DNA of 64,000 bases from Mycobacterium seoulense (GTDB lineage: Bacteria > Actinomycetota > Actinomycetes > Mycobacteriales > Mycobacteriaceae): the NCBI RefSeq assembly GCF_010731595.1, contig NZ_AP022582.1, positions 3,224,001 through 3,288,000 on the forward strand. The letters run 5' to 3'. Under the pieces are notes generated by a model. That model ran no database searches. It saw only the letters and a program-made list of their open reading frames with translations, and was not told the origin of the DNA. Shown here piece after piece: positions 1-64,000 of the stretch; the first letter of the stretch is position 1; the number at the start of each line of letters is the position of its first letter. A program made the translations under genes and the position numbers.

Positions 1-946
1 CGCTCGGCAGTTCGTCGGCCTTGAGTTCGGGACGGTTTTCCCACGGCCGGTACCGGAGGAAGTGGACGTCGAGGGACTCCAGCAGGAACGGCACCCAGCT
101 TGCGCCACTTTCAACTATGGCGAATTTCATGTCGGGATAACGAGGCAGCACCCCGGACATCAGCAGCTTGCTGCAGGCGTTGGCGTTGTCGAGGAATGAC
201 TTCACCACATCGACGACGGCACGGACCCGGTCCCCGCCCACCGTGCGTTGAGTCGGATCGACTCTGTACTCAGCCGGGTTCATCGTGGTGCCGGCGTGAA
301 AAGCGACCGGGCCCCCGGATGCATTGATGACATCCCACATCGGGTCCCAGTGCCGATCCGACAGCGGCGGCTCGCCGTGGTATTCGGGTGTGCCCGACAA
401 GACCCAGCCTTTGTGACCGAGGGCAGCGCAGCGTTCCAGTTCTTTGACACACCGATCGATATCCCAGTACGGGACGACCGCGAGCGGGATAAACCGGCCC
501 GGCTCCCGCTCAGCCCAGCTCAGGACGAAGTCGTTAAACGCTGCAATAACGTCGAATTGGAAGTCGAGGGTGGCTCCGGGGATGGTGCGATAGCGATCCG
601 GATTCGTCAGCCCGAGGTTCGGGTAGAGCGCTGCCATGTTGATGCCGGCCTCGTTCATCACCTTCACCCGCTCCGTTGGATCCCACGACGACGGGTGGAC
701 CTCCTCGACGCGTTGCGGCACCTCGGGAAAGTCGTCTTCTCGGCGATGCGGCAGCGGATTGTCCGCTTCCTGATAGAAGACGGTAAAGGCCAGGGAGTTG
801 ACGATCTCGTCCCCGATACACCAGACATCCATCTCCAGATCGTCGATGTAACGAATCCGCGGAATGAGCTCACCCCACTTCGACGGCATCCGCGAGGTCC
901 AAGTATCCGGCGGCTCGCACACATGACTGTCTGCGTCGATGATCAT
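1..946 (-). CDS. Amidohydrolase family protein (3' end beyond the window)
   Basis: The reading frame opens at ATG 946 and runs open to the left edge, so the C-terminus is missing (315 residues visible). The N-terminus is MIIDADSHV. Its Asp-Ala-Asp-Ser-His cluster at residues 4-8 is the metal-site signature of the PF04909 (amidohydrolase-2) family of decarboxylases and hydrolases, where Asp or His binds Zn or Mn. Other family marks are FIPLAVVPYWDID, VAFHAGTT and FAIVESGASWVPFLLE. The two other amidohydrolases of the window (8459-9661 and from 62994) share the same layout. A role in ring-cleavage or decarboxylation of a CoA-linked or free acid is inferred. It is the most downstream gene seen of the minus-strand group with a thioesterase, CoA-transferase and aldehyde dehydrogenase. 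A purine-rich GGAGG-like stretch lies just before the ATG. Confidence 0.85.
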   Translation of the reverse strand, partial: MIIDADSHVCEPPDTWTSRMPSKWGELIPRIRYIDDLEMDVWCIGDEIVNSLAFTVFYQEADNPLPHRREDDFPEVPQRVEEVHPSSWDPTERVKVMNEAGINMAALYPNLGLTNPDRYRTIPGATLDFQFDVIAAFNDFVLSWAEREPGRFIPLAVVPYWDIDRCVKELERCAALGHKGWVLSGTPEYHGEPPLSDRHWDPMWDVINASGGPVAFHAGTTMNPAEYRVDPTQRTVGGDRVRAVVDVVKSFLDNANACSKLLMSGVLPRYPDMKFAIVESGASWVPFLLESLDVHFLRYRPWENRPELKADELPS

Positions 947-976
947 CTGTGTCTCCTCCAATTATGTTGACACGAA

Positions 977-1831
977 TCAAAAGTCATGAGTTACCACTCT
1001 CGAACCAGACCAACCTGGGTCACAGAGGCCACGTGATTGCCGCCCACCGAAGAGCCGGCCCATACAGAACGCCCTGCCTTCCGAGGCACTGGGCGACACC
1101 TGCTCGAGGAGCAGCCACTCATCAATGCGGAAGGGGCGATGAAACCATAGACAATGATCGAGGGTGAACGTCTTGATATCGCGATGGGGCTTGATTTCGT
1201 GGGGCGTAAAGGCGCTCATCAACAATGTCAGGCCAGCGACACATGTGGCGATGGCACTGTGGACCGCTTGGGGAGCGTCGAAGGGTGCCGATGTCCGCAC
1301 CCATTGGCGCGACAGCGTACCCCTGCCGGTTGTCGTGAGAGGTCCGCGCACATGCGAATCCGGGTACCACTCGACTTCCAGAGAAGACCATCGTCGATAG
1401 AATTCCGGCCAGTCCTCGGGAAATGGACGCAGGCCCGCGCCAGCCGACGGAGGACCGTCGACAGCCTCGGCAGCCAGTTGATGCTCTGGTCCGTTTTCTG
1501 GAGCGTGGAACGCGGCCTGCTGGGAAAGCAGCTGTCGACCCTGCTGCTCGGCTATGACCCGCCGGTTGGACAGCGAGCCGGAGTCACGCAACCGCTCGAC
1601 GTGAAATTCAATCGGCGGCCCGATTAGCCCCGTGGAGAGGAAGTGGGTCTGAACAGAGTGCGGGACACGTTTTTCCTCGACGGTCTTGGCCGCTGCCATC
1701 AGAGCTTGACCCGCGGCCTGTCCGCCGAAGACCCGAGGCATACCAATGTCGGGCGTGATCCCTACGTAGGAATCGCTTGCGACGCGTTGGACGTCAAGCA
1801 GGTCGATCAAGGAGGCGACAGTGGCGACCAT
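977..1831 (-). CDS. Acyl-CoA thioesterase (TesB-like), frameshifted near the 3' end
   Basis: A 284-residue double-hotdog acyl-CoA thioesterase II-type protein, which hydrolyses acyl-CoA to free acid and CoA. Family signatures are VFGGQAAGQAL near residue 34, HSVQTHFLSTG near 58, a RDSGSLSNRRVIAEQQ strand, and HRPFRIDEWLLLEQVSPSAS in the second hotdog. The annotated frame ends in an atypical tail. Around position 1041-1049 (residue about 262), a one-base shift restores the expected ending VASVTQVGLVREW with a stop at 991-993. The gene is therefore either frameshifted or carries a sequence error. The start ATG follows directly on the CoA-transferase stop (TAGATG), so the two are probably translationally coupled. 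Family assignment is firm; substrate is unknown. Confidence 0.8.
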   Translation of the reverse strand: MVATVASLIDLLDVQRVASDSYVGITPDIGMPRVFGGQAAGQALMAAAKTVEEKRVPHSVQTHFLSTGLIGPPIEFHVERLRDSGSLSNRRVIAEQQGRQLLSQQAAFHAPENGPEHQLAAEAVDGPPSAGAGLRPFPEDWPEFYRRWSSLEVEWYPDSHVRGPLTTTGRGTLSRQWVRTSAPFDAPQAVHSAIATCVAGLTLLMSAFTPHEIKPHRDIKTFTLDHCLWFHRPFRIDEWLLLEQVSPSASEGRAFCMGRLFGGRQSRGLCDPGWSGSRVVTHDF

Positions 1832-3043
1832 CTAAAGTACGACCGACTTGACCTTGAAGTCGATGATCTGGTCTTCGTCGTAGCCGAGTTCGGCCAGTAC
1901 TTCATCGGTGTGCTCACCGTGTCCTGGTGCGCACCTCAGTGATAACGGCGTCTCATCGAACTGGACCGGGCTGCCGGCCAAGGCGAATTCGTTGCCGTTG
2001 GTGTCAGTAGTGCGGGGCAGGTATCCGTTTGCAATCACCTGGGGGTCGTCGTGGATCTCGCGCGCGGTACGCATCACGTCCCACACGCCCTCGAACCCGG
2101 CGAAGGACTCCTCCCAATGCGCGAGATCTTGCGCTGCGAAGACCGCCCGTAACTCGGCGATGCACTCCTTGCGATTCTCGAAACGCATGGGCGCAGTGGC
2201 GAATCGCTCGTCCGAAATCAAGTCCGGGCGACCCAGGCGTGTACAGAAATCAGACCAGAACCGATCAGCCTGAAGAAGTACAAAAGCGATGAACCGGCCG
2301 TCGCGCGTCTTATAGAGATTGACACCCGGGTTGGGCATCTCCTCGAGCGAGAACTTGGGAACGTCCTGACCGGTGATGCCCGCGCCGACGATGTTGGGTC
2401 CGAGTTGCCAGATGGCGGCGCTGAGCAGAGAGACGTCGACAATAGACGGTTCACCTGTTCGCTCGCGCTTCACCAAGGCCCCGGCGATTCCTGCGGCGAT
2501 TGACAGGCCGCCATATACGTCACCAAACGCCGGCAGCTGAAGCGGCGGATAGGATCCGTTGCCGGCGGCGTAGCCCTCACCGATCCCTCCGCGCGCCCAA
2601 TACGCCGCAAGGTCGAAGCCACCATGCGTTGCTGCTTCTCCCCTGGTGCCGTAGCCGTGGCCGCGGGCATAAATGATCTTGGGGTTCCGCGCACGCACCT
2701 GGCCGACGTCGATTCCCATGCGTCGCCGAGAGTCCGGCAGCAGGTTGGTGAGGAACACGTCGGCCGTTTCGATCAACTTCATCAACACCTCCAGGCCGTC
2801 TGGACTGGAGGTGTCCAGACCGATGCTGCGTTTGCCGCGGTTCGGCTGTTCGATGAAGTGGTTGACGCCGCCCGCGCCGGCGACAACTCCCGAATTGACT
2901 AGTCCGCGTTGCGGATCTCCGGTTTCGGGGTGTTCGATCTTGATGACGTCGGCACCCCAATCGGCGAGCACGGCACCAGCAGCCGGAACGAACGTCCATG
3001 CGGCGAGCTCGACGACGCGAATTCCGCTGAGCACATCAGTCAT
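1832..3043 (-). CDS. CaiB/BaiF-type CoA-transferase
   Basis: A class III CoA-transferase of 403 residues, the usual length. It moves CoA between carboxylic acids. Visible signatures are the N-terminal LSGIRVVELAAWTFVPAAG, VLADWGADVIKIEHPETGDP, the NRGKRSIGLDTSSPDG loop, VFLTNLLPDSRRRMGID, and GFDLAAYWARGGIGEG, which holds the region of the catalytic Asp. The start overlaps the aldehyde dehydrogenase stop by 4 bases and the stop abuts the thioesterase start, so ALDH, CoA-transferase and thioesterase form one minus-strand transcription unit. In this context it would activate the acid made by the dehydrogenase. The actual acid is unknown. Confidence 0.9.
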   Translation of the reverse strand: MTDVLSGIRVVELAAWTFVPAAGAVLADWGADVIKIEHPETGDPQRGLVNSGVVAGAGGVNHFIEQPNRGKRSIGLDTSSPDGLEVLMKLIETADVFLTNLLPDSRRRMGIDVGQVRARNPKIIYARGHGYGTRGEAATHGGFDLAAYWARGGIGEGYAAGNGSYPPLQLPAFGDVYGGLSIAAGIAGALVKRERTGEPSIVDVSLLSAAIWQLGPNIVGAGITGQDVPKFSLEEMPNPGVNLYKTRDGRFIAFVLLQADRFWSDFCTRLGRPDLISDERFATAPMRFENRKECIAELRAVFAAQDLAHWEESFAGFEGVWDVMRTAREIHDDPQVIANGYLPRTTDTNGNEFALAGSPVQFDETPLSLRCAPGHGEHTDEVLAELGYDEDQIIDFKVKSVVL

Positions 3044-4536
3044 GCGCTGGTGTATCCAATCGTCTTGGTCTCAAGATGCTGTTCGAAGCCTTCGTGACCG
3101 TTTTGCCTGCCCAGCCCACTCATCTTGTAACCGCCGAACGGTGCGTCGGCGCCGTAGAACATGGCACCGTTGAGATTCAACGTGCCGGTGCGGATTCGCC
3201 CGGCCACCGCCATGGCGCGATCGGGCGATCCCATCACCGCACCCGACAAACCGTAGGTTGAATTATTCGCCAGCTCGACCAGACCATCGTCGCCGCCGTC
3301 ATAGGGGGTGATCGTGATGACCGGCCCGAAGATCTCCTCCTGGAACAGACGGTGACTTGGGTCCACATCGGCGAAAACGGTCGGCGCCACAAAGTACCCA
3401 CAGTCCAGCCCGTCAGGCCTTCCCCCGCCGACTGTCACCCGGCCCCCTTGCTGCTTGCCGATCTCGATGTAATTCAACACGCGGTCACGTTGCTTGGCCG
3501 ACACCAACGGACCGCAGAACGTCGCAGGATCGGTAGGGTCACCGACCGGAACCGCCGCAAAGGTCGCAGTGGCAACTTCGACCGCCTGGTCGTAGACCTG
3601 CCGCGGTACCAGCATTCGCGTGGTCAATCCGCAGCCTTGGCCGGAATGGATGAGCGCTCCCATACAGCCCGGCAGAACCGCCTCCATGTCAGCGTCATCG
3701 AGCACCATGTACGCCGATTTGCCGCCGAGCTCGAGCAGAGTTCGCTTCATGGTCTCGGCGGACAGTCTTTGAATCAACTTGCCGACCGCCGTCGAGCCGG
3801 TGAAGGAAACCATGTCCACGCGCGGGTCGGTGGCGAGCAGCTGCGCGACGTCGTTGTCGGACGTTGGAACGACATTGAACACACCCGCTGGGATGTCGGT
3901 CTTCTCCGCGACGATACGGCCCCAGCGCAGCCCGCTCCATGGCGTCTCGATCGCCGGTTTGAGCACCATGGTGTTGCCGGTCGCGAGGATCTGCGCCACC
4001 TTGTTGCTGATGATCTCGAACGGAAAGTTCCACGGCGTGATAGCACCGACGACGCCGACCGCTTCCTTGACGACCTTACGGTGATACGGCGCGCCCAGCA
4101 GCACACCGTCGGGAAGTGCCCGCTCCCAAGGAAACTCCGAGATGTACCGGGCCGGCCACCGAACGGCGTCAACGATCGGCCACTCGAGCTGCGCAATGTA
4201 TGTCGACGAAAGCGGCGCACCCACCTCGGCGACGAGCTCGGCGCGGATGTCCTCTTTCTCCGCCTGGAGGGCTTCGTGGAGTTGCATCAGGCAGTGCTGA
4301 CGGAACTCGTGATTCGTCGACCAGTCGGTGCTGTCGAAGGCGCGCCGCGCAGCGCCAATCGCCGCCTGCATATCCTCTGCGCCGGCGTCGGTCGCCACGC
4401 CCAGCACCTCTTCGGTGGCCGGATTGATGTTGTCGGCGGTCATTCCGGTCAACGAGTCCCGCAACTTCCCGTCGATGTACAAGCGGGATTCGGCATTGAA
4501 CGGAACTGTCGGAGTGGCAACCGACGAAGTCGTCAT
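3040..4536 (-). CDS. NAD(P)-dependent aldehyde dehydrogenase
   Basis: A 498-residue ALDH superfamily enzyme that oxidises an aldehyde to the acid. All catalytic elements are present: the oxyanion Asn170 in ITPWNFPFE, Lys193 in VLKPA, the FTGSTAVGK nucleotide motif at 245-253, the general base Glu269 in LELGGKSAYM, and nucleophile Cys302 in SGQGCGL. EEIFGPVITI follows near the C-terminus. It is the first gene of the minus-strand group. It is transcribed divergently from the acyl-CoA ligase at 4693 across a 156-bp intergenic region. The order ALDH, CoA-transferase, thioesterase, amidohydrolase suggests aldehyde oxidation followed by CoA ester handling. Confidence 0.93.
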   Translation of the reverse strand: MTTSSVATPTVPFNAESRLYIDGKLRDSLTGMTADNINPATEEVLGVATDAGAEDMQAAIGAARRAFDSTDWSTNHEFRQHCLMQLHEALQAEKEDIRAELVAEVGAPLSSTYIAQLEWPIVDAVRWPARYISEFPWERALPDGVLLGAPYHRKVVKEAVGVVGAITPWNFPFEIISNKVAQILATGNTMVLKPAIETPWSGLRWGRIVAEKTDIPAGVFNVVPTSDNDVAQLLATDPRVDMVSFTGSTAVGKLIQRLSAETMKRTLLELGGKSAYMVLDDADMEAVLPGCMGALIHSGQGCGLTTRMLVPRQVYDQAVEVATATFAAVPVGDPTDPATFCGPLVSAKQRDRVLNYIEIGKQQGGRVTVGGGRPDGLDCGYFVAPTVFADVDPSHRLFQEEIFGPVITITPYDGGDDGLVELANNSTYGLSGAVMGSPDRAMAVAGRIRTGTLNLNGAMFYGADAPFGGYKMSGLGRQNGHEGFEQHLETKTIGYTSA

Positions 4537-4692
4537 GGAATGTCCTCTCGCTGGGCTGGCGGCACCCTCTAGCGTAAACCATAATAGATAACTATTTATC
4601 TGATTTCGCGCGATCGACGGTGCCTAGTGCGGAACGCAGCGTTACTATCCTAGATTCTGTTACTAAGTAGATTACTCCACGGAGGAACGCAC
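4537..4692. promoter_or_regulatory. Divergent promoter region with AGATTCT-type motif
   Basis: This is the intergenic region between ALDH (minus) and the acyl-CoA ligase (plus). It is AT-rich relative to its flanks and holds ATAGATAACTATTTATCT (about 4583-4600). It also holds a 27-base element at 4652-4678 starting AGATTCTG and ending GATTACTCC. The same element, 25 of 27 bases identical, recurs in inverted orientation at 62802-62828, where it heads a truncated copy of this ligase's 5' end. A GGAGGAA ribosome site at 4681-4687 decides the GTG start of the ligase. Confidence 0.6.
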
Positions 4693-6174
4693 GTGGCCCC
4701 AGGCACGGTCGTCGAACAGCTTGAAGCTGGTGCACTGGAGCGCCCCGACAGCCCCCTCCTGCTCGAACCCACCGGCGCGGTACTGACCCTCGGTGAGGTG
4801 TCCTGCCTGTCCGCTGCCGCGGCACGCTGGTTGGCCGCACACGGCATCAATAGCACCATGACCGTCGCTTGGCAGCTACCCAGTCACTGCGCTGCCGCAG
4901 TCCTGATGCTGGCGCTGTCGCGAAGCGTGTCCGTCCAGGTCCCGGTGCTGCACTTGTTCCGACAGCGTGAGGTAGCCGCCGCACTCGAAATCGCCAGCGC
5001 CGACGTGTTGATCGTTGACGAGACCACACAGCACAACGCACCATCGAATACACCCGTGATTTGCCTGCCCTCCGATTTCCTCGACGTCCTTCGGACCATG
5101 CCCGATGACCAGCCATCAGAGACTGCAGCGAACTTCCGGTCGGACTGCCCGCGATGGGTCTTCTTCACGTCCGGAACGAGCGGGCGCCCGAAAGGGGTGC
5201 GACACAGCGACAAGTCGCTGTTGACCGCGGCGCGTGGCTACGTGAAGTATCTCGGGCTGGGATCCGCGCCCGACGACGTTGGGACCATCAACTTTCCCAT
5301 CGCACACGTTGGCGGCATCTTCTATGTCTCGTGCGCCCTTATCGGGAGGTTCTCGGTGCTGTTGCTGCCGCGGGTCGGGCCGGACATCGCCGCAGTGCTT
5401 GCAGCCAATCGAGTGACGTTCACTGGCTCAAGTACGGCGTTCTACCAGATGCTGCTCTCCGCACAGCTCTCCTCGGGCAGTAATGCTCCCGTCATTCCCA
5501 CACTTCGCATGCTGATCGGTGGCGGTGCACCCTGCCCACCAGAGCTGCACGAGAAGATCAGACTCGTGCTCGGGGTGCCCGTACTGCACGGCTACGGCAT
5601 GACTGAAGCCCCCGCTATTACCGCCAGCCCGGCGTCGGACAGCTTTGAGCAGCAGTCGCACAGCGCGGGCCGCGCCGTTCCCGGCGCCGAAGTCCGTATC
5701 GCGGAGTCGGGAGAGGTCGAAGTGCGCGGCGATGTCCTGACACCCGGCTATGTCGATGATGGGCAATGGGCCTCATCTGTCACGCCGGAAGGCTGGCTCC
5801 GAACCGGGGACACGGGATACCTGCGGACCGACGGCCGGCTGGTGATCACCGGTCGGATCAAGGATCTGATCATTCGAAAGGGTGAGAACATTGCTCCCGC
5901 CGAGATCGAGAACGAACTGCTCGCGCACCCGCTCATCGACACCGTCGCCGTACTGGGCCTTGCCGACGAGGCACGCGGCGAGCTCGTCTGCGCGGTCGTC
6001 CAACGATCACCCAAGCACCGCGATGTCACACTCGAAGAGATCTGCCGTTTCCTTGATGAACGGGGCTTGATGAAGCAGAAGTGGCCCGAGCGGCTTTACA
6101 TACTCGATGCGTTTCCACTCACCGGTTTGGGCAAGGTCGCGAAGCGTGAACTTGCTAAGCAGTTGACGGCCTGA
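4693..6174 (+). CDS. Acyl-CoA ligase (class I adenylate-forming)
   Basis: A 493-residue AMP-dependent synthetase/ligase, somewhat shorter than usual fatty-acid CoA ligases (about 510-550). The motifs in order are the P-loop FFTSGTSGRPKGVRH near residue 158, HGYGMTEAPAIT near 300, GWLRTGDTGYLRTDGRLVIT with the conserved TGD, the hinge GRIKDLIIRKGENIAP, and the C-terminal catalytic lysine region LTGLGKVAKREL. It activates a carboxylic acid as acyl-AMP and then acyl-CoA. The GTG start is set by GGAGGAA six bases upstream. It is monocistronic here and convergent with the dehydrogenase at 6197. Substrate unknown. Confidence 0.9.
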   Translation: MAPGTVVEQLEAGALERPDSPLLLEPTGAVLTLGEVSCLSAAAARWLAAHGINSTMTVAWQLPSHCAAAVLMLALSRSVSVQVPVLHLFRQREVAAALEIASADVLIVDETTQHNAPSNTPVICLPSDFLDVLRTMPDDQPSETAANFRSDCPRWVFFTSGTSGRPKGVRHSDKSLLTAARGYVKYLGLGSAPDDVGTINFPIAHVGGIFYVSCALIGRFSVLLLPRVGPDIAAVLAANRVTFTGSSTAFYQMLLSAQLSSGSNAPVIPTLRMLIGGGAPCPPELHEKIRLVLGVPVLHGYGMTEAPAITASPASDSFEQQSHSAGRAVPGAEVRIAESGEVEVRGDVLTPGYVDDGQWASSVTPEGWLRTGDTGYLRTDGRLVITGRIKDLIIRKGENIAPAEIENELLAHPLIDTVAVLGLADEARGELVCAVVQRSPKHRDVTLEEICRFLDERGLMKQKWPERLYILDAFPLTGLGKVAKRELAKQLTA

Positions 6175-6196
6175 ATCGGCGACACCCCGGGCGGAA

Positions 6197-7003
6197 TCAC
6201 GTCACGGCCAGTGGTCCTTTTTCCGCGACACCGCGCACAAAGTCGATCGACACACCCATCTCCTCGGCCAGCGCGATCGCCGTCGCGACGTCCTTACGCA
6301 GATACGGCGTCACGCGGCCCTCGAAAGGAGCAAGACCGCCGACCTGCCGCACACGCTGAAGGGCCGCGCTACTGCCGCTACACGCACTCAACGCGGCGAG
6401 TAACGACCCCTCGTCCAAGCCCAACTCTGCTCCGGCTGCGGCGGTACCCGCCAGCAATTGCGAATTCGCCGCGAACAGAAGGTTATTGAGCAGCTTGACC
6501 AGCAACGCGCTGCCCAGCGCACCGGTCGCAATGATGGGATCGGCGTAAGCACCCACCACGTCGCGCGCAGTATCGACCGGGTCAGGTTCCCCGCCCAACA
6601 GGACCGTGAGCCTGCCCTGAAAAATGTCTTCCGAATCTCCACTGATCGGCCCGTCGACCACCCGAATATGCGGCGCTGTCTGGGCGATGTCGGCGACGAG
6701 CGCCGGACTACCCGTCGTATGCGAAACAAAGATCGCACCCTCGGGCAGATGACCAAGGAAACCCTCCTCGCCAAAAGCCGTTTCACGCAGCTGCAGATCA
6801 GAGAACAGACACACGATCAACACGTCACTGGCTCGCGCGAGCTCCTTGAGCGAGCCGGCCAAACCAGCCCCACGCGCGACATGAGGTTCGCATACCTCGG
6901 GTCGGCGCGCATAGAGTACGACTTCGTGCTGACCGCGATCGAGCAGCCGCGACACCATCGGCGCACCCATTTGACCGACACCGAAGAAACCGACTCGTGA
7001 CAT
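6197..7003 (-). CDS. NAD(P)-dependent beta-hydroxyacid dehydrogenase (3-hydroxyisobutyrate dehydrogenase family)
   Basis: A 268-residue protein starting MSRVGFFGVGQMGAPM, a Rossmann GxGxxG motif at the very N-terminus. The substrate loop is VDGPISGDSEDIFQG. The catalytic-lysine helix reads GSALLVKLLNN (pattern GxxxxxKxxNN). The frame stays open 30 codons upstream to 7093, but the ATG at 7003 gives the canonical N-terminus and lies one base past the P450 stop, so it is preferred. It oxidises a beta-hydroxyacid, or reduces the reverse, with NAD(P). It is the last gene of the amidohydrolase, ferredoxin, P450, dehydrogenase operon. Confidence 0.87.
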   Translation of the reverse strand: MSRVGFFGVGQMGAPMVSRLLDRGQHEVVLYARRPEVCEPHVARGAGLAGSLKELARASDVLIVCLFSDLQLRETAFGEEGFLGHLPEGAIFVSHTTGSPALVADIAQTAPHIRVVDGPISGDSEDIFQGRLTVLLGGEPDPVDTARDVVGAYADPIIATGALGSALLVKLLNNLLFAANSQLLAGTAAAGAELGLDEGSLLAALSACSGSSAALQRVRQVGGLAPFEGRVTPYLRKDVATAIALAEEMGVSIDFVRGVAEKGPLAVT

Positions 7004-7004
7004 C

Positions 7005-8228
7005 TCATGGCCCCGAACCGGGATTAAGACGAGGACCCGGCGTGAAACGGATGGGCAAATGGCGGACAGCGTAGACCTCACCAGCGTCCTCAAACCGCAC
7101 GATTTCGCCGTCGATCGCGAAATCGGGTAGACGGGCGAGGATTTCGGAGATCATCTCCTGGAACATCACCCGGGCGAAGTTGGAGCCGAGACAACGGTGA
7201 GCGCCGAGGCTGAACGCGAGGTGGCGGTTCGGCGAACGGGTCAGGTCGATCTCCTCAGGCTCGTCGAACACCTTCGGATCGCGGTTGCCCGAGGCGAACA
7301 TCAACATGACCCGGTCTCCCGCACGCAGCTTGTGACCGTGAAATTCACAGTCCCGTTTGACGACTCGATAGAGCCCCTGCGTGGGAGTGTCGTGCCGGAG
7401 GAACTCCTCGGTCGCAGCATCGAGAAGCTCGGGATCGTCAATCAACTGCTGACGCAATGCCGGATCTTCTTCGAGCCGAACCAGCGCATTACCGGTCAGT
7501 CCGCTCGTCGTGTCCATACCGGCAAGCAGCAGGAGGAAGATGTACCCGATCCGCTGCTCCTCGGTGAGCGGCGCGCCGTCGACTTCGGCTTGCAGGATGA
7601 CACTGATCAAGTCGTCGCCGAAACCGTTGGTCCGCCGATGCTGCATCGCGGTCACGATGGCGCCGTAAATATTCATGACGCCATTGCTGGCCCGCTCGGG
7701 GTCGTGCGAGCGGTCATGAATGGCGGAATGGATCCACTCCACCCATTCCGGCCAACGGCTGTCGTCCAGACCCAACATCTGCAGGATCCAGCGCGCTGGC
7801 AGTGGGGTGGTCAGCTGTTGGACGATGTCGGCTCGGCCGGTCTCGATGAAGTCGTCGACCAACTCCGCCGCTAACTGGCGAATTCGCGGCCTCCAACGCT
7901 GGGCAGCGCCCGGGGAAAAGCGTGGCAATACGATACGGCGGCATGCGCCGTGCAGCGGTGGATCGATGTCGATGGGAATCAACGGATCCGGGGACAGCGC
8001 CGGCACCGCTTTCTCCACGCCATTGCCGAACAACTCGGCGTCCTGCGCGGCGTCGACGATCGCGTCGTACCCGAGAAACAGCCAGAACCCATCCCATGCG
8101 GTCGAGTGCAAAACCGGGCAACGATCGCGAAACTCATAGTAGATCGCGAAATTGTTCTCCCGGAAGTACGCCGAATGGTGGTCGAGGTCGGTCGAGGCGG
8201 CCTCGGTGCCTGAGTCGATAGTCGTCAT
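7005..8228 (-). CDS. Cytochrome P450
   Basis: A 407-residue bacterial class I P450. The I-helix oxygen-activating motif AGMDTTS is at 236-242, ExxR is Glu275-Arg278, and the heme loop FSLGAHRCLGSN carries proximal ligand Cys346. An in-frame extension to 8543 exists, but ATG 8228 overlaps the ferredoxin stop (TGATG), which fixes the start. It would hydroxylate a hydrophobic substrate using electrons from the adjacent ferredoxin. No ferredoxin reductase is encoded nearby. The position between ferredoxin and a beta-hydroxyacid dehydrogenase suggests hydroxylation followed by alcohol oxidation. Confidence 0.95.
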   Translation of the reverse strand: MTTIDSGTEAASTDLDHHSAYFRENNFAIYYEFRDRCPVLHSTAWDGFWLFLGYDAIVDAAQDAELFGNGVEKAVPALSPDPLIPIDIDPPLHGACRRIVLPRFSPGAAQRWRPRIRQLAAELVDDFIETGRADIVQQLTTPLPARWILQMLGLDDSRWPEWVEWIHSAIHDRSHDPERASNGVMNIYGAIVTAMQHRRTNGFGDDLISVILQAEVDGAPLTEEQRIGYIFLLLLAGMDTTSGLTGNALVRLEEDPALRQQLIDDPELLDAATEEFLRHDTPTQGLYRVVKRDCEFHGHKLRAGDRVMLMFASGNRDPKVFDEPEEIDLTRSPNRHLAFSLGAHRCLGSNFARVMFQEMISEILARLPDFAIDGEIVRFEDAGEVYAVRHLPIRFTPGPRLNPGSGP

Positions 8229-8434
8229 CACGCGTCCTTTAGGTCGTCGATCGTGATCGCCCGCTCGGGACATTCCTGTTCGGCTCTTCGGATCAAATCT
8301 TTGTCCTCGAGCGCGATTCCGTTTTGGCTCGTCACCGCTCGCTCTTCGAGGTCGAGGAATTCGAAGGCGTTGGGCGCTATCGTCAAGCAGCGTGCATGTC
8401 CTCGACATCGCTGCGGGTCCACCGCGACCCTCAT
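8228..8434 (-). CDS. [3Fe-4S]-type ferredoxin
   Basis: A 68-residue ferredoxin starting MRVAVDPQRCRGHARC. The cluster motif is Cys-x2-His-x2-Cys followed by a distal CPERAI cysteine. His replaces the second cysteine found in 4Fe-4S proteins, typical of P450 redox partners in actinobacteria. GGGAGG a few bases upstream selects ATG 8434 over an in-frame ATG at 8455. Its stop overlaps the P450 start, so the pair is co-translated. It hands electrons to the P450. Confidence 0.9.
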   Translation of the reverse strand: MRVAVDPQRCRGHARCLTIAPNAFEFLDLEERAVTSQNGIALEDKDLIRRAEQECPERAITIDDLKDA

Positions 8435-8458
8435 TCGGCCTCCCGTTGTCTTCACCCG

Positions 8459-9661
8459 CTACACATTGGCGGCGGGTTGCGGCTCGGCCGTCCTTGGGAA
8501 GTTGAGCATGCGCCGCGCGTTGTCCTCGACGATGAGCGCACATTCGTCATCGGGCACCGTGGCAAGCACTTCGGCCGCACGCTTGCGCGAGTTCGGCCAG
8601 TTCGAATCCGAGTGCGGGAAGTCGATCTCCAAGGTGATGCGATCAACACCGATCGCATGGCGGTTGGTCAATCCGTGCTCATCATCGATAAAGCAGCCCC
8701 AGAAGTGGGAACGGAACAGATCAGAAGGGCGCGCGTCGAAATCGATCGGCTGGTAGTAGCGGTGACGCTCCCACACGTAGTCCGTGCGCTCCAAAATGTA
8801 AGGCACCCAACCGATACCGCCTTCGGATAACGAGATCTGAAGGTTCGGAAACTTCTGCAGTTTGCCGGAGAACAGCAGATCGACGGTTGACCACATGAGA
8901 TTGGTCGCAAACAACGCAATCGCCACCGCGAAGGGCGCCGAAACGTCTTGGTTAGCCAGATCATTCTGGAATGTGCTCGTCCCCGAGAACGAGAATCCGG
9001 GAACGTAACCGCCCGACCCGAAATGCAGTGCCAGCGGCATGCCCGCGTCCGAGCACACCTGCCACAGATTGTCCCAGTGATCTGAGTGAAACGACGGCAG
9101 ACCCAACGACACCGGGCTGTCCGGAAACGACACAGTACGCGCCCCCTTCGAGGCCAGACGCTCGGCCTCGACGACGCACGCGTCGATGTCCCAGACCGGA
9201 AGCAAACCAAGCGGAATGAACCGGTCCGGCGCCGTCGCGCACCACTCGTCGATGTGAAAATCGTTCCACGCCTTCACGCACAGCAGAGCCAGCTCGCGAT
9301 CGTTACCCCGATAAAACGTCCCCCCCGCAAACCCCGGGAAGGAGGGAAAGCACAACGCCGCCTGCACCCCATCGAGGTCCATGTCCGCCACCCGCGCCGC
9401 AGGATCGTAGCAACCGGGAATCATATCCTCGTAGCGCACCGGATCGGTGCCCCACTCCTGCGGTGGCTTGCCCGCAACCGCGTTCAGCCCGATCGTCGGA
9501 TACAGCGTGTTGTCATACGACCACAAATGCTGGCCGTTGATCTCGACGATCTTGGGTCCGGCCTCCCGATACTTCTGCGGCAAGCGGTCTTGCCACACAC
9601 GTGGATGCTCGATGAGGTGGTCATCGACCGACACGATCTGATGGGTGTCTTGTAACGGCAT
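8459..9661 (-). CDS. Amidohydrolase family protein
   Basis: A 400-residue PF04909-type metallohydrolase. Metal-site marks are VDDHLIEH (Asp13, His15), HFGSGG in the middle, and EIDFPHSDSNWP near the C-terminus, where the late Asp/His cluster completes the site. FIPLGLLPVWDIDA closely resembles FIPLAVVPYWDID of the amidohydrolase at 1-946, so the two are paralogs. It is the first gene of an operon running to ferredoxin (24-base gap), P450 and dehydrogenase. The upstream region contains an AGAAT-ATTCT inverted repeat. It may hydrolyse or decarboxylate a product of the P450; the substrate is unknown. Confidence 0.9.
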   Translation of the reverse strand: MPLQDTHQIVSVDDHLIEHPRVWQDRLPQKYREAGPKIVEINGQHLWSYDNTLYPTIGLNAVAGKPPQEWGTDPVRYEDMIPGCYDPAARVADMDLDGVQAALCFPSFPGFAGGTFYRGNDRELALLCVKAWNDFHIDEWCATAPDRFIPLGLLPVWDIDACVVEAERLASKGARTVSFPDSPVSLGLPSFHSDHWDNLWQVCSDAGMPLALHFGSGGYVPGFSFSGTSTFQNDLANQDVSAPFAVAIALFATNLMWSTVDLLFSGKLQKFPNLQISLSEGGIGWVPYILERTDYVWERHRYYQPIDFDARPSDLFRSHFWGCFIDDEHGLTNRHAIGVDRITLEIDFPHSDSNWPNSRKRAAEVLATVPDDECALIVEDNARRMLNFPRTAEPQPAANV

Positions 9662-9924
9662 CCTTCGCTCCCTTGCGCCGTGCCCCGCCGGACCCGGCTG
9701 AGATCCGTCCGGCTCAGTGTTCTACCAGAATCTGTTTATGAACATATTCTATATGTGCTTCGAATTTTATACCTGAGCGATGTCGCGAACAAGTCCTTCA
9801 AGCACGTGTGGGTCAATCCGGTTCCTGCGTACTTGTCGAACGCGCCGACTCGTTCGCGCTCACACGGCACTAATCAGCCAGGTCCAGCTGGCATGCGTCT
9901 CGGTGGAAGGAAGGGACACAGATC
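9662..9924. promoter_or_regulatory. Intergenic promoter region with AGAAT/ATTCT repeat
   Basis: This region lies upstream of the amidohydrolase operon (minus) and a truncated SDR (plus). It contains CCAGAATCTG at 9725-9734 and an inverted pair AGAAT (9727-9731) and ATTCT (9746-9750). AGAATCT is shared with many other promoter regions of this window. The right part (about 9895-9924) matches the leader of the intact SDR at 32261. Confidence 0.45.
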
Positions 9925-10242
9925 GTGGGTTTGCTTGACGGTCGCGTCGTTTTCATCACTGGCGCGGCACGCGGTCAGGGCCGTTCGCATGCAGTCACTC
10001 TCGCAGAAGAAGGCGCCAACATCGTCGCCGTGGACATCTGCCGCGACATCGACGCCGTGCCGTACAGGTTGGGCACGTGGGAAGACCTCGAAGAGACAGC
10101 TCGACTCGTCCAGAGAACGGGCCGAGAGATTCAGTTCCAGGCGGCCGACGTGCGGCATAAGTCGGCCCTACAGGCCGCGTTCGACGCAGGTGTAGAGCAG
10201 TTCGGGCATATCGACACGGTGCTGGAACAAGTGGACCCCTAG
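9925..10242 (+). pseudogene. Truncated mycofactocin-type SDR (5' fragment copy of the gene at 32261)
   Basis: The 105 codons from GTG 9925 match the first 100 or so codons of the intact SDR at 32261-33088 almost exactly, including TGAARGQGRSHA and the GTWEDLEET segment. Similarity also covers about 30 bases of leader. Homology stops abruptly at about 10225 (after ...IDTVL), and the frame then ends in an unrelated EQVDP tail. The NAG motif, the catalytic Ser and YxxxK are all missing, so it cannot be an active dehydrogenase. Confidence 0.88.
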
Positions 10243-10291
10243 GTCCGTTTCATGTTAACCTGCGTAGGTGCCGTGCCAGGGAGGTCCACCT

Positions 10292-10888
10292 ATGCCACCG
10301 ACAGCCGAAGCGCGACGACAGCGGTCCGATGCACGCGCCAACTACGAGCGCATCGTCCATGCCGGGCGAGAGTTGTTCGCCGCCAAGGGCACTGCCACTC
10401 ACGCAGATGTCGCGCGCGCGGCAGGCATCGGCAAGGCCACGGTGTTCCGGGTCTTCCCCAGCCGGGAGGCGATGATCTCGGCCTTTCTTGAACCGCAAAC
10501 GATTTGGATCGAGGCGCGCGTTTGTGAGGCGATTCTGCAGGCACGCCAGGGCGATCCATGGACGGCGCTGGCCGAGGCGTTGTACGACGTCATCCATCGC
10601 ATTCGCCAGGACCGCATCGCCGGCATGGTGTTCGATGTCGACACGCATGCCGTCGGTGATGACGCGCATCGACTCGCGACGTTGAGCGACGAGCTGATCG
10701 CATTGGGGATCCGCGCCGGCCGGGTGCGTTCTGAGGTGACCTCACGCGACTTACGCCGGCTGATTCGAGGCCTGGCGCTGGCTCTGTCGTCCGAACAGGA
10801 AGCCCGTCCCGAGGAATGGGATCGGTGCGTCGAGTTGACGCTGGCAGCGTGCGCCGTACAGCAAGGGAAACACTCGCATGCCCCCTGA
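10292..10888 (+). CDS. TetR family transcriptional regulator
   Basis: 198 residues from ATG 10292 (MPPTAEARRQ), chosen because GGGAGG sits about eight bases upstream. A GTG at 10268 is also in frame. The N-terminal HTH is clear: HAGRELFAAKGTATHADVARAAGIGKATVFRVFPSREAM, with recognition helix around GKATVFRVF. The C-terminal ligand domain is unassigned. It precedes a CMD-family protein and an SDR on the same strand and may control them. It contains no other domain. Confidence 0.88.
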   Translation: MPPTAEARRQRSDARANYERIVHAGRELFAAKGTATHADVARAAGIGKATVFRVFPSREAMISAFLEPQTIWIEARVCEAILQARQGDPWTALAEALYDVIHRIRQDRIAGMVFDVDTHAVGDDAHRLATLSDELIALGIRAGRVRSEVTSRDLRRLIRGLALALSSEQEARPEEWDRCVELTLAACAVQQGKHSHAP

Positions 10889-10952
10889 CCCTCGCTGCCG
10901 GATCAAGCGGCCCGCACTCACCTGGTTCCGTCATAGATAAGGAAGTAGATTC

Positions 10953-11354
10953 ATGTCAGAACGCATACAAGCGGGGCTGGAAGTGTTCGCCCAACTCTGC
11001 CCCGATATCGCTGCCAAAATCGGTGAGGGCAAGAGCGAGCCGCGGTTCGGTGACGAACTCGGCATTCTCAGCGCCGACAATCTGTTCGGTGCGTTGTGGA
11101 CGCGGCCCGGCCTGGACTGGCGGTCTCGTAGCCTCGTCACCATCGGTGCCCTGATCGCGCTCCGCGCCAACGACCAGTTGAGGGAACACTTCCAGATCGG
11201 GCTTCGCAACGGTCTTACGCGCGCCGAGTTGGAAGAAGTCATCTACCACCTGTCGGGTTATCTGGGATTCCCGGCGGCCGCCAATGCCAGTCAGGTTGCG
11301 GCCGGCGCAATCGGCGCCCACAAGACCGACGAGCCGATTGGAGCATCGAAGTGA
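10953..11354 (+). CDS. Carboxymuconolactone decarboxylase (CMD) family protein
   Basis: A 133-residue single-domain CMD/AhpD-like protein. The family core is FGALWTRPGLDWRSRSLVTIGALIAL, followed by LREHFQIGLRNGLTRAELEE and the helix VIYHLSGYLGFPAAANA. The AhpD Cys-x-x-Cys is absent, so a decarboxylase or isomerase-like role rather than a peroxidase role is more likely; the specific reaction is unknown. GGAAG precedes ATG 10953. The stop overlaps the GTG start of the next SDR (GTGA), so the two are coupled. Confidence 0.88.
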   Translation: MSERIQAGLEVFAQLCPDIAAKIGEGKSEPRFGDELGILSADNLFGALWTRPGLDWRSRSLVTIGALIALRANDQLREHFQIGLRNGLTRAELEEVIYHLSGYLGFPAAANASQVAAGAIGAHKTDEPIGASK

Positions 11355-12154
11355 CCGGGAGACTCGACGGCAAGGTCGCGGTCGTTGTCGGCGGTGGTCA
11401 ATCCGCCGGGGCCACGATCGGAAACGGGCGTGCGGCATGCATCACGTTCGCCCGCGAGGGCGCAACAGTTCTAGTGGCCGATCGTGTGCTGGAGAGCGCC
11501 GAGTCCACCGTGAAGATGATCCATGACGAGGGCGGTACCGCGGCGGCGATCGAAGTGGACGTCACCGCGACGGCAGACGTGGAAGGCCTTGCCGCACGCG
11601 TCCGCTCGGACTATGGCCGCGTCGACGTGCTGCACAACAATGTCGGTATTATCTCGACCGGCGCCACGGACGAGATCGATCTGGACTTCTGGAACCGCAT
11701 GTTCGCGATCAACCTCGACGGAATATGGCAGGTCATCAAGCATCTCGGACCCATCATGCGCGAACAGGGGTCAGGGTCGATCATCAACATCTCGTCGTTG
11801 GCCTCGTTTCTCGCCGGGCCGGAGAACATCGGATACGCGACCTCGAAAGCAGCGCTGAACTCCATGTCGAGGTCGTTCGCCAAGGAGTACGCCAAACATC
11901 ATGTGCGGGTGAATGTGATCGCCCCCGGAGCCGTGGAAACGCCGATTGGCGTTGATCAACTGGTCGAGCGCACAGGCCTCAGCCGCGAGAAGGTCATGGA
12001 GATGCGGGACTCCACCGTACCTTTGGGCAAACAGGGCAGCGCCTTCGACGTCGCCAAGGCAGCCGTGTTCCTTGCGTCCGACGATGCCGCGTGGATCACC
12101 GGGATCATCCTTCCGGTTGACGGCGGCGCCACCCTGAGCATCATCCCGACGTAG
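11351..12154 (+). CDS. Short-chain dehydrogenase/reductase (SDR)
   Basis: A 267-residue classical SDR. The cofactor motif is VGGGQSAGATIGNG, a variant of TGxxxGxG. HNNVGI stands in for NNAG, the catalytic Ser is in INISSLASF, YATSKAALN supplies Tyr and Lys, and the C-terminus ITGIILPVDGGATL is canonical. It would oxidise or reduce a secondary alcohol/ketone. It starts at GTG 11351 inside the stop of the CMD gene, forming a TetR-CMD-SDR group. Confidence 0.9.
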   Translation: MTGRLDGKVAVVVGGGQSAGATIGNGRAACITFAREGATVLVADRVLESAESTVKMIHDEGGTAAAIEVDVTATADVEGLAARVRSDYGRVDVLHNNVGIISTGATDEIDLDFWNRMFAINLDGIWQVIKHLGPIMREQGSGSIINISSLASFLAGPENIGYATSKAALNSMSRSFAKEYAKHHVRVNVIAPGAVETPIGVDQLVERTGLSREKVMEMRDSTVPLGKQGSAFDVAKAAVFLASDDAAWITGIILPVDGGATLSIIPT

Positions 12155-12557
12155 GTCGCAGCGGATTGGTGCCAATCCTGGCGGCAGAATGATGGTCCGC
12201 ACCTCGACTGCGGATCCATGCATCTCCGCTCGCCACTTCATGCGGCCGGCGCCGGATTTTGCGCAATCCGCCGGCACAGCGACAACAGCTGGACTACTTG
12301 AAGCACATCGCCGTCACCCAATTTCGATTTCGACCATCTCGGCGGCATCGCCGCGTCTTCGACGCCGAAGTTCAGTGCACCGATTCGGTTCGAAACGGCA
12401 GTCGGCCCACCTGGATGGAAATCGTCACTCATACATACGAAGGCGAAAGCTGGTGCGGCTTCAATCATCTCGATCCGTTCAGACGCATCCTCGTGTCCAC
12501 TATCCTTGGTACCGCCGGCCATAGTCAGTGGCCCGATCGTTGCCTCGTCCGATGCAG
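12155..12557. other. Intergenic stretch, no supported gene
   Basis: About 400 bases between the SDR and the AveC-like pseudogene. Open frames exist on both strands (for example 12238-12744 minus), but none has a ribosome site or a family I recognise. It may be decayed coding sequence. Confidence 0.4.
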
Positions 12558-12988
12558 CTAAGTTTGGCCTCGCGAGTCGCCGGACCAGCCGTTCTGACTG
12601 GCGGCGAGCGCGAGTGGCCTGACATGCGCGGCAGGTCGGCTTACTACCACGGGCATCCCGATCGATGAGCCGTCTCCGAGGAGGAACTTGCCGTCGAGGC
12701 TCAGCTTGCCGGTCCGCCGCCATGGTCGAACGACACAGAACCACACCACCCCCGCTAAGAGCGCAAGGCTGAGACCCTCAAAGACTCTCAGTGCCACCAG
12801 ATTCCACGTCGGCATACGGTCAACCGGGCCCGCCCGAAGTCAGGTGAAAAGACCCACCGCACCAGCGCCTGCACCGCTACGACAAGCCACAGGGCCGCAA
12901 TCGCCGCCCCTACCGTCGCACCGCCAGTACGAGCGGGCTCGGATGCATTGGGGCTTGTCCGTGTGACGGCAAGCTCCGACACCACCAT
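12558..12988 (-). pseudogene. Frameshifted, truncated AveC-family membrane protein
   Basis: The first frame, from ATG 12988, encodes an N-terminal transmembrane helix (GGATVGAAIAALWLVVAVQA) and RWVFSPDF, then runs off. A one-base shift near 12840 continues with GPVDRMPTWNLVALRVFEGL, a second helix (LSLALLAGVVWFCVVRPW), and RRTGKLSLDGKFLLG. This RPWRR...LDG pattern is that of mycobacterial 'spirocyclase AveC family' proteins. The intact paralogs at 38994 and 54642 carry the equivalent RRCIRERRVTFD. The rest of the protein, including the conserved central His/Glu region, is missing. Confidence 0.65.
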
Positions 12989-13062
12989 GGTGAACTAGCC
13001 TCCGTAGGTGCGCGAGCGCCTATTCAGCCGAGGAGTTTTTTCTAATTCAACACAGAATTTCG

Positions 13063-13078
13063 TTGACTCTCGAGTCAA
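13063..13078. promoter_or_regulatory. Inverted repeat TTGACTC-TC-GAGTCAA
   Basis: A 16-base inverted repeat with perfect 7-base arms, 48 bases before the membrane-protein/CoxIII/CoxIV group. TTGACT also fits a -35 hexamer. It is a candidate operator; no cognate regulator is known. Confidence 0.45.
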
Positions 13079-13125
13079 ACTCTAAGTAGCGTCATGCCTT
13101 ATCAACCATCGATGAGGGGTTCGTG

Positions 13126-13848
13126 ATGACGACCGGCATTCAGAAAACGATGGCGTGGAGCGGCGCCGCCTTCCTGCTGCTCCTATTCCCCGGCATCATC
13201 ATGGTCGGCCTGCTCCCTCCGATGGCTCCCACGAAGTCCGCCGGCGAGGTCGCAGAGTTCTGGTCGACAAACACCGGGGTGAAGCGCACCGGACTTGTCG
13301 TCCTGCTGGCGGCGGCGGGACTCCAGGTACCCTTCGGCGCGCTCATCGCCGTGCGGATCAGGCAGCTCGAGGGCAGGTTCTCCCCGCTTGCCTACGCGCA
13401 GCTGATCGCCACCGGCCTTGCGGTGATGGCGATCGTCCTACCAACCTTTGCGTTCGCCGCGGCGTCGTATCGCCCCGAGCGCAATCCCGAGATCACCCAG
13501 GCACTCAACGACCTCGGCTGGCTGCCGTTCGTGATGAACTGGCCCGCGGCCACCATCCAGTGCCTGGCGATCGGCTTTGCGATCTTCGGCTACCAGGGGC
13601 CGCACCCCGTCTGGCCGAGATGGGTGGCCTACTACAACTTTTGGAGCGGTTTCATCTTCGCCGCAGGCGGTCTCGTGGTGTTGTTCAAGACCGGCGTGTT
13701 CGCCTGGAACGGACTGCTCGCGTTCTGGCTGGTTGCCGTGTTCTTCGGGGCGTGGCTCCTCGTCATGACCTGGCAGTTGCTGACAACGATTGGCGCGCAA
13801 CCGGCAGACGACCGCGAGGAGCCCGTCCTCCACCGCACAGGCGCATGA
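13126..13848 (+). CDS. Polytopic membrane protein of unknown function
   Basis: 240 residues from ATG 13126 (GTG 13123 is equally possible; GAGGGG precedes both). Several hydrophobic segments suggest about six transmembrane helices: residues about 10-30, 55-75, 85-115, 140-160, 170-190 and 195-220. I do not recognise a named domain. The stop overlaps the start of the CoxIII-like gene (ATGA), so it belongs to that operon. It may be an assembly or accessory subunit of the same membrane system. Confidence 0.8.
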   Translation: MTTGIQKTMAWSGAAFLLLLFPGIIMVGLLPPMAPTKSAGEVAEFWSTNTGVKRTGLVVLLAAAGLQVPFGALIAVRIRQLEGRFSPLAYAQLIATGLAVMAIVLPTFAFAAASYRPERNPEITQALNDLGWLPFVMNWPAATIQCLAIGFAIFGYQGPHPVWPRWVAYYNFWSGFIFAAGGLVVLFKTGVFAWNGLLAFWLVAVFFGAWLLVMTWQLLTTIGAQPADDREEPVLHRTGA

Positions 13849-14444
13849 TCGCAACGGCCGACCGCGAGACACGGGCACGGGCCACAGAACCCAAACGCAT
13901 TCCCGGCGAGGAAGGGATTTGGGTATTCGTCCTCGGCGACATGACGGTGTTCGCGCTGTTTTTCGCCACGTTCATGTACTCACGCGCCAAGAACCCTGAG
14001 CTCTTCGCCCGCGATCACGCGAGCCTGAACGTCGCCCTGGGCACCATGAACACCGTGCTGCTACTGAGCAGTTCGTTGTTTGTCGCATTGGCCGTACAGC
14101 AAGTCCTCACTGGTGTGCACCGCTCAGCGCTCCGGCTGTTCGGTGCCGCGCTCGCATGCGGACTGGGCTTCGTCGTTGTGAAGGCCGTGGAGTGGTTGCA
14201 TCTGTTCGGTAACGGCAAGACCGTCGGCAGCGGCGAGTTCTTCTCGTATTACTTCATGTTCACCGGTATACATCTGGCGCACGTGTTGATCGGCTGCGTG
14301 GTGCTGAGCCGGCTCATCACGGTCAGCCGCAAGCCACAGCTGAGTGGGCGCGACACGATGCTGTGCGAGGCCGGCGGCATCTTCTGGCACATGGTCGACC
14401 TGCTGTGGGTCGTACTGTTCGCTCTCTTCTATCTGATGCGGTGA
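13845..14444 (+). CDS. Cytochrome c oxidase subunit III family protein (NorE-like)
   Basis: 199 residues with five hydrophobic segments and the family marks GEEGIWVFVLGDMTVFALFF, SYYFMFTGIHLAHVLIGC and GIFWHMVDLLWVVLFALFYL. The short form, which lacks the first two helices of CoxIII and begins PGEEGIWVFVLGD, is characteristic of the NorE-like branch. That branch goes with nitric-oxide-reductase accessory genes rather than a full terminal oxidase. No CoxI, CoxII or NorB/NorC is present in the window. The start ATG 13845 overlaps the upstream stop. It acts in the membrane, but its partner is unknown. Confidence 0.87.
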   Translation: MIATADRETRARATEPKRIPGEEGIWVFVLGDMTVFALFFATFMYSRAKNPELFARDHASLNVALGTMNTVLLLSSSLFVALAVQQVLTGVHRSALRLFGAALACGLGFVVVKAVEWLHLFGNGKTVGSGEFFSYYFMFTGIHLAHVLIGCVVLSRLITVSRKPQLSGRDTMLCEAGGIFWHMVDLLWVVLFALFYLMR

Positions 14445-14710
14445 TGGCAATGACGCGCCGGGTGACTCTGGTATGGGCCGCGCTCATCGGCCTCACGTTC
14501 GCATCGTTCACCGTTGGGGTCGAACAGGGCGCCGGCGTGGCATCGGCGGCCGCCGTGGTCATCATCGGCCTCGCGCTGTCCAAAGTGCGGCTGATCGGCC
14601 TGCATTTCATGGATATCCGGGCCGCTCCGTGCACACTGCGCCTCATATTCGAGGGCTACGTCCTCGTAGTGTTTGCCACGCTGGTGACGTTGGACCTCGT
14701 CGTGTCCTAG
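14444..14710 (+). CDS. Cytochrome c oxidase subunit IV / NorF-like small membrane protein
   Basis: 88 residues (MAMTRRVTLVW...), about three transmembrane helices, matching the prokaryotic subunit IV-like family: VVIIGLALSKVRLIGLHFMDIR is the conserved loop with the HFMD/R pattern. The start overlaps the CoxIII-like stop (TGATG). An upstream in-frame start at 14363 lies inside the CoxIII-like gene and is unlikely. It pairs with the CoxIII-like protein as NorF does with NorE in denitrifiers. Confidence 0.82.
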   Translation: MAMTRRVTLVWAALIGLTFASFTVGVEQGAGVASAAAVVIIGLALSKVRLIGLHFMDIRAAPCTLRLIFEGYVLVVFATLVTLDLVVS

Positions 14711-14791
14711 AAACGACATGGCCGGTCATCTGCGTACAGTCGAACGATAGCCAGAAAGTCAAGGCCGCGGGCCGGCAGTCCGGAGGAAGGC
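14711..14791. other. Short spacer after the CoxIV-like gene
   Basis: Nothing recognisable lies between the CoxIV-like stop and the TetR remnant. Confidence 0.4.
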
Positions 14792-14945
14792 GATTTCAAA
14801 TCCGCTCGGACGCGGGCCGCTCATGTCCTGAGCGTCAAAGGGTATGCGAGCACGAGGCTTTCGGACGTAGCAGAACAAGCCGAACCCAATCCCCGCCATC
14901 TACTACTACTTCCCGCGCCGTGACGAACGGCATGCAGAAAGTTGT
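14792..14945 (+). pseudogene. TetR helix-turn-helix remnant, frameshifted
   Basis: Frame one reads SARTRAAHVLSVKGYASTRL then SDVAEQAE, a typical TetR N-terminus. At about 14889 a one-base shift continues with PAIYYYFPRRDERHAE, the usual recognition helix and following turn. No start codon or ligand domain remains. This is a decayed regulator. Confidence 0.65.
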
Positions 14946-15209
14946 GGACATTACACGTAAACAGGCCGGAGATCCGCAGAAGACCATCGAGCAAATATTT
15001 GGCCACGATGCACAGCATGGTTACCAAGATGAAGGCCATGACGGTCGACATCACTCAATTGCGGGATAACATCGGTAATTTCGACGACTTTCCTCCGCCC
15101 CCTGCACAACTAGTTCTCCCGTACGAGTCCGAGTTCCGAACAGGGTTCCACGCTATAGATGGTAGTTATCGGCGGTCGGACGTGAATAGCAGACCTTCAC
15201 ATTGACCTG
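14946..15209. other. Non-coding stretch
   Basis: No supported gene. It follows the TetR remnant and precedes a palindromic operator at 15210. Confidence 0.4.
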
Positions 15210-15227
15210 TGACAGTTGACTGTCATA
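15210..15227. promoter_or_regulatory. 18-bp operator-like palindrome, site 1
   Basis: TGACAGTTGACTGTCATA contains perfect arms TGACAGT/ACTGTCA around TG. It is the best copy of a motif repeated at 20188, 20479, 20590, 40934, 41146 and 43285. It lies 48 bases before the start of the nitroreductase remnant. Confidence 0.65.
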
Positions 15228-15274
15228 GTGTCGGGATGCAGGTCCGGCTGACCCGATCGCGGAGGAGCGTTGAG

Positions 15275-15544
15275 ATGGCAGAAAGTATGTTCTCCTCTAT
15301 GAACTTGACCGGGAATCCGGACGAGGTGGTGGCCGAGTTCACTAAACGGGTGACCGCGGGCACACTGACCACGGGTCTGACCACGTTCGGTATCGACCGG
15401 GTTCGGGAAGTACTGAGATTGCCCGTCACGATCGTGCCGATGTCCGCCATCTACCTCGGCGTTCCCGCCAAAAAGCTCTCCGCGCCGCGTCGACGTCCGG
15501 CGATGTCGGTGACGTTCCGCGACCGGTTCGGCAACTCCTGGTAA
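15275..15544 (+). pseudogene. Nitroreductase-like C-terminal remnant
   Basis: An 89-codon frame from ATG 15275 with a good GGAGG site. The C-terminal half resembles the end of actinobacterial nitroreductases: a TTGLTTFGIDRVREVL helix, an IYLGVPAKK strand, RRRP and TFRDRFG. The FMN-binding N-terminal half is absent and replaced by about 40 unplaceable residues. It could be expressed as a small protein, but a deletion remnant is more likely. It sits upstream of the fused FadE. Confidence 0.5.
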
Positions 15545-15563
15545 CGAAAGAGGGTTCTTGGTC

Positions 15564-17714
15564 GTGTCTTTGGCGATAACGGAAGACCACCGCGCCTTCG
15601 CGGACCTCGCCGCGGCGGTGGTGGCTGCGCGCGGGGGCATGGCGGCTGCGCGCGACATGCTGCTGAATCCGGACCGACCTGACCGTTGGTGGGCCGCAGA
15701 CGAGCTTTGGAAGGAGATGGCCTCGGCGGGCTGGCTCGGCCTGCACATCGACGAGCGGTTCGGGGGCCAAGGCTACGGCCTTCCCGAGCTCACGGTGGTG
15801 ATGGAACAGCTCGGCCGCGCCGCTATCGGTGGGCCGTTCCTGCCGACGGTGGCTGCATCGGTGCTAATGGCCGAGTTCGGCAGCGAACAGCAGCAACAAC
15901 GCTGGCTTCCCCGTCTCGCGTCGGGCGAGCTGATCGCAGGCGTCAGTACGACCAACACTGCGATTCGGTCGGATTCGACCATCACGGGAACAAACATCGC
16001 GGTTCTCGGTGACTCCGGCAGCGACGTCTACCTCATCACCGTCGGTGAAGACATCGTGCTGGTCGAAGATGGCGACGCCGTTTCCGTCCAGGTCGGCGAA
16101 ACAAACGACATGCTCACCCGCCCGCTAGTCGTCCTAGAACTATCCGCTGCCCCCGTCGCCGACGTGCTGGTCGGTGCTGCTGCCAGCGCCGTGCGCACGC
16201 TTCGGCTGCTGGCGGCGGCCGAGGCGGTTGGCGGCTTGGCCGCTTGCACCGAAATGGCGACCAGCTATGCCAAGGATCGACGACAGTTCGATCGGCCCAT
16301 CGGGTCGTTTCAGGCGATCAAGCACCACTGCGCGAACATGCTGGTCGATTCGGAACTGGCCGTTGCGGTCACCTGGGATGCAGCCCGCAGGCACGGACCA
16401 GAAGCCGACCTGGCGGTGGCCATGGCGGCCGGACATGTGCTGCCGGCCTATCAGCGCGTCGCGCTGCAAAATCTTCAGATCCACGGCGGCATCGGATACA
16501 CCTGGGAGCACGACGCCCATCTCTTCATTCGCCGGGCCACAATCTTGCTGGCGTTCTGTGGCGGGCGAGAAGCATTGCACGACAAGGTCATCGAATCGCA
16601 ACGCGCTGGGGTGCGACTGCATCACGCGCTAGATCTGCCGCCCGAAGCCCAACAGTACCGGCTGGCCGCCGAGGAGTTCCGGTCGGAGTTGGTGCGGGCC
16701 GACGTTGACAGCAGACCCAAGTTATGGGCCCGCAGCGGATATCTGCAGCCGCACTGGCCGCCGCCGTTCGGGCGCGGCGCGGACTCGGTGGAGCAGCTGA
16801 TCATCGAGGAAGTGCTCGGCGCACTGGGTAAGCCGCACCTCGGACTCGGCGAGTGGGTGGTGCCGACTTTGCTTGAGCACGGTAGCCCGGAGCAGGTCGA
16901 GCGGCTGATCTGGCCCAGCCTCGAGGGTGAGCTGCGCTGGTGTCAGTTGTTCAGTGAGCCAGGAGCGGGCTCTGATGCGGCCGCGGTCGCTACCAATGCC
17001 GAGCGCGTCGAGGGCGGTTGGTCGGTGACCGGCCAGAAGGTGTGGACAAGCGATGCGATGAATTGCCAGCGGGGTCTGGCCACGGTGCGCACCGATCGCA
17101 GCGCAGCCAAGCACCGTGGCATCACCGCCATGATCATCGATCTGGCGGCACCGGGTGTGGAGATCCGCCCCCTGAAGGAGATCACCGGCGCGACGCTGTT
17201 CAACGAGGTCTTCTTCACCGACGTCTTCGTCCCCGACCGCGACATTGTCGGTGAGGTGAACGCCGGTTGGAAAGTCGCCATGGCGACCTTCGGCAACGAA
17301 CGCGTATCCCTCGGTGGTGGTTCAGTGACCCTGCCTGCGGACAAGCTCGCCGATTTGTTGGAGCAGTACCGCAGCGGCGACACAGGCCTCGCGCGTGAAG
17401 TCGGCGCCCTACTCGTGGAGTCGTATTGTCTTGCAGCGCTGAATCTCCGGCGGGCGGCCCGAGCGGTATTCGATTCCGGGTCAACGATCGAAGGCAACAT
17501 TGCGAAGCTATACGGCGCTGAACACGCGCAACGCGTCGCCGAACTGGCTCTTTGCATTGTCACCCCTGCTGTCCTCGTCGGAGAGCAGGCCGAGGTCGTA
17601 CATGACTACCTGTACAGCCGCTGTCTCACGATCGCCGGCGGGACCTCAGAGATTATCCGCAATCTCATCGCCGAACGCATCCTCGGCCTACCGCGCGACC
17701 CACTGCTGGCATAA
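15564..17714 (+). CDS. Fused double-domain acyl-CoA dehydrogenase (FadE34 type)
   Basis: 716 residues from GTG 15564 (TTG 15558 also in frame). Two acyl-CoA dehydrogenase modules are joined. Module 1 (about 1-345) has GWLGLHIDERFGGQGYG, the FAD-domain helix DRRQFDRPIGSFQAIKH and IHGGIGYTWEHDAHLF. Module 2 (about 370-716) has CQLFSEPGAGSD, WTVTGQKVWTS-like WSVTGQKVWTS, HRGITAMIIDL and IAGGTSEIIRNLIAERILGLP. This single-chain layout is that of mycobacterial FadE34, which acts on steroid side-chain CoA esters, in contrast to the split pair at 47469/48530. FAD-dependent alpha,beta-dehydrogenation of a bulky acyl-CoA is expected; the substrate is inferred only. Confidence 0.9.
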   Translation: MSLAITEDHRAFADLAAAVVAARGGMAAARDMLLNPDRPDRWWAADELWKEMASAGWLGLHIDERFGGQGYGLPELTVVMEQLGRAAIGGPFLPTVAASVLMAEFGSEQQQQRWLPRLASGELIAGVSTTNTAIRSDSTITGTNIAVLGDSGSDVYLITVGEDIVLVEDGDAVSVQVGETNDMLTRPLVVLELSAAPVADVLVGAAASAVRTLRLLAAAEAVGGLAACTEMATSYAKDRRQFDRPIGSFQAIKHHCANMLVDSELAVAVTWDAARRHGPEADLAVAMAAGHVLPAYQRVALQNLQIHGGIGYTWEHDAHLFIRRATILLAFCGGREALHDKVIESQRAGVRLHHALDLPPEAQQYRLAAEEFRSELVRADVDSRPKLWARSGYLQPHWPPPFGRGADSVEQLIIEEVLGALGKPHLGLGEWVVPTLLEHGSPEQVERLIWPSLEGELRWCQLFSEPGAGSDAAAVATNAERVEGGWSVTGQKVWTSDAMNCQRGLATVRTDRSAAKHRGITAMIIDLAAPGVEIRPLKEITGATLFNEVFFTDVFVPDRDIVGEVNAGWKVAMATFGNERVSLGGGSVTLPADKLADLLEQYRSGDTGLAREVGALLVESYCLAALNLRRAARAVFDSGSTIEGNIAKLYGAEHAQRVAELALCIVTPAVLVGEQAEVVHDYLYSRCLTIAGGTSEIIRNLIAERILGLPRDPLLA

Positions 17715-17826
17715 CAATCGAGCGATACCGTTTGTCTGCAAGCACTTGGCGAAACTCATCGATCCCAGCGGCCGCGCCGAACATGGGTAGCTGTGAAGCG
17801 GGTCTGCCCTGAAACCCAAGGGCGGC

Positions 17827-18879
17827 CTAGGCTTTTGACCAAACCCGTTTGGCCGGGGAGTTGAGCGCGTCGGACCGCTCGATATAAACCTGGCCGACTT
17901 CCCCATCCCATTCGCAGGGGCCGAAGTTCAGCACATACATCAGCCCCGGCCCCTCCAGATCCTTCCCGACCGCAAGGTACTTCTGCATCGACATCCAGAT
18001 GGAGCGTCGGGTCTCCAGCACAGTGTCGATCGCCCCGCCATCCCAGCGCAGGCGAATAGGCAGGCGCTCACCCGAGAACTGCAGATCCTTCAGCCTCGGC
18101 GGTTCGAGCACCTCAGCGGTGCAGAATCTGCCGTCGCGGTCAACGACCGCTGCACCTTGCAACGTGATCAGCCCGTCCAGACGCCAGTAGGACGAGAAGA
18201 CGAATGCTTTCCCACTTTCGTACAGGCAGCTCGCTATCACGTGACCGCCCCACGGTTCGCCGGTGCCGCCTCCGCGCGGGCCGCGCGAGTGGTCACGCCA
18301 GCCCGTCGCATCGATGTCATAGATCGTCTGGTCCACCCGCACCTGGCCGCGGGCGCGATAGAGCTGTTCGTAATGCTCCTTTGCCCAGCCCTGATTGGTC
18401 ATGTCACCCTTGCCGCCCTCGCCGTGAGCCGAAGTGTGCGCGTCCCACACCGGCGTCACACAGTCGACCTCCAAGTCGATGACGAGGCGCTTGCGCAGGC
18501 CGTCCGGGACCAGCCCATTCTGCATATCGGTGTTCGAAACGTGTTGTGCGAAGCCGTCAAACGTGACCTTCCAGCGTTTGAACGGCTCAATGCATCGAAA
18601 CGCCAGGTTCGGTCCCGCCGGCTTCTTCTGCTGGGGTGTGTAGTAGTAGCCCCACATCGTCAGAACGCCCTCATCGCCAGGCAGACAGACCAGCACCCGG
18701 TCCTCCCACATATCCCACTCATTGGGCACGCTGCCCAAGTGCAGCCAGAAGCCGAGATCTGCTCGAGGGTCGTATAACGCGAAAAGAAGATTCTCCGCCC
18801 AGAACGGCTCAGTCGGTCGCTCCGAGACGACACTCTCCTGCGCGGCCGGCAGTCCGCTCGACAAATCCTGGACGGTCAC
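17827..18879 (-). CDS. DUF7064-like protein of unknown function
   Basis: 350 residues, soluble, rich in Trp and beta-strand pattern. Visible landmarks are FWAENLLFALYDPRADLGFW near the start, WEDRVLVCLPGD, DATGWRDHSRGPRGGG (the D-x-G-x-RDHSxG motif seen in AttH/CrtC-like lipocalin folds), GGHVIASCLYESGKAF and LRWDGGAIDTVL. This matches mycobacterial proteins annotated only by domain of unknown function (DUF7064/7065). It is the second gene of an operon with the phosphotransferase at 18927 (47-base gap). A hydrolase- or isomerase-like role on a lipid intermediate is possible but unproven. Confidence 0.75.
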   Translation of the reverse strand: MTVQDLSSGLPAAQESVVSERPTEPFWAENLLFALYDPRADLGFWLHLGSVPNEWDMWEDRVLVCLPGDEGVLTMWGYYYTPQQKKPAGPNLAFRCIEPFKRWKVTFDGFAQHVSNTDMQNGLVPDGLRKRLVIDLEVDCVTPVWDAHTSAHGEGGKGDMTNQGWAKEHYEQLYRARGQVRVDQTIYDIDATGWRDHSRGPRGGGTGEPWGGHVIASCLYESGKAFVFSSYWRLDGLITLQGAAVVDRDGRFCTAEVLEPPRLKDLQFSGERLPIRLRWDGGAIDTVLETRRSIWMSMQKYLAVGKDLEGPGLMYVLNFGPCEWDGEVGQVYIERSDALNSPAKRVWSKA

Positions 18880-18926
18880 GAAATCTCCTTACTCACGGTG
18901 GTTTGGGGGCTCCATGCCGGCGTCGC

Positions 18927-20060
18927 CTAGTCGTCCCACCCGGACCAGCGCGATCCAAAACGCGGGGGCGGCGGACCGTCGAGAAGGCCGTCCAGCCAGT
19001 CCATGTTGCCGCTCTCGTTGAGTTGGCGCGCCTGGTCCGGCGTTAGCTGTCCGGTCGCCAGCAGCATGGCGGGCAGGCGCACCATCACGAGCGTGATGCG
19101 CAGGGCGTTCAGCACAAGGTGCCAGTCGAGGTGTTCAGCCGGGCGACCTATGAGCTCTTGCCAAAGATTGATCGCGTCGCGCCGCGAGCCAAACCCCGCA
19201 GGACGCGGCAGTCCGCGCGCGGTGGTGACGGCGTGATCCGTGTACGTCCACCAGGCCAAGTCACACTCCGGCCCCGCCAGGGAGACCATGTCCCAATCGA
19301 GCACGGCCGCCACGGACGTTCCCTGGTAGATGATGTTCTGGGGTCGCGCATCGCCCCAGGAGAACCCGGGCGGAGCGCCTTGAGGCAGATTTGTGACCAA
19401 CCATTCCGAAGCGCGCTTAACCATTGGAAGCTCATCACCTCCACACCACTTGGCATACGCCAGCCAATGGTTCAGCTCCTGCTCGAGTCCCGTGCGGCCC
19501 AGGTTTGGCCGCGCCAAGAAACTGAATTCAGCCGGATCCAACCCGTGTAGTTCGGCCATCACCTCGATGGCGCCGCGCCACAACTCATGCTGCGACTGTG
19601 GTGGGAGTTCGACTACCCAGCCACTCACGTTGAAGGGCGGATTGTCCGGTGGCACCTGGCCCTCCACCCTCTCCATGACGAAGAAAGGCTGGCCGAACAC
19701 CCTCGTGTCTGGCTCGTAACCAACCACTGGTGGCGACGGGATCTGCGGCTCCTGCGAAAGCTTCTCGTAAATCAGGTAGTGAGTCTTTACATCCATCCCC
19801 ATGAATAAGTGCTCGGTCGCGCCGACTCGCATGACGTAGCTGGCCTCCTCACACTCGCCGTTCAATGCGCAGGTGGCGCTTATCATCAGGGTCTCGTTGG
19901 CGACGCCAGCGGTGTCGGGCTGATCCACTTTATGCACCTCGAGGTCGTCTCCGACGCGTCGGCGCAACCATGCCTCGATTGCCGGCCGGACCGCACCCAT
20001 ATCGCGAAGCCGAACTTTTGTGGGGATGTCGACGTATTCGACAGCCACGTCGTCGGCCAT
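18927..20060 (-). CDS. Phosphotransferase family protein (APH/choline kinase fold)
   Basis: 377 residues from ATG 20060, preceded by GGAGAA; a TTG at 20066 is too close to that site. Kinase-like landmarks are the ATP-binding N-lobe, the catalytic loop FSWGDARPQNIIYQ (Brenner motif with Asp and Asn), AAVLDWDMVSLAGPECDLAWW with the metal-binding Asp, and an HGLDPAEF segment. Such proteins occur next to acyl-CoA dehydrogenases (the ACAD10/11 association) and may phosphorylate hydroxyacyl-CoA to allow its dehydration. That specific role is inferred. It is first in an operon with the DUF7064-like gene. Confidence 0.88.
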   Translation of the reverse strand: MADDVAVEYVDIPTKVRLRDMGAVRPAIEAWLRRRVGDDLEVHKVDQPDTAGVANETLMISATCALNGECEEASYVMRVGATEHLFMGMDVKTHYLIYEKLSQEPQIPSPPVVGYEPDTRVFGQPFFVMERVEGQVPPDNPPFNVSGWVVELPPQSQHELWRGAIEVMAELHGLDPAEFSFLARPNLGRTGLEQELNHWLAYAKWCGGDELPMVKRASEWLVTNLPQGAPPGFSWGDARPQNIIYQGTSVAAVLDWDMVSLAGPECDLAWWTYTDHAVTTARGLPRPAGFGSRRDAINLWQELIGRPAEHLDWHLVLNALRITLVMVRLPAMLLATGQLTPDQARQLNESGNMDWLDGLLDGPPPPRFGSRWSGWDD

Positions 20061-20187
20061 GCTCAATTCTCCTTCCTGAACTGTCTAGTTCTCTACAGCC
20101 GCCCGTCGACGCGGCAGCCGGATGCATCCATTGGGGTGAACGCAAGTCCTTGAGGGCGTGGAAGCCCTTCAGGGGCAGAGTCGGATA

Positions 20188-20205
20188 TGTCAGTTGACCG
20201 TCGTA
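20188..20205. promoter_or_regulatory. 18-bp operator-like palindrome, site 2
   Basis: TGTCAGTTGACCGTCGTA. It differs from site 1 (15210) at three positions. Confidence 0.45.
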
Positions 20206-20478
20206 CTTGTCGACTCTTGCGTGGGTGCATTTACTTTGATCCCCAAGGACTTTCGTCGGTGCACCGATCGAAGAAACGCTGTGCTTGAACGTCCCTCGCC
20301 GGAGGAATACACAAAATTCGCGATCGCCGTGAAAGCCACGCCGATGCCGGCCCGCACCAGCACCGGCCGAGGGCCCCTCACTGGGACAACATCATGCGTC
20401 GCGCCGACCGCCCACGGCTGCGCAGCCTCGAGATCGGTCATTTACCACGCCTCCGCTGACTGTCGGATAGAAACACGA

Positions 20479-20496
20479 TGACAGTTCGGTGCCATA
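20479..20496. promoter_or_regulatory. 18-bp operator-like palindrome, site 3
   Basis: TGACAGTTCGGTGCCATA. It keeps the left arm TGACAGTT and the right arm GCCATA. Confidence 0.55.
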
Positions 20497-20589
20497 TCGT
20501 CAATGCAAATCCCGGGATAGCACAGCTGATCAGGAGGAAACCCCGCCAGGCGTGCAAAGGCAAGGCTGGAGCTTGCACCTCATTACACT

Positions 20590-20607
20590 AGACAGTTGCG
20601 TGCCATA
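20590..20607. promoter_or_regulatory. 18-bp operator-like palindrome, site 4
   Basis: AGACAGTTGCGTGCCATA. It differs from the consensus only at the first base of the left arm and at the base before GCCATA. Confidence 0.5.
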
Positions 20608-20823
20608 CAGTGGTTCGTTGAGCCGGCCCTGGCAGGGCAACCAGCAACCCACCGTCAACGCCCGGACATACGGACCACGCGCCTCGCCTGCGGAATGGAA
20701 GGGCATACGAGGCCTTCGCCGCAGGCGCTGCGGGTCGCGCGCCGACGTCGCCGTGGCGGCTGCTTTGTGTTAACGCTGTGGCTATAGTTTCATCGAGTTG
20801 ATATTGACGCGGGAGGGTGACAG

Positions 20824-21414
20824 TTGCCCCGTGGGGATCGCTCGCCTCGCGGTGCGCACGCGGAGCGCGTGCGCACTGCACTGCTTGAGGCGGCATTGCA
20901 GCTCTTCGGTGCATATGGTTATGACGCAACGAGCACCGATGAGATCGCTGAGGCCGCAGGTGTATCCCCCCGGACCTTCTTTCGCTACTTTCCGACCAAG
21001 GAATCGGTGCTTTTCTCGGGAGAGTTTGACTTCATCCGCGCGTTTGGTGGTGTCTATCTCGCCCAACCAGACTCAATCTCCGACTTCCAAGCAATGGAGC
21101 ACTCGTTCGCGCTCCTCGCTCCCGCATTGAAACGCATCCGGACGCGGATCAGTCAGTACTACGACGCCATAGCGTCATCGGCCGTTCTGCTGGGCCGCGA
21201 ACAACAGAATCACACCGCCAACATTGACGTGATCGCGAAAATTGTCGCCGAGCGGCGCGGCCTTCCGGCGCCGAATGAAGAATGCGAGCTGCTCGCGTCG
21301 GTGGGCATGCTGCTGCTCACCCGGGCCATCAACCGGTGGCTGAATACGCGCGGACAGGCCGTTGAGGACCTCATCCGCCAAGAGTTCGCGGCGTTGCCTG
21401 GGATCCTCAAGTAG
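20824..21414 (+). CDS. TetR family transcriptional regulator
   Basis: 196 residues from TTG 20824, selected by GGAGGG about seven bases upstream. N-terminal HTH: LLEAALQLFGAYGYDATSTDEI with recognition helix SPRTFFRYFPTKESV. The C-terminal part contains VIAKIVAERRGLPAPNEECE. That segment is clearly related to the orphan TetR C-terminus at 42182-42396 (VVADVVARRRGLSAPDAEC), so the two regulators were paralogs. Three palindromic sites lie upstream, which makes this TetR the first candidate for binding the TGACAGTT motif; this is inference. Confidence 0.9.
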   Translation: MPRGDRSPRGAHAERVRTALLEAALQLFGAYGYDATSTDEIAEAAGVSPRTFFRYFPTKESVLFSGEFDFIRAFGGVYLAQPDSISDFQAMEHSFALLAPALKRIRTRISQYYDAIASSAVLLGREQQNHTANIDVIAKIVAERRGLPAPNEECELLASVGMLLLTRAINRWLNTRGQAVEDLIRQEFAALPGILK

Positions 21415-21948
21415 CGGATCGCGATTCGCAACGCTCACGGGCCAGATCGGCACGAGGTATCTTCGGGCATCGCTTCGCGGCAAACTTGCAACCAGCTCAA
21501 CGATTTTGGGACCCTCAGATCCCCCAGAGCCGCGGCCAGCTTCCGGTCGTCGCTCGCTTGCAGGGCCACGCAAGCCTAAGCTAAGTCACGCTGGGGGATC
21601 TTGCCGCGAGCTCGGGCCCGTCGGCTCGAAGCGGCCTTGCTCGCGATCGCCCAGCGGCCGTCGATTCATGTTGAAGGAGTTCGCGTCGTAGGTGCTGTCG
21701 GCCGGCAAGATCCGATACAGCTGGGCGCTTTGGCGGACGCTTTCCATGTCGGCGGGGCGTCCGTGGCATCGGTTTTGTCGGCATCGGCTAATCCATGACC
21801 TGTTGACTGGGGCCACCGCGAAATCGACGAGTCCCTTTGTCAGTTCACAATTTTCGACCATGCCGATCGGCCGCCGGTCGTCAAAGGCGTCTTCTTTGGT
21901 GGTTCCGATCAGCGATCCTCGCCCACTACACACCTTCGAGAGCCAAAG
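21415..21948. other. Intergenic stretch, no supported gene
   Basis: About 530 bases between TetR and a GntR fragment. A long minus-strand frame (21586-22209) has no family signature and overlaps the GntR remnant, so I treat it as spurious. Confidence 0.4.
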
Positions 21949-22245
21949 ATGGCTGATCGTGCGGCCGCCGCACTGCGCAGGATGTTCAACCACGGTGAGA
22001 TCACCGAGGGAACTATGCTGCCGCCCGAGTCGGAGTTGATGGAACGGTTCGGGGTGTCGCGGCCAACCCTTCGGGAGGCACTCCGCATACTCGAGTCCGA
22101 ATCGCTGATCGAAGTCCAGCGCGGGGTGCGCGGCGGGGGATTGCCCGCCCGAAACGGTCCAGGCCATTTGCTCGTTCATCGATTGCGGAGCCGAGTAATG
22201 ATGCTGCACGGGGACGTTCGACGGTCCCCGAAAATGTCTACGTGA
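21949..22245 (+). pseudogene. GntR (FadR-type) DNA-binding domain fragment
   Basis: Residues 1-64 form a complete winged helix: ALRRMFNHGEITEGTMLPPE, RFGVSRPTLREALRILESE and LIEVQRGVRGG. In intact FadR-type regulators about 150 residues of ligand domain follow. Here the frame continues with 34 unrelated residues and stops inside the 3' end of the hydratase gene. The in-frame LREPK just upstream of the ATG also matches the family, so the true start may have been further upstream. This is a truncated regulator. Confidence 0.72.
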
Positions 22246-23011
22246 GCTGGCTCTTGTTGCGTTCGGTTACCGCTCGTAACGGGTCTTCGATATTGTCGAA
22301 GCCCCCGACGTATGCCTGCCCTATCCGCTGCTCTGCCGCCAAAGCGGGGTTGATCACTGTGGCGGCTCCAGTGGAATAGAGTTCCTTGAGGCCCAACATC
22401 GTTCGCTCCGGCACGTCGGCAATCTGTCGCGCCAGCTCGAGCGCGCGGTCCATCAATTGTTCGTGCGGCACGACTTCCGTTACCAGCCCGATCCGCTCGG
22501 CGCGAGTCGCCCCGATGACTTCTCCGGTCATTGACATGCGCCGCGCGATGGCCGGACCGACCAACAGCGGCAACCGCGCTGTCATCCCGCCGCCGGGCAG
22601 GATCCCTACTCGAATGTGCGTGTCGGCGAAGACCGCTCGTTCGGATGCGATGAGAAAGTCACAGCCCAGGGCCATTTCGAGCCCGCCGGTGAACACGGCA
22701 CCATTAATGGCCCCGATGATCGGCGTTCGCATGCTCGCCGTCGCGGCGACACAGTTGTGCGATTCGAAGATGGAGAAGTACTCAGCGCCGTGCCGCTGGG
22801 CCTCCCTGAGATCCACCCCGGCGCAAAACGCCGGGTCGGTGCCGGTGAGCACCACCGCGCGCACCGAGCCTTCGGCGTCAGCCTCAGTGAACGCCGCGTA
22901 CGCCGCCTCGACCAGTGCGCGGTCGAGTGCGTTCCTAGCGGCAGGCCGATTTAGCGTCACGACTCGTACGTGAGCGTAATCGACTGTCAAAACCGGTGTT
23001 TCGGTGCTCAC
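22238..23011 (-). CDS. Enoyl-CoA hydratase/isomerase (crotonase) family protein
   Basis: 257 residues from GTG 23011 (MSTETPVLTV), a more typical N-terminus than the in-frame GTG at 23029. Crotonase signatures: VVTLNRPAARNALD, oxyanion loop DPAFCAGVDLRE, GAVFTGGLEMALGCDFLIAS, VGILPGGGMTARLPLLVG and VTEVVPHEQL. It hydrates or isomerises an enoyl-CoA. An LLM oxidoreductase lies 86 bases upstream on the same strand, probably the same transcript. Its stop overlaps the GntR fragment. Confidence 0.9.
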   Translation of the reverse strand: MSTETPVLTVDYAHVRVVTLNRPAARNALDRALVEAAYAAFTEADAEGSVRAVVLTGTDPAFCAGVDLREAQRHGAEYFSIFESHNCVAATASMRTPIIGAINGAVFTGGLEMALGCDFLIASERAVFADTHIRVGILPGGGMTARLPLLVGPAIARRMSMTGEVIGATRAERIGLVTEVVPHEQLMDRALELARQIADVPERTMLGLKELYSTGAATVINPALAAEQRIGQAYVGGFDNIEDPLRAVTERNKSQLT

Positions 23012-23097
23012 ACAAAGAAAACCTAGCACAGTCCCGGCTGTGACGTGAGCATCCTGCTGTAGCCAAACTCAGTTCAGACTGACGCATCACCCTCGTG

Positions 23098-24138
23098 TCA
23101 ATCAACCGGTGCCCCTCGTAGCTGCTCAACCAGAGCGATCGTGGCCTCATCACCGATAGGCGATAGAAAACTAACCGGCACGCGGTCGATGAGCCCGTCG
23201 CACCGGTCGTGAATCTTCGCCGCAAGTTTGTCCAAGGGTGCGACGACCGCGAAGGCCTCTAACACCTCGTCATCGATGAGTGTTCCCATTTGATCCCACT
23301 GCCCCTGCAAAGACTGGTGATGCAGTTCGGTCTGCAGCTCACCCCACCCGTGCAGGTCCAGCACTTTGCGATAGGCAGGTGTCGATCCATAGAAGCCGAT
23401 CTGTTTACGCATCGCTTTGGCATTGGCGGCTAGTTCGGCGTCGTCGCGTCCCGTCACCACGAAAACTGGGCAGGAGACCTGTATTTCGCGCCGCTCGCGG
23501 CCAGCACGCTGCAAACCGCGCAACAGCGCCGGCGTGGTCACCTCTTCGAAGTAGCGCTTCGTCGTGAATGAGTGCGCAAGCACGCCATCGGCGACCTCTC
23601 CACAGATCTCGGTCATCGTATCGCCCACTGCAGCGACGAAGATTCTCGGGAACTCATACGGCATCGGCTCTGGGGTGAACATCGGCGTCATAAGTCGATG
23701 GGTATAGAAGTCGCCCTCGAACTCTAGTTTGGTGCCATTCCGCCAGCACGACCATATCTCGCGCAGAGCTAAAACGAACTCTCGCATGCGACGGGCAGGC
23801 TGGCTCCAAGGCATGCCGAACCGCTTTTCGATGTGCGCCTTGACCTGCGAACCGAGACCCAAGTTGAAGCGGCCCTGCGAGTATGACTGAAGGTCCCACC
23901 CAAGGTTGGCGACCGTCATCGGGTTGCGAGCGAAGGCGACCGCGATCCCAGTTCCGAGCTCAAGGGTGCGCGTATGTTCGGCCGCGAGCACGAGCGGCAG
24001 GAACGGATCGTGGTTGAGTTCGGGCGACCAGCAGCAGTCGTAGCCCTGTCGCTCCAGCGTTTGGGCAGCTTCCGCGACGCCCGCAAGATCCGTGAAGGAC
24101 GCCGCGTCGATCTTCAAGCCTCCACACTCGTCGCTCAT
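23098..24138 (-). CDS. LLM class F420-dependent oxidoreductase (TIGR03617-like)
   Basis: 346 residues, luciferase-like TIM barrel. Landmarks: GYDCCWSPELNHDPFLPL, TGIAVAFARNPM, QSYSQGRFNLGLGSQVKAHI, and a family-typical RFGMPWSQPARRMREFV. The paralog at 45420 shows the same TNIAVAFARNPM, GLGSQVKAHISRRFCMPWS pattern. In mycobacteria these usually use coenzyme F420, or FMN, for redox on ketones or aldehydes. It heads a two-gene unit with the hydratase. Confidence 0.9.
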   Translation of the reverse strand: MSDECGGLKIDAASFTDLAGVAEAAQTLERQGYDCCWSPELNHDPFLPLVLAAEHTRTLELGTGIAVAFARNPMTVANLGWDLQSYSQGRFNLGLGSQVKAHIEKRFGMPWSQPARRMREFVLALREIWSCWRNGTKLEFEGDFYTHRLMTPMFTPEPMPYEFPRIFVAAVGDTMTEICGEVADGVLAHSFTTKRYFEEVTTPALLRGLQRAGRERREIQVSCPVFVVTGRDDAELAANAKAMRKQIGFYGSTPAYRKVLDLHGWGELQTELHHQSLQGQWDQMGTLIDDEVLEAFAVVAPLDKLAAKIHDRCDGLIDRVPVSFLSPIGDEATIALVEQLRGAPVD

Positions 24139-24454
24139 GCCGATACCCTCTGCGCTTCGTTAGCGATCCGCCATACGGGTGTCGCGTAGTTCGTCGGCAA
24201 GCCCGCCAGCCAGATTTTTGGTTTTAAGACAGATTATATTAGCGAGTCGAATTTTCCTTGGTCTGCGTAGACTCTCTCTCTAATCGCCTCCCGACGATCA
24301 AGCATTTCTCGCCGTGGGCGAACCGCGGCACAGTCGCGCCAACCAGATCCCCCGCTGGTGGCATCTACCGCAGAAGAATCGTCCGTTTCCTGCCCCGACT
24401 TCGACAAGCAATGCGAAGGGGTCGGCGGCACGCCACAGGGCGAAACGCCTTAAC
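24139..24454. other. Intergenic stretch with AT-rich promoter
   Basis: 316 bases. The left part upstream of the LLM gene is AT-rich (AGACAGATTATATTAGC near 24227-24243) and probably contains its promoter. No gene seen. Confidence 0.4.
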
Positions 24455-25282
24455 TCAAGGTAACTTTCGCGTGAGTGGCAGATCGCAACCGGTGAGTGCG
24501 GTCGAGATGTCCCATAACCGGCGACCGGTCTCGGGATCGCAGGCCTTGCGATTCAACTTGACGACCTTTGGCCTGCCCCACTGGTGAAGCAGGCCGCGCG
24601 GAGCCCAGTACGTGGGGGAAGGCAGGTCCGTGATGGCTGCCAACACGGTGGACCGCGCCGCGAGGTCGCCGGGCTGGGCGATTCGAGGTTGAAGGTACCT
24701 GACCACCCGCGCGGCGAAGCCGGACCTGTCGGACACGATGGCGCTCTGGCTGATACCGGGGTCGGCGAGGTGTGCGGTGACGCCTCTGCGCGCCAATTCC
24801 ACGGTGAACACGGCGGTTGCTAGTTTCGATTCGGTGTAAGCCGACCAAGCGTTGTACGCACGGCGTTCCCAGTTCAGGTCCTCCAGATGCAGCCTCGCCA
24901 TCACGTACGTGCCGCTGGAGACGGTCACGACACGGTTCTTGATGCGATCGGCCAGCAGGCAGGTCAGCGCGAAGTGCCCGAGGTGATTGGTTCCCATATG
25001 GGCTTCAAAACCGTCAGCGGTGTGCGTGAGCGGCACGCCGAGTACACCGGCGTTGTTGACCAGCACGTCGACCGAGTCAATGGAGGCGGCGAACTCGTGC
25101 ACGCTGCGCAGGTTTGCCAGGTCAAGGCGAGCGACCTCCACGTCGCCGTGCATGTCACGCGCGGCGGCCACGCCCTTGCTCGGTGTTCGGCAGGCCATCA
25201 CCACCTGGTGGCCGGCCGCGGCCAGCGCGGCTGCCGTAGCCTTGCCGACGCCGCTGTTGGCACCCGTAACGATGACCCTCAT
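24455..25282 (-). CDS. SDR, retinol-dehydrogenase-like
   Basis: 275 residues. The fold marks are VIVTGANSGVGKATAAAL, VVMACRTPSKG, LDLANLRSVHEF, VLVNNAGVLGVP, HMGTNHLGHFALT, VVTVSSGTYV and the catalytic SAYTESKLA. This N-terminal pattern, with TNHLGHF, is that of the WWOX/retinol dehydrogenase branch, NADP-preferring because of the ACR after strand 2. It starts nine bases after the P450 stop, so it probably oxidises the P450 product. Confidence 0.9.
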   Translation of the reverse strand: MRVIVTGANSGVGKATAAALAAAGHQVVMACRTPSKGVAAARDMHGDVEVARLDLANLRSVHEFAASIDSVDVLVNNAGVLGVPLTHTADGFEAHMGTNHLGHFALTCLLADRIKNRVVTVSSGTYVMARLHLEDLNWERRAYNAWSAYTESKLATAVFTVELARRGVTAHLADPGISQSAIVSDRSGFAARVVRYLQPRIAQPGDLAARSTVLAAITDLPSPTYWAPRGLLHQWGRPKVVKLNRKACDPETGRRLWDISTALTGCDLPLTRKLP

Positions 25283-25291
25283 CTGGGGTCC

Positions 25292-26494
25292 TCAGCCAGC
25301 GACCACGGGTAGGTTTTCCCACCCGCGAACCGTGGAGGTGTGTGCCTGCACCGCGTTGTCCCAGTCGACCTGCCACTCTGGGAAACGTTTGAGCACCTCT
25401 TCCAACGCGACGCGGGCCTCGAGTCGGGCCAGATGGGCACCCAAACAGAAGTGGATACCGTGCCCGAACGCGAGGTGCGACTTCTTGTTGGCGCGGTGGA
25501 TGTCGAAGCGGTCCGGCTCGGCGAACATCCTCTCGTCGCGGTTGGCTGCTCCGTGAAGCAGAATCATCACGCTACCTGCCGGCGCCGTGACGCCGTAGAG
25601 CTCGACGTCACGAGCAAGGGTGCGTGCATTCACCGGCGAGGGCGTCTCATAGCGCAGGAGTTCTTCGATCGCATCGGGTATCAAGCTGGGGTCGGCGACC
25701 AGCTCGCGTCGCTGATCGGGATGTTCGGCCAACACCTTTCCCGCCCAGCCGATCAGACGCACCGTCGTCTCGTTGCCAGCGGCGGCCAGCAACCCGATGT
25801 AGGTCATCATCGTCTCTTTGTCGAGGTGTCTCACGACACCGTCGGAGTCGCTGTAGGTCGCGTTGATCAGGTCCGTCATCAGGTCGTCTGAGGGGTTCTT
25901 GGTTCGGTAGTCGATGTATTCGCCGAATGTCTCCGGGTCTAGGATCTCCATGATCCAATCGCTGCCTTCGCCCGCGGCGCTGAATCCCTCCTCCACGCGC
26001 TGACGATTCTTGACCTGATCGGACTCGGCCATGCCCAGCATCATTCCGATGGTGCGCATCGGCACCTCGGCGCCAAGGTCGGCGATGAAGTCGAATCCGC
26101 CGCGTTCAACCATCGGGTCCAGCGCGCGCGCACAGTACGCGCGAACCTTCGGCTCGATCTCCGCGACACGACGCGGCGTAAAGACTCGCGCCAGCAGACC
26201 GCGGTGCCGATCATGCTCTGGCGGATCCTCGAAAAGGATCAAGCCCGGCGGAACGGGCGCGCCACTCTTGATCATCTCCAGGACGGTGCCTTTACCTGAC
26301 CGGTACGTGTCCCAGTCCGTGCTGGCGTCCTTCACGTCAGCGAAGCGACTCAAGGCATAGAAGTCGTACAGCTCGTTGTAGTACAGCGGCGCCTCATCCC
26401 TGAGGCGACGCCACATCGGATACGGATCTACGTCGAGTTCGGGATCGTAGGGGTCGTAACGGAGAGTGGAGGTGTCGAATGTGTTTTCCATCAT
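25292..26494 (-). CDS. Cytochrome P450
   Basis: 400 residues (MMENTFDTSTLRYDPYDPEL). I-helix AAGNETT at 238-244 carries Asn-Glu in place of the usual Asp/Glu-Thr arrangement. ExxR is Glu278-Arg281, and the heme loop FGHGIHFCLGAHLARLEA has Cys350. FEDPPEHDRHRGLL and NRDERMFAEPDRF are typical of CYP families of actinobacteria acting on terpenoids or steroids. No ferredoxin gene is adjacent, unlike the other two P450s. It is followed by an SDR, and a 22-base inverted repeat lies about 100 bases upstream of the start. Confidence 0.95.
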   Translation of the reverse strand: MMENTFDTSTLRYDPYDPELDVDPYPMWRRLRDEAPLYYNELYDFYALSRFADVKDASTDWDTYRSGKGTVLEMIKSGAPVPPGLILFEDPPEHDRHRGLLARVFTPRRVAEIEPKVRAYCARALDPMVERGGFDFIADLGAEVPMRTIGMMLGMAESDQVKNRQRVEEGFSAAGEGSDWIMEILDPETFGEYIDYRTKNPSDDLMTDLINATYSDSDGVVRHLDKETMMTYIGLLAAAGNETTVRLIGWAGKVLAEHPDQRRELVADPSLIPDAIEELLRYETPSPVNARTLARDVELYGVTAPAGSVMILLHGAANRDERMFAEPDRFDIHRANKKSHLAFGHGIHFCLGAHLARLEARVALEEVLKRFPEWQVDWDNAVQAHTSTVRGWENLPVVAG

Positions 26495-26777
26495 TGGCCT
26501 TTCGTTGCGCTCGCTGACCGTGGAACGCGCTGCAGTGCCGCCTTCACGCCGCCGCCCTAGAGCCTAAAGCAAAATCTCCGACGAGTTGTCAATTTTCGAC
26601 TATATAGTTGAAAACTCTAAAATCAACGCCAAAGCGGTGGGCCATCAATGCCGACGACGAACAGGCCCCGACGATGAAGCCGTGCCGGTCGCCGCCTAGC
26701 CGCCGATCGCGAAGGGGTGTCGATCGGGGCCTCTATGCACGGCGGTCCGTCGGCCGCCCGCGCCCTGCGCCTGGCGG
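26495..26777. promoter_or_regulatory. Promoter region upstream of the P450
   Basis: 283 bases between the P450 start and the CMD-family stop. It includes TTTTCGACTATATAGTTGAAAA-type dyad at 26593-26614 (listed separately). No gene seen. Confidence 0.45.
26593..26614. promoter_or_regulatory. 22-bp inverted repeat, candidate operator
   Basis: Left arm TTTTCGACTAT and right arm ATAGTTGAAAA are complementary at 10 of 11 positions. The size and near-perfect dyad suit a TetR or GntR-type dimer. It lies 99 bases before the P450 ATG. Confidence 0.55.
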
Positions 26778-27626
26778 TTACGCCGGACCCGTGCCGTCGA
26801 GACCGTCTTCTCGCCACGGCTCGATCGAGGCCTCCCCGTTGATCCGCTCGTACATTTCGTCCACCGACTGCTGCATGAACTGCGCTTTCGGCCATCCAGA
26901 GTGAGCAGCGAACTGCAACACCAACTCGCGCATTTCGTCGTAGGTGATGTCACCGGACTTCATGGCCGAATACACGTGTGACTGAATGGGGATGATGGTG
27001 TCGTCCAGTCCCACGCACGCCAAGGTGATCCAGCGGCGGTCGCGTCGGTTCAGCCCTGGGCGCCTCCACAGCTCACCGAAGACGAAATTGAGGATGCCGC
27101 TCTCGTAGTAGGGGACACCCCGCGGCGGCGCATCGCAGCAATTCACCTCTCGAAAACACTGCTCGCCGCCTAGTTTACGGAGTTCCTGGTCGGCTGGTGC
27201 TGCGCTGAGTGGCTGCGGGAGACGCCGAGAAACTACAGCGACGCCCTCGGCGTGCAGCCGAACCAGTTGCTCCTTCAGAATCGTCTCGGTGACCTCAGCC
27301 TTCGGCCAGCCGCAGTACACCGCAAAGTGCAGGATGAACTCGTCGAGTTCATCGACCGTGAACTGGCTCGTCTTCAGCGCGGCGTAGAAGTGGTCGGCAA
27401 GCGTGCTGTGTGCGTCGGCACCTGCAGCGCAGCTCACGGCAATCAGTCGGCGGGAACGAAGGTCGATTCCGGGACGTGACCAGATCTCGGCGAACACGAA
27501 GTCGATCAGGGTGGCTGCCCTCGGAGTTGCTGGCTCGGTCGGCTCAACAGCCATGATGTCGCGATACAACGCCATGCCCCGTCGGCGCCGTTCCTCGGCG
27601 TCCACTTTTGTCGTGCTGACGCTCAT
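26778..27626 (-). CDS. Two-domain carboxymuconolactone decarboxylase family protein
   Basis: 282 residues with two CMD repeats. Repeat 1 (about 40-125): VFAEIWSRPGIDLRSRRLIA, HFYAALKTSQFTVDELDEFI and HFAVYCGWPKAE. Repeat 2 (about 170-265): VFGELWRRPGLNRRDRRWIT, HVYSAMKSGDITYDEMRELV and QFAAHSGWPKAQ. No redox CxxC is seen. Function in the pathway is unknown; the fold suggests decarboxylation or isomerisation of a ring-derived acid. It is the third gene of a minus-strand unit with two mycofactocin-type SDRs (42-base gap). Confidence 0.88.
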   Translation of the reverse strand: MSVSTTKVDAEERRRRGMALYRDIMAVEPTEPATPRAATLIDFVFAEIWSRPGIDLRSRRLIAVSCAAGADAHSTLADHFYAALKTSQFTVDELDEFILHFAVYCGWPKAEVTETILKEQLVRLHAEGVAVVSRRLPQPLSAAPADQELRKLGGEQCFREVNCCDAPPRGVPYYESGILNFVFGELWRRPGLNRRDRRWITLACVGLDDTIIPIQSHVYSAMKSGDITYDEMRELVLQFAAHSGWPKAQFMQQSVDEMYERINGEASIEPWREDGLDGTGPA

Positions 27627-27668
27627 ATTTCCTTCACGCTGGCTTAGGTAGCCAGAACCCTTTTCGTA

Positions 27669-28469
27669 TCAACGAATCGTCACTCCCGCATCGACCTTCA
27701 ACTGAGTGCCGGTGACGAAGCGGGCTTCGTCGGAGAGCAGATAGAGCACGGCGTTACTGACATCGACGGCATCGATGTAGAACGTCGGCATCGCGTTCTG
27801 GAAGATCGGCCCCAGATCTTGGCGCTCGCCGCTCAACATTTCCATCAACCTCGGTGCCTCGATACCGGTTTCGACACCGGTGGGATGGACGGTGTTCACG
27901 CGAATCGCGTGATTGGCGAGTTCGTTGGCCAACGCCATGCTCAACCCGACCACCCCGTGCTTGCTTGCGGTGTAAGGCAGATGCAATGGAGTTCCCTTGA
28001 TGCCCGCCGCCGAGCTGATGTTCACCAGGCTGCCGCCACGTTCCAGCATGTGCGGGATCGACGCCAGGCAGGTGTTCCAGGTACCAATCAAGTTGACGTC
28101 CAGAACAGTTCGCCAATCCTTGTCGGTCGTTGACTCCCATGTTCCACAAGTCAAGACACCAGCGTTGGACACAGCGCCGTCGAGATGTCCGAGTCGCTCA
28201 ACACCCGTTCCGACGACGTCCTGCATCAGCTGTCGATCTCGGACGTCGACGCGAGCGGCGTGAACCCGCCGGCCCAAGGCCTCCACTTCCTTCACCGTGC
28301 TCGCCAGGTCTTCGGCCGAGCTCATCGCATAGCCGATTCCATCGATCGAGCTGCAAATGTCGACGAGGATGAGGTCGGCTCCCTCCTCCGCCAGTCGAAT
28401 GGCGTGACTGCGTCCCATACCGCGTGCTGCGCCGGTGACCAGAACGACCTTGCCGGTCATGCGTCCCAT
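27669..28469 (-). CDS. Mycofactocin-dependent SDR oxidoreductase
   Basis: 266 residues. TGAARGMGRSHAIRLAEEG is the nucleotide motif. VDICSSIDGIGYAMSSAEDL is the insertion that marks the mycofactocin-coupled SDR subfamily (TIGR03971), whose tightly held NAD(H) is recycled by mycofactocin. SNAGV, NISSAAGIKG and PYTASKHGVVGL complete the catalytic set, and HPTGVETG is typical. It oxidises an alcohol to a ketone or aldehyde. The mycofactocin biosynthesis genes are not in this window. Confidence 0.93.
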   Translation of the reverse strand: MGRMTGKVVLVTGAARGMGRSHAIRLAEEGADLILVDICSSIDGIGYAMSSAEDLASTVKEVEALGRRVHAARVDVRDRQLMQDVVGTGVERLGHLDGAVSNAGVLTCGTWESTTDKDWRTVLDVNLIGTWNTCLASIPHMLERGGSLVNISSAAGIKGTPLHLPYTASKHGVVGLSMALANELANHAIRVNTVHPTGVETGIEAPRLMEMLSGERQDLGPIFQNAMPTFYIDAVDVSNAVLYLLSDEARFVTGTQLKVDAGVTIR

Positions 28470-28512
28470 GAAAGTGCGCCTTTCGTCGATCGTGAGTCGG
28501 CCGCCACCAGGT

Positions 28513-29331
28513 TCAGCGCACGGTGAAGCCGGCGTCGATGGGCAGAGCGATGCCGGTGACGTACTTGGCCTTCTCGCTCACCAGCCACTCGACGGCGTCG
28601 GCGATGTCGTCGGGTTGCAAGATTTCGATCGGCAGGGCGTTTTGCATCGCCAGCAGTCCTGGGTCGCCGGACGCGACCATCTGCGCCATCGCGTCGTTCA
28701 TCGTCATTCCGCTGACCACGCCGGTCGGGTGAATGGTGTTGACCCTGATGTTGTGCGGAGCCAAGTCCAAGGCAAGGCATTGCATGAGCCCGACGATGCC
28801 GCGTTTGGCCGCGGTGTATGCCAGAGCACCAGTCATGTGCGTGCCGGTGCCCTTGATTCCGGCTGATGAGCTGGTGATGACGATGGAGCCTCCTCGACCG
28901 CCATCGATGAGGGGTTGGCGGGCCAGGAAACAGGTGTTCCAGACGCCGGTCAAATTGGTGTTGATGATGTCGTTCCAGGTGACGATCGGGTCGTCGTCTG
29001 GGCTGTAGCGCACGATGCCGGCATTGGCGATGGCGATGTCGAGGCGACCGAAGTGGGCGAGTCCGTCGTCGAGCACGGCCTTCAAAGCTGCCTGGTCGGC
29101 GACGTCGGCGATGCCCGTCACGATCTTGGCGCCGGCGCTTTCCACCAGATCTCGGGTTTCGTCGAGATCAGCTTGAGTCGCGTTCGGATAATCCATGCCC
29201 GGCAGATCGCGACATATGTCTGCCGCGATGATGTTCACGCCGTGGCCGGCGAGCCGCACAGCATGTGCGCGGCCCTGGCCGCGGGCCGCGCCGGTGATGA
29301 ACGCGACCTTGCCGGCAAAAAAGTCAGACAT
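28513..29331 (-). CDS. Mycofactocin-dependent SDR oxidoreductase
   Basis: 272 residues, paralog of the SDR at 27669 and of that at 32261. Motifs: FITGAARGQGRAHAVRLAG, AADICRDLPGMDYPNATQ (mycofactocin subfamily insertion), IANAGIV, VITSSSAGIKG, LAYTAAKRGIVGL and VTGIALPIDAGFTVR. Like its neighbour it should oxidise an alcohol with a non-exchangeable nicotinamide cofactor. It lies 43 bases upstream of the next SDR, and an aldehyde dehydrogenase C-terminal remnant sits just upstream. Confidence 0.93.
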   Translation of the reverse strand: MSDFFAGKVAFITGAARGQGRAHAVRLAGHGVNIIAADICRDLPGMDYPNATQADLDETRDLVESAGAKIVTGIADVADQAALKAVLDDGLAHFGRLDIAIANAGIVRYSPDDDPIVTWNDIINTNLTGVWNTCFLARQPLIDGGRGGSIVITSSSAGIKGTGTHMTGALAYTAAKRGIVGLMQCLALDLAPHNIRVNTIHPTGVVSGMTMNDAMAQMVASGDPGLLAMQNALPIEILQPDDIADAVEWLVSEKAKYVTGIALPIDAGFTVR

Positions 29332-29349
29332 GATGAAACTCCTTAGGTG

Positions 29350-29580
29350 TCAATGCTGTACCAGGACTAATGAGGTAGCGCAGGCGAGCCGAAGCCGATG
29401 CGCGGTGCCTGATTGCAGAGCCCTGGCTGCCGTGTGAGCGCGCGCCAGATTCGTGGTGTGCACGTAGTTGGCCAACCCGAACGAGGTGTCGTTTGCCAAC
29501 GCGATTGCGTCCTCGTCGCTACGGAAGGGGGACACCGACACCACCGGCGGAAAAATGTGCTCGTGCACGCCCGCGCTGGA
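29350..29580 (-). pseudogene. Aldehyde dehydrogenase C-terminal remnant
   Basis: A frame with HEHIFPPVVSVSPFRSDEDA, IALANDTSFGLANYVHTT and NLARAHTAARALQSGT matches the C-terminal 60-70 residues of ALDH enzymes; the first segment corresponds to QEEIFGPV. The expected ending after ALQSGT is lost, and the catalytic Glu and Cys domain upstream is gone. It probably once formed part of the SDR operon that follows. Confidence 0.78.
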
Positions 29581-29805
29581 ATTCGAAGGCCTGTACCTCG
29601 GCAGTTACCGTCATGCACGTAGCTCCCTCCAGCCGTGGCGACTGGCGCCTGTAAACCAGCCGTCCGTGACTTAGTTGCCGAGTACGTGGCGATCCAACAG
29701 CCCGTCCACCCTGACGACACTACCGGCAGACATGTCCCTTGAACGACAAATTAGGATAAAGTGTCGGTCAAGTCAAGCTTGGGTCCGAAGTCGAGGAGCG
29801 GTTGA
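29581..29805. promoter_or_regulatory. Spacer upstream of TetR
   Basis: 225 bases. It contains CGACA(N13)TGTCG at about 29743-29765, a possible autoregulatory dyad of the TetR that starts at 29806. GAGGAG lies just before that start. Confidence 0.35.
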
Positions 29806-30438
29806 ATGGCCGGTATGGCGACACGGAGTGCTGCGGCGCGGGCCCCGGCATGGGGTGCAGATCTGCCGACGAGCGACGATCAGGCGCGCGAACGGTTGCT
29901 TGATGCCGCAGAGAAGTGTTACGCAGAACGTGGCGTGGGCCGAACGAAGATGACGCACATTGCCAACAAGGCAGGGGTACACCGCAGCACTGTTTACAGC
30001 TACTTCCCGAATCGCGACGCCGTGCTGGCCGAGTGTTTTCTGCGCGCCGTGACCGCAGTGCTCGATGCGGCGGATTCCTGTTGGGACACAGGGGAATCGT
30101 TCGCCGACCAGCTGGTGAATAGCTGCATAGTCGGCCTCGCCGTAACGCGAGAATCGCCGGCCATGCGAATGTTGACCTTCGACGATGAAATGGGGCGCAC
30201 CTTTCATGCGGCTTCAGCGTCCGAGAAGTGGCAGAACCGTTTACGAGACGGACTCGGCGAGCGATTCGCCGCCGCCGCGGCAAGGGGTGAAGTTCGCGAC
30301 GATGTGGCTCCAGAGACGATGGCTCACTGGGTGACTCGCATCTGCTTTAGCCTCATCGCTGAGCCTGGACCGGCCGAATACGGAGGCGACGAGGGACTGC
30401 TGCGGGCCTTTCTTCCTGGAGCGTTCTCGCCGCGGTGA
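29806..30438 (+). CDS. TetR family transcriptional regulator
   Basis: 210 residues with a 25-residue N-terminal extension. HTH: ERLLDAAEKCYAERGVGRTK, with recognition helix VHRSTVYSYFPNRDAVL. The C-terminal domain has no recognised ligand signature. GAGGAG seven bases upstream supports the ATG. It is transcribed away from the SDR/CMD unit and may regulate it. It is convergent with the DUF2889 gene. Confidence 0.9.
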   Translation: MAGMATRSAAARAPAWGADLPTSDDQARERLLDAAEKCYAERGVGRTKMTHIANKAGVHRSTVYSYFPNRDAVLAECFLRAVTAVLDAADSCWDTGESFADQLVNSCIVGLAVTRESPAMRMLTFDDEMGRTFHAASASEKWQNRLRDGLGERFAAAAARGEVRDDVAPETMAHWVTRICFSLIAEPGPAEYGGDEGLLRAFLPGAFSPR

Positions 30439-30530
30439 AGCCGTGTCGCGTCGCCGAGGTGAACGCGGCGGTTCGATCTAGCGCCAGCCTGCTACAGAAG
30501 AACGGCGATCGGAGGCGGCTGCCCCAAACC

Positions 30531-31553
30531 TCAGCCGGCGGGTAGCAGTGCGACCAGTGCTGCGACGTCGCCGATGCTGCGCAGCAAGTCGTTGAGGTGG
30601 GTGCACGTCGACGTTCCGTGAAGTTCATGCCGAATGCGAAAGTGCAACTGATCCAACCTCATTCCGGCGAGGCGGGTTGCGCTGGCGACGGCGCCCGGAC
30701 ATTCTTGCCAGGGGAGCACCCGGGCTACCGCCTGCGAGCTCAAGATGGTCTGGGTATCGGAATCCACCACTGCCTCGACCGTGTACTCGTGGATGATGGT
30801 TTCCGTGCCGTCGGCCCGGACGTAAGTGTCGCGAAACATCGCATCGATTCCTATTTCGGCTGCTCCCCCATGGTTTCCCACGTCCAGCCTGCGGCGACGA
30901 CGCATCCCGTGGATAGGGAGCGCTACCATTTCGTGCCAAGCCAGCGGGTCGTCGGGGTCCTCGAGGCCCGGCGCCGGCGGTCCGGTCACAACGGCAGGGT
31001 CTCCAGCCTCGAATGAGGTCATCAGCAGACCGCCGGTCACGAAGCCCGCGCATTGGTCGGCGACCGGGAGATAGCCCGATGTGGCGCCGTTCCCCAGCGC
31101 GCCGGACGCCGACAACGCATGCCCCGAGATCAGGGTGGCGACCGGGACATCGTCGAGCAACGTGTAGCGCAAGTCGCGTCGCTCCCTTAATTGCGGAGCC
31201 GTCTCGTCGACCGCGGCTCGGAACCCGCTCATCGCCGGGGCACCGACCAGATGCATGCACGCGACCGCGGGCTCGACGTCAATCTGCTGAACCACGCGGG
31301 CGAGCATCTCGACGGTCACTCGCGTTCGGGCTTGGGCCATCTCGACGGCAGTTCCGTCGTGCGTGGTCATGAGGTCGCGTGCCCAACCAGATAGATGCAC
31401 CGGATCCAGCGAGCCCGGATCACGCGTTATGTCAATGGAACTCGTGCGCCGCACCGAACCCGGTCGCCGCGGCGGCGTGCCCGTCGTCGGCTCGTGAATA
31501 CCGTGCAGGGGATGCATCCTGAAATCGGGTGCGCCCAAGTCGGTTCTGGTCAT
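30531..31553 (-). CDS. DUF2889 domain protein
   Basis: 340 residues. The N-terminal region has RPGSVRRTSSIDI, the usual opening of DUF2889 proteins, and the C-terminal end has GTSTCTHLNDLLRSIGDVAA, the family's Cys-Thr-His-Leu-Asn motif. Biochemical role unknown; in mycobacteria these genes sit within catabolic clusters. No strong ribosome site precedes ATG 31553, so the start could be internal (for example the ATG 12 codons later). Confidence 0.78.
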   Translation of the reverse strand: MTRTDLGAPDFRMHPLHGIHEPTTGTPPRRPGSVRRTSSIDITRDPGSLDPVHLSGWARDLMTTHDGTAVEMAQARTRVTVEMLARVVQQIDVEPAVACMHLVGAPAMSGFRAAVDETAPQLRERRDLRYTLLDDVPVATLISGHALSASGALGNGATSGYLPVADQCAGFVTGGLLMTSFEAGDPAVVTGPPAPGLEDPDDPLAWHEMVALPIHGMRRRRRLDVGNHGGAAEIGIDAMFRDTYVRADGTETIIHEYTVEAVVDSDTQTILSSQAVARVLPWQECPGAVASATRLAGMRLDQLHFRIRHELHGTSTCTHLNDLLRSIGDVAALVALLPAG

Positions 31554-32260
31554 AGCGGCGTCACGAGTTCACTGTGCCGAACTTCGCCGCAGCGAGGACG
31601 CTGCAGAACTCCAGATGTTTCCGTCGGAGTCGTAGAGCCCAAAGAACTCGGCATCCGGCCGCACGCACGCCGTCGGTCGACGGGTGAAGGCCAATTTGCT
31701 CGCCAGGATTCCCACGAAATGTCTCTCTTTTCAGTCTGGCGTGTGGCCGGTGTGGATACGTGGCCAACCTCAAGCGCTCGTCGGAGTCGTCGACCCCGAC
31801 GCTGCGGTTGCCGCACGAACACGAGGCGCGAAAGTGCCCACGCTCGGGCAGTATCACCTGCCCGTCACGGTCGGCCTCGACGGGCACCGGATCGGTGCCG
31901 ATATGGAAGGCAAGCGCCATGCCCGCCCTACACATCTCTCGTCGCGGGCTCCGGTCATCGCAGACTCGTCGGAGTCCACCATTGGCATCGAATCATCGGT
32001 TGGCATGGAAACCTCGTCGCTGTGAATCGTCAAAGCACGTGAGCACGTTTTAGAAACCTAACGTGAAGTCGAAAGGTTTCTCAAGAGTGTGCCCATCCAG
32101 TCAGCAGCCCTGGAGGTGGCAGGGCCCGGGGGACAATCAGATAAACATTTCTCTATATCATGGTAGGCTTCTTCTCATGCGTCGTGACGCTTCGACGCGC
32201 GGCGGATTGGTGCGGCTGACACGCGCCTCGATGCGTGTCCGGCAGGAAGGAACATAGATC
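31554..32260. other. Intergenic stretch with decayed coding sequence
   Basis: About 700 bases. On the minus strand near 31560-31720 a frame reads VGILASKLAFTRRPTACVRP, then AEFFGLYDSDGNIWSSA, ending at a stop near 31572. It looks protein-like but is broken upstream and I cannot name a family. An inverted repeat GAAACCT/AGGTTTC spans 32053-32080. The last 30 bases are the leader of the SDR at 32261, shared with the truncated copy at 9925. Confidence 0.4.
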
Positions 32261-33088
32261 ATGGGGTTGCTCGACGGTCGGGTTGTTTTCATCACTGGCG
32301 CGGCACGCGGTCAGGGCCGTTCGCATGCAGTCACTCTCGCAGAAGAAGGCGCCAACATCGTCGCCGTGGACATCTGCCACGACATCGACGCCGTGCCCTA
32401 CAAGTTGGGCACGTGGGAAGACCTTGAAGAGACGGCACGGCTCGTCGAGAAAACGGGCCGACAGATGCACTTCCAGGCGGCCGACGTGCGGGATAAGTCG
32501 GCCCTTCAGGCCGCGTTTAACGCAGGTGTAGAGCAGTTCGGGCATATCGACACGGTGCTGGCCAATGCCGGGATCATCCTCACCAACCCCGACGAGGTCG
32601 ACGCCTCGGAGTCATTGCGGCTGGGCATCGACGTCATGCAGATTGGTGTCTGGAATGCCTTCCAGGTCGCGATTCCCCACATGAAGGAACGTGGCGAGGG
32701 CGGACATTTGATTGCCACTAGTTCGATGGCGGCACTGCTGGACATGACCGATGGCGGTGGAGGCTCCGACGCCTATGTGATGGCCAAGGTGGCCATTGTT
32801 GGACTCGTCCGAGCATACGCTAATTTGCTTGCCGCGCATCGAATCCGGGTTAATGCTGTGGCGCCGACGAACTGCGCGACGCCTATGGTCCTGGAAAACC
32901 CAGCGCTGTTCAAGGTGATCGAGCAGACGCCACACATGGCCACCGCGATGCAAACGGCGTTGCCGGACTTCCCGATGATCGAGCCCAGAGACGTCAGCAA
33001 CGCCATCCTTTTCTTGCTGTCGGATCTCGGCCGCACATTCACCGGCAGCGTCCTCAAGGTCGACGCAGGCATGGACGTCCGCCGCTGA
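32261..33088 (+). CDS. Mycofactocin-dependent SDR oxidoreductase
   Basis: 275 residues, complete. FITGAARGQGRSHAVTLAEE is followed by VDICHDIDAVPYKLGTWEDL, the mycofactocin-subfamily insertion. LANAGIIL, IATSSMAALLDM and DAYVMAKVAIVGL supply Asn, Ser, Tyr and Lys. FTGSVLKVDAGMDVRR is the C-terminus. AGGAAGGAA before ATG 32261 is the ribosome site. The gene at 9925 is a 5' fragment of a near-identical copy. It probably oxidises a secondary or primary alcohol in the pathway. It stands alone on the plus strand. Confidence 0.94.
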   Translation: MGLLDGRVVFITGAARGQGRSHAVTLAEEGANIVAVDICHDIDAVPYKLGTWEDLEETARLVEKTGRQMHFQAADVRDKSALQAAFNAGVEQFGHIDTVLANAGIILTNPDEVDASESLRLGIDVMQIGVWNAFQVAIPHMKERGEGGHLIATSSMAALLDMTDGGGGSDAYVMAKVAIVGLVRAYANLLAAHRIRVNAVAPTNCATPMVLENPALFKVIEQTPHMATAMQTALPDFPMIEPRDVSNAILFLLSDLGRTFTGSVLKVDAGMDVRR

Positions 33089-33710
33089 ACAGTTGCCACC
33101 CTGGGCACGGCGTGACGCTCCGAGGCGCAATGCCTTTAGCGTTACCCGACTCACGAGACCCATGCCTTCGCCGACCAACCTCGAAGTCACGTCCGGGCAC
33201 TGACGGCAACTCAGCAGCGTCCTCTGCCGTCTTCTTCAGCAACTCCCAGAACGCGTGCTCGGTCCTGACTCCGTGTTACCTCAATTGACTGCTGACAGTG
33301 GAGTGTGGCGGCCTGATCTTCGGCCTCGACTCACACCAGCGGCGTTGGCCCGAAGTCCCAGCAGTATGCGCACCGATTCTTGAACAGCGTTGTGCAGACA
33401 GTGGATAACGCCGCAAGCGAAGTTGCCCACCACCAGCTCGAAGCGCAGGCACGTCGATAACGATGTGCGTCGGCCCGACGCATTACCGGCCGGTCAAGAA
33501 ATGAGCTCCTTGCCCGGTGTGCAAAGGGTGCCAATAGTTGACCACGAATCTTCACTGTCTGTAGCCCAGTATTGTCGCGATGTGCGGAGCGGTCCATCGC
33601 ACCCGACGCTTCGTCGAAAATGATCTCCACCAAGCGAATCGCCACGGCACCCCGTGAACGGCTTGATCAACTTCTGCAGCGGCATGCTGTAGGCCATCGA
33701 TTCGTCCCAC
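33089..33710. other. Intergenic stretch, no supported gene
   Basis: About 620 bases. Frames on both strands (for example 33331-33645 minus) have no ribosome site or recognisable motif. I see no insertion-sequence ends. TTGACTGCTGACAGTGG at 33283-33299 resembles part of the TGACAGTT operator but lacks its right arm. Confidence 0.4.
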
Positions 33711-34691
33711 TCACATACCAACTACGGGTGCGAGCACCTCACCCACATCGGTGATCAGTCCCGGGGTATAGCCGTGTGACGGCAGGTTAACGACCACCCC
33801 GGAAATTCCGACGTCGATCACGTATCGCTTGATCTGCTCAGCGATGTCGTTGAGATTCCCGACGGCCACGCGAGAATTCGGCGCAAATGCTTCAGAAGCG
33901 CCGGCGGCGTCAGTAACGACGACTGTTATCAGAGCACTCGTCTCAAGGGTGACCGGATCGCGATCGTGCTCCTGGCACCGTCGCATGAGGGCTTCGACCT
34001 TGCCCGGCAGCCGGTCGAACGGAGCAATGACATTGAGATGGTCGGCGTAGCGAGCAGCCAACGCGAATGTCTTCTGCTCCCCGCTGCCGCCGATCAGAAT
34101 AGGCATGTCGTCGCGAATGCGCGGGTTGTTTAACACTGATTCAGCGTGATACCAGCGGCCTTCGAATGTGGGTCGCTCCCCACGGAGCATCGGTGGGATG
34201 ATCTGCAGCGCTTCCTCGAGGCGTTCGAAACGGTCGGTGAAGGTGCCGAACTCGAAACCAAGCTGCCTGTGCTCAAGTTCGAACCAGCCGGCGCCGATGC
34301 CCAAGAATCCCCGACCGCCGCTCATCACATCGAGGGTGGTCACCGACTTCGCGAGCAGCGCAGGGTTCCGGTAGGTGTTCCCGGTGACGAGCGTGCCCAA
34401 CCGCACCCGCCGCGTGGTCGTGGCCAGTCCCCCGAGGGCGGTGTACGCCTCCAGCATCGGGTCCTCGAGCGCACCTAGATGCGGAAGTTGGTAGAAGTGA
34501 TCCATCAGCAGCACCGCATCGAAGCCAGCGGCTTCGGCCTCTTGGGCCTGCGCGACCACGGCTGGGTAGAGCTCGGAAACCGGTGCGCCGTAGGAAAAAT
34601 TGGGGATCTGCAGGCCGAGCCGCAGAACGCCGCTACCACGGTGAGTGGCCGAAGACTTCGCGGCGTCAGCAGCTGACGGCAACACGACCAT
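33711..34691 (-). CDS. LLM class F420-dependent oxidoreductase (TIGR03560-like)
   Basis: 326 residues from ATG 34691 (TTG 34694 also in frame). Barrel landmarks: LRLGLQIPNFSYG, AEAAGFDAVLLMDHFYQLPH, VRLGTLVTGNTYRNPALLAK, DVMSGGRGFLGIGAGWFELE and MPILIGGSGEQKTFALAARY. This combination (MDHFYQ, GNTYRNPA) is typical of mycobacterial F420-dependent LLM proteins of the TIGR03560 type. The first 23 residues are not conserved-looking, so the true start may be further in. Downstream of a P450/ferredoxin pair on the same strand. Confidence 0.88.
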   Translation of the reverse strand: MVVLPSAADAAKSSATHRGSGVLRLGLQIPNFSYGAPVSELYPAVVAQAQEAEAAGFDAVLLMDHFYQLPHLGALEDPMLEAYTALGGLATTTRRVRLGTLVTGNTYRNPALLAKSVTTLDVMSGGRGFLGIGAGWFELEHRQLGFEFGTFTDRFERLEEALQIIPPMLRGERPTFEGRWYHAESVLNNPRIRDDMPILIGGSGEQKTFALAARYADHLNVIAPFDRLPGKVEALMRRCQEHDRDPVTLETSALITVVVTDAAGASEAFAPNSRVAVGNLNDIAEQIKRYVIDVGISGVVVNLPSHGYTPGLITDVGEVLAPVVGM

Positions 34692-34801
34692 CAATCGGTT
34701 TCATCGGGCCGGCTCACCCAGGCACGAAGCGTCAACAACATCGGTCACTGCGACGGCGCAGGAAACGACGCCGGAGGTGCCATCGGGGACTCGATCGCCG
34801 A

Positions 34802-34999
34802 TCAATCTTCGACAAAGCTGATGGCCCGTTCCGGACAGTTGGATACCGCCGAACGTGCCTCGGCGAGATGATCGTCGTGGACCACGCCGCCGCCGACGAC
34901 ATGTCCGTAGCCTTGGTCGTCATCCTCGAAGAGATGCGGAGCCAAAGAGTAGCAGAGTCCGTGGCCGGTGCAGGCGACGCCGTCGAGGTTGAGCTTCAT
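34802..34999 (-). CDS. [3Fe-4S]-type ferredoxin
   Basis: 65 residues, MKLNLDGVACTGHGLCYSLA. Cluster motif Cys-x2-His-x2-Cys with distal NCPERAI. The ATG overlaps the P450 stop (GGATGA), and the GAGGGA inside the P450 tail is its ribosome site, which fixes the start against a longer open frame. It is the redox partner of the P450 at 34996, analogous to the pair at 7005/8228 but in reverse gene order (P450 first). Confidence 0.9.
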   Translation of the reverse strand: MKLNLDGVACTGHGLCYSLAPHLFEDDDQGYGHVVGGGVVHDDHLAEARSAVSNCPERAISFVED

Positions 35000-36186
35000 C
35001 CCTCTGCCTTGTCGAACTCCAGGTGAAGCGATTCGAGCCCGACAGTGCCATGAGGCCAGTGCACTTTGGGTGTGGTGCCGGACTTGATCCGGTAGTGCGG
35101 AATCCGCTTGTGCCACTCCTCGTACACGATGCTCAATTCCAGTCTGGCCAGATGCGAACCCAGACAGCGGTGTGGTCCCATCCCGAAGCTGATGTGCGGG
35201 TTTTCCGGCCGGTGGAAGTCGATATCGTGCGGGTTTTCGAATACGGCTGGATCCCGGTTAACGGCGCCGAGATACGTCGACACACGTGTTTCCGCACAGA
35301 GCCGCGCCGACCCGATGTGAGCCTCGGCGGAGGTCACCCTCGGGATGAACGGGGCTGGCGGATCCAGACGAAGCAGCTCTTCCACCGCGGCGGGAATCAG
35401 AGCAGGGTCGTCGATGATCTCCTGCCGCGTGTCCGCACTCTCCGCAAGCCGCTGCATTGCACAACCCAGCGTATCCGTCACGGTGTCCAGCCCGGCGAGC
35501 ACGAACAAGAAGCAGAGGCCGACGGCTTCGGCATCCGTGAGGTCGTCGGGTGGTTGTTTGGCCAATATCTGGCTCAGGACGTCATCACCGCCCTTACCGC
35601 GGCGCTGGGGAATCAGTTCAGTGAAGTACGTGTACATCTCGAGCGCCTTCATCATGCCCTCTTGAGCGGCGTCGCCGTCGGCGGCGAAACCGGCCCCCGT
35701 GAGGCCGATCACTGCGTTCTTCCACTCCCAAAACTGGTCGCGCATCTCGAGCGGCAATCCGAAGAACGTGAGGAATGCCTGGATTGGGAACACCTGAGCG
35801 ACCTCGCTGACGAAATCGCAATGGCCGCACCGCGCGATCGGGTCGATGAGCGCGATGAATTGACTGCGCAGTTCGGCTTCCATCGGTTTGATGACGCGCG
35901 GACTGAAGAACGGCTGCAAGATCTGACGGTAGCGCGTCTGCGTCGGCGGGTCATAGGCGATGGGCACAAGCGGCACCGGGCTCTGCAGCATGTCGAACGC
36001 TTTGGCCGAAGAGAACGGGTCGGGGTGCTTGAGCACATCTTCCGCGCCGCGACGGGTGGTCACCGCATATCCATCGGCGACGGCGATCAGCGGGGCCACT
36101 TGGGTCGCCCGCCACGCCTGATCGCGTGCGACGTCCATGGGCAGTCCGTCCGTGTCGATCTGTGGAATTGCGTCAGCGGTCGTCAT
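34996..36186 (-). CDS. Cytochrome P450
   Basis: 396 residues. I-helix AGLDTVT at 231-237, ExxR Glu270-Arg273, heme loop FGMGPHRCLGSHLARLE with Cys341. PFFSPRVIKPMEAELRSQF and NRDPAVFENPHDIDFHRPEN are well conserved P450 elements. Followed by its ferredoxin with 4-base overlap. The promoter region to the right contains TAGAATCTA (36237-36245), shared with several other promoters here. Substrate unknown. Confidence 0.95.
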   Translation of the reverse strand: MTTADAIPQIDTDGLPMDVARDQAWRATQVAPLIAVADGYAVTTRRGAEDVLKHPDPFSSAKAFDMLQSPVPLVPIAYDPPTQTRYRQILQPFFSPRVIKPMEAELRSQFIALIDPIARCGHCDFVSEVAQVFPIQAFLTFFGLPLEMRDQFWEWKNAVIGLTGAGFAADGDAAQEGMMKALEMYTYFTELIPQRRGKGGDDVLSQILAKQPPDDLTDAEAVGLCFLFVLAGLDTVTDTLGCAMQRLAESADTRQEIIDDPALIPAAVEELLRLDPPAPFIPRVTSAEAHIGSARLCAETRVSTYLGAVNRDPAVFENPHDIDFHRPENPHISFGMGPHRCLGSHLARLELSIVYEEWHKRIPHYRIKSGTTPKVHWPHGTVGLESLHLEFDKAEG

Positions 36187-36357
36187 GGTCCCTCATCTGC
36201 CGTCGAAGTGTGCCGTACATCACTCTGGGTGTCTTGTAGAATCTAACTCACAGTCGAAAGTGTGACAAGGCGGCTCACTTGTGAACATCCACCAATCGCT
36301 GTGTCCGGCTTACCGTCAGTCGGGCTCAGGGCCGTGCACTGCTCAGCCGAAGAAACG
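36187..36357. promoter_or_regulatory. P450 promoter region with TAGAATCTA
   Basis: 171 bases between the P450 start and the VWA-protein stop. TAGAATCTA at 36237-36245 is a perfect 9-base palindrome around the central A and is shared with other promoter regions. CACAGTCGAAAGTGTG follows at 36249-36264, a weak dyad. Confidence 0.5.
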
Positions 36358-38115
36358 TCACGCCGGCACGGTGAACGAACTATGGTCTCCACGGCGACGC
36401 GCATCAGCCAGCGCTTGGCGAATGAGTTTTCCGAGTTGGCGCTCGATCCCGCTGATGTTAGCGACGTGCAGCGCCGAGGCCGAGTCAAGCGCGTTGCGTT
36501 GAACGTGAGACTCATTGCTGTTCGGTGCCGTAACTCCGACGCATACGAAGCCGACGCCCCGCAAGCGGGCTTCGCTCATGGCGTGGCGGGTGTCGCCCGA
36601 GGCCTGGGCGCCGTCGTAGCCGTCATCGTAGGGGTGCCCGTCCGAAACGAGGATGACCACCCGCTTCATTGCTTCGGTCTGACGTTCCAAGATGGCGGTG
36701 CAATGACGAACGGCACCGCCGATCCGCGTGAAGCCCGCCGGACTCAGGTGGCCGATTCGCTCGATGGTCAAGGCCGACAGGCTTTCTCGTAGACCCTTGA
36801 TCGGCATCACGTGGACCATTTCGCGGCCCCAACTGCGGAACGCGTAGAAACCAACAGGCACTCCGAGCGCATCGAGCGCGGTTGTAATGCGATAGGACAT
36901 CTTGAGGTGTTGGTCGAACACCGATCCGGTTTCCCCGTCCACGCGCGCCGTCGTGTCCAGCGTCGAACTGCTGACGTCCAAAAGTACCAACGCCGCGACG
37001 CCCGGTCGCTGTCGCTTCTTCCCGATGAAGGGCAGCGGCGGAGAGCCGGATCTGCTTCGGCGCCAGTATGCTAGGTCGACGACGCCATCGGTGTGCAATT
37101 GTTCACCGAATTCGTTGCGCCCGTGTGGCGCAATCTCCAGCACGTTACGAGCGAGGCTGCGTGTAAGCGCCGTCGGTGCCCTCATTACCTCGATGCGAGC
37201 GAGTGCCGTGTGGTCACGGAAGCCATCCGGATTCCATGGCTCGAGTTCGTGCACGGTAACCCAGTCGTTGCGATACCGCTTCGAACTCTCGTCCCATTCC
37301 GGATAGCGGGCGTCGCCGCTGTAATTGCCGCCGATGAATCTGTGAGCGGCCGAGGCGATGCGGCGGCCGATGTTGACTCGGCGTCCCCCGCTGGGCCGCC
37401 TGCTCGGTTTGGCCACCGGCTTTCCGCCGCCGGCTTGGGATGCCGCATCTGCAGATTTGCCACCAGAATGCTTGAACAGACTCTGGATCAGCCTGGCCAT
37501 CGGGTGGTTCGGCGTCAGCGGATTACTCAGCAGATCAAGGGACTTGGCCTCGTCGCTGTTGGTGTCGGGATCGTCCGCCTCATCGGCGTTTGAGTCATTG
37601 CGCATCTTCACGTCGCCGTCGTGCTCCCGGCCTGTACGCGCTGTCGCCGCCAATACCGCACGCGCGGGTCTGAGCTGACCGAAGAATTCGGGTGCAGGAG
37701 GAATCTGGGTTCGCGCCAATGCTATCCGCATCGACTCTTCGGCTGAACTGGTCCTGGGGATGTCCGTCAGCCCAGCCGCTAATGCTGCTACAAAGGGCGG
37801 CAATCGATCCGAGGTCAGCGAGAGCGCACGCAGACCTTCCATGGCGCAGTAGCGCGTGCACGCGCCAGACCGCCCGATGAGGTGACGCAGGACCCGCGGA
37901 TCAAATGATCCGGCACCGTACATCGCGGCTTGTACGACTACTCGAGCCCGGGTCAGCGTGGTGAGTCGCCCGCCGTCGACTGCGATCGTGTTTCCCGACA
38001 TATGGACGCCTTCGTCTTGCCCGGTCGTGGCCTTGACACACACCAGGCGTCCCGATACCGCACGGGCCAGCATTTGCAAGCCGGCGACGGTCGGTTGATC
38101 AGTCGATGTAGGCAT
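36358..38115 (-). CDS. VWA-domain protein of the NorD/CbbO type
   Basis: 585 residues. The first third is helical; residues 168-195 are an acidic linker (REHDGDVKMRNDSNADEADD then DPDTNSDEA). A C-terminal von Willebrand factor A domain follows, with MIDAS motif LLDVSSST at 378-385 (Asp380, Ser382, Ser384), ERIGHLSPAGFTRIGGAVRH carrying the conserved Thr, and LVSDGHPYDDGYDG with the late Asp. This is the layout of NorD/CbbO partners of MoxR-type AAA+ chaperones, which remodel or load metal into a client enzyme. It overlaps the AAA+ gene by 17 bases and is third in an operon with an AveC-like protein. There is no NO reductase or Rubisco here, so the client is unknown. Confidence 0.88.
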   Translation of the reverse strand: MPTSTDQPTVAGLQMLARAVSGRLVCVKATTGQDEGVHMSGNTIAVDGGRLTTLTRARVVVQAAMYGAGSFDPRVLRHLIGRSGACTRYCAMEGLRALSLTSDRLPPFVAALAAGLTDIPRTSSAEESMRIALARTQIPPAPEFFGQLRPARAVLAATARTGREHDGDVKMRNDSNADEADDPDTNSDEAKSLDLLSNPLTPNHPMARLIQSLFKHSGGKSADAASQAGGGKPVAKPSRRPSGGRRVNIGRRIASAAHRFIGGNYSGDARYPEWDESSKRYRNDWVTVHELEPWNPDGFRDHTALARIEVMRAPTALTRSLARNVLEIAPHGRNEFGEQLHTDGVVDLAYWRRSRSGSPPLPFIGKKRQRPGVAALVLLDVSSSTLDTTARVDGETGSVFDQHLKMSYRITTALDALGVPVGFYAFRSWGREMVHVMPIKGLRESLSALTIERIGHLSPAGFTRIGGAVRHCTAILERQTEAMKRVVILVSDGHPYDDGYDGAQASGDTRHAMSEARLRGVGFVCVGVTAPNSNESHVQRNALDSASALHVANISGIERQLGKLIRQALADARRRGDHSSFTVPA

Positions 38116-38932
38116 CGATCAGTTCAGCGATCGACCTCGTGACCGTCGCGTCGTCGGTCAGCATGGCCGCGATCGCGCTGCGTGCCGCGCGATTGAGCGA
38201 AAGTCCGTTGGCGTGCAGCCGTGCCGCCGCGATCAAGGCCCGAGTCGACACCATCTCCGACATGCTCGGCTCGTTCAGATGTCGCACTGCTTGACCTAGT
38301 CGCACCAGTGTGGCGACGGCCTCGTCCGAGGCGCCCGACTGCTCCTTCACTATTTGGTGTTCGAGTTCCGGTGGTGCGAAGTCGAGTTCCACGGCCACAA
38401 AGCGTTGACGCGTTGAGGGCTTGAGGTCCTTGAGCAACGTCTGATATCCAGGGTTGTAGGACACGATCAGCATGAATGATTCAGGGGCATCGAGTGTTTC
38501 ATTGAGTCGATCAATGAACAACTGTCGCCGATGGTCTGCAAGGGAGTGAATCACCACCGTTGCGTCGACGCGGGCTTCGACGATCTCGTCGAGATAACAG
38601 ATGGCACCACCACGAACCGCCGTGGTGAGCGGTCCGTCCTGCCAGACGGTGTCCGCGCCCTCGAGCAGATAACGCCCCACCAGATCTGCGGCGAGCATGT
38701 CCTCATGGCACGACACCGTGACGAGGTCCAGTCCGAGTCGACGTGCCGCACTTTCCACCAACTTCGTCTTACCGCAGCCCGTCGGACCCTTCAGCAGCAC
38801 CGGCAGACGCGCTCGCCAGGCTCCCAGCAGGATGTCCAGTTCATCCCCGACGGGATGGTAGTCGTCGACGACGCCGAGTGTGAGGTTGTGATTGTTGATC
38901 ACGGGACCACGTTGGGAGGAGTGAATCGTCAT
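38099..38932 (-). CDS. MoxR-type AAA+ ATPase (CbbQ/NirQ/NorQ family)
   Basis: 277 residues. Walker A is LKGPTGCGKTKLVE (GPTGCGKT at 49-56), Walker B AICYLDEIVEA (Asp115, Glu116), sensor 1 in VSYNPGYQTLLKDLKPSTRQ (Asn160), with arginine-finger candidates in STRQRF. The SYNPGYQ...LKDLKPSTRQRF block is diagnostic of the CbbQ/NorQ branch. It forms hexamers that work with a VWA partner to activate a client protein. It sits 61 bases downstream of the AveC-like gene and overlaps the VWA gene, so the three form one transcription unit. Confidence 0.93.
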   Translation of the reverse strand: MTIHSSQRGPVINNHNLTLGVVDDYHPVGDELDILLGAWRARLPVLLKGPTGCGKTKLVESAARRLGLDLVTVSCHEDMLAADLVGRYLLEGADTVWQDGPLTTAVRGGAICYLDEIVEARVDATVVIHSLADHRRQLFIDRLNETLDAPESFMLIVSYNPGYQTLLKDLKPSTRQRFVAVELDFAPPELEHQIVKEQSGASDEAVATLVRLGQAVRHLNEPSMSEMVSTRALIAAARLHANGLSLNRAARSAIAAMLTDDATVTRSIAELIDAYID

Positions 38933-38993
38933 ACGTCCTTGCTCAGGTTAAGTAGGGCAGTTGAATCGTCGTTCGGCCGCTTAGTAGGTTTCC

Positions 38994-40127
38994 TCAGCCC
39001 CCGAGGTATACGTCGACCCAAGTGCGGCCGTCACCGGGGATGTCACGAGGCGAGCCGGGTTGACCACCAGTCGAAATGGGCCGTCCCGCAGCGGGATCGG
39101 GACATGGATACGGTGTTTCATGCCCGCAGATCCCATTGATCAGGTGCGACGGATAGACAGCGTGGCCGTCATTGTCGATCTGCAGGCCGATCCCGATCAT
39201 CACGATGTTGTAGCTCAGGTAGCCGATGTTCGTCACCGCGGCGACGGCCAGGATCTGCAGGCCCACCTTTGCTTTGTTGGACACATTGAGGCGGTCGACC
39301 CCGCGCTCGACGACGGAATGGCCACGGTCATCTAGATAGAACCGCAGAACCATCAGCGGCGCCCAGGCAAGTCCACCCCACACCAGCGACTCATAGAGGG
39401 GGAATTGGTGCGATGTGCCTTTGAAGAGCGTCAGCCAGCTCACGGTGTTCGGATAGGCGATGATGTGCCCGTAGCACAGCACGGTCTCGATGACGAAGTC
39501 GGCGAGCAGCATAAAGCCGAGGGACCACAGGATGATGCCCAGCTTGCCGGTCTGTGGCCAGCGCCTCATTACGACCTTGCGCAGGAAACCGCAACCGATC
39601 ATGCACAGCGACGCACTCCAGATGAACCCGATGCCGATCAGGATGGTCGGCTCGGGCATGAGGTTGCCATGAGGTGACACCCAGCCGGGCATGTCGGTCG
39701 TCCACGACCCGAAGTTCATCATCAGCGACGAGTACGAGAACTGCGGCGTGACGTAGTTCAGAATCGGATCCCATTGGATCAGCAGCAGGTAGGCGACTAT
39801 GAGGATGGCGTCGAAGGTGACCCGCCGCTCCCGTATGCATCGCCTGCCGACGTAGATCAGAGTTCCGATGACGGCAATGATCGTCAGCACCTGGGCGCCG
39901 ATGTTCCAGGCCAGATCCCTGCCCAGCTTCGGGTTGTTGGCACCGATCGGCGTAGGCGTCGCACGACCACCGAGGATCCAACTCGACGCGACGTAGATCG
40001 CCAGGGCGATGAACGCCGCACCGACCGTCGCCCAAGCGACGATCGGAACCGTGGTCCGCACCCGCGGCGTCTTCATCAGCTTGTCAGGGCCAGCACTCGC
40101 GAGCGGCCCTCTTTCCAACGTCGTCAT
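38994..40127 (-). CDS. AveC-family polytopic membrane protein
   Basis: 377 residues from ATG 40127, preceded by AAGGGG; a frame extension to 40235 lacks support. About seven transmembrane helices. Strings conserved with the paralog at 54642 include QWDPILNYV, NFGSWTTDMPGWVSP, NLMPEP, RKVVMRRWPQTGKLGIILWS, IETVLCYGHIIAY, GTSHQFPLYESLVWGG and FYLDDRGHSVVERGVDRLNV. Polar residues that could bind a metal lie in or beside helices: Asp210, Glu214, His221, His240, Glu246, His270, Glu274. AveC itself acts in avermectin spiroketal formation, but mycobacterial relatives have no known function. Followed directly by the NorQ- and NorD-like genes. Confidence 0.85.
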   Translation of the reverse strand: MTTLERGPLASAGPDKLMKTPRVRTTVPIVAWATVGAAFIALAIYVASSWILGGRATPTPIGANNPKLGRDLAWNIGAQVLTIIAVIGTLIYVGRRCIRERRVTFDAILIVAYLLLIQWDPILNYVTPQFSYSSLMMNFGSWTTDMPGWVSPHGNLMPEPTILIGIGFIWSASLCMIGCGFLRKVVMRRWPQTGKLGIILWSLGFMLLADFVIETVLCYGHIIAYPNTVSWLTLFKGTSHQFPLYESLVWGGLAWAPLMVLRFYLDDRGHSVVERGVDRLNVSNKAKVGLQILAVAAVTNIGYLSYNIVMIGIGLQIDNDGHAVYPSHLINGICGHETPYPCPDPAAGRPISTGGQPGSPRDIPGDGRTWVDVYLGG

Positions 40128-40526
40128 GCGCACGCCCCTTCGTGACGAATTCAACAACGAATCCCTATCTGTGAAATGTATAACGTGTTCGACACGATGG
40201 GAAGCAAAATCTAAATTCTGATCGAAAATAAGCAAACAGACCTCCGGCGACGCCTGCGCACACGCGGCGGGACCCCGTCATCGAGGTAGGCGTCACGGGG
40301 GCCACCATCGGCGCAAGCGCTGCACCGCATTCGGTCATCCATGTCGTGAGTACCGCGGATTCGCTCATCGCGGGTAACCACGAACGGCCCGGTTGCATGT
40401 TCTCGGCTGGGCGCGTGAGCCGCGGCTGTCAGCCTCTGCTCGGTGTCGTCATGCGGGATGGTGCGGTCGGGATCGAATCGGCTCCAAACGCGCTGCGCCT
40501 ATGATCGTCGACGCCAAATCCGGCTA
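40128..40526. promoter_or_regulatory. Upstream region of the AveC-like operon
   Basis: 400 bases. The part near the gene (about 40165-40220) is partly conserved upstream of the second AveC-like gene (55800-55850): TGTGAAATGTA and GGAAGC(N)A(N)AATC occur in the same order. TATAACGTGTTCGA at 40179-40192 fits the KstR consensus TnnAACnnGTTnnA, but a single such match can occur by chance in 64 kb. No gene seen in the remainder. Confidence 0.5.
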
Positions 40527-40895
40527 TCAGTTGTCAGCTTCCCTGCGCTCACCCCGCGGAGTCCAGCCCGTCACCGACACCGTATTGAGGTCCAGCGTTT
40601 CGCCCAGCGTCAGCGTTCCGGCCGCGGTGCCCTTGAGCCACTCGGCCATGACCTGGTCGGGCTCGCGATCCAATTCGTATATCACCAGATATCGGTGCGC
40701 AGGCGGCGGCAAAGGAGCAGGCAAGTCTTCCTCGCGCACCTTCACCTCCGAGAGGACGTAACGCTGTGCGGCTACCACTCCGGGCAGCGCGAGCACCTCG
40801 CGCACATGGCGTATGTCGTACCACTCGTTGAAGGCGTCGTCTTGGCCTTCAACGGGATTGGTCATCACAAGAAAAAGGCTCTTGGCCACCGACAC
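40527..40895 (-). CDS. EthD/DUF4286-like dimeric alpha-beta barrel protein
   Basis: 122 residues from GTG 40895 with AAGGGGG upstream. SLFLVMTNPVEGQDDAFNEW, YDIRHVREVLALPGVVAAQR and RYLVIYELD are the pattern of small dimeric ferredoxin-like barrels (EthD/DUF4286). Many of these assist monooxygenases or bind hydrophobic intermediates. No catalytic residues can be assigned. An 18-base operator motif (40934-40951) lies 39 bases upstream of the start. It is divergent from the LLM gene at 41238. Confidence 0.8.
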   Translation of the reverse strand: MSVAKSLFLVMTNPVEGQDDAFNEWYDIRHVREVLALPGVVAAQRYVLSEVKVREEDLPAPLPPPAHRYLVIYELDREPDQVMAEWLKGTAAGTLTLGETLDLNTVSVTGWTPRGERREADN

Positions 40896-40933
40896 AACCC
40901 CCTTGGCAGTTCCGAGGTGGACATCTCACGCAC

Positions 40934-40951
40934 TATGGCAGCCAACTGTCA
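40934..40951. promoter_or_regulatory. 18-bp operator-like palindrome, site 5
   Basis: Minus-strand reading TGACAGTTGGCTGCCATA, 39 bases from the EthD-like start. Confidence 0.6.
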
Positions 40952-41145
40952 CACTGTCAACGCCCACTGAAGCGCGTCAGATCAGACCGCTCGACGTAGG
41001 TGCATTCCGACAATTCAGCTTGGTAAGGGAGAAGGCGTCGTGGGTGTCCTTGGCGATTAACGCAACTGCCGCGTTCATCGCGGACTCCTCAACCGCCTGC
41101 ACTCGCGATGCCATCACGCCCATCGCATCGCAGCGTATTGGCTGA

Positions 41146-41163
41146 TGCCAGTTAACTGCCATA
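41146..41163. promoter_or_regulatory. 18-bp operator-like palindrome, site 6
   Basis: TGCCAGTTAACTGCCATA, 75 bases upstream of the LLM start. Confidence 0.6.
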
Positions 41164-41237
41164 CTCAGGCCCATCGAATACACCGCGTGATTTCGATCCG
41201 GTGCGCACCCTGTCGACCGATCCGAGGAAGGCTGACC

Positions 41238-42158
41238 ATGCGGTTCAGCGTCGTCCTGCCCAACAGCGTCCACGTGGCCGCGCTCACCCAGCCGTGGGAG
41301 TGTGGCCTTGCCGGCAGCGACATCGCGCACGTCGCACGTACCGCCGAGAAATTGGGCTTCGCGCGCGTATTCATCCCGGAACACTTCGTGACACCCACAT
41401 CGCAGGTAGAACTGTCGGGCAATCACTACTTCGATGCCACGACAGCGCAGGCCTACATCGCCGGCGCCACATCGACGATTTCGATTGGATCGATGGTCAC
41501 GATTCTGCCGTTGCACAACCCCGTCATCGCGGCGAAGTCGATCGCGACGCTGGACTGGCTTTCCGGTGGCCGTGCGCAGGTGACGGTGGGGGTAGGCTGG
41601 CTCGAAGAAGAGTACGACGCCATCGGCGTCCCCTTCCGCAGACGCGGTCGGCTCACCGATGAATACCTCGCGGCGATGTTCGAAATGTGGCACAGCGACA
41701 CGCCCGCCTATAACGGCGAATTCGTCAGATTCCGCGACATCGCGTTCGGCCCAAAGCCGATTCACAAGCCCCACCCACCGATCTGGATGGGCGGCGACGC
41801 CGAGGCCGTGCTCCGTCGAGCCGCCCGATTCGGAGATGGCTGGGCGCCGTGGCAGACCCGGCCCGAGGACTTCCCGGCCAAGCTCGATTACTTGAAGTCG
41901 CAGCCTGGCTACGATGGCCGTCCGTTCGCGCTTTTCTTCAGCTTGGCTTCGCTGAATATCGGCTTGGCGCACGAAATCAACGACGACCCCCATTCGCAAT
42001 TCGGTCAGAACGCTCAGCAGGTCATTGACAACTGCAACATGCTCGCCGGCCTGGGCGTCACCGACACATGGGTGAATCCTCCACCGGTGGCCGACTTCAG
42101 CGCCTATCTCGATCATCTGCACTGGGTGGCCGAAGAAGTGATGCCGAAAGCAGATTGA
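41238..42158 (+). CDS. LLM class F420-dependent oxidoreductase (TIGR03619-like)
   Basis: 306 residues from ATG 41238 (GAGGAAGG upstream); the frame is open further upstream without support. Landmarks: EKLGFARVFIPEHFVTP, SMVTILPLHNPVIAAKSIAT, DWLSGGRAQVTVGVGWLEEE, FGPKPIHKPHPPIWMGG and FGDGWAPW. This is the TIGR03619-type LLM pattern, using F420 or FMN. An operator motif lies upstream. A decayed copy of its C-terminal third is found at 43468-43628. The TetR remnant follows 23 bases downstream. Confidence 0.92.
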   Translation: MRFSVVLPNSVHVAALTQPWECGLAGSDIAHVARTAEKLGFARVFIPEHFVTPTSQVELSGNHYFDATTAQAYIAGATSTISIGSMVTILPLHNPVIAAKSIATLDWLSGGRAQVTVGVGWLEEEYDAIGVPFRRRGRLTDEYLAAMFEMWHSDTPAYNGEFVRFRDIAFGPKPIHKPHPPIWMGGDAEAVLRRAARFGDGWAPWQTRPEDFPAKLDYLKSQPGYDGRPFALFFSLASLNIGLAHEINDDPHSQFGQNAQQVIDNCNMLAGLGVTDTWVNPPPVADFSAYLDHLHWVAEEVMPKAD

Positions 42159-42181
42159 TCAAGGTTGGCAAGCCTGGCGAC

Positions 42182-42396
42182 ATGACTATCACCACGCTGG
42201 TGGTCGCCGACGTGGTCGCGAGACGGCGTGGGCTCTCGGCCCCTGATGCCGAGTGCGCGATGCCCGCCACGGTGGGGATGAGCCTGCTGGAAAGCGCTAT
42301 GAGCCAGTGGCTGGCCGGAAGCGCTCGCAGTCCTTCTCGGACTTCACGTTCCGTACCGTCGATCGCGACGTCGTGACGGCCGAGGCCAACACCTGA
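42182..42396 (+). pseudogene. TetR C-terminal domain remnant
   Basis: From ATG 42182, TITTLVVADVVARRRGLSAP is followed by DAECAMPATVGMSLLESAMS and QWLAGSARS. A frameshift near 42330 then continues with QSFSDFTFRTVDRDVV to a stop at 42394. It aligns with the end of the TetR at 20824 (AERRGLPAPNEEC, LLTRAINRWL). The DNA-binding domain is absent. Confidence 0.72.
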
Positions 42397-42432
42397 GGCG
42401 GGATGCGGCGCCGTGGTGCGTCGCCATCGTCG

Positions 42433-43263
42433 TCACAGCCGCCCTTCGACGCGAAGCGCGGGATGGACCCATTCCGGCGACCGTTTCTCCTTGAACGCCG
42501 TGAAGCCCTCTCGCGCCTCGGGCCCCAGGACGCTTTGGTACATGTTGATCCGGTCGTACAGCCCCATGTAGTTGTCGAGATTGCCCTTGACCACTGCGCG
42601 CGCCTGCGGTGCGGTTCGGCAGCATTGAGCGAGTATCTCGCGCGCGGTGGTCAGCAAGTCGGCGTGAGGAACGACGCGGGAAATCATCCCCCATTCGAGC
42701 GCCTCCTCGGCCGACAGTACCCGGCCGGTGAACATCAGGTCCCGCGTGCGAACCGGTCCAATGATCCGTGCGAGCATCTGACTGTAGTAGGTATCAGCAA
42801 TGCCGCGGTACAACTCCGGTATGCGAAAAGTCGCACGCTCGCTCACCACCGCCATGTCACTGCACATCGCAATCTGCAATCCGCCGCCCTGCGCCAGGCC
42901 GTTGACCGCGGATACCACCGGCTTGGGCGACTGACGCAAGGCCTCGAAAGGCGTGACGTCCATTCCCAGGGCAAAAGCCAATTCCATCCAGTTGTCCTCG
43001 GCGCGGTGCCCGAGATCGCCGCCGGGGGCGAACACGTCGCCGGTGCCCGTGATCAGCAGACCGGCCAAGTTGTCGTCTGCAGCCACTCGCGAGACTGCGT
43101 AGCGAATACCGAAATACATCGCCGCTGTCATGGCGTTGCGCGCGTGCGGACGATCCAGTGTGACTATCGCTAGCGCACCCTCGCGCTCGAACCGCAGGTA
43201 CGGTGTGCCCAGCCAGTCGCCGTCCGGCGGTCGAGCCTCACCTGCGCTGATTTCCTTCGTCAT
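42433..43263 (-). CDS. Enoyl-CoA hydratase/isomerase family protein
   Basis: 276 residues from ATG 43263. An in-frame ATG at 43290 lies inside an operator motif and is therefore less likely. Crotonase landmarks: AIVTLDRPHARNAMTAAMYF, GTGDVFAPGGDLGHRAED, NGLAQGGGLQIAMCSDMAV and EWGMISRVVPHADL. The oxyanion-hole GGD is clear. Residues usually acting as acid/base lie in helix PELYRGIADTYYSQML; catalytic identity is unsure. It stands alone on the minus strand. Confidence 0.88.
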   Translation of the reverse strand: MTKEISAGEARPPDGDWLGTPYLRFEREGALAIVTLDRPHARNAMTAAMYFGIRYAVSRVAADDNLAGLLITGTGDVFAPGGDLGHRAEDNWMELAFALGMDVTPFEALRQSPKPVVSAVNGLAQGGGLQIAMCSDMAVVSERATFRIPELYRGIADTYYSQMLARIIGPVRTRDLMFTGRVLSAEEALEWGMISRVVPHADLLTTAREILAQCCRTAPQARAVVKGNLDNYMGLYDRINMYQSVLGPEAREGFTAFKEKRSPEWVHPALRVEGRL

Positions 43264-43284
43264 GGACCGTTCTTCTGCGATTGA

Positions 43285-43302
43285 TGACATAGGACTGTCA
43301 TA
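43285..43302. promoter_or_regulatory. 18-bp operator-like palindrome, site 7
   Basis: TGACATAGGACTGTCATA has arms TGACA/TGTCA. It is positioned 22 bases upstream of the preferred start of the hydratase and covers the alternative start. Confidence 0.55.
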
Positions 43303-43467
43303 TTAGCAGCCAAAAGGCGTGCACATGCGCAGCAGAAGCTGCTCAATTCCAGGGATATACCGATCGGTGAATCACCATCTGACAGTCATCTGCCGCGACC
43401 CTTGGGGTGAACCCGTGGTCGCTGTCAACGGACAGTCCCGCTGAGCCCGGAGGAGCGGCCGACCCGG

Positions 43468-43628
43468 ATGTACTCCATTCGAACCCATCCGGCACTCGAC
43501 AATCGACAGTTCTCGGTGCCCTACCACCTGGTCATGTTGACTATTGGACAGCAGCACGCGGTCATCGAGGAGATCCCAGTGCTCAATTTGGCCAGAGCGC
43601 CCAAGATTTCGTCGACAACTGCGGATAA
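43468..43628 (+). pseudogene. LLM oxidoreductase remnant
   Basis: Frame one: DNRQFSVPYHLVMLTIGQQH. After a shift near 43570: GDPSAQFGQSAQDFVDNCG. The intact LLM at 41238 has DGRPFALFFSLASLNIG and DPHSQFGQNAQQVIDNCN at the matching places, so this is a diverged C-terminal fragment of a paralog. Confidence 0.7.
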
Positions 43629-43846
43629 CAGAGCGGCTGCACCCAGGGGTCCACGTATTGCCAGGACGAGCTGCTCCCCATGGGCCATGCCGAGCGACTC
43701 GACGCCTGTTTCCGTGCCTCCTTAGCGGAAGTGGACTCGTGGCCCTTGATACGGATATAACTATATGCCGGATTAGCGAAGGGTTAGGAGCTGAGCACTG
43801 CGCTGCTGCTCGAGATGGCAGTCTCGGGCCGGGTCGCCCATCCCGG

Positions 43847-43952
43847 ATCGCATCGAAATCGTCGATCATCTGCGGCCACCGAGACCGGCAAGGTGCTGCG
43901 GCGCGAGATGTCCGAGGCCTGGGCGAAAACATCAGGAGTGCAACATGATTAG
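43847..43952 (+). pseudogene. Acyl-CoA ligase C-terminal remnant
   Basis: DRIEIVDHLR, then a one-base shift, then TETGKVLRREMSEAWA and a stop. TETGKVLRRE is the catalytic-lysine motif of class I adenylate-forming ligases. The remainder of the gene is missing. Confidence 0.72.
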
Positions 43953-44151
43953 GGACAGGAGCCACCTGCAGAGCCAGTCCGCAACAGCCAGGTGACCGTC
44001 GCACCGGCCATCTCCAGCCAGGGCGGAGTCGGCGTGCTCGGGGCCAGGCGAGTGAGCTCGTATGACGATGAGTGGGCAGTGTGAGCGTATTGCGAGAACC
44101 TGGCACGGTTTACGCGGTGGCTTCACACCCAGCGACTAGTTGAGGAGCGAC

Positions 44152-45057
44152 ATGACCAACACCGGCCGCCGGCCACCACACGCGGCGCTGAAGATTCCGG
44201 CGGGTGACGTCACCATGGTCGCGGATGCCTATGGTGATCCGTCGGATCCGCCAGTGGTGTTGCTGCACGGTGGTGGCCAGACCAGGCATTCCTGGGGTTC
44301 GACCGCTGCCGATCTTGGCGCCAAGAACTGGTATGCCATCACGGTCGACCTGCGTGGGCATGGCGACAGCAGCTGGTCCCCGGACGGCTACTACGGGCTG
44401 GACCGGTTCGCCAACGATGTGACCCGGGTGGGCGACTTCCTCGGCCGCCCACCGGTCTATGTGGGTGCCTCGCTAGGCGGCAATTCCTCGTTGGCGGCGA
44501 TCGGGGTCCGGCCCGATCTCGCGCTCGGCTTGGTCCTGGTGGATGTGTCGCCGTTCCTGCAACCAGCGGGGACGAGCCGGATCCGCGAATTCATGGTGTC
44601 GCACGCCGAGGCCGGCTTCGGCACGCTGGAGGAGGCCGCCGATGCCGTCGCGGCCTACGTTCCTCACCGACCGCGGCCGCGCAACCTCGACGGCCTGAAA
44701 AAGAACCTGCGCTTTCGGGACGGCCGGTGGTACTGGCATTGGGACCCTGCGTTTATGGCGTCGCCGAACGATCAGGCCGTGCAGCGCGATCAGCTCATTG
44801 ACCCAGCCCGGCTGGGTGCGGCGGCGCGGGACCTGCGGCTGCCGACTCTGCTGGTGCGCGGCGGCGAGTCCGATGTGCTCAGCGTCGGCGACGCAGTGCG
44901 CTTCCTAGAGTTGGTGCCGCACGCCGAGTTCGCGTCGGTTGCCGGTGCGCACCACATGGTGGCCGGTGACGACAACGCGGTCTTCGAGAACGTGCTCGAC
45001 GACTTCCTCGAGCGCCGGGTGCGCTCGCGGCTCAAGCTGTTCGACACTGCACGCTGA
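44152..45057 (+). CDS. Alpha/beta hydrolase
   Basis: 301 residues from ATG 44152 with GAGGAG upstream. Oxyanion region VVLLHGGGQTRHSW at 35-48, nucleophile elbow VYVGASLGGNSS with Ser107, a possible acid in VRGGESDVLS, and the His in AGAHHMVAGDDN. The DLRGHGDSSW strand is canonical. It hydrolyses an ester, C-C bond or lactone. A meta-cleavage-type C-C hydrolase is possible but not shown. It stands alone on the plus strand after a stretch of decayed genes. Confidence 0.9.
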   Translation: MTNTGRRPPHAALKIPAGDVTMVADAYGDPSDPPVVLLHGGGQTRHSWGSTAADLGAKNWYAITVDLRGHGDSSWSPDGYYGLDRFANDVTRVGDFLGRPPVYVGASLGGNSSLAAIGVRPDLALGLVLVDVSPFLQPAGTSRIREFMVSHAEAGFGTLEEAADAVAAYVPHRPRPRNLDGLKKNLRFRDGRWYWHWDPAFMASPNDQAVQRDQLIDPARLGAAARDLRLPTLLVRGGESDVLSVGDAVRFLELVPHAEFASVAGAHHMVAGDDNAVFENVLDDFLERRVRSRLKLFDTAR

Positions 45058-45419
45058 CGAGGCGAATACGGCGAGGATGTGACGGCACTGCCTGCGACGG
45101 CGGCGACCAGCATTGGCAATCGGCCACGAATGCACTCATGGGCACCCGGCACATCGACTGGTACCTCTCCCCCGTGATCACTGCACTTCCGTCACGAGAA
45201 GCGGCCAGGGAGCGGGCCGTCGAGATCGCGTACGGCTACCTCGGTCTGCGCGCCCGGACCACGCTCGCAGAGACCACTCAGCTCGGAGACGAACTGATCG
45301 GGACGGCTGAGCAATGCCAGGGACGAGGCCGCAGGAAACGGCCGGCGAGCCGATGACTGAGGTTCGTGAAGCACACGCGGGCTCAAAGAATTCCCTGTAG
45401 CCCTGTCAGGGGCTTCAAG
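45058..45419. other. Intergenic stretch with one small open frame
   Basis: About 360 bases. A 72-codon frame at 45138-45356 (listed separately) is the only candidate. Confidence 0.4.
45138..45356 (+). CDS. Small hypothetical protein
   Basis: 72 residues, MGTRHIDWYLSPVITALPSR then a helix-rich middle. No ribosome site is obvious and I recognise no family. Amino-acid composition is protein-like up to about residue 58. It could equally be a remnant. Confidence 0.25.
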   Translation: MGTRHIDWYLSPVITALPSREAARERAVEIAYGYLGLRARTTLAETTQLGDELIGTAEQCQGRGRRKRPASR

Positions 45420-46439
45420 TCATGAACGCCGCCAGTCGCGCAACTCCTCGACGATCGGCTGCCAGAGCCCTTCCGAGGTGTCATATGGCGCAGCCAGGGC
45501 AACCCGGCTCAAAACGGAACCGAATCTGTCCGTCAACGCCCGCGCCACATCCGGCGGATCGGCGACAACGGCGAAGGCGTCGAGCATCTCGTCATCGATA
45601 ACCTCGCCTAATTGGCTCCAGCGATCAGCCTTGATCATGGCCCGCAGCTCATCACCGATCACTTCCCAGCCGTGGGTCTGCAGGACGGGAAGGTACGCGG
45701 GGGTGGACGCGTAGAAAGCAATGCGGCTGCGCACCGCCGCATCGGCGGCCGCCCGAGCGGCCGCGGTTTCACCCGTTACGACGAACACCGCTCCACTGAT
45801 CTGAAAACCATCCAGATCGTCTCGACCCGTGGCTGCCCGGCCCTCGATAAGCGCAGGCAACGTCACGGACCTGAGGTACCGCTCGGTTGTAAAGCTGTGC
45901 AGGAGAAAGCCATCGGCGACCTCCCCCGCAACACGCGACATTTTGGGGCCAACGCCTGCCAGAAGCACCGGCGGATTGCCGTGTGGGTTGGGCCCCGGAT
46001 CGAAGAACGAGGTCATGAGCGTATGTCGGTAGAACTTCCCCTCATGGTCAAGTCGCTCGCCGGTTCGCCAGCTCCCCCAGATCGCCCGGATGGCCAGGAC
46101 GTAGTCGCGCATCCGGTCGGCCGGAGCTGACCAGGGCATGCAGAACCGGCGGCTGATATGAGCCTTCACTTGCGAGCCCAGCCCCAGCATGAATCGACCT
46201 CGGGAGTAGAGCTGCAAGTCGTTCGCGAGCAGCGCTGTGGTCATAGGGTTGCGAGCGAACGCGACGGCGATATTGGTGCCCAGGGCAACCGTGCTTGTGT
46301 CCTGCGCGCACATCGCCAGCAGCGGAAACGGATCGTGCTTCATCTCGGGCATCCACACTCCGCGATATCCGGCCGCTTCCGCTTTCTTCGCGGCGGCCAG
46401 GGCGCCGACGTCATTCGGAGCAACCAGGTCGACGTCCAT
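45420..46439 (-). CDS. LLM class F420-dependent oxidoreductase (TIGR03617-like)
   Basis: 339 residues from ATG 46439 (MDVDLVAPNDVGALAAAKKA). AAGGAGAG just upstream chooses it over the in-frame start at 46493. Landmarks: GYRGVWMPEMKHDPFPLLAM, TNIAVAFARNPMTTALLAND, RGRFMLGLGSQVKAHISRRF, LAGVGPKMSRVAGEVADGFL. It is a paralog of the LLM at 23098. It faces the acetoacetate-decarboxylase-like gene across a divergent promoter with two AGATTCTAG boxes. Redox substrate unknown. Confidence 0.92.
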   Translation of the reverse strand: MDVDLVAPNDVGALAAAKKAEAAGYRGVWMPEMKHDPFPLLAMCAQDTSTVALGTNIAVAFARNPMTTALLANDLQLYSRGRFMLGLGSQVKAHISRRFCMPWSAPADRMRDYVLAIRAIWGSWRTGERLDHEGKFYRHTLMTSFFDPGPNPHGNPPVLLAGVGPKMSRVAGEVADGFLLHSFTTERYLRSVTLPALIEGRAATGRDDLDGFQISGAVFVVTGETAAARAAADAAVRSRIAFYASTPAYLPVLQTHGWEVIGDELRAMIKADRWSQLGEVIDDEMLDAFAVVADPPDVARALTDRFGSVLSRVALAAPYDTSEGLWQPIVEELRDWRRS

Positions 46440-46605
46440 GACTCTCCTTGATCGCGGGGTGGTGTTACCGGCGGGATGCTTCCAGCGCCGCACTGGCAGA
46501 TTCTAGTTGTCGACAGATTCTAGGGTGAAATGGACTCCCACCGCCTCTTGTCGCATTATCGAACTTTCGGTAGATTTTGATCCACCTAGGGAAGGAATAC
46601 TCGAG
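46440..46605. promoter_or_regulatory. Divergent promoter with two AGATTCTAG repeats
   Basis: Direct repeats AGATTCTAG at 46498-46506 and 46515-46523 begin 17 bases apart. They lie between the LLM (minus) and the decarboxylase-like gene (plus). Direct spacing of nearly two helical turns suits two bound dimers or an activator. Confidence 0.5.
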
Positions 46606-47472
46606 ATGTCGTCAGCCGATCAGGGGTTCACATGTCACCCGGGCGAGCGTTATGAGATGCCCATCGTGTTCGGGCCGACGGAGCTTCCGCAGGTATCACA
46701 GTGGGGATATCTCCGAGCGCTCGACATCACCTTCGTCACCGATCCGGTCGCGGTGCGTCCACTGGTACCGGCGGAGCTCGACCTCCCGGAGCAGCCGACG
46801 GTCGTCATCAGCAGGCGCTCATTCGACCAGGTGGACTACCTCGCAGGTCACGGCTACGAAGAGCTGTGCGTCGGTATCAGCGTGACCCACAACGGCGAGG
46901 AGGGGACGACCAGAGGGAACTTCTGGCCCGTGATGTGGGTCGACCAGATTCGGCCGGTCACCGTCGGCCGCGAGTTCACGGGTTTCGCCAAGCTGGGCGC
47001 AGACTTCAGCCCGATACGAGACGATTCCGGCGACCTATCGTGGGAAATGTCGGAGTACGGAACGGTGTTGGCGCGCGGCACAATACGCAACGCGAAGCCA
47101 GTCGACGACGTCGCGCTGGACAAGATCGCGCAGGCGGGCAGCATCGGGTACGCCTTTTGTTCTCGCTACATCCCACCTATCGTCAACAGCCCCGGTGTCG
47201 ACGAGGTGACTCGTTGCCAGATGCGTTCGCAGATCACTTCCGTGCAGGTGGGTGAGGCCGAACTCGAGTTGGCCTCACCCTCGTGGAAGGATGCTCCGAA
47301 CGGGGCACGCGCAATGTCAGCCTTGGCTTCTCTCCCGATACTCCAACTCCGTCGGGCCATGGTCATCGAAGGATCCTCCTCCTTCGACCGCTCGACGATC
47401 ACTGCTCTGCCCCGCACGCGATCGCTGAGTAGCGCGACCACCGCTGTCGCCGCGAGCGGGCCGGCGCGTTGA
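46606..47472 (+). CDS. Acetoacetate decarboxylase family protein
   Basis: 288 residues from ATG 46606 with GGAAGGA upstream. The open frame extends to 46507 but lacks a ribosome site there. Family marks: VRPLVPAELDLPEQPTVVIS, GYEELCVGISVTHNGEEGTT, NFWPVMWVDQIRPVTVGREF and TGFAKLGADFSP. In the classical enzyme GxPKKLA holds the Schiff-base lysine. Here FAKLGA keeps one lysine, so imine chemistry is possible but the motif is atypical. Many homologs act in other C-C cleavage or cyclase steps. Its stop overlaps the TTG start of the acyl-CoA dehydrogenase, forming a three-gene operon. Confidence 0.82.
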   Translation: MSSADQGFTCHPGERYEMPIVFGPTELPQVSQWGYLRALDITFVTDPVAVRPLVPAELDLPEQPTVVISRRSFDQVDYLAGHGYEELCVGISVTHNGEEGTTRGNFWPVMWVDQIRPVTVGREFTGFAKLGADFSPIRDDSGDLSWEMSEYGTVLARGTIRNAKPVDDVALDKIAQAGSIGYAFCSRYIPPIVNSPGVDEVTRCQMRSQITSVQVGEAELELASPSWKDAPNGARAMSALASLPILQLRRAMVIEGSSSFDRSTITALPRTRSLSSATTAVAASGPAR

Positions 47473-48524
47473 AGGTCAGCCTCAGCGAGGATCAGCGAGC
47501 AGTCGAAGAACTGTTCTCCGAGTTCTTCGCAAAGACTTCGGAACCGATCGTCGTCCGGCGAGCGGAGCCGCTTGGCTTCGACTCCGAGCTGTGGTCGAAG
47601 CTGTGCGCTCTGGATGCGCCGGCGATGGGGGTCGCGGCGGAGAAAGGAGGCGGCGGAGCCACCATGGCCGACCTCGTGGTCTTGGGCGAATGCGTTGGGA
47701 GATCGGTAGCGCCCGTTCCCATCATCGAACACACGGTAGCCTTGCGCGCCCTGCCCGAGCCGTCCGCTGAACTGCTCGCCGGGGACGAGCTTGCGACGAT
47801 CGCGCTGCAGTCTGCAACCGGCGGACTCGACTGGGGCCTCATTCCCGCCGGGGCGGTCGCCCGCACCGTCGTCGGCCCGTGTGACGAGGTCACGGTAGCC
47901 GTGTCTGCCGAGCCCCCCGGAGTGGCGCCGGCAAACCACGCGTGCATGCCCGTGGCCTTTCGGACCTTCGACCACAACACCGCATCGAACCTAGGCGACA
48001 AGTCGGTGTGGTCACGTGCGCTGTCGGAGTGGCAAATACTCACCGCCGCATCGCTGGTCGGCATCGCTGCGAAGAGCCTCGACACCGGAGTGGAGTACGT
48101 AAAGTCACGCGAGCAGTTCGGCCGGCCGATCGGCACGTTCCAAGCGGTACAACACGGATTGGCCGATTTGCCGGGGCTTATCGATGGCGCCCGGCTGCTC
48201 ACTTTCAAAGCGGCGTGGGCCATGGACACTTCGGATTCCACCGCGCCGAGGTCCACCGATGTCGACGACAACGAGGTCAACGATCCGACATCGCTTGCTT
48301 TGATGGCCTATCTCTTCGCGACCGAAGTGGCGGCCCAGGTCACCGACCGTGTGCTGCACTACCACGGCGGGTACGGGTTTGCCAACGAGTACGACATCGG
48401 TTTGTACTACCGCCGAGCGCGCGGCTGGTCGCTCGTGCTCGGCGACCCCGCTGTTCAGTACCAGCACTTGGCAGACCGATTGTTCGGGGCAGTCTCTACC
48501 GATGACACGTCGAGAAAGCGGTAG
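47469..48524 (+). CDS. Acyl-CoA dehydrogenase, subunit 1 of a split pair
   Basis: 351 residues from TTG 47469. Landmarks: LSEDQRAVEELFSEFF at the N-terminus, LDAPAMGVAAEKGGGGATMA, KSREQFGRPIGTFQAVQHGL (the FAD-adjacent helix) and YHGGYGFANEYDIGLYYRRA. It is shorter than usual and lacks a clear SEPGxGSD strand. This is typical of the partner chain in heterotetrameric FadE enzymes that act on steroid or other bulky CoA esters. It is immediately followed by the second chain (5-base gap). Confidence 0.88.
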   Translation: MKVSLSEDQRAVEELFSEFFAKTSEPIVVRRAEPLGFDSELWSKLCALDAPAMGVAAEKGGGGATMADLVVLGECVGRSVAPVPIIEHTVALRALPEPSAELLAGDELATIALQSATGGLDWGLIPAGAVARTVVGPCDEVTVAVSAEPPGVAPANHACMPVAFRTFDHNTASNLGDKSVWSRALSEWQILTAASLVGIAAKSLDTGVEYVKSREQFGRPIGTFQAVQHGLADLPGLIDGARLLTFKAAWAMDTSDSTAPRSTDVDDNEVNDPTSLALMAYLFATEVAAQVTDRVLHYHGGYGFANEYDIGLYYRRARGWSLVLGDPAVQYQHLADRLFGAVSTDDTSRKR

Positions 48525-48529
48525 CGGCA

Positions 48530-49672
48530 ATGGATTTCAATCTCTCCACTGAGGCGGCGGCATTCCGTCAGGAGATCAAGGACGTCATCGCCCTCACTTA
48601 CACGCCAGATCGTCGCGGTGAACACCATCGCACCGGCACATTCGCCTGCCCGGCCTTGTATCAGGAGCTCGCACGGCGAGGGCTGCTCGAACGCACCGTA
48701 CCGGGGCTGGGCAAGGGTGATCCGATCGAACTCTGGATCCTCTTCAACGAGCTCGAGAAGGCGACGGTGCCCTACGACGCACTTTCTGTGATGCTGATCG
48801 TTTCCGCGATGGTTAACCGGCTAGGGTCCGAGTTCCATCGAGAACGCATCCTCTCCTCGTTGCTTTCTGCGAAATCCTATGCCTGCCTTGGCTACAGCGA
48901 GCCGGGGAGCGGAAGTGACGTGGCTTCGGTGTCGACGCGCGCGATTCGCGATGGCGACCAGTGGGTGATCAACGGATCCAAGATGTGGACGACGATGGCC
49001 CACGAAGCCGATTGGATCCTGCTGCTGACGCGCACGGACCCGACTCTGCCGAAGCACCGCGGTCTCACCATGTTCGTGCTTCCCATGGACACTCCCGGCA
49101 TTTCAGTGGAACCGGTGTGGACGATCGGGTCCGAGCGCACCAACGCGACGTTCTTCGACGATGTCCGCGTGGGCGATGAGTGGGTCCTCGGAGGCGTTAA
49201 CAATGGTTGGGCGGCGATGGGCGTCGGGTTGTCGTTCGAACGCGGCGTCGTCGGTGAGACAAACGGCGGTGTTGCGCTGTTGCGGCATTTTCGGCAGTGG
49301 GCCGAAGACACCGGTGCGGTGCGCGACCCCGCCATACGACAGCAGATGGCCCAGACCGCTATGGACAATGAAGTCGCGAAGCTGCTGACACAGCGGTCGG
49401 CGTGGCTGGCGGCGAGCGGTGAGTTGCCCGTAGTCGAAGGTGCGATGACCAAGCTCTTTGCGACCACGGCATATCAAAAGGCTGCCCATTGGTTCCAACA
49501 GCGCGCCGGAGCGGCGGGTCTGCTTCGGTTTGGCGAGGCTGGCGCAGCCGCGGATGGTTGGATCGAGTACGAGGGCCGCCATGCACCACTTTGCACGATC
49601 CGCGGGGGCACTACCGAGATCAACCGCAACATCGTGGCGGAGCGTCATCTTGGACTTCCGAAATGCGTCTGA
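48530..49672 (+). CDS. Acyl-CoA dehydrogenase, subunit 2 of a split pair
   Basis: 380 residues. Landmarks: LGYSEPGSGSDVASVSTRAI, WVINGSKMWTTMAHEADWIL, HRGLTMFVLPMDTPGISVEP, NNGWAAMGVGLSFERG, and C-terminal TIRGGTTEINRNIVAERHLG. The complete FAD and CoA-binding set is here, so this is likely the FAD-competent chain. With the gene at 47469 it should form an alpha2beta2 dehydrogenase, as known for mycobacterial FadE26-27 and FadE28-29. The substrate cannot be deduced. Confidence 0.92.
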   Translation: MDFNLSTEAAAFRQEIKDVIALTYTPDRRGEHHRTGTFACPALYQELARRGLLERTVPGLGKGDPIELWILFNELEKATVPYDALSVMLIVSAMVNRLGSEFHRERILSSLLSAKSYACLGYSEPGSGSDVASVSTRAIRDGDQWVINGSKMWTTMAHEADWILLLTRTDPTLPKHRGLTMFVLPMDTPGISVEPVWTIGSERTNATFFDDVRVGDEWVLGGVNNGWAAMGVGLSFERGVVGETNGGVALLRHFRQWAEDTGAVRDPAIRQQMAQTAMDNEVAKLLTQRSAWLAASGELPVVEGAMTKLFATTAYQKAAHWFQQRAGAAGLLRFGEAGAAADGWIEYEGRHAPLCTIRGGTTEINRNIVAERHLGLPKCV

Positions 49673-49807
49673 CTCAATTGCCTTCGACGCCTTGGCTGTT
49701 GGTCCGACGGCCCGGCCTGCAACCGAACGAGGGTAGCCATGTTTCGCCACGGTCGGCGTCCAGGCGACGGGTTGGCGAACCGGGCGCGGCCCGCGGGTTC
49801 GTCACCG

Positions 49808-50569
49808 CTAGCGGGCTGGCATTCGCAGGCCCGCGTCGAGCCGCACCACTTCACCGTTGAGCATCGGGTTCTGCGTGATATGCACGACGAGCTGGCCGAA
49901 TTCGCTCGGCCTTCCGAAACGTTTGGGATGGGGTATTACTCGGGTCATCGCGCCGAGTGCCTCATCGGGCAGGACGCCGAGTAATGGCGTTTCGAAGAGT
50001 CCCGGCGCGATAGCCATCACGCGAATGGCGTGACTCGCCAGATCGCGGGCCAACGGCAGCGTCATCGCCGCGACGCCCCCTTTCGAGGCAGAATAGGCGA
50101 CCTGGCCAATCTGCCCGTCGTAGGCGGCGATCGATGCGGTATTCACGATGACACCCCGCTCTTCGGCGTCGAGCGGGGTGGTCGTCATCCGGGCGACCGC
50201 GGACCGGATGACATTGAACGTGCCGATCAAGTTGACGCCGATCACCCTGGCGAAATCCGCCGTCGGGTGCGCGCCTTCTCTGCCGAGCACGCGACGAGAG
50301 ATACCGACCCCGGCGCAATTCACGACTATCCGCAAGTCGCCGGCCGACTGCGCAAGGTCGAGTGCCGCTTCGACAGTGGATTCGTCGCACACGTCCGTTG
50401 GCGCAAACAGAACGTCCTCGCCGAGGTCGGCCGCAACCGCCCGACCCGCAGAAGACGGCAGATCGGCGATGACGACTGTCGCGCCACTGTCTCGCAACGC
50501 TGCGGCGGCTGCAAGCCCCAGGCCGGAAGCGCCCCCAGTGACCAACGCTACGGAATCGTCCATCCGCAC
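49808..50569 (-). CDS. SDR family oxidoreductase
   Basis: 253 residues. VALVTGGASGLGLAAAAALR is the NAD motif, with ADLPSSAG (Asp after strand 2, so NAD rather than NADP). VVNCAGVG, VNTASIAAYDG, VAYSASKGGVAAM and AIAPGLFETPLL follow. This pattern is close to human HSD17B10-type 3-hydroxyacyl-CoA dehydrogenases. GTG 50569 with GGGG six bases upstream is the preferred start. It converges with the acyl-CoA dehydrogenase operon and could supply the beta-oxidation hydroxyacyl-CoA step. Confidence 0.9.
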   Translation of the reverse strand: MRMDDSVALVTGGASGLGLAAAAALRDSGATVVIADLPSSAGRAVAADLGEDVLFAPTDVCDESTVEAALDLAQSAGDLRIVVNCAGVGISRRVLGREGAHPTADFARVIGVNLIGTFNVIRSAVARMTTTPLDAEERGVIVNTASIAAYDGQIGQVAYSASKGGVAAMTLPLARDLASHAIRVMAIAPGLFETPLLGVLPDEALGAMTRVIPHPKRFGRPSEFGQLVVHITQNPMLNGEVVRLDAGLRMPAR

Positions 50570-50747
50570 CGCTTACCCCTTCCCGATCAACACCTACTTT
50601 CTACTAGCGAATAGAATATAAGCTTATCCTGCAACCCCCCGCAATCGTGCACGACGGGCCGGTGCCGAGCGACGCGGAAGCCGCTCCGACCCACCGCATG
50701 CGTCGACGGCGACCGGAGAAATGCGCGGTTTCTCGTATACTCGGGCG
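50570..50747. promoter_or_regulatory. Divergent promoter with TTCTA/TAGAA dyad
   Basis: Between the SDR (minus) and TetR (plus). TTCTACTAGCGAATAGAA at 50599-50616 has complementary 5-base ends and resembles the AGATTCTA element of other promoters. The TetR next door is a natural candidate to bind it. Confidence 0.45.
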
Positions 50748-51386
50748 GTGACAACGAAGAGCCGGACCAGGGTGCCATTCGCGAAGTCAGCACGAACGCG
50801 GGCACGGATCCTCGATTCCGCCGCACGGGTGTTCAGCCAGAACGGATACGCCGGCACGCGCCTCACCGACATCGCGGAGGCCGCCGAGGTCAAACAAGGC
50901 AGCCTGTACTACTACTTCGACTCGAAGGACACGCTAGTCGCAGAGATGCTGCGCGTCGGACTCGAGAAGACGCACGAACACGTCGTCTCGGCCGTCGAAG
51001 CCCTGGGCCCCGAAGCCTCGGCGACCGCGCGTCTTGGCGCCGCGATTCATGCGCACGCCGAGGCCGTGATCGAGGCCGTCGACTACACGGCAGCCAATGC
51101 ACGCATCCTCGGCCAGCTTCCCGACGAGCTGCGCAAGCGTCACATCCGCGTCGACCAACGGCCCTACGGCAAGCTCTGGGACGGACTCCTCAGCGACGCG
51201 CGCGACGCTGGCGAAATTCGAGACGACCTCGACCTGCAGACCCTGAGGCTCCTCATCATGGGATCGCTGAACTGGACCGTCGAATGGCCCGACCGCGCCA
51301 AGCGATCCCCTGAAAAGGTCGCCGACCTTCTCATCTCAGCACTGTTCGACGGGATCACCATCCGGGACCATGCGGTCCAGATATAG
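50748..51386 (+). CDS. TetR family transcriptional regulator
   Basis: 212 residues if GTG 50748 is used; ATG 50721 is in frame but its GGAGAA is too close. HTH: ARILDSAARVFSQNGYAGTR with recognition part KQGSLYYYFDSKDTLVAEML. C-terminal region LNWTVEWPDRAKRSPEKVAD matches the fatty-acid-linked TetR_C (KstR2-like) architecture. It lies divergent to the SDR and upstream of another SDR at 51571. Confidence 0.88.
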   Translation: MTTKSRTRVPFAKSARTRARILDSAARVFSQNGYAGTRLTDIAEAAEVKQGSLYYYFDSKDTLVAEMLRVGLEKTHEHVVSAVEALGPEASATARLGAAIHAHAEAVIEAVDYTAANARILGQLPDELRKRHIRVDQRPYGKLWDGLLSDARDAGEIRDDLDLQTLRLLIMGSLNWTVEWPDRAKRSPEKVADLLISALFDGITIRDHAVQI

Positions 51387-51570
51387 GCCGGCCCCTAGCG
51401 CATTCGTCCTGTCGGCCAGTCGTTCCGTTGGGGCCGCGATTCCGCATCCTTCGGTGAATCAGTAAACTATATAACATCTTGTAGCGCGATGCATGCGCGC
51501 CCTCGCCACGGTGCGCGTGCACCACTTTCAGCGCGCATGCTGTCGCCGGGGCGAGGGAGAAAAGCTAAGT
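51387..51570. promoter_or_regulatory. Promoter region upstream of SDR
   Basis: 184 bases with an AT-rich tract AAACTATATAACATCTTG near 51465-51482. No gene. Confidence 0.35.
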
Positions 51571-52383
51571 ATGGAACTGGCCGTAAAGGACGCGCGGGTG
51601 ATCATCACCGGGGCGACCGCAGGCATGGGGCTGGCAACCGCGCACGTCTACGCGCAAGAGGGGGCACGACTAGCCATTCTGGCGCGCAGTCGCAGACGGC
51701 TCGAGCAGGTGGCGGCCGAACTTCGCGCCGCGGGTAGCCCGGAGGCGCTCGTGGTGCCCATTGATCTTGCTCAGGCGCAAAGCGTGCACGCGGCCTTCCG
51801 GCAGATCGAATCTTGTTGGGACACTGCCAATGTCCTGATCAACACCGTGGGCCCCGGCCTCGAACTCGTGGCTGGGTTCGATGAGCTGTCCGATGACGAT
51901 TGGACGAGAGCGCTCGACCTGATTCTGCTCAGCGCTGTGCGGACGTGCCGCGCTGCGCTCCCGCTGCTGCGATCTGCCGACTGGGGGCGCATCGTCAACA
52001 TCTCAGCGCATTCCGTGCAACGGCAATCACCCAGGCTGATCGCCTACACAGCCGCCAAAGCTGCATTGACCAGTATGACCAAGAACTTGTCCCAGACACT
52101 TGCCCGTGAGGGCATTCTGGTCAATACCGTTTCGCCGGGGACCTTCATGACCGAGCAGGTCAGCAACTTCATCGAGGCGATGCCTCGGGAGCCCACGGGG
52201 CCGCGCACTGCCGAGGATGTCGGCGCGCTTCTACAGCAGGTTTTCGGCGATGCTCTCGGATACGTCGGCCGCGCCGGGCGCCCCGAGGAGATCGCGCCGA
52301 TGATCGCGCTGCTGGGCTCGCGACTCAACTCTTTCACCACAGGGGCAGATCTCAACGTGGATGGAGGTTCGGACTTTCGATGA
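51571..52383 (+). CDS. SDR family oxidoreductase
   Basis: 270 residues from ATG 51571 (MELAVKDARVIITGATAGMG). GGGAGA lies about 15 bases upstream; the frame is open to 51493. Landmarks: ARSRRRLEQVAAELR (NADP-type Arg after strand 2), NTVGPG in place of NNAG, VNISAHSVQ for the serine strand, IAYTAAKAALTSM and NTVSPGTFMT. The replacement of the NNAG motif is atypical but common in some reductases. Stop is ten bases from the convergent hydratase. Confidence 0.87.
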   Translation: MELAVKDARVIITGATAGMGLATAHVYAQEGARLAILARSRRRLEQVAAELRAAGSPEALVVPIDLAQAQSVHAAFRQIESCWDTANVLINTVGPGLELVAGFDELSDDDWTRALDLILLSAVRTCRAALPLLRSADWGRIVNISAHSVQRQSPRLIAYTAAKAALTSMTKNLSQTLAREGILVNTVSPGTFMTEQVSNFIEAMPREPTGPRTAEDVGALLQQVFGDALGYVGRAGRPEEIAPMIALLGSRLNSFTTGADLNVDGGSDFR

Positions 52384-52393
52384 GTCGCAGGGA

Positions 52394-53176
52394 CTACCGC
52401 AACCTCCATTGCGGCTTGCCAGCTCCACCGCGAGTCACCTTCACGGTCTCCACGCCGTTGGCTAGCTGCGTGTAGTGCACACCATTGCGGATGGCATCGG
52501 TACGTCCGACGTCGAGTGAGTCCCAGATCGCCTTCACCGTTCCCTGCACCGCCAGGGGCTCGTTGGCCGCGATCTGGTGAGCGATCTCGTCGGCACGTGG
52601 CCAAAGCTCCTCACGCTCGGTGACCTCCGATACCAAGCCCATTTGCATGGCACGGCTGGCCGACATTCGCTCGTTGAGGCCCATGAGCGCGATCCGCAGC
52701 ACTTCACCCAGCGGCATCCGGGCGGCGAGCCCCACAGGCTCGAGCACGGCAGCAAGCCCGTAAGTCACATGCGGATCGAAGAACGTCGCATCGTGGGAGC
52801 TGATGATGATGTCCGCCTCATTGAGCAAATAGAACGCGCCACCCGCCGCCATTCCGTGCACTGCGCAGATAACCGGCTTCCACACCTGATTAGCCTTGGG
52901 GGACAGATAACTGCTGGGATCCTCGCGGCTCCACAGATTGGGCCGGGACACCATCTCCAGCGTGTCGTCCGTGTCTACGCCCGTGCAGAAAGCGCGCTCA
53001 CCAGCCGCTCGCACCACCACGGCGTGCACCTCGTCATCGAGCCGAACATGGCGCCAGACCTGCGAGAAATCCTCGCACATATGCTGATTGAAGGCGTTCA
53101 GCCGGTCGGGTCGATTGAGCGTGATGGTCGCAACGTGGCCATCCAACGCGTAGAGCAGCGTTTCCAGTTCCATCAT
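52394..53176 (-). CDS. Enoyl-CoA hydratase/isomerase family protein
   Basis: 260 residues from ATG 53176, chosen because GAAGGG precedes it; the frame is open to 53212. Landmarks: ATITLNRPDRLNAFNQHMCE, AAGERAFCTGVDTDDTLE, CAVHGMAAGGAFYLLNEADI and FFDPHVTYGLAAVLEP. ACTGVD provides the oxyanion loop. The usual second acidic residue near HVTYGL is not obvious. It is a single-gene minus-strand unit with a GAATC(N7)GATTC repeat upstream. Confidence 0.87.
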   Translation of the reverse strand: MMELETLLYALDGHVATITLNRPDRLNAFNQHMCEDFSQVWRHVRLDDEVHAVVVRAAGERAFCTGVDTDDTLEMVSRPNLWSREDPSSYLSPKANQVWKPVICAVHGMAAGGAFYLLNEADIIISSHDATFFDPHVTYGLAAVLEPVGLAARMPLGEVLRIALMGLNERMSASRAMQMGLVSEVTEREELWPRADEIAHQIAANEPLAVQGTVKAIWDSLDVGRTDAIRNGVHYTQLANGVETVKVTRGGAGKPQWRLR

Positions 53177-53462
53177 CGTCCCTTCGAAACGGTCGGCTGA
53201 CCATCGGCTCACAAGTTATGCAGTCGATATCTTGCCACCCTTTAGTTATCGAATCAGAAACAGATTCTATCCGATTGGGAGACGTCATTCGGGCGGCAGA
53301 CCGTGACACCAAATGGTTCTCATTGTGGGTAGGCGCGAAAGGGATCCATCATCTCGCCCGCACGCGTCCACCCGCGGATGCCCCGCAGACTCGCCCACCT
53401 TCCGCGGTATCGCGCGTATCCGAGGCTTACGGCCGAATGGCCCTCACCTAAGAAGCCTTTCG
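53177..53462. promoter_or_regulatory. Promoter region upstream of hydratase
   Basis: 286 bases. GAATC at 53251-53255 and GATTC at 53263-53267 form an inverted pair, and the right half reads AGATTCTAT like the shared box. No gene. Confidence 0.4.
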
Positions 53463-53870
53463 TTATCGCGCCCAGGGCATCTCGGGATCGGCGACCATCA
53501 CCAGCGCCTGGTAACCACGCTTGCCCAACTCCTCGGCAATCGCGGCGTAGGCTGCCGCAGTCCACCCCGCAGGAGAACGCACCATGAGGCCGTCTGCGAG
53601 ATCGAGGTGATCGATATCGAAGACCAAGCCGGCCAATCCACGCGCCGTACCCGTATAGGGCAGCCCCTCGCCCATCGCATTAGTCCCGTTGTCCATCCGC
53701 CGGCATGCCGCGGCGTTGTCGACTTCGATGCATACGTTGACCGCCAACAGAATCGGACGTTGCCGATGTCCGCGCGCACACCGCGCCGCGCGCTCCTCAA
53801 CGACTCGCTTCTTGGCTTGCCGCAGGTCGCTGGCCGCCACGAGTGTGGCTGGACTCACGAAAATTCGATC
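53463..53870 (-). pseudogene. LLM monooxygenase C-terminal fragment
   Basis: The frame from about 53867 to the stop at 53463 reads RIFVSPATLVAASDLRQAKK, RVVEERAARC, PILLAVNVCIEVDNAAACRR, LPYTGTARGLAGLVFDID, LADGLMVRSPAGW and EELGKRGYQ. This is the C-terminal 130 residues of nitrilotriacetate monooxygenase-type LLM flavoproteins. The frame stays open to 54089, but those codons have no similarity to the N-terminal barrel, so the gene is truncated. Confidence 0.68.
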
Positions 53871-54641
53871 CTCGGGCCCCCGCAGCGAACTGCGCCCGCT
53901 CTGCGCCGGGTTCGCGATCGCCGCGCGCTCGTCCTCAGAGACCACGAGCGCTACCCGGAAAGGACGAGCAGCACGCGCAACAGTAGAGCTGCTCGCTGAA
54001 CTCACGACTGACGAAGTCATCGGATGGACCCTTCGACGAAGTTCAGGTGCCAACGCAGGCTTCGATGTCCGGTCCGCTTGCCTCACCACCTAGCTGCAGC
54101 AGAATCTACTCTGCTATAGAAAATTTTTCAATGGCAGGCTCTCAGAGGTCAAGGACCGTAACAATTCAGGTCGCGGTGGCGCCCGGATGCTGACCGCCGG
54201 CGATCCCAGGCGCGTACACCCCACGGGCCGTGGTAGGTGTCTGCCAACGCGGCGGTGACCTACGCCGATAACCCTGTCCGGTCGGCGAGCTCACGCACCA
54301 TGGCCATCCGGGCATGCGACACGACATCATGGCCGCCGGCCGAGACTTTCACCCGCGATGGATGCCACCGCGACATTCTTCACCTGCGAAGTGCCTTATC
54401 GTCAGGATCTTTGAACCGTAGAGCAGTGCAATTATCCCTTGCAGGACGGGCACTTTCGCTTGTCTACACCCCCGGGCACCTACACCGATCCAGGAAAATT
54501 CGAGTGAGCAGGACCGCGTCCGCTGGTTTGAATGGTCGTGGGCCCTTCCTTTGAGAATGGATAGGGCGGTGGTGCAACACGACTCGCGGTCACACCACCG
54601 CCCCACCGCGTCCTTTTCTCGCGCTGGCAGGCGCGGCTGGG
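53871..54641. other. Intergenic stretch with an orphan gene start
   Basis: About 770 bases. It contains the 103-base copy of the Rieske gene's promoter and first codons (54074-54176). The remainder holds no gene I can support. Confidence 0.5.
54074..54176 (+). repeat. Orphan copy of Rieske gene promoter and start (direct repeat A)
   Basis: Starting CCGCTTGCCTCACCACCTAG, it matches 56131-56236 over about 100 bases with a few substitutions and small indels. It includes AGAATCTACT, CTATAGAAAAT and ATGGCAGGCTC (ATG 54131). The reading frame MAGSQRSRTVTIQVAV then diverges and stops. It is in direct orientation, and the pair brackets the AveC-like gene at 54642-55763. Confidence 0.85.
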
Positions 54642-55763
54642 TCAGCGCCCGAGATAAACGTCGACCCAAGTCCGTCCGTTGCCCGGCACGTCGCTCGGCG
54701 ATGCCGGCTTGCCGCCCGTAGGTATCGACATACCGGTCCCCGGAGTGGTGCACTTGTTCTGCGGGCCGCACAGCGAGTTGGTCAGGTGCGACGGGTAGAC
54801 CGCCGAGGCATCATTGTCGTTTTGCAGGCTGATGCCGATCATGACGATGTTGTAGCTCACGTAGCAGATGTTGGTCACCGCGCCCAGCGCGAGAATCTGC
54901 AGGAGGACCTTCGTCTTGTAGGACACGTTGAGGCGATCAACGCCGCGCTCCACGACCGAGTGACCACGGTCGTCCAGGTAGAACCGGAGCACCATGAGGG
55001 GCGCCCACCCGAGCCCTCCCCATACGAGCGCTTCGTAGATTGGGAACTGATGAGATGTCCCCTGCCACAACGTCAGCCAACCCACGGTGTTGAAGTAGGC
55101 GATGTTGTGACCGAAGCACAGAACGCTCTCGATGAGGATGTCCATGACAGCCATGAAGCCGACCGACCACAGGATGATGCCGAGCTTGCCGGTCTCCGGC
55201 CACCGCCTCATCACGACTTTGCGCAGGAATCCGCACCCGAGCATGCACAGCGCTGCACTCCACATGAACCCGATGCCGATCGCGGCGGTCGGCTCAGGCA
55301 TCAGGTTGGCCCCCGGCGACACCCAGCCCGGCACGTCGGTCGTCCACGAGCCGAAGTTGATCATCAATGAGGTGTAGGAGAACGTCGGCACCACGTAGTT
55401 GAGCACCGGATCCCATTGGACGAGCATCACATAGGCGATCATGAGCATCAGATCGAAAGTGACGCGCCGTTCCCTGATGCATCTGCGGATCACGAAGAAG
55501 AGCGCGATGCCGACGGCGACGAGGGCTGCCACCTGAGCGCCGATATTGAACGCGATCTCGCCGCTCGTCGGCTCGTCCTTGCCGAGCGGGGTGGGTGTGG
55601 CGCGACCGCCGAAGATCCAACTCGCCGCAATATATGCCGCAAGCACCATGAACAAAGCGCCGATCGTCGCCCACACAAGGATGGGGGTTGACGTCCGCAC
55701 CCGCGGCGCTTTCTTGAGTCTGTCCATGCCGCTGAGCTGCGGCTCGACATCCAATGTGGCCAC
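54642..55763 (-). CDS. AveC-family polytopic membrane protein
   Basis: 373 residues from GTG 55763, since GGGAGG lies five bases upstream. Closely related along its whole length to the AveC-like protein at 38994: shared strings include QWDPVLNYVVPTFSYTSLMI, WTTDVPGWVSPGANLMPEPT, RKVVMRRWPETGKLGIILWS, GTSHQFPIYEALVWGG, YLDDRGHSVVERGVDRLNVS and GNGRTWVDVYLGR. The putative metal-binding Glu and His residues are all kept. Unlike its paralog, no NorQ/NorD-like genes follow. It is divergent from the Rieske operon and bracketed by direct repeats. Confidence 0.87.
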   Translation of the reverse strand: MATLDVEPQLSGMDRLKKAPRVRTSTPILVWATIGALFMVLAAYIAASWIFGGRATPTPLGKDEPTSGEIAFNIGAQVAALVAVGIALFFVIRRCIRERRVTFDLMLMIAYVMLVQWDPVLNYVVPTFSYTSLMINFGSWTTDVPGWVSPGANLMPEPTAAIGIGFMWSAALCMLGCGFLRKVVMRRWPETGKLGIILWSVGFMAVMDILIESVLCFGHNIAYFNTVGWLTLWQGTSHQFPIYEALVWGGLGWAPLMVLRFYLDDRGHSVVERGVDRLNVSYKTKVLLQILALGAVTNICYVSYNIVMIGISLQNDNDASAVYPSHLTNSLCGPQNKCTTPGTGMSIPTGGKPASPSDVPGNGRTWVDVYLGR

Positions 55764-56186
55764 GAGCACCTCCCCTGTGATTAGTTAAACAAATAACTCT
55801 TAATGTGAAATGTAACGCAGAGCAAACCCGATTGGAAGCCAGAATCGAAGCGTGAACCGAAAAGCGGCAGGCATCTGCGGACTGCGCTGGCCCGATCTCG
55901 GGCACGTCGCCGGCCCGAGGGCGGCGCGCAGGACGCGCGCGGGCGCAACCTGATTGAAAAAAACACCGCCAGCGGCTTGCGGCTGTGTGCGGGCATGTTC
56001 GCCGAACGTGTTGACGCGGGCGAGCCAATTCGCAAGAGCTGCGGATCCCGGCGGCGTTCGACGCGGTCTCGGATAAGTCAAGTTGCTCCGCGTCAACAAC
56101 GGCCAATCGAGTGGCGACGCTGTCGTCCCTCCGCTTGCCTCACCACCTAGCTACAGCTAGAATCTACTCGTCTATAGAAAATAGCA
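55764..56186. promoter_or_regulatory. Divergent region between AveC-like gene and Rieske operon
   Basis: 423 bases. Left part (about 55800-55850) is partly conserved with the upstream region of the other AveC-like gene. Right part (56131-56186) is repeat B with TAGAATCTA at 56158-56166. TATAGA at 56173-56178 lies only eight bases before the Rieske ATG, which has no ribosome site: a leaderless transcript is likely. No gene in between. Confidence 0.55.
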
Positions 56187-56236
56187 ATGGCAGGCTCCCC
56201 GAGGTCGAGGATCGTAACAATGCAGGTCGCTGTCCA
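56131..56236 (+). repeat. Rieske gene promoter and start (direct repeat B)
   Basis: This is the intact partner of 54074-54176. It spans the AGAATCT box, the -10-like TATAGA, the ATG at 56187 and about 16 codons. Confidence 0.85.
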
Positions 56237-57374
56237 GCACGAGCTCATCGAGCGCTTCCGCAAGCTCGCTGAGGCGAAGTCCACACAACTGAGCGATGGC
56301 CCGCGGATGTTGCCCGCCGGCGAGTACACATCGAGCGAACAGCTGGAGCAGGAACGCGAAATCCTGTTCAGGCGTCACCCGGTGGTGGTAGCGCTCACTG
56401 CAGACGTTCCGCATTCCGGGGCCGTCTTGGCGACGCATATCGATGGTGTGCCGCTGCTGGTGACTCGCGCCAAAGACGGGCGCGCCAGGGTATTCATCAA
56501 TGCGTGCCGGCATCGGGGTGCGCCGGTCGTCGAGCCCGGCTGCCGTAGAACGGGTGCGCGAAATCTGAGCTGCCCGTTCCATGCGTGGTTGTACGCGCTG
56601 GACGGCAAGCTGATGCGCAGACCGATAGCCCAGGATTACTTCAACGGTGAGTCGTCCAATCTGACGGAGGTCTCCTCCGACGAGGCGCACGGTCTGATTC
56701 TGGCTCGGCTCGACGGCGCCCCCGTGGACGCCAACGCCTACCTAGGTCGGTTGAGCGAGGATCTGGACAGTTTTGGGCTGGCCAACTTCCATCACGTCGA
56801 GACACGCAAGGCAATTCAAGACTGCAACTGGAAGATGATCATCGACACCTTCCTCGAGACATATCACGTCTTCTCGCTGCACAACTCCTCGATATCGCGG
56901 CTCTACCACTCGCACCCCCAGCTGTTCGACGCCTTCGACCAGCACTGCCGCAGCATCGGCGTCCGAAAATCGATTGATGATATCGGCGAGGACCAGAGCA
57001 CCTGGCAGTTTCCGCCGCATGCCACGATTCACTACGCCGTCTTTCCCAATACTCTCGTCGTGCATCAGCTCGACCATTTCGAGGTATGGCGGATCTTCCC
57101 TCACGACACGCCGGGCAGCTCGGTGGTGGAAACGAGCATCTATGCACCGGAACCGCCCAATGACGACACGATCAAGAAGTGGATTCTCAATCTCGACATC
57201 CTGATGCAAGTCACCGGTCAGGAAGACTTTCCGATGTGTAAGAAGATCCAGTCGGGGTTGAACAGCGGTAGTGTCGATTCGCTGGTGTTCGGCCAGAACG
57301 AACTGGGGTTGATCCATTTCCACGAACAGATTGCCGAAGCCTTGTGCAAAGTGAATTCTGGTTCGAGCCGCTGA
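56187..57374 (+). CDS. Rieske-type ring-hydroxylating oxygenase, large subunit
   Basis: 395 residues. Rieske [2Fe-2S] ligands Cys107-x-His109 (NACRHRGAPV) and Cys129-x2-His132 (SCPFHAW). Mononuclear iron site in IIDTFLETYHVFSLH: bridging Asp220, His227 and His232, with a late Asp expected near the C-terminus. The single-polypeptide layout resembles alpha-only oxygenases acting on aromatics, quaternary amines or steroids. No reductase is encoded nearby. ATG 56187 has no ribosome site but a TATAGA eight bases upstream, suggesting leaderless translation. It overlaps the CoA ligase by 31 bases. Confidence 0.92.
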   Translation: MAGSPRSRIVTMQVAVQHELIERFRKLAEAKSTQLSDGPRMLPAGEYTSSEQLEQEREILFRRHPVVVALTADVPHSGAVLATHIDGVPLLVTRAKDGRARVFINACRHRGAPVVEPGCRRTGARNLSCPFHAWLYALDGKLMRRPIAQDYFNGESSNLTEVSSDEAHGLILARLDGAPVDANAYLGRLSEDLDSFGLANFHHVETRKAIQDCNWKMIIDTFLETYHVFSLHNSSISRLYHSHPQLFDAFDQHCRSIGVRKSIDDIGEDQSTWQFPPHATIHYAVFPNTLVVHQLDHFEVWRIFPHDTPGSSVVETSIYAPEPPNDDTIKKWILNLDILMQVTGQEDFPMCKKIQSGLNSGSVDSLVFGQNELGLIHFHEQIAEALCKVNSGSSR

Positions 57375-58921
57375 CGCCCGTCAGCTTCTTGCGTCGCGCC
57401 GCCACCATCTACGGCGACAACACGGCCGTCGTCGACGGTGAACGCACGTTCAGCTATCGCGAGCTGCTCGACCGCAGTACGCGGCTGGCCGGGGCGCTCA
57501 TCGACCTCGCCGGCGGAAAAGCCGTGGCGATTCTTGCGCCGAACAGCCACGCGTTGCTCGAAGCGCACTACGGCGTGCCGTGGTCCGGCTCACCTTTGCT
57601 CACGCTCAACATCCGGCTGTCTGCGCCTGAGCTCGCCTGGATCATCGACCATGCGGAAGCGGCCGTCCTCATCTACGACAGTTCACTGTCGACACTGGCT
57701 CACGCAGTATCGGACATCGTCGACTCGCGGATGAAACTGGTGTGTTGCGGCGGGGAGAATGACGAATACGAACAGCTGCTCGCCGAGGCGGAGCCTCGAA
57801 TCCAGCCGATCACGGACGAGAACGCCTTGCTCTCGCTCAACTACACCAGTGGCACAACCGGCAAGCCCAAGGGCGTCATGTATCACCACCGCGGGGCATA
57901 CCTGCAGTCTGTCGCGATGGCCACGCAGATGCGCCTGGAGAACAAATCGAAGATGCTGTGGACATTGCCGATGTTCCACTGCCATGGGTGGTGCTTCACA
58001 TGGGCCGTCACCGCTGCGGGCGGGGCCCACATCTGCTTGCGATCGGTCGATCACACCGAAATTTGGCGCCTGATCGACGACGAGGGGGTCACTCATCTCA
58101 ATGGCGCGCCCGTGGTCCTGAACTCGATCGCGTACGGCGATGCGGCCCATGGGCTCGTCCCTCCGCGCAATCTACTCATCGGTACCGGTGGAGCACCCCC
58201 GACGCCCACCATCCTGGCGCGACTCGCCGCGCTCAACATGGACGTCGTGCACCTTTACGGTCTCACCGAAACCTATGGGCCGGTCGTCATCTGCGAGTGG
58301 CAGCGATCGTGGGATTCATACGACGCACCGCGGCGCGCGCGACTCAAAGCCCGGCAGGGGGTGTGCAACATCGTCTCGCAACCCGTCCGGGTCCTTGATG
58401 CGAATGGTGATGACGTACCGAAGGACGGGCGAACCATGGGCGAGGTCGCCATCCGCGGAAACAATGTGATGGCGGGCTATTTCAAAGACCCCGGGGCGAC
58501 TGAAGCTGCCGTGCCCGACGGGTGGTTCCGCACCGGAGATCTCGGCGTACTCCACGAAGACGGTTATCTCGAACTTCGCGATCGCAGCAAGGACATCATC
58601 ATATCCGGCGGCGAGAACATCTCCTCGATCGAAGTGGAAAACGCTATCGCCTCGCACGAGTCGGTGCTCGAGGTCGCCGTCGTCGCCGTGCCCGACGATC
58701 GTTGGGGCGAAGTTCCGGTTGCACACATCACCCTGCATCCGGGAGCAACCGCGGACCAGGCCGACATCGAAAGACACGTCCGAGAGCAACTCGGTGGGTT
58801 CAAGGTGCCCAAGCGAATAGTGTTCGAGGCGCTGCCGAAGACTGGCACCGGCAAGGTGCAGAAATTCGCACTGCGAGAACAGTGGCGTCAGAAGCTGCAG
58901 TCGCCTGATTTAACAGTCTAA
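57344..58921 (+). CDS. Acyl-CoA ligase (class I adenylate-forming)
   Basis: 525 residues from GTG 57344 inside the oxygenase gene. P-loop LNYTSGTTGKPKGVMYHHRG near residue 166, LPMFHCHGW, VVHLYGLTETYGPVVICEW, GWFRTGDLGVLHEDGYLELR, DRSKDIIISGGENISSIEVE and the catalytic LPKTGTGKVQKFALRE at the end. The HCHGW and YGLTETYGP strings are typical of the FadD/DitJ-like medium-chain ligase group. It would activate the acid produced in the oxygenase step before the FadE at 58997. The 31-base overlap suggests translational coupling. Confidence 0.93.
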   Translation: MQSEFWFEPLTPVSFLRRAATIYGDNTAVVDGERTFSYRELLDRSTRLAGALIDLAGGKAVAILAPNSHALLEAHYGVPWSGSPLLTLNIRLSAPELAWIIDHAEAAVLIYDSSLSTLAHAVSDIVDSRMKLVCCGGENDEYEQLLAEAEPRIQPITDENALLSLNYTSGTTGKPKGVMYHHRGAYLQSVAMATQMRLENKSKMLWTLPMFHCHGWCFTWAVTAAGGAHICLRSVDHTEIWRLIDDEGVTHLNGAPVVLNSIAYGDAAHGLVPPRNLLIGTGGAPPTPTILARLAALNMDVVHLYGLTETYGPVVICEWQRSWDSYDAPRRARLKARQGVCNIVSQPVRVLDANGDDVPKDGRTMGEVAIRGNNVMAGYFKDPGATEAAVPDGWFRTGDLGVLHEDGYLELRDRSKDIIISGGENISSIEVENAIASHESVLEVAVVAVPDDRWGEVPVAHITLHPGATADQADIERHVREQLGGFKVPKRIVFEALPKTGTGKVQKFALREQWRQKLQSPDLTV

Positions 58922-58996
58922 TTGGCTACCGGCACCGGCGGGCTCGTCACCGGCGCCATGTGCTGTGCCGCCACGATCGAAAAGTAGGGAGCGTCC

Positions 58997-60793
58997 ATGC
59001 CCAACGACCTCATCTCACGGCGCGACGTCGAATTCTTGCTCTACGAGTGGCTGGGTGTGGACGAGCTGCCGAAGCGTGAGCGCTACTCCGACCACAGCAG
59101 GGAGACATTCGACGGGGTCCTCGACCTCTGCGAGCAACTCGCCGAGAAGTACTTCGCACCGCACAACAAGCTCAATGACACCAGGGAACCGACCTTTGAT
59201 GGACGTCACGTCCACGTCAACCCCGAGGTGAAGCGAGCGCTCGATGCATTCGCGGCCGCCGACCTCATCGGCATGAGCATGGATTACGAACTCGGCGGCG
59301 CGCAGTTACCGGTCACCGTGGCAAGCGCCGGCTTCGCCTGGTTTCACGCCGCCAATGTCAGTACCGCAGCCTATCTAATGCTCACCATGGCCAATGCGAA
59401 CTTGCTGGCCACATATGGGAGCACGCGTGACCACGAGCTCTTCGTCAAACCTATGCTCGCCGGCCGGTTTTCGGGCACCATGTGTCTGTCCGAGCCGCAA
59501 GCTGGGTCGTCGCTCGCCGACGTCAGCACCCGCGCCGAACCCACCGATGATGGCCATTACCGACTTTTCGGCAGCAAGATGTGGATTTCGGGCGGTGAGC
59601 ACGAGATGACCGAGAACATCGTGCATCTGGTCCTCGCGCGCATCGCCGGGTCGCCGGCGGGGGTGAAAGGGCTTTCCTTGTTCATCGTGCCCAAGTTCCT
59701 GGTCGATGATAATGCCGCGATCGGAGAACGAAACGACGTCTCCCTTGGTGGACTCAATCACAAGATGGGATACCGCGGCACAACGAACACCGTCCTGAAC
59801 TTCGGTGAGGGTGCCCATCGCCCGTTGGGTTCAGCAGGTGCGGTGGGGTACCTGGTTGGCCGACCCAACGCCGGTATCTCTTACATGTTCCACATGATGA
59901 ACGAGGCTCGGCTTGGCGTCGGCATCGGCGCCGTTGCACTGGGGTACACCGGCTACCTCAAGTCCGTGCGATACGCAAGTGAGCGGTTGCAGGGCCGCGT
60001 TCCGGCCCGCAAATCCGCGGAGGACAAGCCCGTGCCGATCATCGAGCATGCCGACGTCAGGCGAATGCTGCTAGCTCAAAAAGCCTATGTCGAGGGCGCT
60101 TTGGCCCTCGCGTTGTATTGCGGATACTTGATCGACACCCGCGCCAGCAGTGAGGACAACAAAGAGGCTGAAGAAGCGGCGCTGCTGCTGGACGTGCTGA
60201 CCCCGATTGCCAAGAGCTGGCCCTCGCAATGGTGCGTTGCGGCCAACGATCTCGCGATCCAGGTACACGGAGGTTACGGATATACCCGCGACTACGACGT
60301 GGAGCAGCACTACCGCGATAACCGCTTGAATCCGATCCATGAGGGCACACACGGCATTCAGAGCCTCGACCTGCTCGGCCGCAAAGTGACTCAGCACGAC
60401 GGCGCAAGCCTGGCCTTGGTGTCCGACCGTATCGGTAAGGCGATTGACGGTGCGACCGCGCTGGGCGGGGAGCTCGGGCACCTCGCCGATCAGCTGGCTC
60501 AGCGGTGGGTCCGTCTCGTCGAAATAACGACGAAACTGGTCGGCGAATCCGATCGCGAACTGGCGCTGGCCAACAGCGCGATCTATCTCGAGGCGTTCGG
60601 CCACTTGGTGATTGCGTGGATGTGGCTCGAGCTGTTGATCATCAGCGCGCCGAAGAACACTGACTTTCACGCTGGCAAGGTGCAGGCCGGCAGGTTCTTC
60701 TTCCGTTACGAACTGCCCCGCGTCGATCCCCAGCTCAATCTGCTCGAAACCCTCGACAGCACGACCGTCGACATGAAGGCGGAATGGTTCTAA
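58997..60793 (+). CDS. Acyl-CoA dehydrogenase with C-terminal extension (FadE5-like)
   Basis: 598 residues, the long FadE form. N-terminal part FLLYEWLGVDELPKRERYSD, then IGMSMDYELGGAQLPVTVAS, CLSEPQAGSSLADVSTRAEP, FGSKMWISGGEHEMTENIVH, GVKGLSLFIVPKFLVDD and NHKMGYRGTTNTVLNFGE. FAD-binding C-terminal helices include YASERLQGRVPARKSAEDKP and IQVHGGYGYTRDYDVEQHYR, with the extra helical domain after about residue 470. Broad-specificity dehydrogenation of CoA esters is known for this group. The final 70 bases with the stop are duplicated in tandem. Confidence 0.92.
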   Translation: MPNDLISRRDVEFLLYEWLGVDELPKRERYSDHSRETFDGVLDLCEQLAEKYFAPHNKLNDTREPTFDGRHVHVNPEVKRALDAFAAADLIGMSMDYELGGAQLPVTVASAGFAWFHAANVSTAAYLMLTMANANLLATYGSTRDHELFVKPMLAGRFSGTMCLSEPQAGSSLADVSTRAEPTDDGHYRLFGSKMWISGGEHEMTENIVHLVLARIAGSPAGVKGLSLFIVPKFLVDDNAAIGERNDVSLGGLNHKMGYRGTTNTVLNFGEGAHRPLGSAGAVGYLVGRPNAGISYMFHMMNEARLGVGIGAVALGYTGYLKSVRYASERLQGRVPARKSAEDKPVPIIEHADVRRMLLAQKAYVEGALALALYCGYLIDTRASSEDNKEAEEAALLLDVLTPIAKSWPSQWCVAANDLAIQVHGGYGYTRDYDVEQHYRDNRLNPIHEGTHGIQSLDLLGRKVTQHDGASLALVSDRIGKAIDGATALGGELGHLADQLAQRWVRLVEITTKLVGESDRELALANSAIYLEAFGHLVIAWMWLELLIISAPKNTDFHAGKVQAGRFFFRYELPRVDPQLNLLETLDSTTVDMKAEWF

Positions 60794-60878
60794 ACGGCGT
60801 CCGGTCGAGCTGCTCGAAACCCTCGACAGCACGACCGTCGACATGAAGGCGGAATGGTTCTAAACGGCGTCCGGTCGA
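60741..60878. repeat. 70-bp perfect tandem duplication
   Basis: 60741-60810 is repeated at 60811-60878 with no mismatch in the 68 bases compared. The unit begins TGCTCGAAACCCTCGACAGC and holds the last codons and the stop of the acyl-CoA dehydrogenase. The second copy lies behind the stop and is untranslated. Confidence 0.97.
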
Positions 60879-60940
60879 CATTTCGCCGGCGAAAGCTGGC
60901 CTGGGCGCGCGTCACCGGTAAGAGGGCACTCGCTCCTGGG

Positions 60941-61531
60941 TCATTCGACGGCGCGCGCCGCTGAGACGGGCCGGTAGGCGGGCTCAATCGCCACGCCGAA
61001 CGAGCGCGCCGCGAAGGCCAGCATGTGGTAGTGCCCAACCACCATCGGCACCTCGATCAGCTGCTCCTGGTCGTAGTGCGCCGCCAGGACCGACCATGTC
61101 GATGCGGAGATCTCGCACTCATCGTGGAGTTCGTCGGCGCTTCTCAGCAGCGCCGACTCCAGTTGCGTCCAGCCGTCGGCGTCGGCGCCGGCGCGGACCC
61201 GGTCGACCTCCTCGGAGGTCAACCCGGCATCCGCGGCAAACACCAGGTGATGGGCCCATTCGTAGGCGGCCCCGCAGCGATCGGCGGTCCGCAGGATCAG
61301 CAATTCCCGGTCACGGGCCGACAACTTCCCGCTGAGCAGGCCTCCGCACAGCGGCAGCCAGCGCCGAAACAGCCGCTGGTGTCGCACCAGGGTAGTGAAC
61401 AGATTGAGGTCACGACCCGGCCCGACTTTATCGAGCAGCTCGTTCGTCGCGTTATCGCGCTCCTCGAGCGGGAGCGGCGCGATGCGGACTTCGGAGCCGT
61501 CTTCTCCTGCCGAGCCCACGCCCTCAGGCAT
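60941..61531 (-). CDS. Carboxymuconolactone decarboxylase family protein
   Basis: 196 residues from ATG 61531, which overlaps the LLM stop by 8 bases; a start at 61561 is possible. Landmarks: VGPGRDLNLFTTLVRHQRLF, LSGKLSARDRELLILRTADR, CGAAYEWAHHLVFAADAGLT and QEQLIEVPMVVGHYHMLAFA. The E-W-x-HH helix is that of AhpD-like/CMD proteins that lack the second redox cysteine. Coupled to the LLM oxidoreductase upstream, both opposite to the Rieske operon. Reaction unknown. Confidence 0.87.
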   Translation of the reverse strand: MPEGVGSAGEDGSEVRIAPLPLEERDNATNELLDKVGPGRDLNLFTTLVRHQRLFRRWLPLCGGLLSGKLSARDRELLILRTADRCGAAYEWAHHLVFAADAGLTSEEVDRVRAGADADGWTQLESALLRSADELHDECEISASTWSVLAAHYDQEQLIEVPMVVGHYHMLAFAARSFGVAIEPAYRPVSAARAVE

Positions 61532-62630
61532 GCGCCGGGACGGCAACGGGTGGGAAAGCACGCTCCGTGTCGATGCCCTTCAGGCGCGGCAGCACCTGCT
61601 CTGCAAACAATTTCTGATTGGCCGCACCGATTTCGGGGCTCATTCCCGCGAAGGACAGTACCGAAGTCATCCCGACGCCGTCGATGCGACGAACATGGTC
61701 GGTCAACTGTTCCACCACCTCGTCCGGAGTGCCATAGACCTGCAATTCGGCGAGGAATTTCACGAAGCTATCCGCCCCGTGCTTTTCGATGTTGGCGGCG
61801 AACTTGCCGTAATACTCGTAACCGGGAACCTTCGCTAGGCCGGGATTGCTGAACTCGTACCAATCGAACGTCGATTTCGCGTACCGATAGTGATATTGCT
61901 CGTGCAGCTCCTGTGCCGCGGACGAGGACTCGTGCACGATCACAAAGGACATCAGCAGCGGTTTAGGCGGCTCGTAACCATTCAACTCGACGAACCGCTC
62001 GTTGTACTTCTTGACGTCGGCAACCGTTACATCCCACGGCTTTTGGGCGATCACCATGATACCCGCACCGAGTTCAGCGACGATGTCCATCGATTCAGGC
62101 GACACCGAAGATGCGTATGTGCGGTTGCGCAGCGGAGCCAGCGGCTGGGGTCGAAGTTGCACGGGCGGCTGCTTCCAGAGTTCACCGTCCGACTCGATGA
62201 CTCCCGTGTCGAAGGCGTTGAGGATGCCCTGTGCATACTCCTGGAAACGCTGGCGCGACTCCCCCATGTTCAGCCGGAAGCCCTCGAATTCGTGACGGCC
62301 CAGGCCGCGGCCGATGCCGAGCAACAGACGACCGTTCGACAGGTGGTCAAGCACCGAGAGCTCCTCAGCGACCCGCAGCGGCTCATGCCACGGAAGCACC
62401 ACCACCGAAGGTCCCAGCCGGACGTGCTTAGTCTTGGCCGCCAGATAAGTCAACAGCTGCAACGTGTTTGGCGACACGTCGTAGCCACCGAAGTGGTGCT
62501 CGGCGATCCACAACGACTCGAAGCCCAGCGGCTCGGCCTGTTCTGCCAGCGCTATCTCATGCTTGTAAAGCGCCGAGTCGGAACGATCCTCGTCGGGATT
62601 CTGAAAGAAGACACTCTTGCCAACATGCAT
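61524..62630 (-). CDS. LLM class flavin-dependent oxidoreductase (luciferase-like)
   Basis: 368 residues. Landmarks: EQAEPLGFESLWIAEHHFGG, VRLGPSVVVLPWHEPLRVAE, DHLSNGRLLLGIGRGLGRHE, GYEYYGKFAANIEKHG and LQVYGTPDEVVEQLTDHVRR. WIAEHHF and GRLLLGIGRG are hallmarks of FMNH2-dependent bacterial-luciferase-like monooxygenases rather than F420 reductases. Downstream CMD gene overlaps. A 20-base perfect inverted repeat sits 35 bases upstream. Substrate unknown. Confidence 0.91.
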   Translation of the reverse strand: MHVGKSVFFQNPDEDRSDSALYKHEIALAEQAEPLGFESLWIAEHHFGGYDVSPNTLQLLTYLAAKTKHVRLGPSVVVLPWHEPLRVAEELSVLDHLSNGRLLLGIGRGLGRHEFEGFRLNMGESRQRFQEYAQGILNAFDTGVIESDGELWKQPPVQLRPQPLAPLRNRTYASSVSPESMDIVAELGAGIMVIAQKPWDVTVADVKKYNERFVELNGYEPPKPLLMSFVIVHESSSAAQELHEQYHYRYAKSTFDWYEFSNPGLAKVPGYEYYGKFAANIEKHGADSFVKFLAELQVYGTPDEVVEQLTDHVRRIDGVGMTSVLSFAGMSPEIGAANQKLFAEQVLPRLKGIDTERAFPPVAVPAHA

Positions 62631-62665
62631 GTGCTTGACCTATCTGAAGTCCGATTGACGGCTAG

Positions 62666-62685
62666 ATTCTACCATATAGTAGAAT
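62666..62685. promoter_or_regulatory. 20-bp inverted repeat, candidate operator
   Basis: ATTCTAC-CATATA-GTAGAAT has perfect 7-base arms. The left side extends to AGATTCTA, the shared promoter box. Confidence 0.6.
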
Positions 62686-62732
62686 TTATTTGTCAATCCA
62701 TCCACCCCTTAAGCGCTTTCCATACGGGTGAA

Positions 62733-62830
62733 CGCTTCTCGGCGTACCAGATTCAAGCTGTTCGACGACCCTGTCGAGGGTCATCTGTGCGCCCCACCGG
62801 CGGAGTAATCTACTTAGTACAAGAATCTGT
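62733..62830 (-). pseudogene. Orphan copy of acyl-CoA ligase promoter and 5' end
   Basis: Read on the minus strand, the 27-base promoter element (25 of 27 identical to 4652-4678) is followed by a GGTGGGGCGCAC site and an ATG. Codons then give MTLDRVVEQLESGT, matching APGTVVEQLEAGA of the ligase at 4693, with GTCGTCGAACAGCTTGAA identical at DNA level. After about 15 codons similarity ends and the frame soon stops. Confidence 0.82.
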
Positions 62831-62993
62831 GCCTCGCTAGAAAGCCATTGACGCGCGCCTGATCGTTCTATAGGCTACCGATATGATGTTCTATAGGCTA
62901 ACTATATGAATGCTCGACGTGCTCTGGCCCTCTCGCCCCACGGCGCGAGCGCTGGGAACAAGATCAAACGAAATGGAATGGAGAGTGTGTGAC

Positions 62994-64000
62994 GTGACCA
63001 GCGAGCCTTATGGTCTGTGGGATGCAGACAATCACTTCTATGAGGTCCGGGACTGCTTCAGCCGTCATATCGAGTCCAAGTACAAGGATGTCGCGATCCA
63101 GGCCCGGATGCACCCCGATGGCAACGAATACTGGCATTGCGGTGACAAGGTTCTGACCTTCTGCAACGTCAAGTTCGACAAGACCGAGGCTCCGGGTTCG
63201 TTCAAGGAAATCCTGAATAATCCCGAGCTGGGCGGTTTCGACGATGCGCGGGACGAATCGTCGATGTTGCCGGCTTTCCATGACCAGCAGGCGCGGCTGG
63301 AGCTGATGGACAGCCAGAACGTCGAGGGCACGATCCTATTCCCGTCGATGGCGAATGGGATCGAGCAGGATCTGCTCGACAACCCCGAGGTGCTGTATGC
63401 CAACCTGAGGTCGTATAACCGCTGGGTCGAGGAAGACTGGGGCTTCGGCAGCAATGGCCGCATTTTCGGCACGGGGTGTCTGTCGCTGGCCGACGCGGAC
63501 CTGGCCGTGGAAGAACTGGACCGCCTGCTCAAGGCGGGCGTGAAAGTCGTCTATCTGCGACCGGCCCCGGGTGGCGGAGCACAGCCCTGTTCGATTGCCG
63601 ATCCCAAGTTCGACCCGTTCTGGGCGCGCCTCGAGGAGGCGAAAGTGCCGGTTGGGTTCCACGTGTCAGCCGGTTTCTTCGACGCGTCGACCGTGTGGGG
63701 CGAGAAGCCCCGGCCGGGAACGCGCGACACCTCGGCGTTGCAGTTCGCGATGTTCCACGTCGAGATTCCCATCATGACCACGCTCGCGGCGATGGTCCTG
63801 CACAATCTGTTCGGCCGCTTCCCGGGACTGCGGGTCATCAGCGTCGAGCATGGCTGTGGATGGGTCCCCTATCTGTTGAAGACGCTCAACAAGGCAGCGT
63901 GGTGGGGACGTTTTGGCGATTGGCCGGGCGGCACGCTCCCTGATCGCCCATCGGAGATGTTCAAGCGCAATGTCTATGTCGTTCCCTTTCACGAGGACAA
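62994..64000 (+). CDS. Amidohydrolase family protein (3' end beyond the window)
   Basis: 336 residues visible and still open at the right edge. The GTG at 62994 has TGGAG upstream; GTG 62985 is also possible. The N-terminus PYGLWDADNHFYEVRDCFSR has the Asp10-x-Asp12-x-His14 metal cluster of PF04909 enzymes. Further marks are ILFPSMANGIEQDLLDNPEV, VGFHVSAGFFDAS, and ISVEHGCGWVPYLL near the edge. It is longer and more diverged than the two other amidohydrolases of the window. Likely a decarboxylase or C-C hydrolase of the pathway. Confidence 0.88.
   Translation, partial: MTSEPYGLWDADNHFYEVRDCFSRHIESKYKDVAIQARMHPDGNEYWHCGDKVLTFCNVKFDKTEAPGSFKEILNNPELGGFDDARDESSMLPAFHDQQARLELMDSQNVEGTILFPSMANGIEQDLLDNPEVLYANLRSYNRWVEEDWGFGSNGRIFGTGCLSLADADLAVEELDRLLKAGVKVVYLRPAPGGGAQPCSIADPKFDPFWARLEEAKVPVGFHVSAGFFDASTVWGEKPRPGTRDTSALQFAMFHVEIPIMTTLAAMVLHNLFGRFPGLRVISVEHGCGWVPYLLKTLNKAAWWGRFGDWPGGTLPDRPSEMFKRNVYVVPFHED

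Follow-up and report, generated by a model that had tools for sequence, protein, structure and literature searches.

The CbbQ/CbbO pair activates Rubisco, and the NorQ/NorD-type motor inserts iron into nitric oxide (NO) reductase, which to our knowledge is the one membrane client shown for motors of this type. AAA+ and MIDAS-VWA modules also occur together in Midasin/Rea1, a single giant eukaryotic protein for ribosome assembly that was matched in our fold searches. In the cytochrome c-dependent NO reductase (cNOR) system of Paracoccus and Jhaorihella, as described in PMC13036017 and PMC9976466, a NorQ-type AAA+ protein and a MIDAS VWA protein with a pore finger are encoded in tandem, adjoining the gene for a polytopic partner. 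AveC of avermectin biosynthesis is a spirocyclase and dehydratase according to PMC6490886.

A 64,000-nucleotide window of the Mycobacterium seoulense genome holds a locus of similar layout. Profile matches and reading frames agree on three minus-strand genes in the order AveC-like, NorQ-like, VWA, with a gap of 61 bases between the first two and an overlap of 17 bases between the last two, exactly as the original prediction had described them. Its claims of Walker motifs in the AAA+ protein and an intact MIDAS in the VWA protein were also borne out, and the residues concerned were located:

38994-40127, minus strand: proposed client, a membrane protein of the AveC-like family with seven helices (377 aa; PF17198, E 2.2e-41)
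38099-38932, minus strand: NorQ-type MoxR AAA+ ATPase (277 aa; AAA_5, E 1.8e-32; CbbQ_C, E 6.5e-21)
38765-38788, minus strand: NorQ Walker A motif GPTGCGKT, residues 49-56
38585-38602, minus strand: NorQ Walker B motif ICYLDE, residues 111-116
36358-38115, minus strand: NorD-type VWA adaptor (585 aa; PF00092, E 2.1e-5)
36964-36978, minus strand: VWA MIDAS motif DVSSS, residues 380-384, completed by T463 and D492
37246-37320, minus strand: VWA hairpin, residues 266-290, a candidate pore finger (AF2 strands 266-275 and 280-290; the NorD match covers residue 267 onward)

The AveC-like protein scored 142.3 bits against a curated PF17198 cut-off of 26.6, placing it within the family, and its AF2 model had a pLDDT of 88.3 and a pTM of 0.85. 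The Walker motifs and the CbbQ_C domain confirm an AAA+ protein of the NorQ/CbbQ kind, and the VWA protein combines the DxSxS-T-D MIDAS with a finger predicted as a hairpin in its AF2 model. Judging from the strong profile matches and the repetition of the AveC-NorQ-VWA order among type A loci across the genus, the trio is not a chance arrangement.

The closest solved relatives of the pair are NorQ and NorD. For the NorQ-like protein NorQ itself (9qhd) was the best match with E 3.4e-84, and CbbQ (6l1q), of the same AAA+ family, was weaker at E 2.3e-76. A tree of NorQ sequences that included references for NorQ and CbbQ was star-like, with 9 of 44 inner branches starred. Unlike in the cNOR operon norCBQDEF, where norB (COX1 family) is linked to the pair, no NorB or NorC gene lies near the trio and the partner is AveC. 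The two COX1-family (PF00115) genes of the host genome are found at 0.21 and 0.32 Mb only, each more than 1.5 Mb from the NorQ/NorD-type pairs at 1.86, 2.90 and 3.26 Mb. In contrast to the CbbQ/CbbO system, the RuBisCO profile PF00016 had no match in the host genome. That the pair serves an NO reductase or RuBisCO encoded elsewhere would suit its NorQ/NorD type, but these distances, the missing RuBisCO match and an adaptor N-terminal domain without a match to that of NorD make this exceedingly improbable. The last comparison concerns a domain that the fold searches barely probed: the matches that they listed were all to VWA, and profile A5 aligns to NorD solely from NorD residue 233 onward.

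Linkage of AveC with the pair was strong across 98 genomes of the genus. AveC was present within ~10 kb of 97 of the 99 type A and B NorQ genes, and 40 of the 53 AveC genes scoring at least 155 bits lay within 5 kb of a type A or B NorQ, a figure that becomes 65 of 150 for all AveC genes listed in the genus. Type C NorQ genes had AveC nearby in 1 of 49 cases by coordinates, or at 1 of 13 loci by profile, and neighbour other membrane proteins (U246/U295). In a survey of species genomes a NorQ and/or NorD gene was found at 15 of 79 AveC loci, 11 of the linked loci being from outside the mycobacteria, and no pair was nearby at the remaining 64. Rare linkage had been named beforehand as evidence against a client relationship; the result is divided, with strong association in the genus but a minority of loci in the wider survey. 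AveC-pair linkage is therefore frequent, not general. It is seen in two phyla, Actinomycetota and Proteobacteria, and no report of it was found in the open-licence papers searched.

Could the pair instead mature a larger membrane complex that combines AveC with COX3-like, COX4-like and six-helix subunits, much as NorQD goes together with NorBC, NorE and NorF? Genes for all three proteins are in the window at 13-14.7 kb, and among the 79 AveC loci the COX3-like protein occurred at 8, the COX4-like at 8 and the six-helix protein at 18. NorQ is present without AveC at two loci (L093 and L106), the latter of which also encodes all three proteins. However, the three are missing at most loci with the pair and AveC, including Nocardioides L136 and Aquabacterium L158, a bare AveC/NorQ/NorD unit with no recognisable pathway genes, and we regard such a complex as unlikely.

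Downstream of the trio on the same strand are genes for a P450, a one-cluster ferredoxin and an F420-type LLM enzyme, all missing from the original prediction:

34996-36186, minus strand: cytochrome P450 (PF00067), 171 bases from the VWA gene
34802-35116, minus strand: one-cluster ferredoxin (PF13459), likely the partner of the P450

A P450 is encoded at all 44 type B loci, at 8 of the 13 type C loci and directly 3' of AveC at two loci (L194 and L195), as expected if the P450, with its ferredoxin, were the client and AveC a mere pathway neighbour. It is found at only 5 of 43 type A loci, compared with 41 of 43 for AveC, and we know of no need of cytosolic P450s for such motors. A P450 client is accordingly very unlikely; the enzyme is not a constant partner, and perhaps acts in the same pathway as the trio.

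The adaptor carries a further mark of the AveC-linked branch:

37636-38115, minus strand: VWA N-terminal domain, residues 1-160

This AveC-type domain was present in 84 of 88 VWA frames at AveC loci and in 0 of 13 at type C loci. Of 246 Actinomycetota genomes, 7 had AveC, and precisely these 7 encoded the domain. Where a genome had a pair-free AveC locus, the domain was encoded elsewhere in 14 of 24 cases. The region around the trio encodes many CoA and redox enzymes and some AveC branches have no pair, which might suggest that pair and AveC are adjacent merely through membership of catabolic clusters. Recurrence of the same neighbours in differing settings and phyla, co-occurrence of AveC and NorD even without linkage and the client-specific adaptor domain argue against such shared islands, and we consider them decidedly unlikely.

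Two parts of the AveC-like protein are candidates for functional sites:

39303-39332, minus strand: AveC residues 266-275, DDRGHSVVER (motif DDxG....E), proposed cytosolic docking patch
39486-39770, minus strand: AveC span with conserved D120, N124, E159, D210 and E214, proposed active or metal site

The loop of residues 266-275 is placed on the cytosolic side by charge. The DDxG....E motif, which was picked post hoc after the data had been seen, was carried by 99 of 113 pair-linked and 26 of 70 unlinked AveC proteins, and branches without the pair mostly lack it. Splitting the 24 genomes above by motif, the AveC-type domain was present in 12 of 13 with it versus 2 of 11 without. In tree-independent pairs the association was not significant (3.2 versus 0.4, with 15.4 alike; median p 0.25). 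We propose this loop as the docking patch. As a marker of chaperone dependence D120/E159/D210/E214 was rejected: 97 of 113 linked and 28 of 70 unlinked proteins had these residues, and tree-independent pairs (0.9 versus 0.7) showed no effect. No His cluster, as might be expected by comparison with the non-haem iron site of NO reductase, is found among the conserved AveC residues.

Gene identity, order, recurrence, co-occurrence and kinship with NorQ/NorD together favour AveC as the client of a dedicated NorQ/NorD-type pair, with a probability of roughly three in four. Genomic association is not binding; we infer AveC binding, the docking patch and remodelling. The pair would most likely remodel AveC as NorQD remodels NO reductase. 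A NorQ hexamer would drive the VWA adaptor, whose AveC-type N-terminal domain and MIDAS would grip AveC on its cytosolic side; the probable contact is the conserved DDxG....E loop that joins helices 6 and 7. ATP-driven twisting would then open the AveC helix bundle, allowing a cofactor to be loaded, the leading idea being a metal at the conserved carboxylates, or folding to be completed. Since the motor travels with AveC in two phyla, the AveC family probably needs it to become active. The genomic data thus support the client assignment of the original prediction well, but not as a universal rule: several AveC branches have no pair, and within the genus three genomes that are nearly complete (G080, G127 and G100) encode the linked kind of AveC without an AveC-type NorD, so that dependence on the pair is not universal. 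The description of AveC as metal-containing is plausible purely by analogy with NorQD, metal loading as the action of the pair is somewhat short of an even chance, and the metal and the reaction catalysed by AveC are speculative.

If AveC is a client, the motors would have a second client family, spread over Actinomycetota and Proteobacteria; this would point to NorQD-type motors as general activators of polytopic membrane enzymes and to the adaptor N-terminal domain as a predictor of the client. Co-expression with the pair would then offer a test of AveC-like function, and any inactivity of AveC-like proteins expressed alone may be explained. More tentatively, AveC-like proteins may be integral-membrane metalloenzymes, a large class that has been overlooked and is matured by its own NorQD-type motor branch, whose adaptor domain, specific to the client, would recognise a cytosolic DDxG....E patch. 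Some branches, biosynthetic AveC perhaps among them, would now be motor-independent, and the mycobacterial type C branch of NorQ/NorD would serve another membrane protein family in the same way. That AveC, the U246/U295 membrane proteins of type C loci and the six-helix family make up a single superfamily was rejected, as HHalign probability was below 3% in all three comparisons.

The likeness to avermectin AveC was drawn by membership of PF17198 alone. Here no polyketide synthase was matched among the window proteins searched against Pfam, and the gene setting looks catabolic. The window contains a second AveC gene:

54642-55769, minus strand: AveC paralog, 71% identical to the AveC of the trio, carrying the DDxG....E motif, with no pair found adjacent

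This paralog may share the NorQ/NorD pair of the trio. A further AveC paralog, with 76% identity, lies 20 kb beyond the window.

The M. seoulense genome carries three kinds of NorQ/VWA pair:

Type A, the window's own set: gene order AveC, NorQ, VWA.
Type B, 2.90 Mb: order VWA, NorQ, Peripla_BP_6 protein, AveC, SDR, P450, then a putative aldehyde dehydrogenase (assigned by reading).
Type C, 1.86 Mb: pair flanked on both sides by related polytopic proteins, then a DapB-like protein and a P450.

One gene separates the type B pair from its AveC, which is 27% identical to the window AveC over the aligned part and matches PF17198 with an E-value of 4.9e-66. The polytopic proteins flanking the type C pair (U246 and U295) gave no Pfam match and are a possible further client family of NorQ/VWA pairs. 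At type C locus L017 7536-14989 (own genome, 1.85 Mb) both are rich in invariant residues (H, D, E and W).

Among 98 Mycobacterium genomes, the window query matched an AveC in 63, and NorQ reached 1e-40 or better in 68. The 150 NorQ matches listed comprised 99 of types A/B, 49 of type C and two fragments, which were left out. By typed coordinates, a listed AveC lay within 5 kb of 57/99 type A/B NorQ genes versus 1/49 of type C, the latter figure coming from the less sensitive AveC list. Because the window query detects type B AveC weakly and that list held the best 150 matches, the remaining 42 type A/B loci were rescanned with an AveC profile on fetched stretches of ∼20 kb. AveC was present at 40 of them (16/18 in L074-L109 and 24/24 in L200-L223), the misses being L093 and L106; at L223 the hits reached just 37 and 47 bits. 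In total, 97/99 type A/B NorQ genes have AveC nearby (5 kb coordinates plus ∼20 kb profile scan), compared with a chance expectation estimated at ∼0.2% (allowing 10 kb for each of 99 pairs across 98 genomes of ∼5.6 Mb). At type C loci the profile found AveC at 0/11 chosen by NorQ, and at 1/13 when adding L017 and L226, the latter selected because of its AveC. In the reverse direction, a type A/B NorQ lay within 5 kb of 40/53 AveC genes scoring at least 155 bits and of 65/150 among the best 150 matches listed, and was present in 40/44 genomes with an AveC of at least 100 bits.

Neighbours within 8 kb were counted at 100 NorQ loci, most chosen around NorQ and some around AveC, with our own window left out. 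Type A loci contained AveC in 41/43 cases and P450 in 5/43; type B loci AveC in 43/44, and P450 and the binding protein in 44/44 each; type C loci the U protein in 13/13, AveC in 1/13 and P450 in 8/13. The element common to types A and B is AveC.

Species genomes were scanned once, using a conserved stretch of AveC as query, which returned 79 loci. NorQ and/or NorD were found at 15 of these: our own, three further mycobacterial loci and 11 outside the genus.

Outside loci, MAGs: Alphaproteobacteria, Acidimicrobiaceae, Sinobacteraceae, Aquabacterium, Proteobacteria.
Outside loci, other: Actinomycetospora, Nocardioides immobilis, Pseudonocardia eucalypti (two), Rhodoferax, Pseudomonas borbori.

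NorD without NorQ was seen at L123 and L127, at the latter at the end of the examined stretch. The pair lies 6.7 to 7.5 kb from AveC in Rhodoferax and the Proteobacteria MAG, and in Pseudomonas borbori both VWA and AveC frames are broken. In Aquabacterium AveC is oriented divergently from VWA and NorQ, and the trio's neighbours look like housekeeping genes, judged by reading alone. At the other 64/79 loci, some on short stretches, no pair was seen. At L187 7301-18049 (Thauera terpenica 58Eu), AveC lies upstream of a set of genes, several of them common to the Azoarcus and Denitromonas loci. Judged by reading alone, they resemble genes for an acyl-CoA dehydrogenase, for proteins of the DUF1302/DUF1329 type and for a transporter of the MMPL type, a set that points to breakdown of hydrophobic compounds.

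The VWA N-terminal domain (residues 1-160) scored >20 bits in 84/88 VWA frames from AveC loci versus 0/13 from type C; the type C proteins are generally more distant as well. The shortfalls were one cut frame (L212), two split (L089 and L111) and one scoring 14 (L062). We searched for this marker in 29 genomes behind 30/79 loci (25 of the 64 pair-less, mostly non-mycobacterial, and five with a pair) and found it in 19. With the five pair loci left out, the marker was present in 12/13 genomes when the locus AveC carried the loop motif DDxG....E versus 2/11 when it did not (Fisher P=5e-4, with related entries and a motif chosen when part of these AveC had already been inspected). The lone motif-bearing genome without the marker is a 2.6 Mb MAG. 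A further caution is that L142 shares its genome with L139 and L149, already known for pairs. Across 246 Actinomycetota genomes, marker and AveC each occurred in seven, the identical seven (P=1e-13 assuming independent rows; four belong to the genus); scoring was limited to the top 14 and 8 candidates of each genome, so weak AveC may escape. Marker and AveC are at most 0.9 kb apart in the three genomes that belong to other genera (G022, G237 and G301).

The window AveC was modelled with seven long helices (pLDDT 88.3). Mean K+R content over 203 AveC was 3.5, 4.5 and 5.9 for loops 2-3, 4-5 and 6-7, and 0.9 to 1.7 for the outer loops; by charge, the former three are predicted to be inside. Two cysteines near the C-terminus, each in 24/24 type A proteins and absent from type B, would be outside. 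In the model helices 3 to 6 carry the conserved D120, N124, E159, D210, E214 and Q241 close to their outer ends. The motif, D266-D267-x-G....E274, sits in loop 6-7 and occurs in 99/113 linked versus 26/70 unlinked AveC (after setting aside a further 20 unlinked ones whose context was short), a contrast that was not significant in a tree-paired test (median P=0.25). For cNOR, PMC9976466 proposes that the NorD MIDAS binds NorB D220 and E222; by analogy, we propose loop 6-7 as the equivalent site.

PMC13036017 describes a NorQD mechanism in which the VWA finger is turned by NorQ, the adaptor grips the client at two points and linker stretching opens the client for iron. AveC would follow the same course, with finger turning, a two-point hold and a stretched linker opening the client to a cofactor, if any. 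Two unlinked paralogs of the own genome (54642-55769 and 3.31 Mb) also carry the motif and may share the pair. Three genomes that are 99-100% complete (G080, G127 and G100) keep a linked-kind AveC, with the motif in two of the three, and lack the AveC-type NorD; NorQ is split in G095. No pair was seen near AveC of branches U1 and U2 (17 loci each). Thus either dependence of AveC on the pair is not universal, or these AveC are differently served.

The open-licence papers searched contained no report of an AveC-NorQ/NorD link. AveC is reported to be required for spiroketal formation and an optional dehydration in avermectin biosynthesis (PMC6490886), an AveC family protein is listed solely as a taxonomic marker (PMC5819568), and PMC12657314 deals with a MoxR ATPase of the CO dehydrogenase cluster.

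Further features were recorded in the window and at related loci:

Window 9925-10242, plus strand: truncated near-copy that corresponds to the beginning of the mycofactocin-coupled SDR at 32261-33088.
Window 12675-12848, minus strand: AveC fragment with an internal stop, likely a pseudogene.
Window 13123-14710, plus strand: six-helix protein P0054 (no Pfam match), COX3-family protein and COX4_pro protein, consecutive.
Window 32261-33088, plus strand: mycofactocin-coupled SDR.
L019 13500-13604, ∼3.4 kb left of the window: 35-residue VWA-like fragment, 54% identical to the VWA protein, likely a relic of another pair.
L106 8221-12515: P450, NorQ, COX3-like, COX4-like and six-helix proteins; neither AveC nor VWA found in this stretch.
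G000:C1:209397-210725 (own genome): second COX1-family gene, within a long open frame (834 aa).

We take the P0054/COX3/COX4_pro row to resemble the NorE and NorF arrangement; relatives of the three proteins occur at 18, 8 and 8 of the 79 AveC loci, respectively. Arrays of several AveC and six-helix genes were seen in a few genomes (L112, L113, L224, L225 and L227, from G101, G076 and G103), with 13 AveC matches in G076 and 17 in G103 among the matches listed. The second COX1-family gene might encode a quinol NO reductase.
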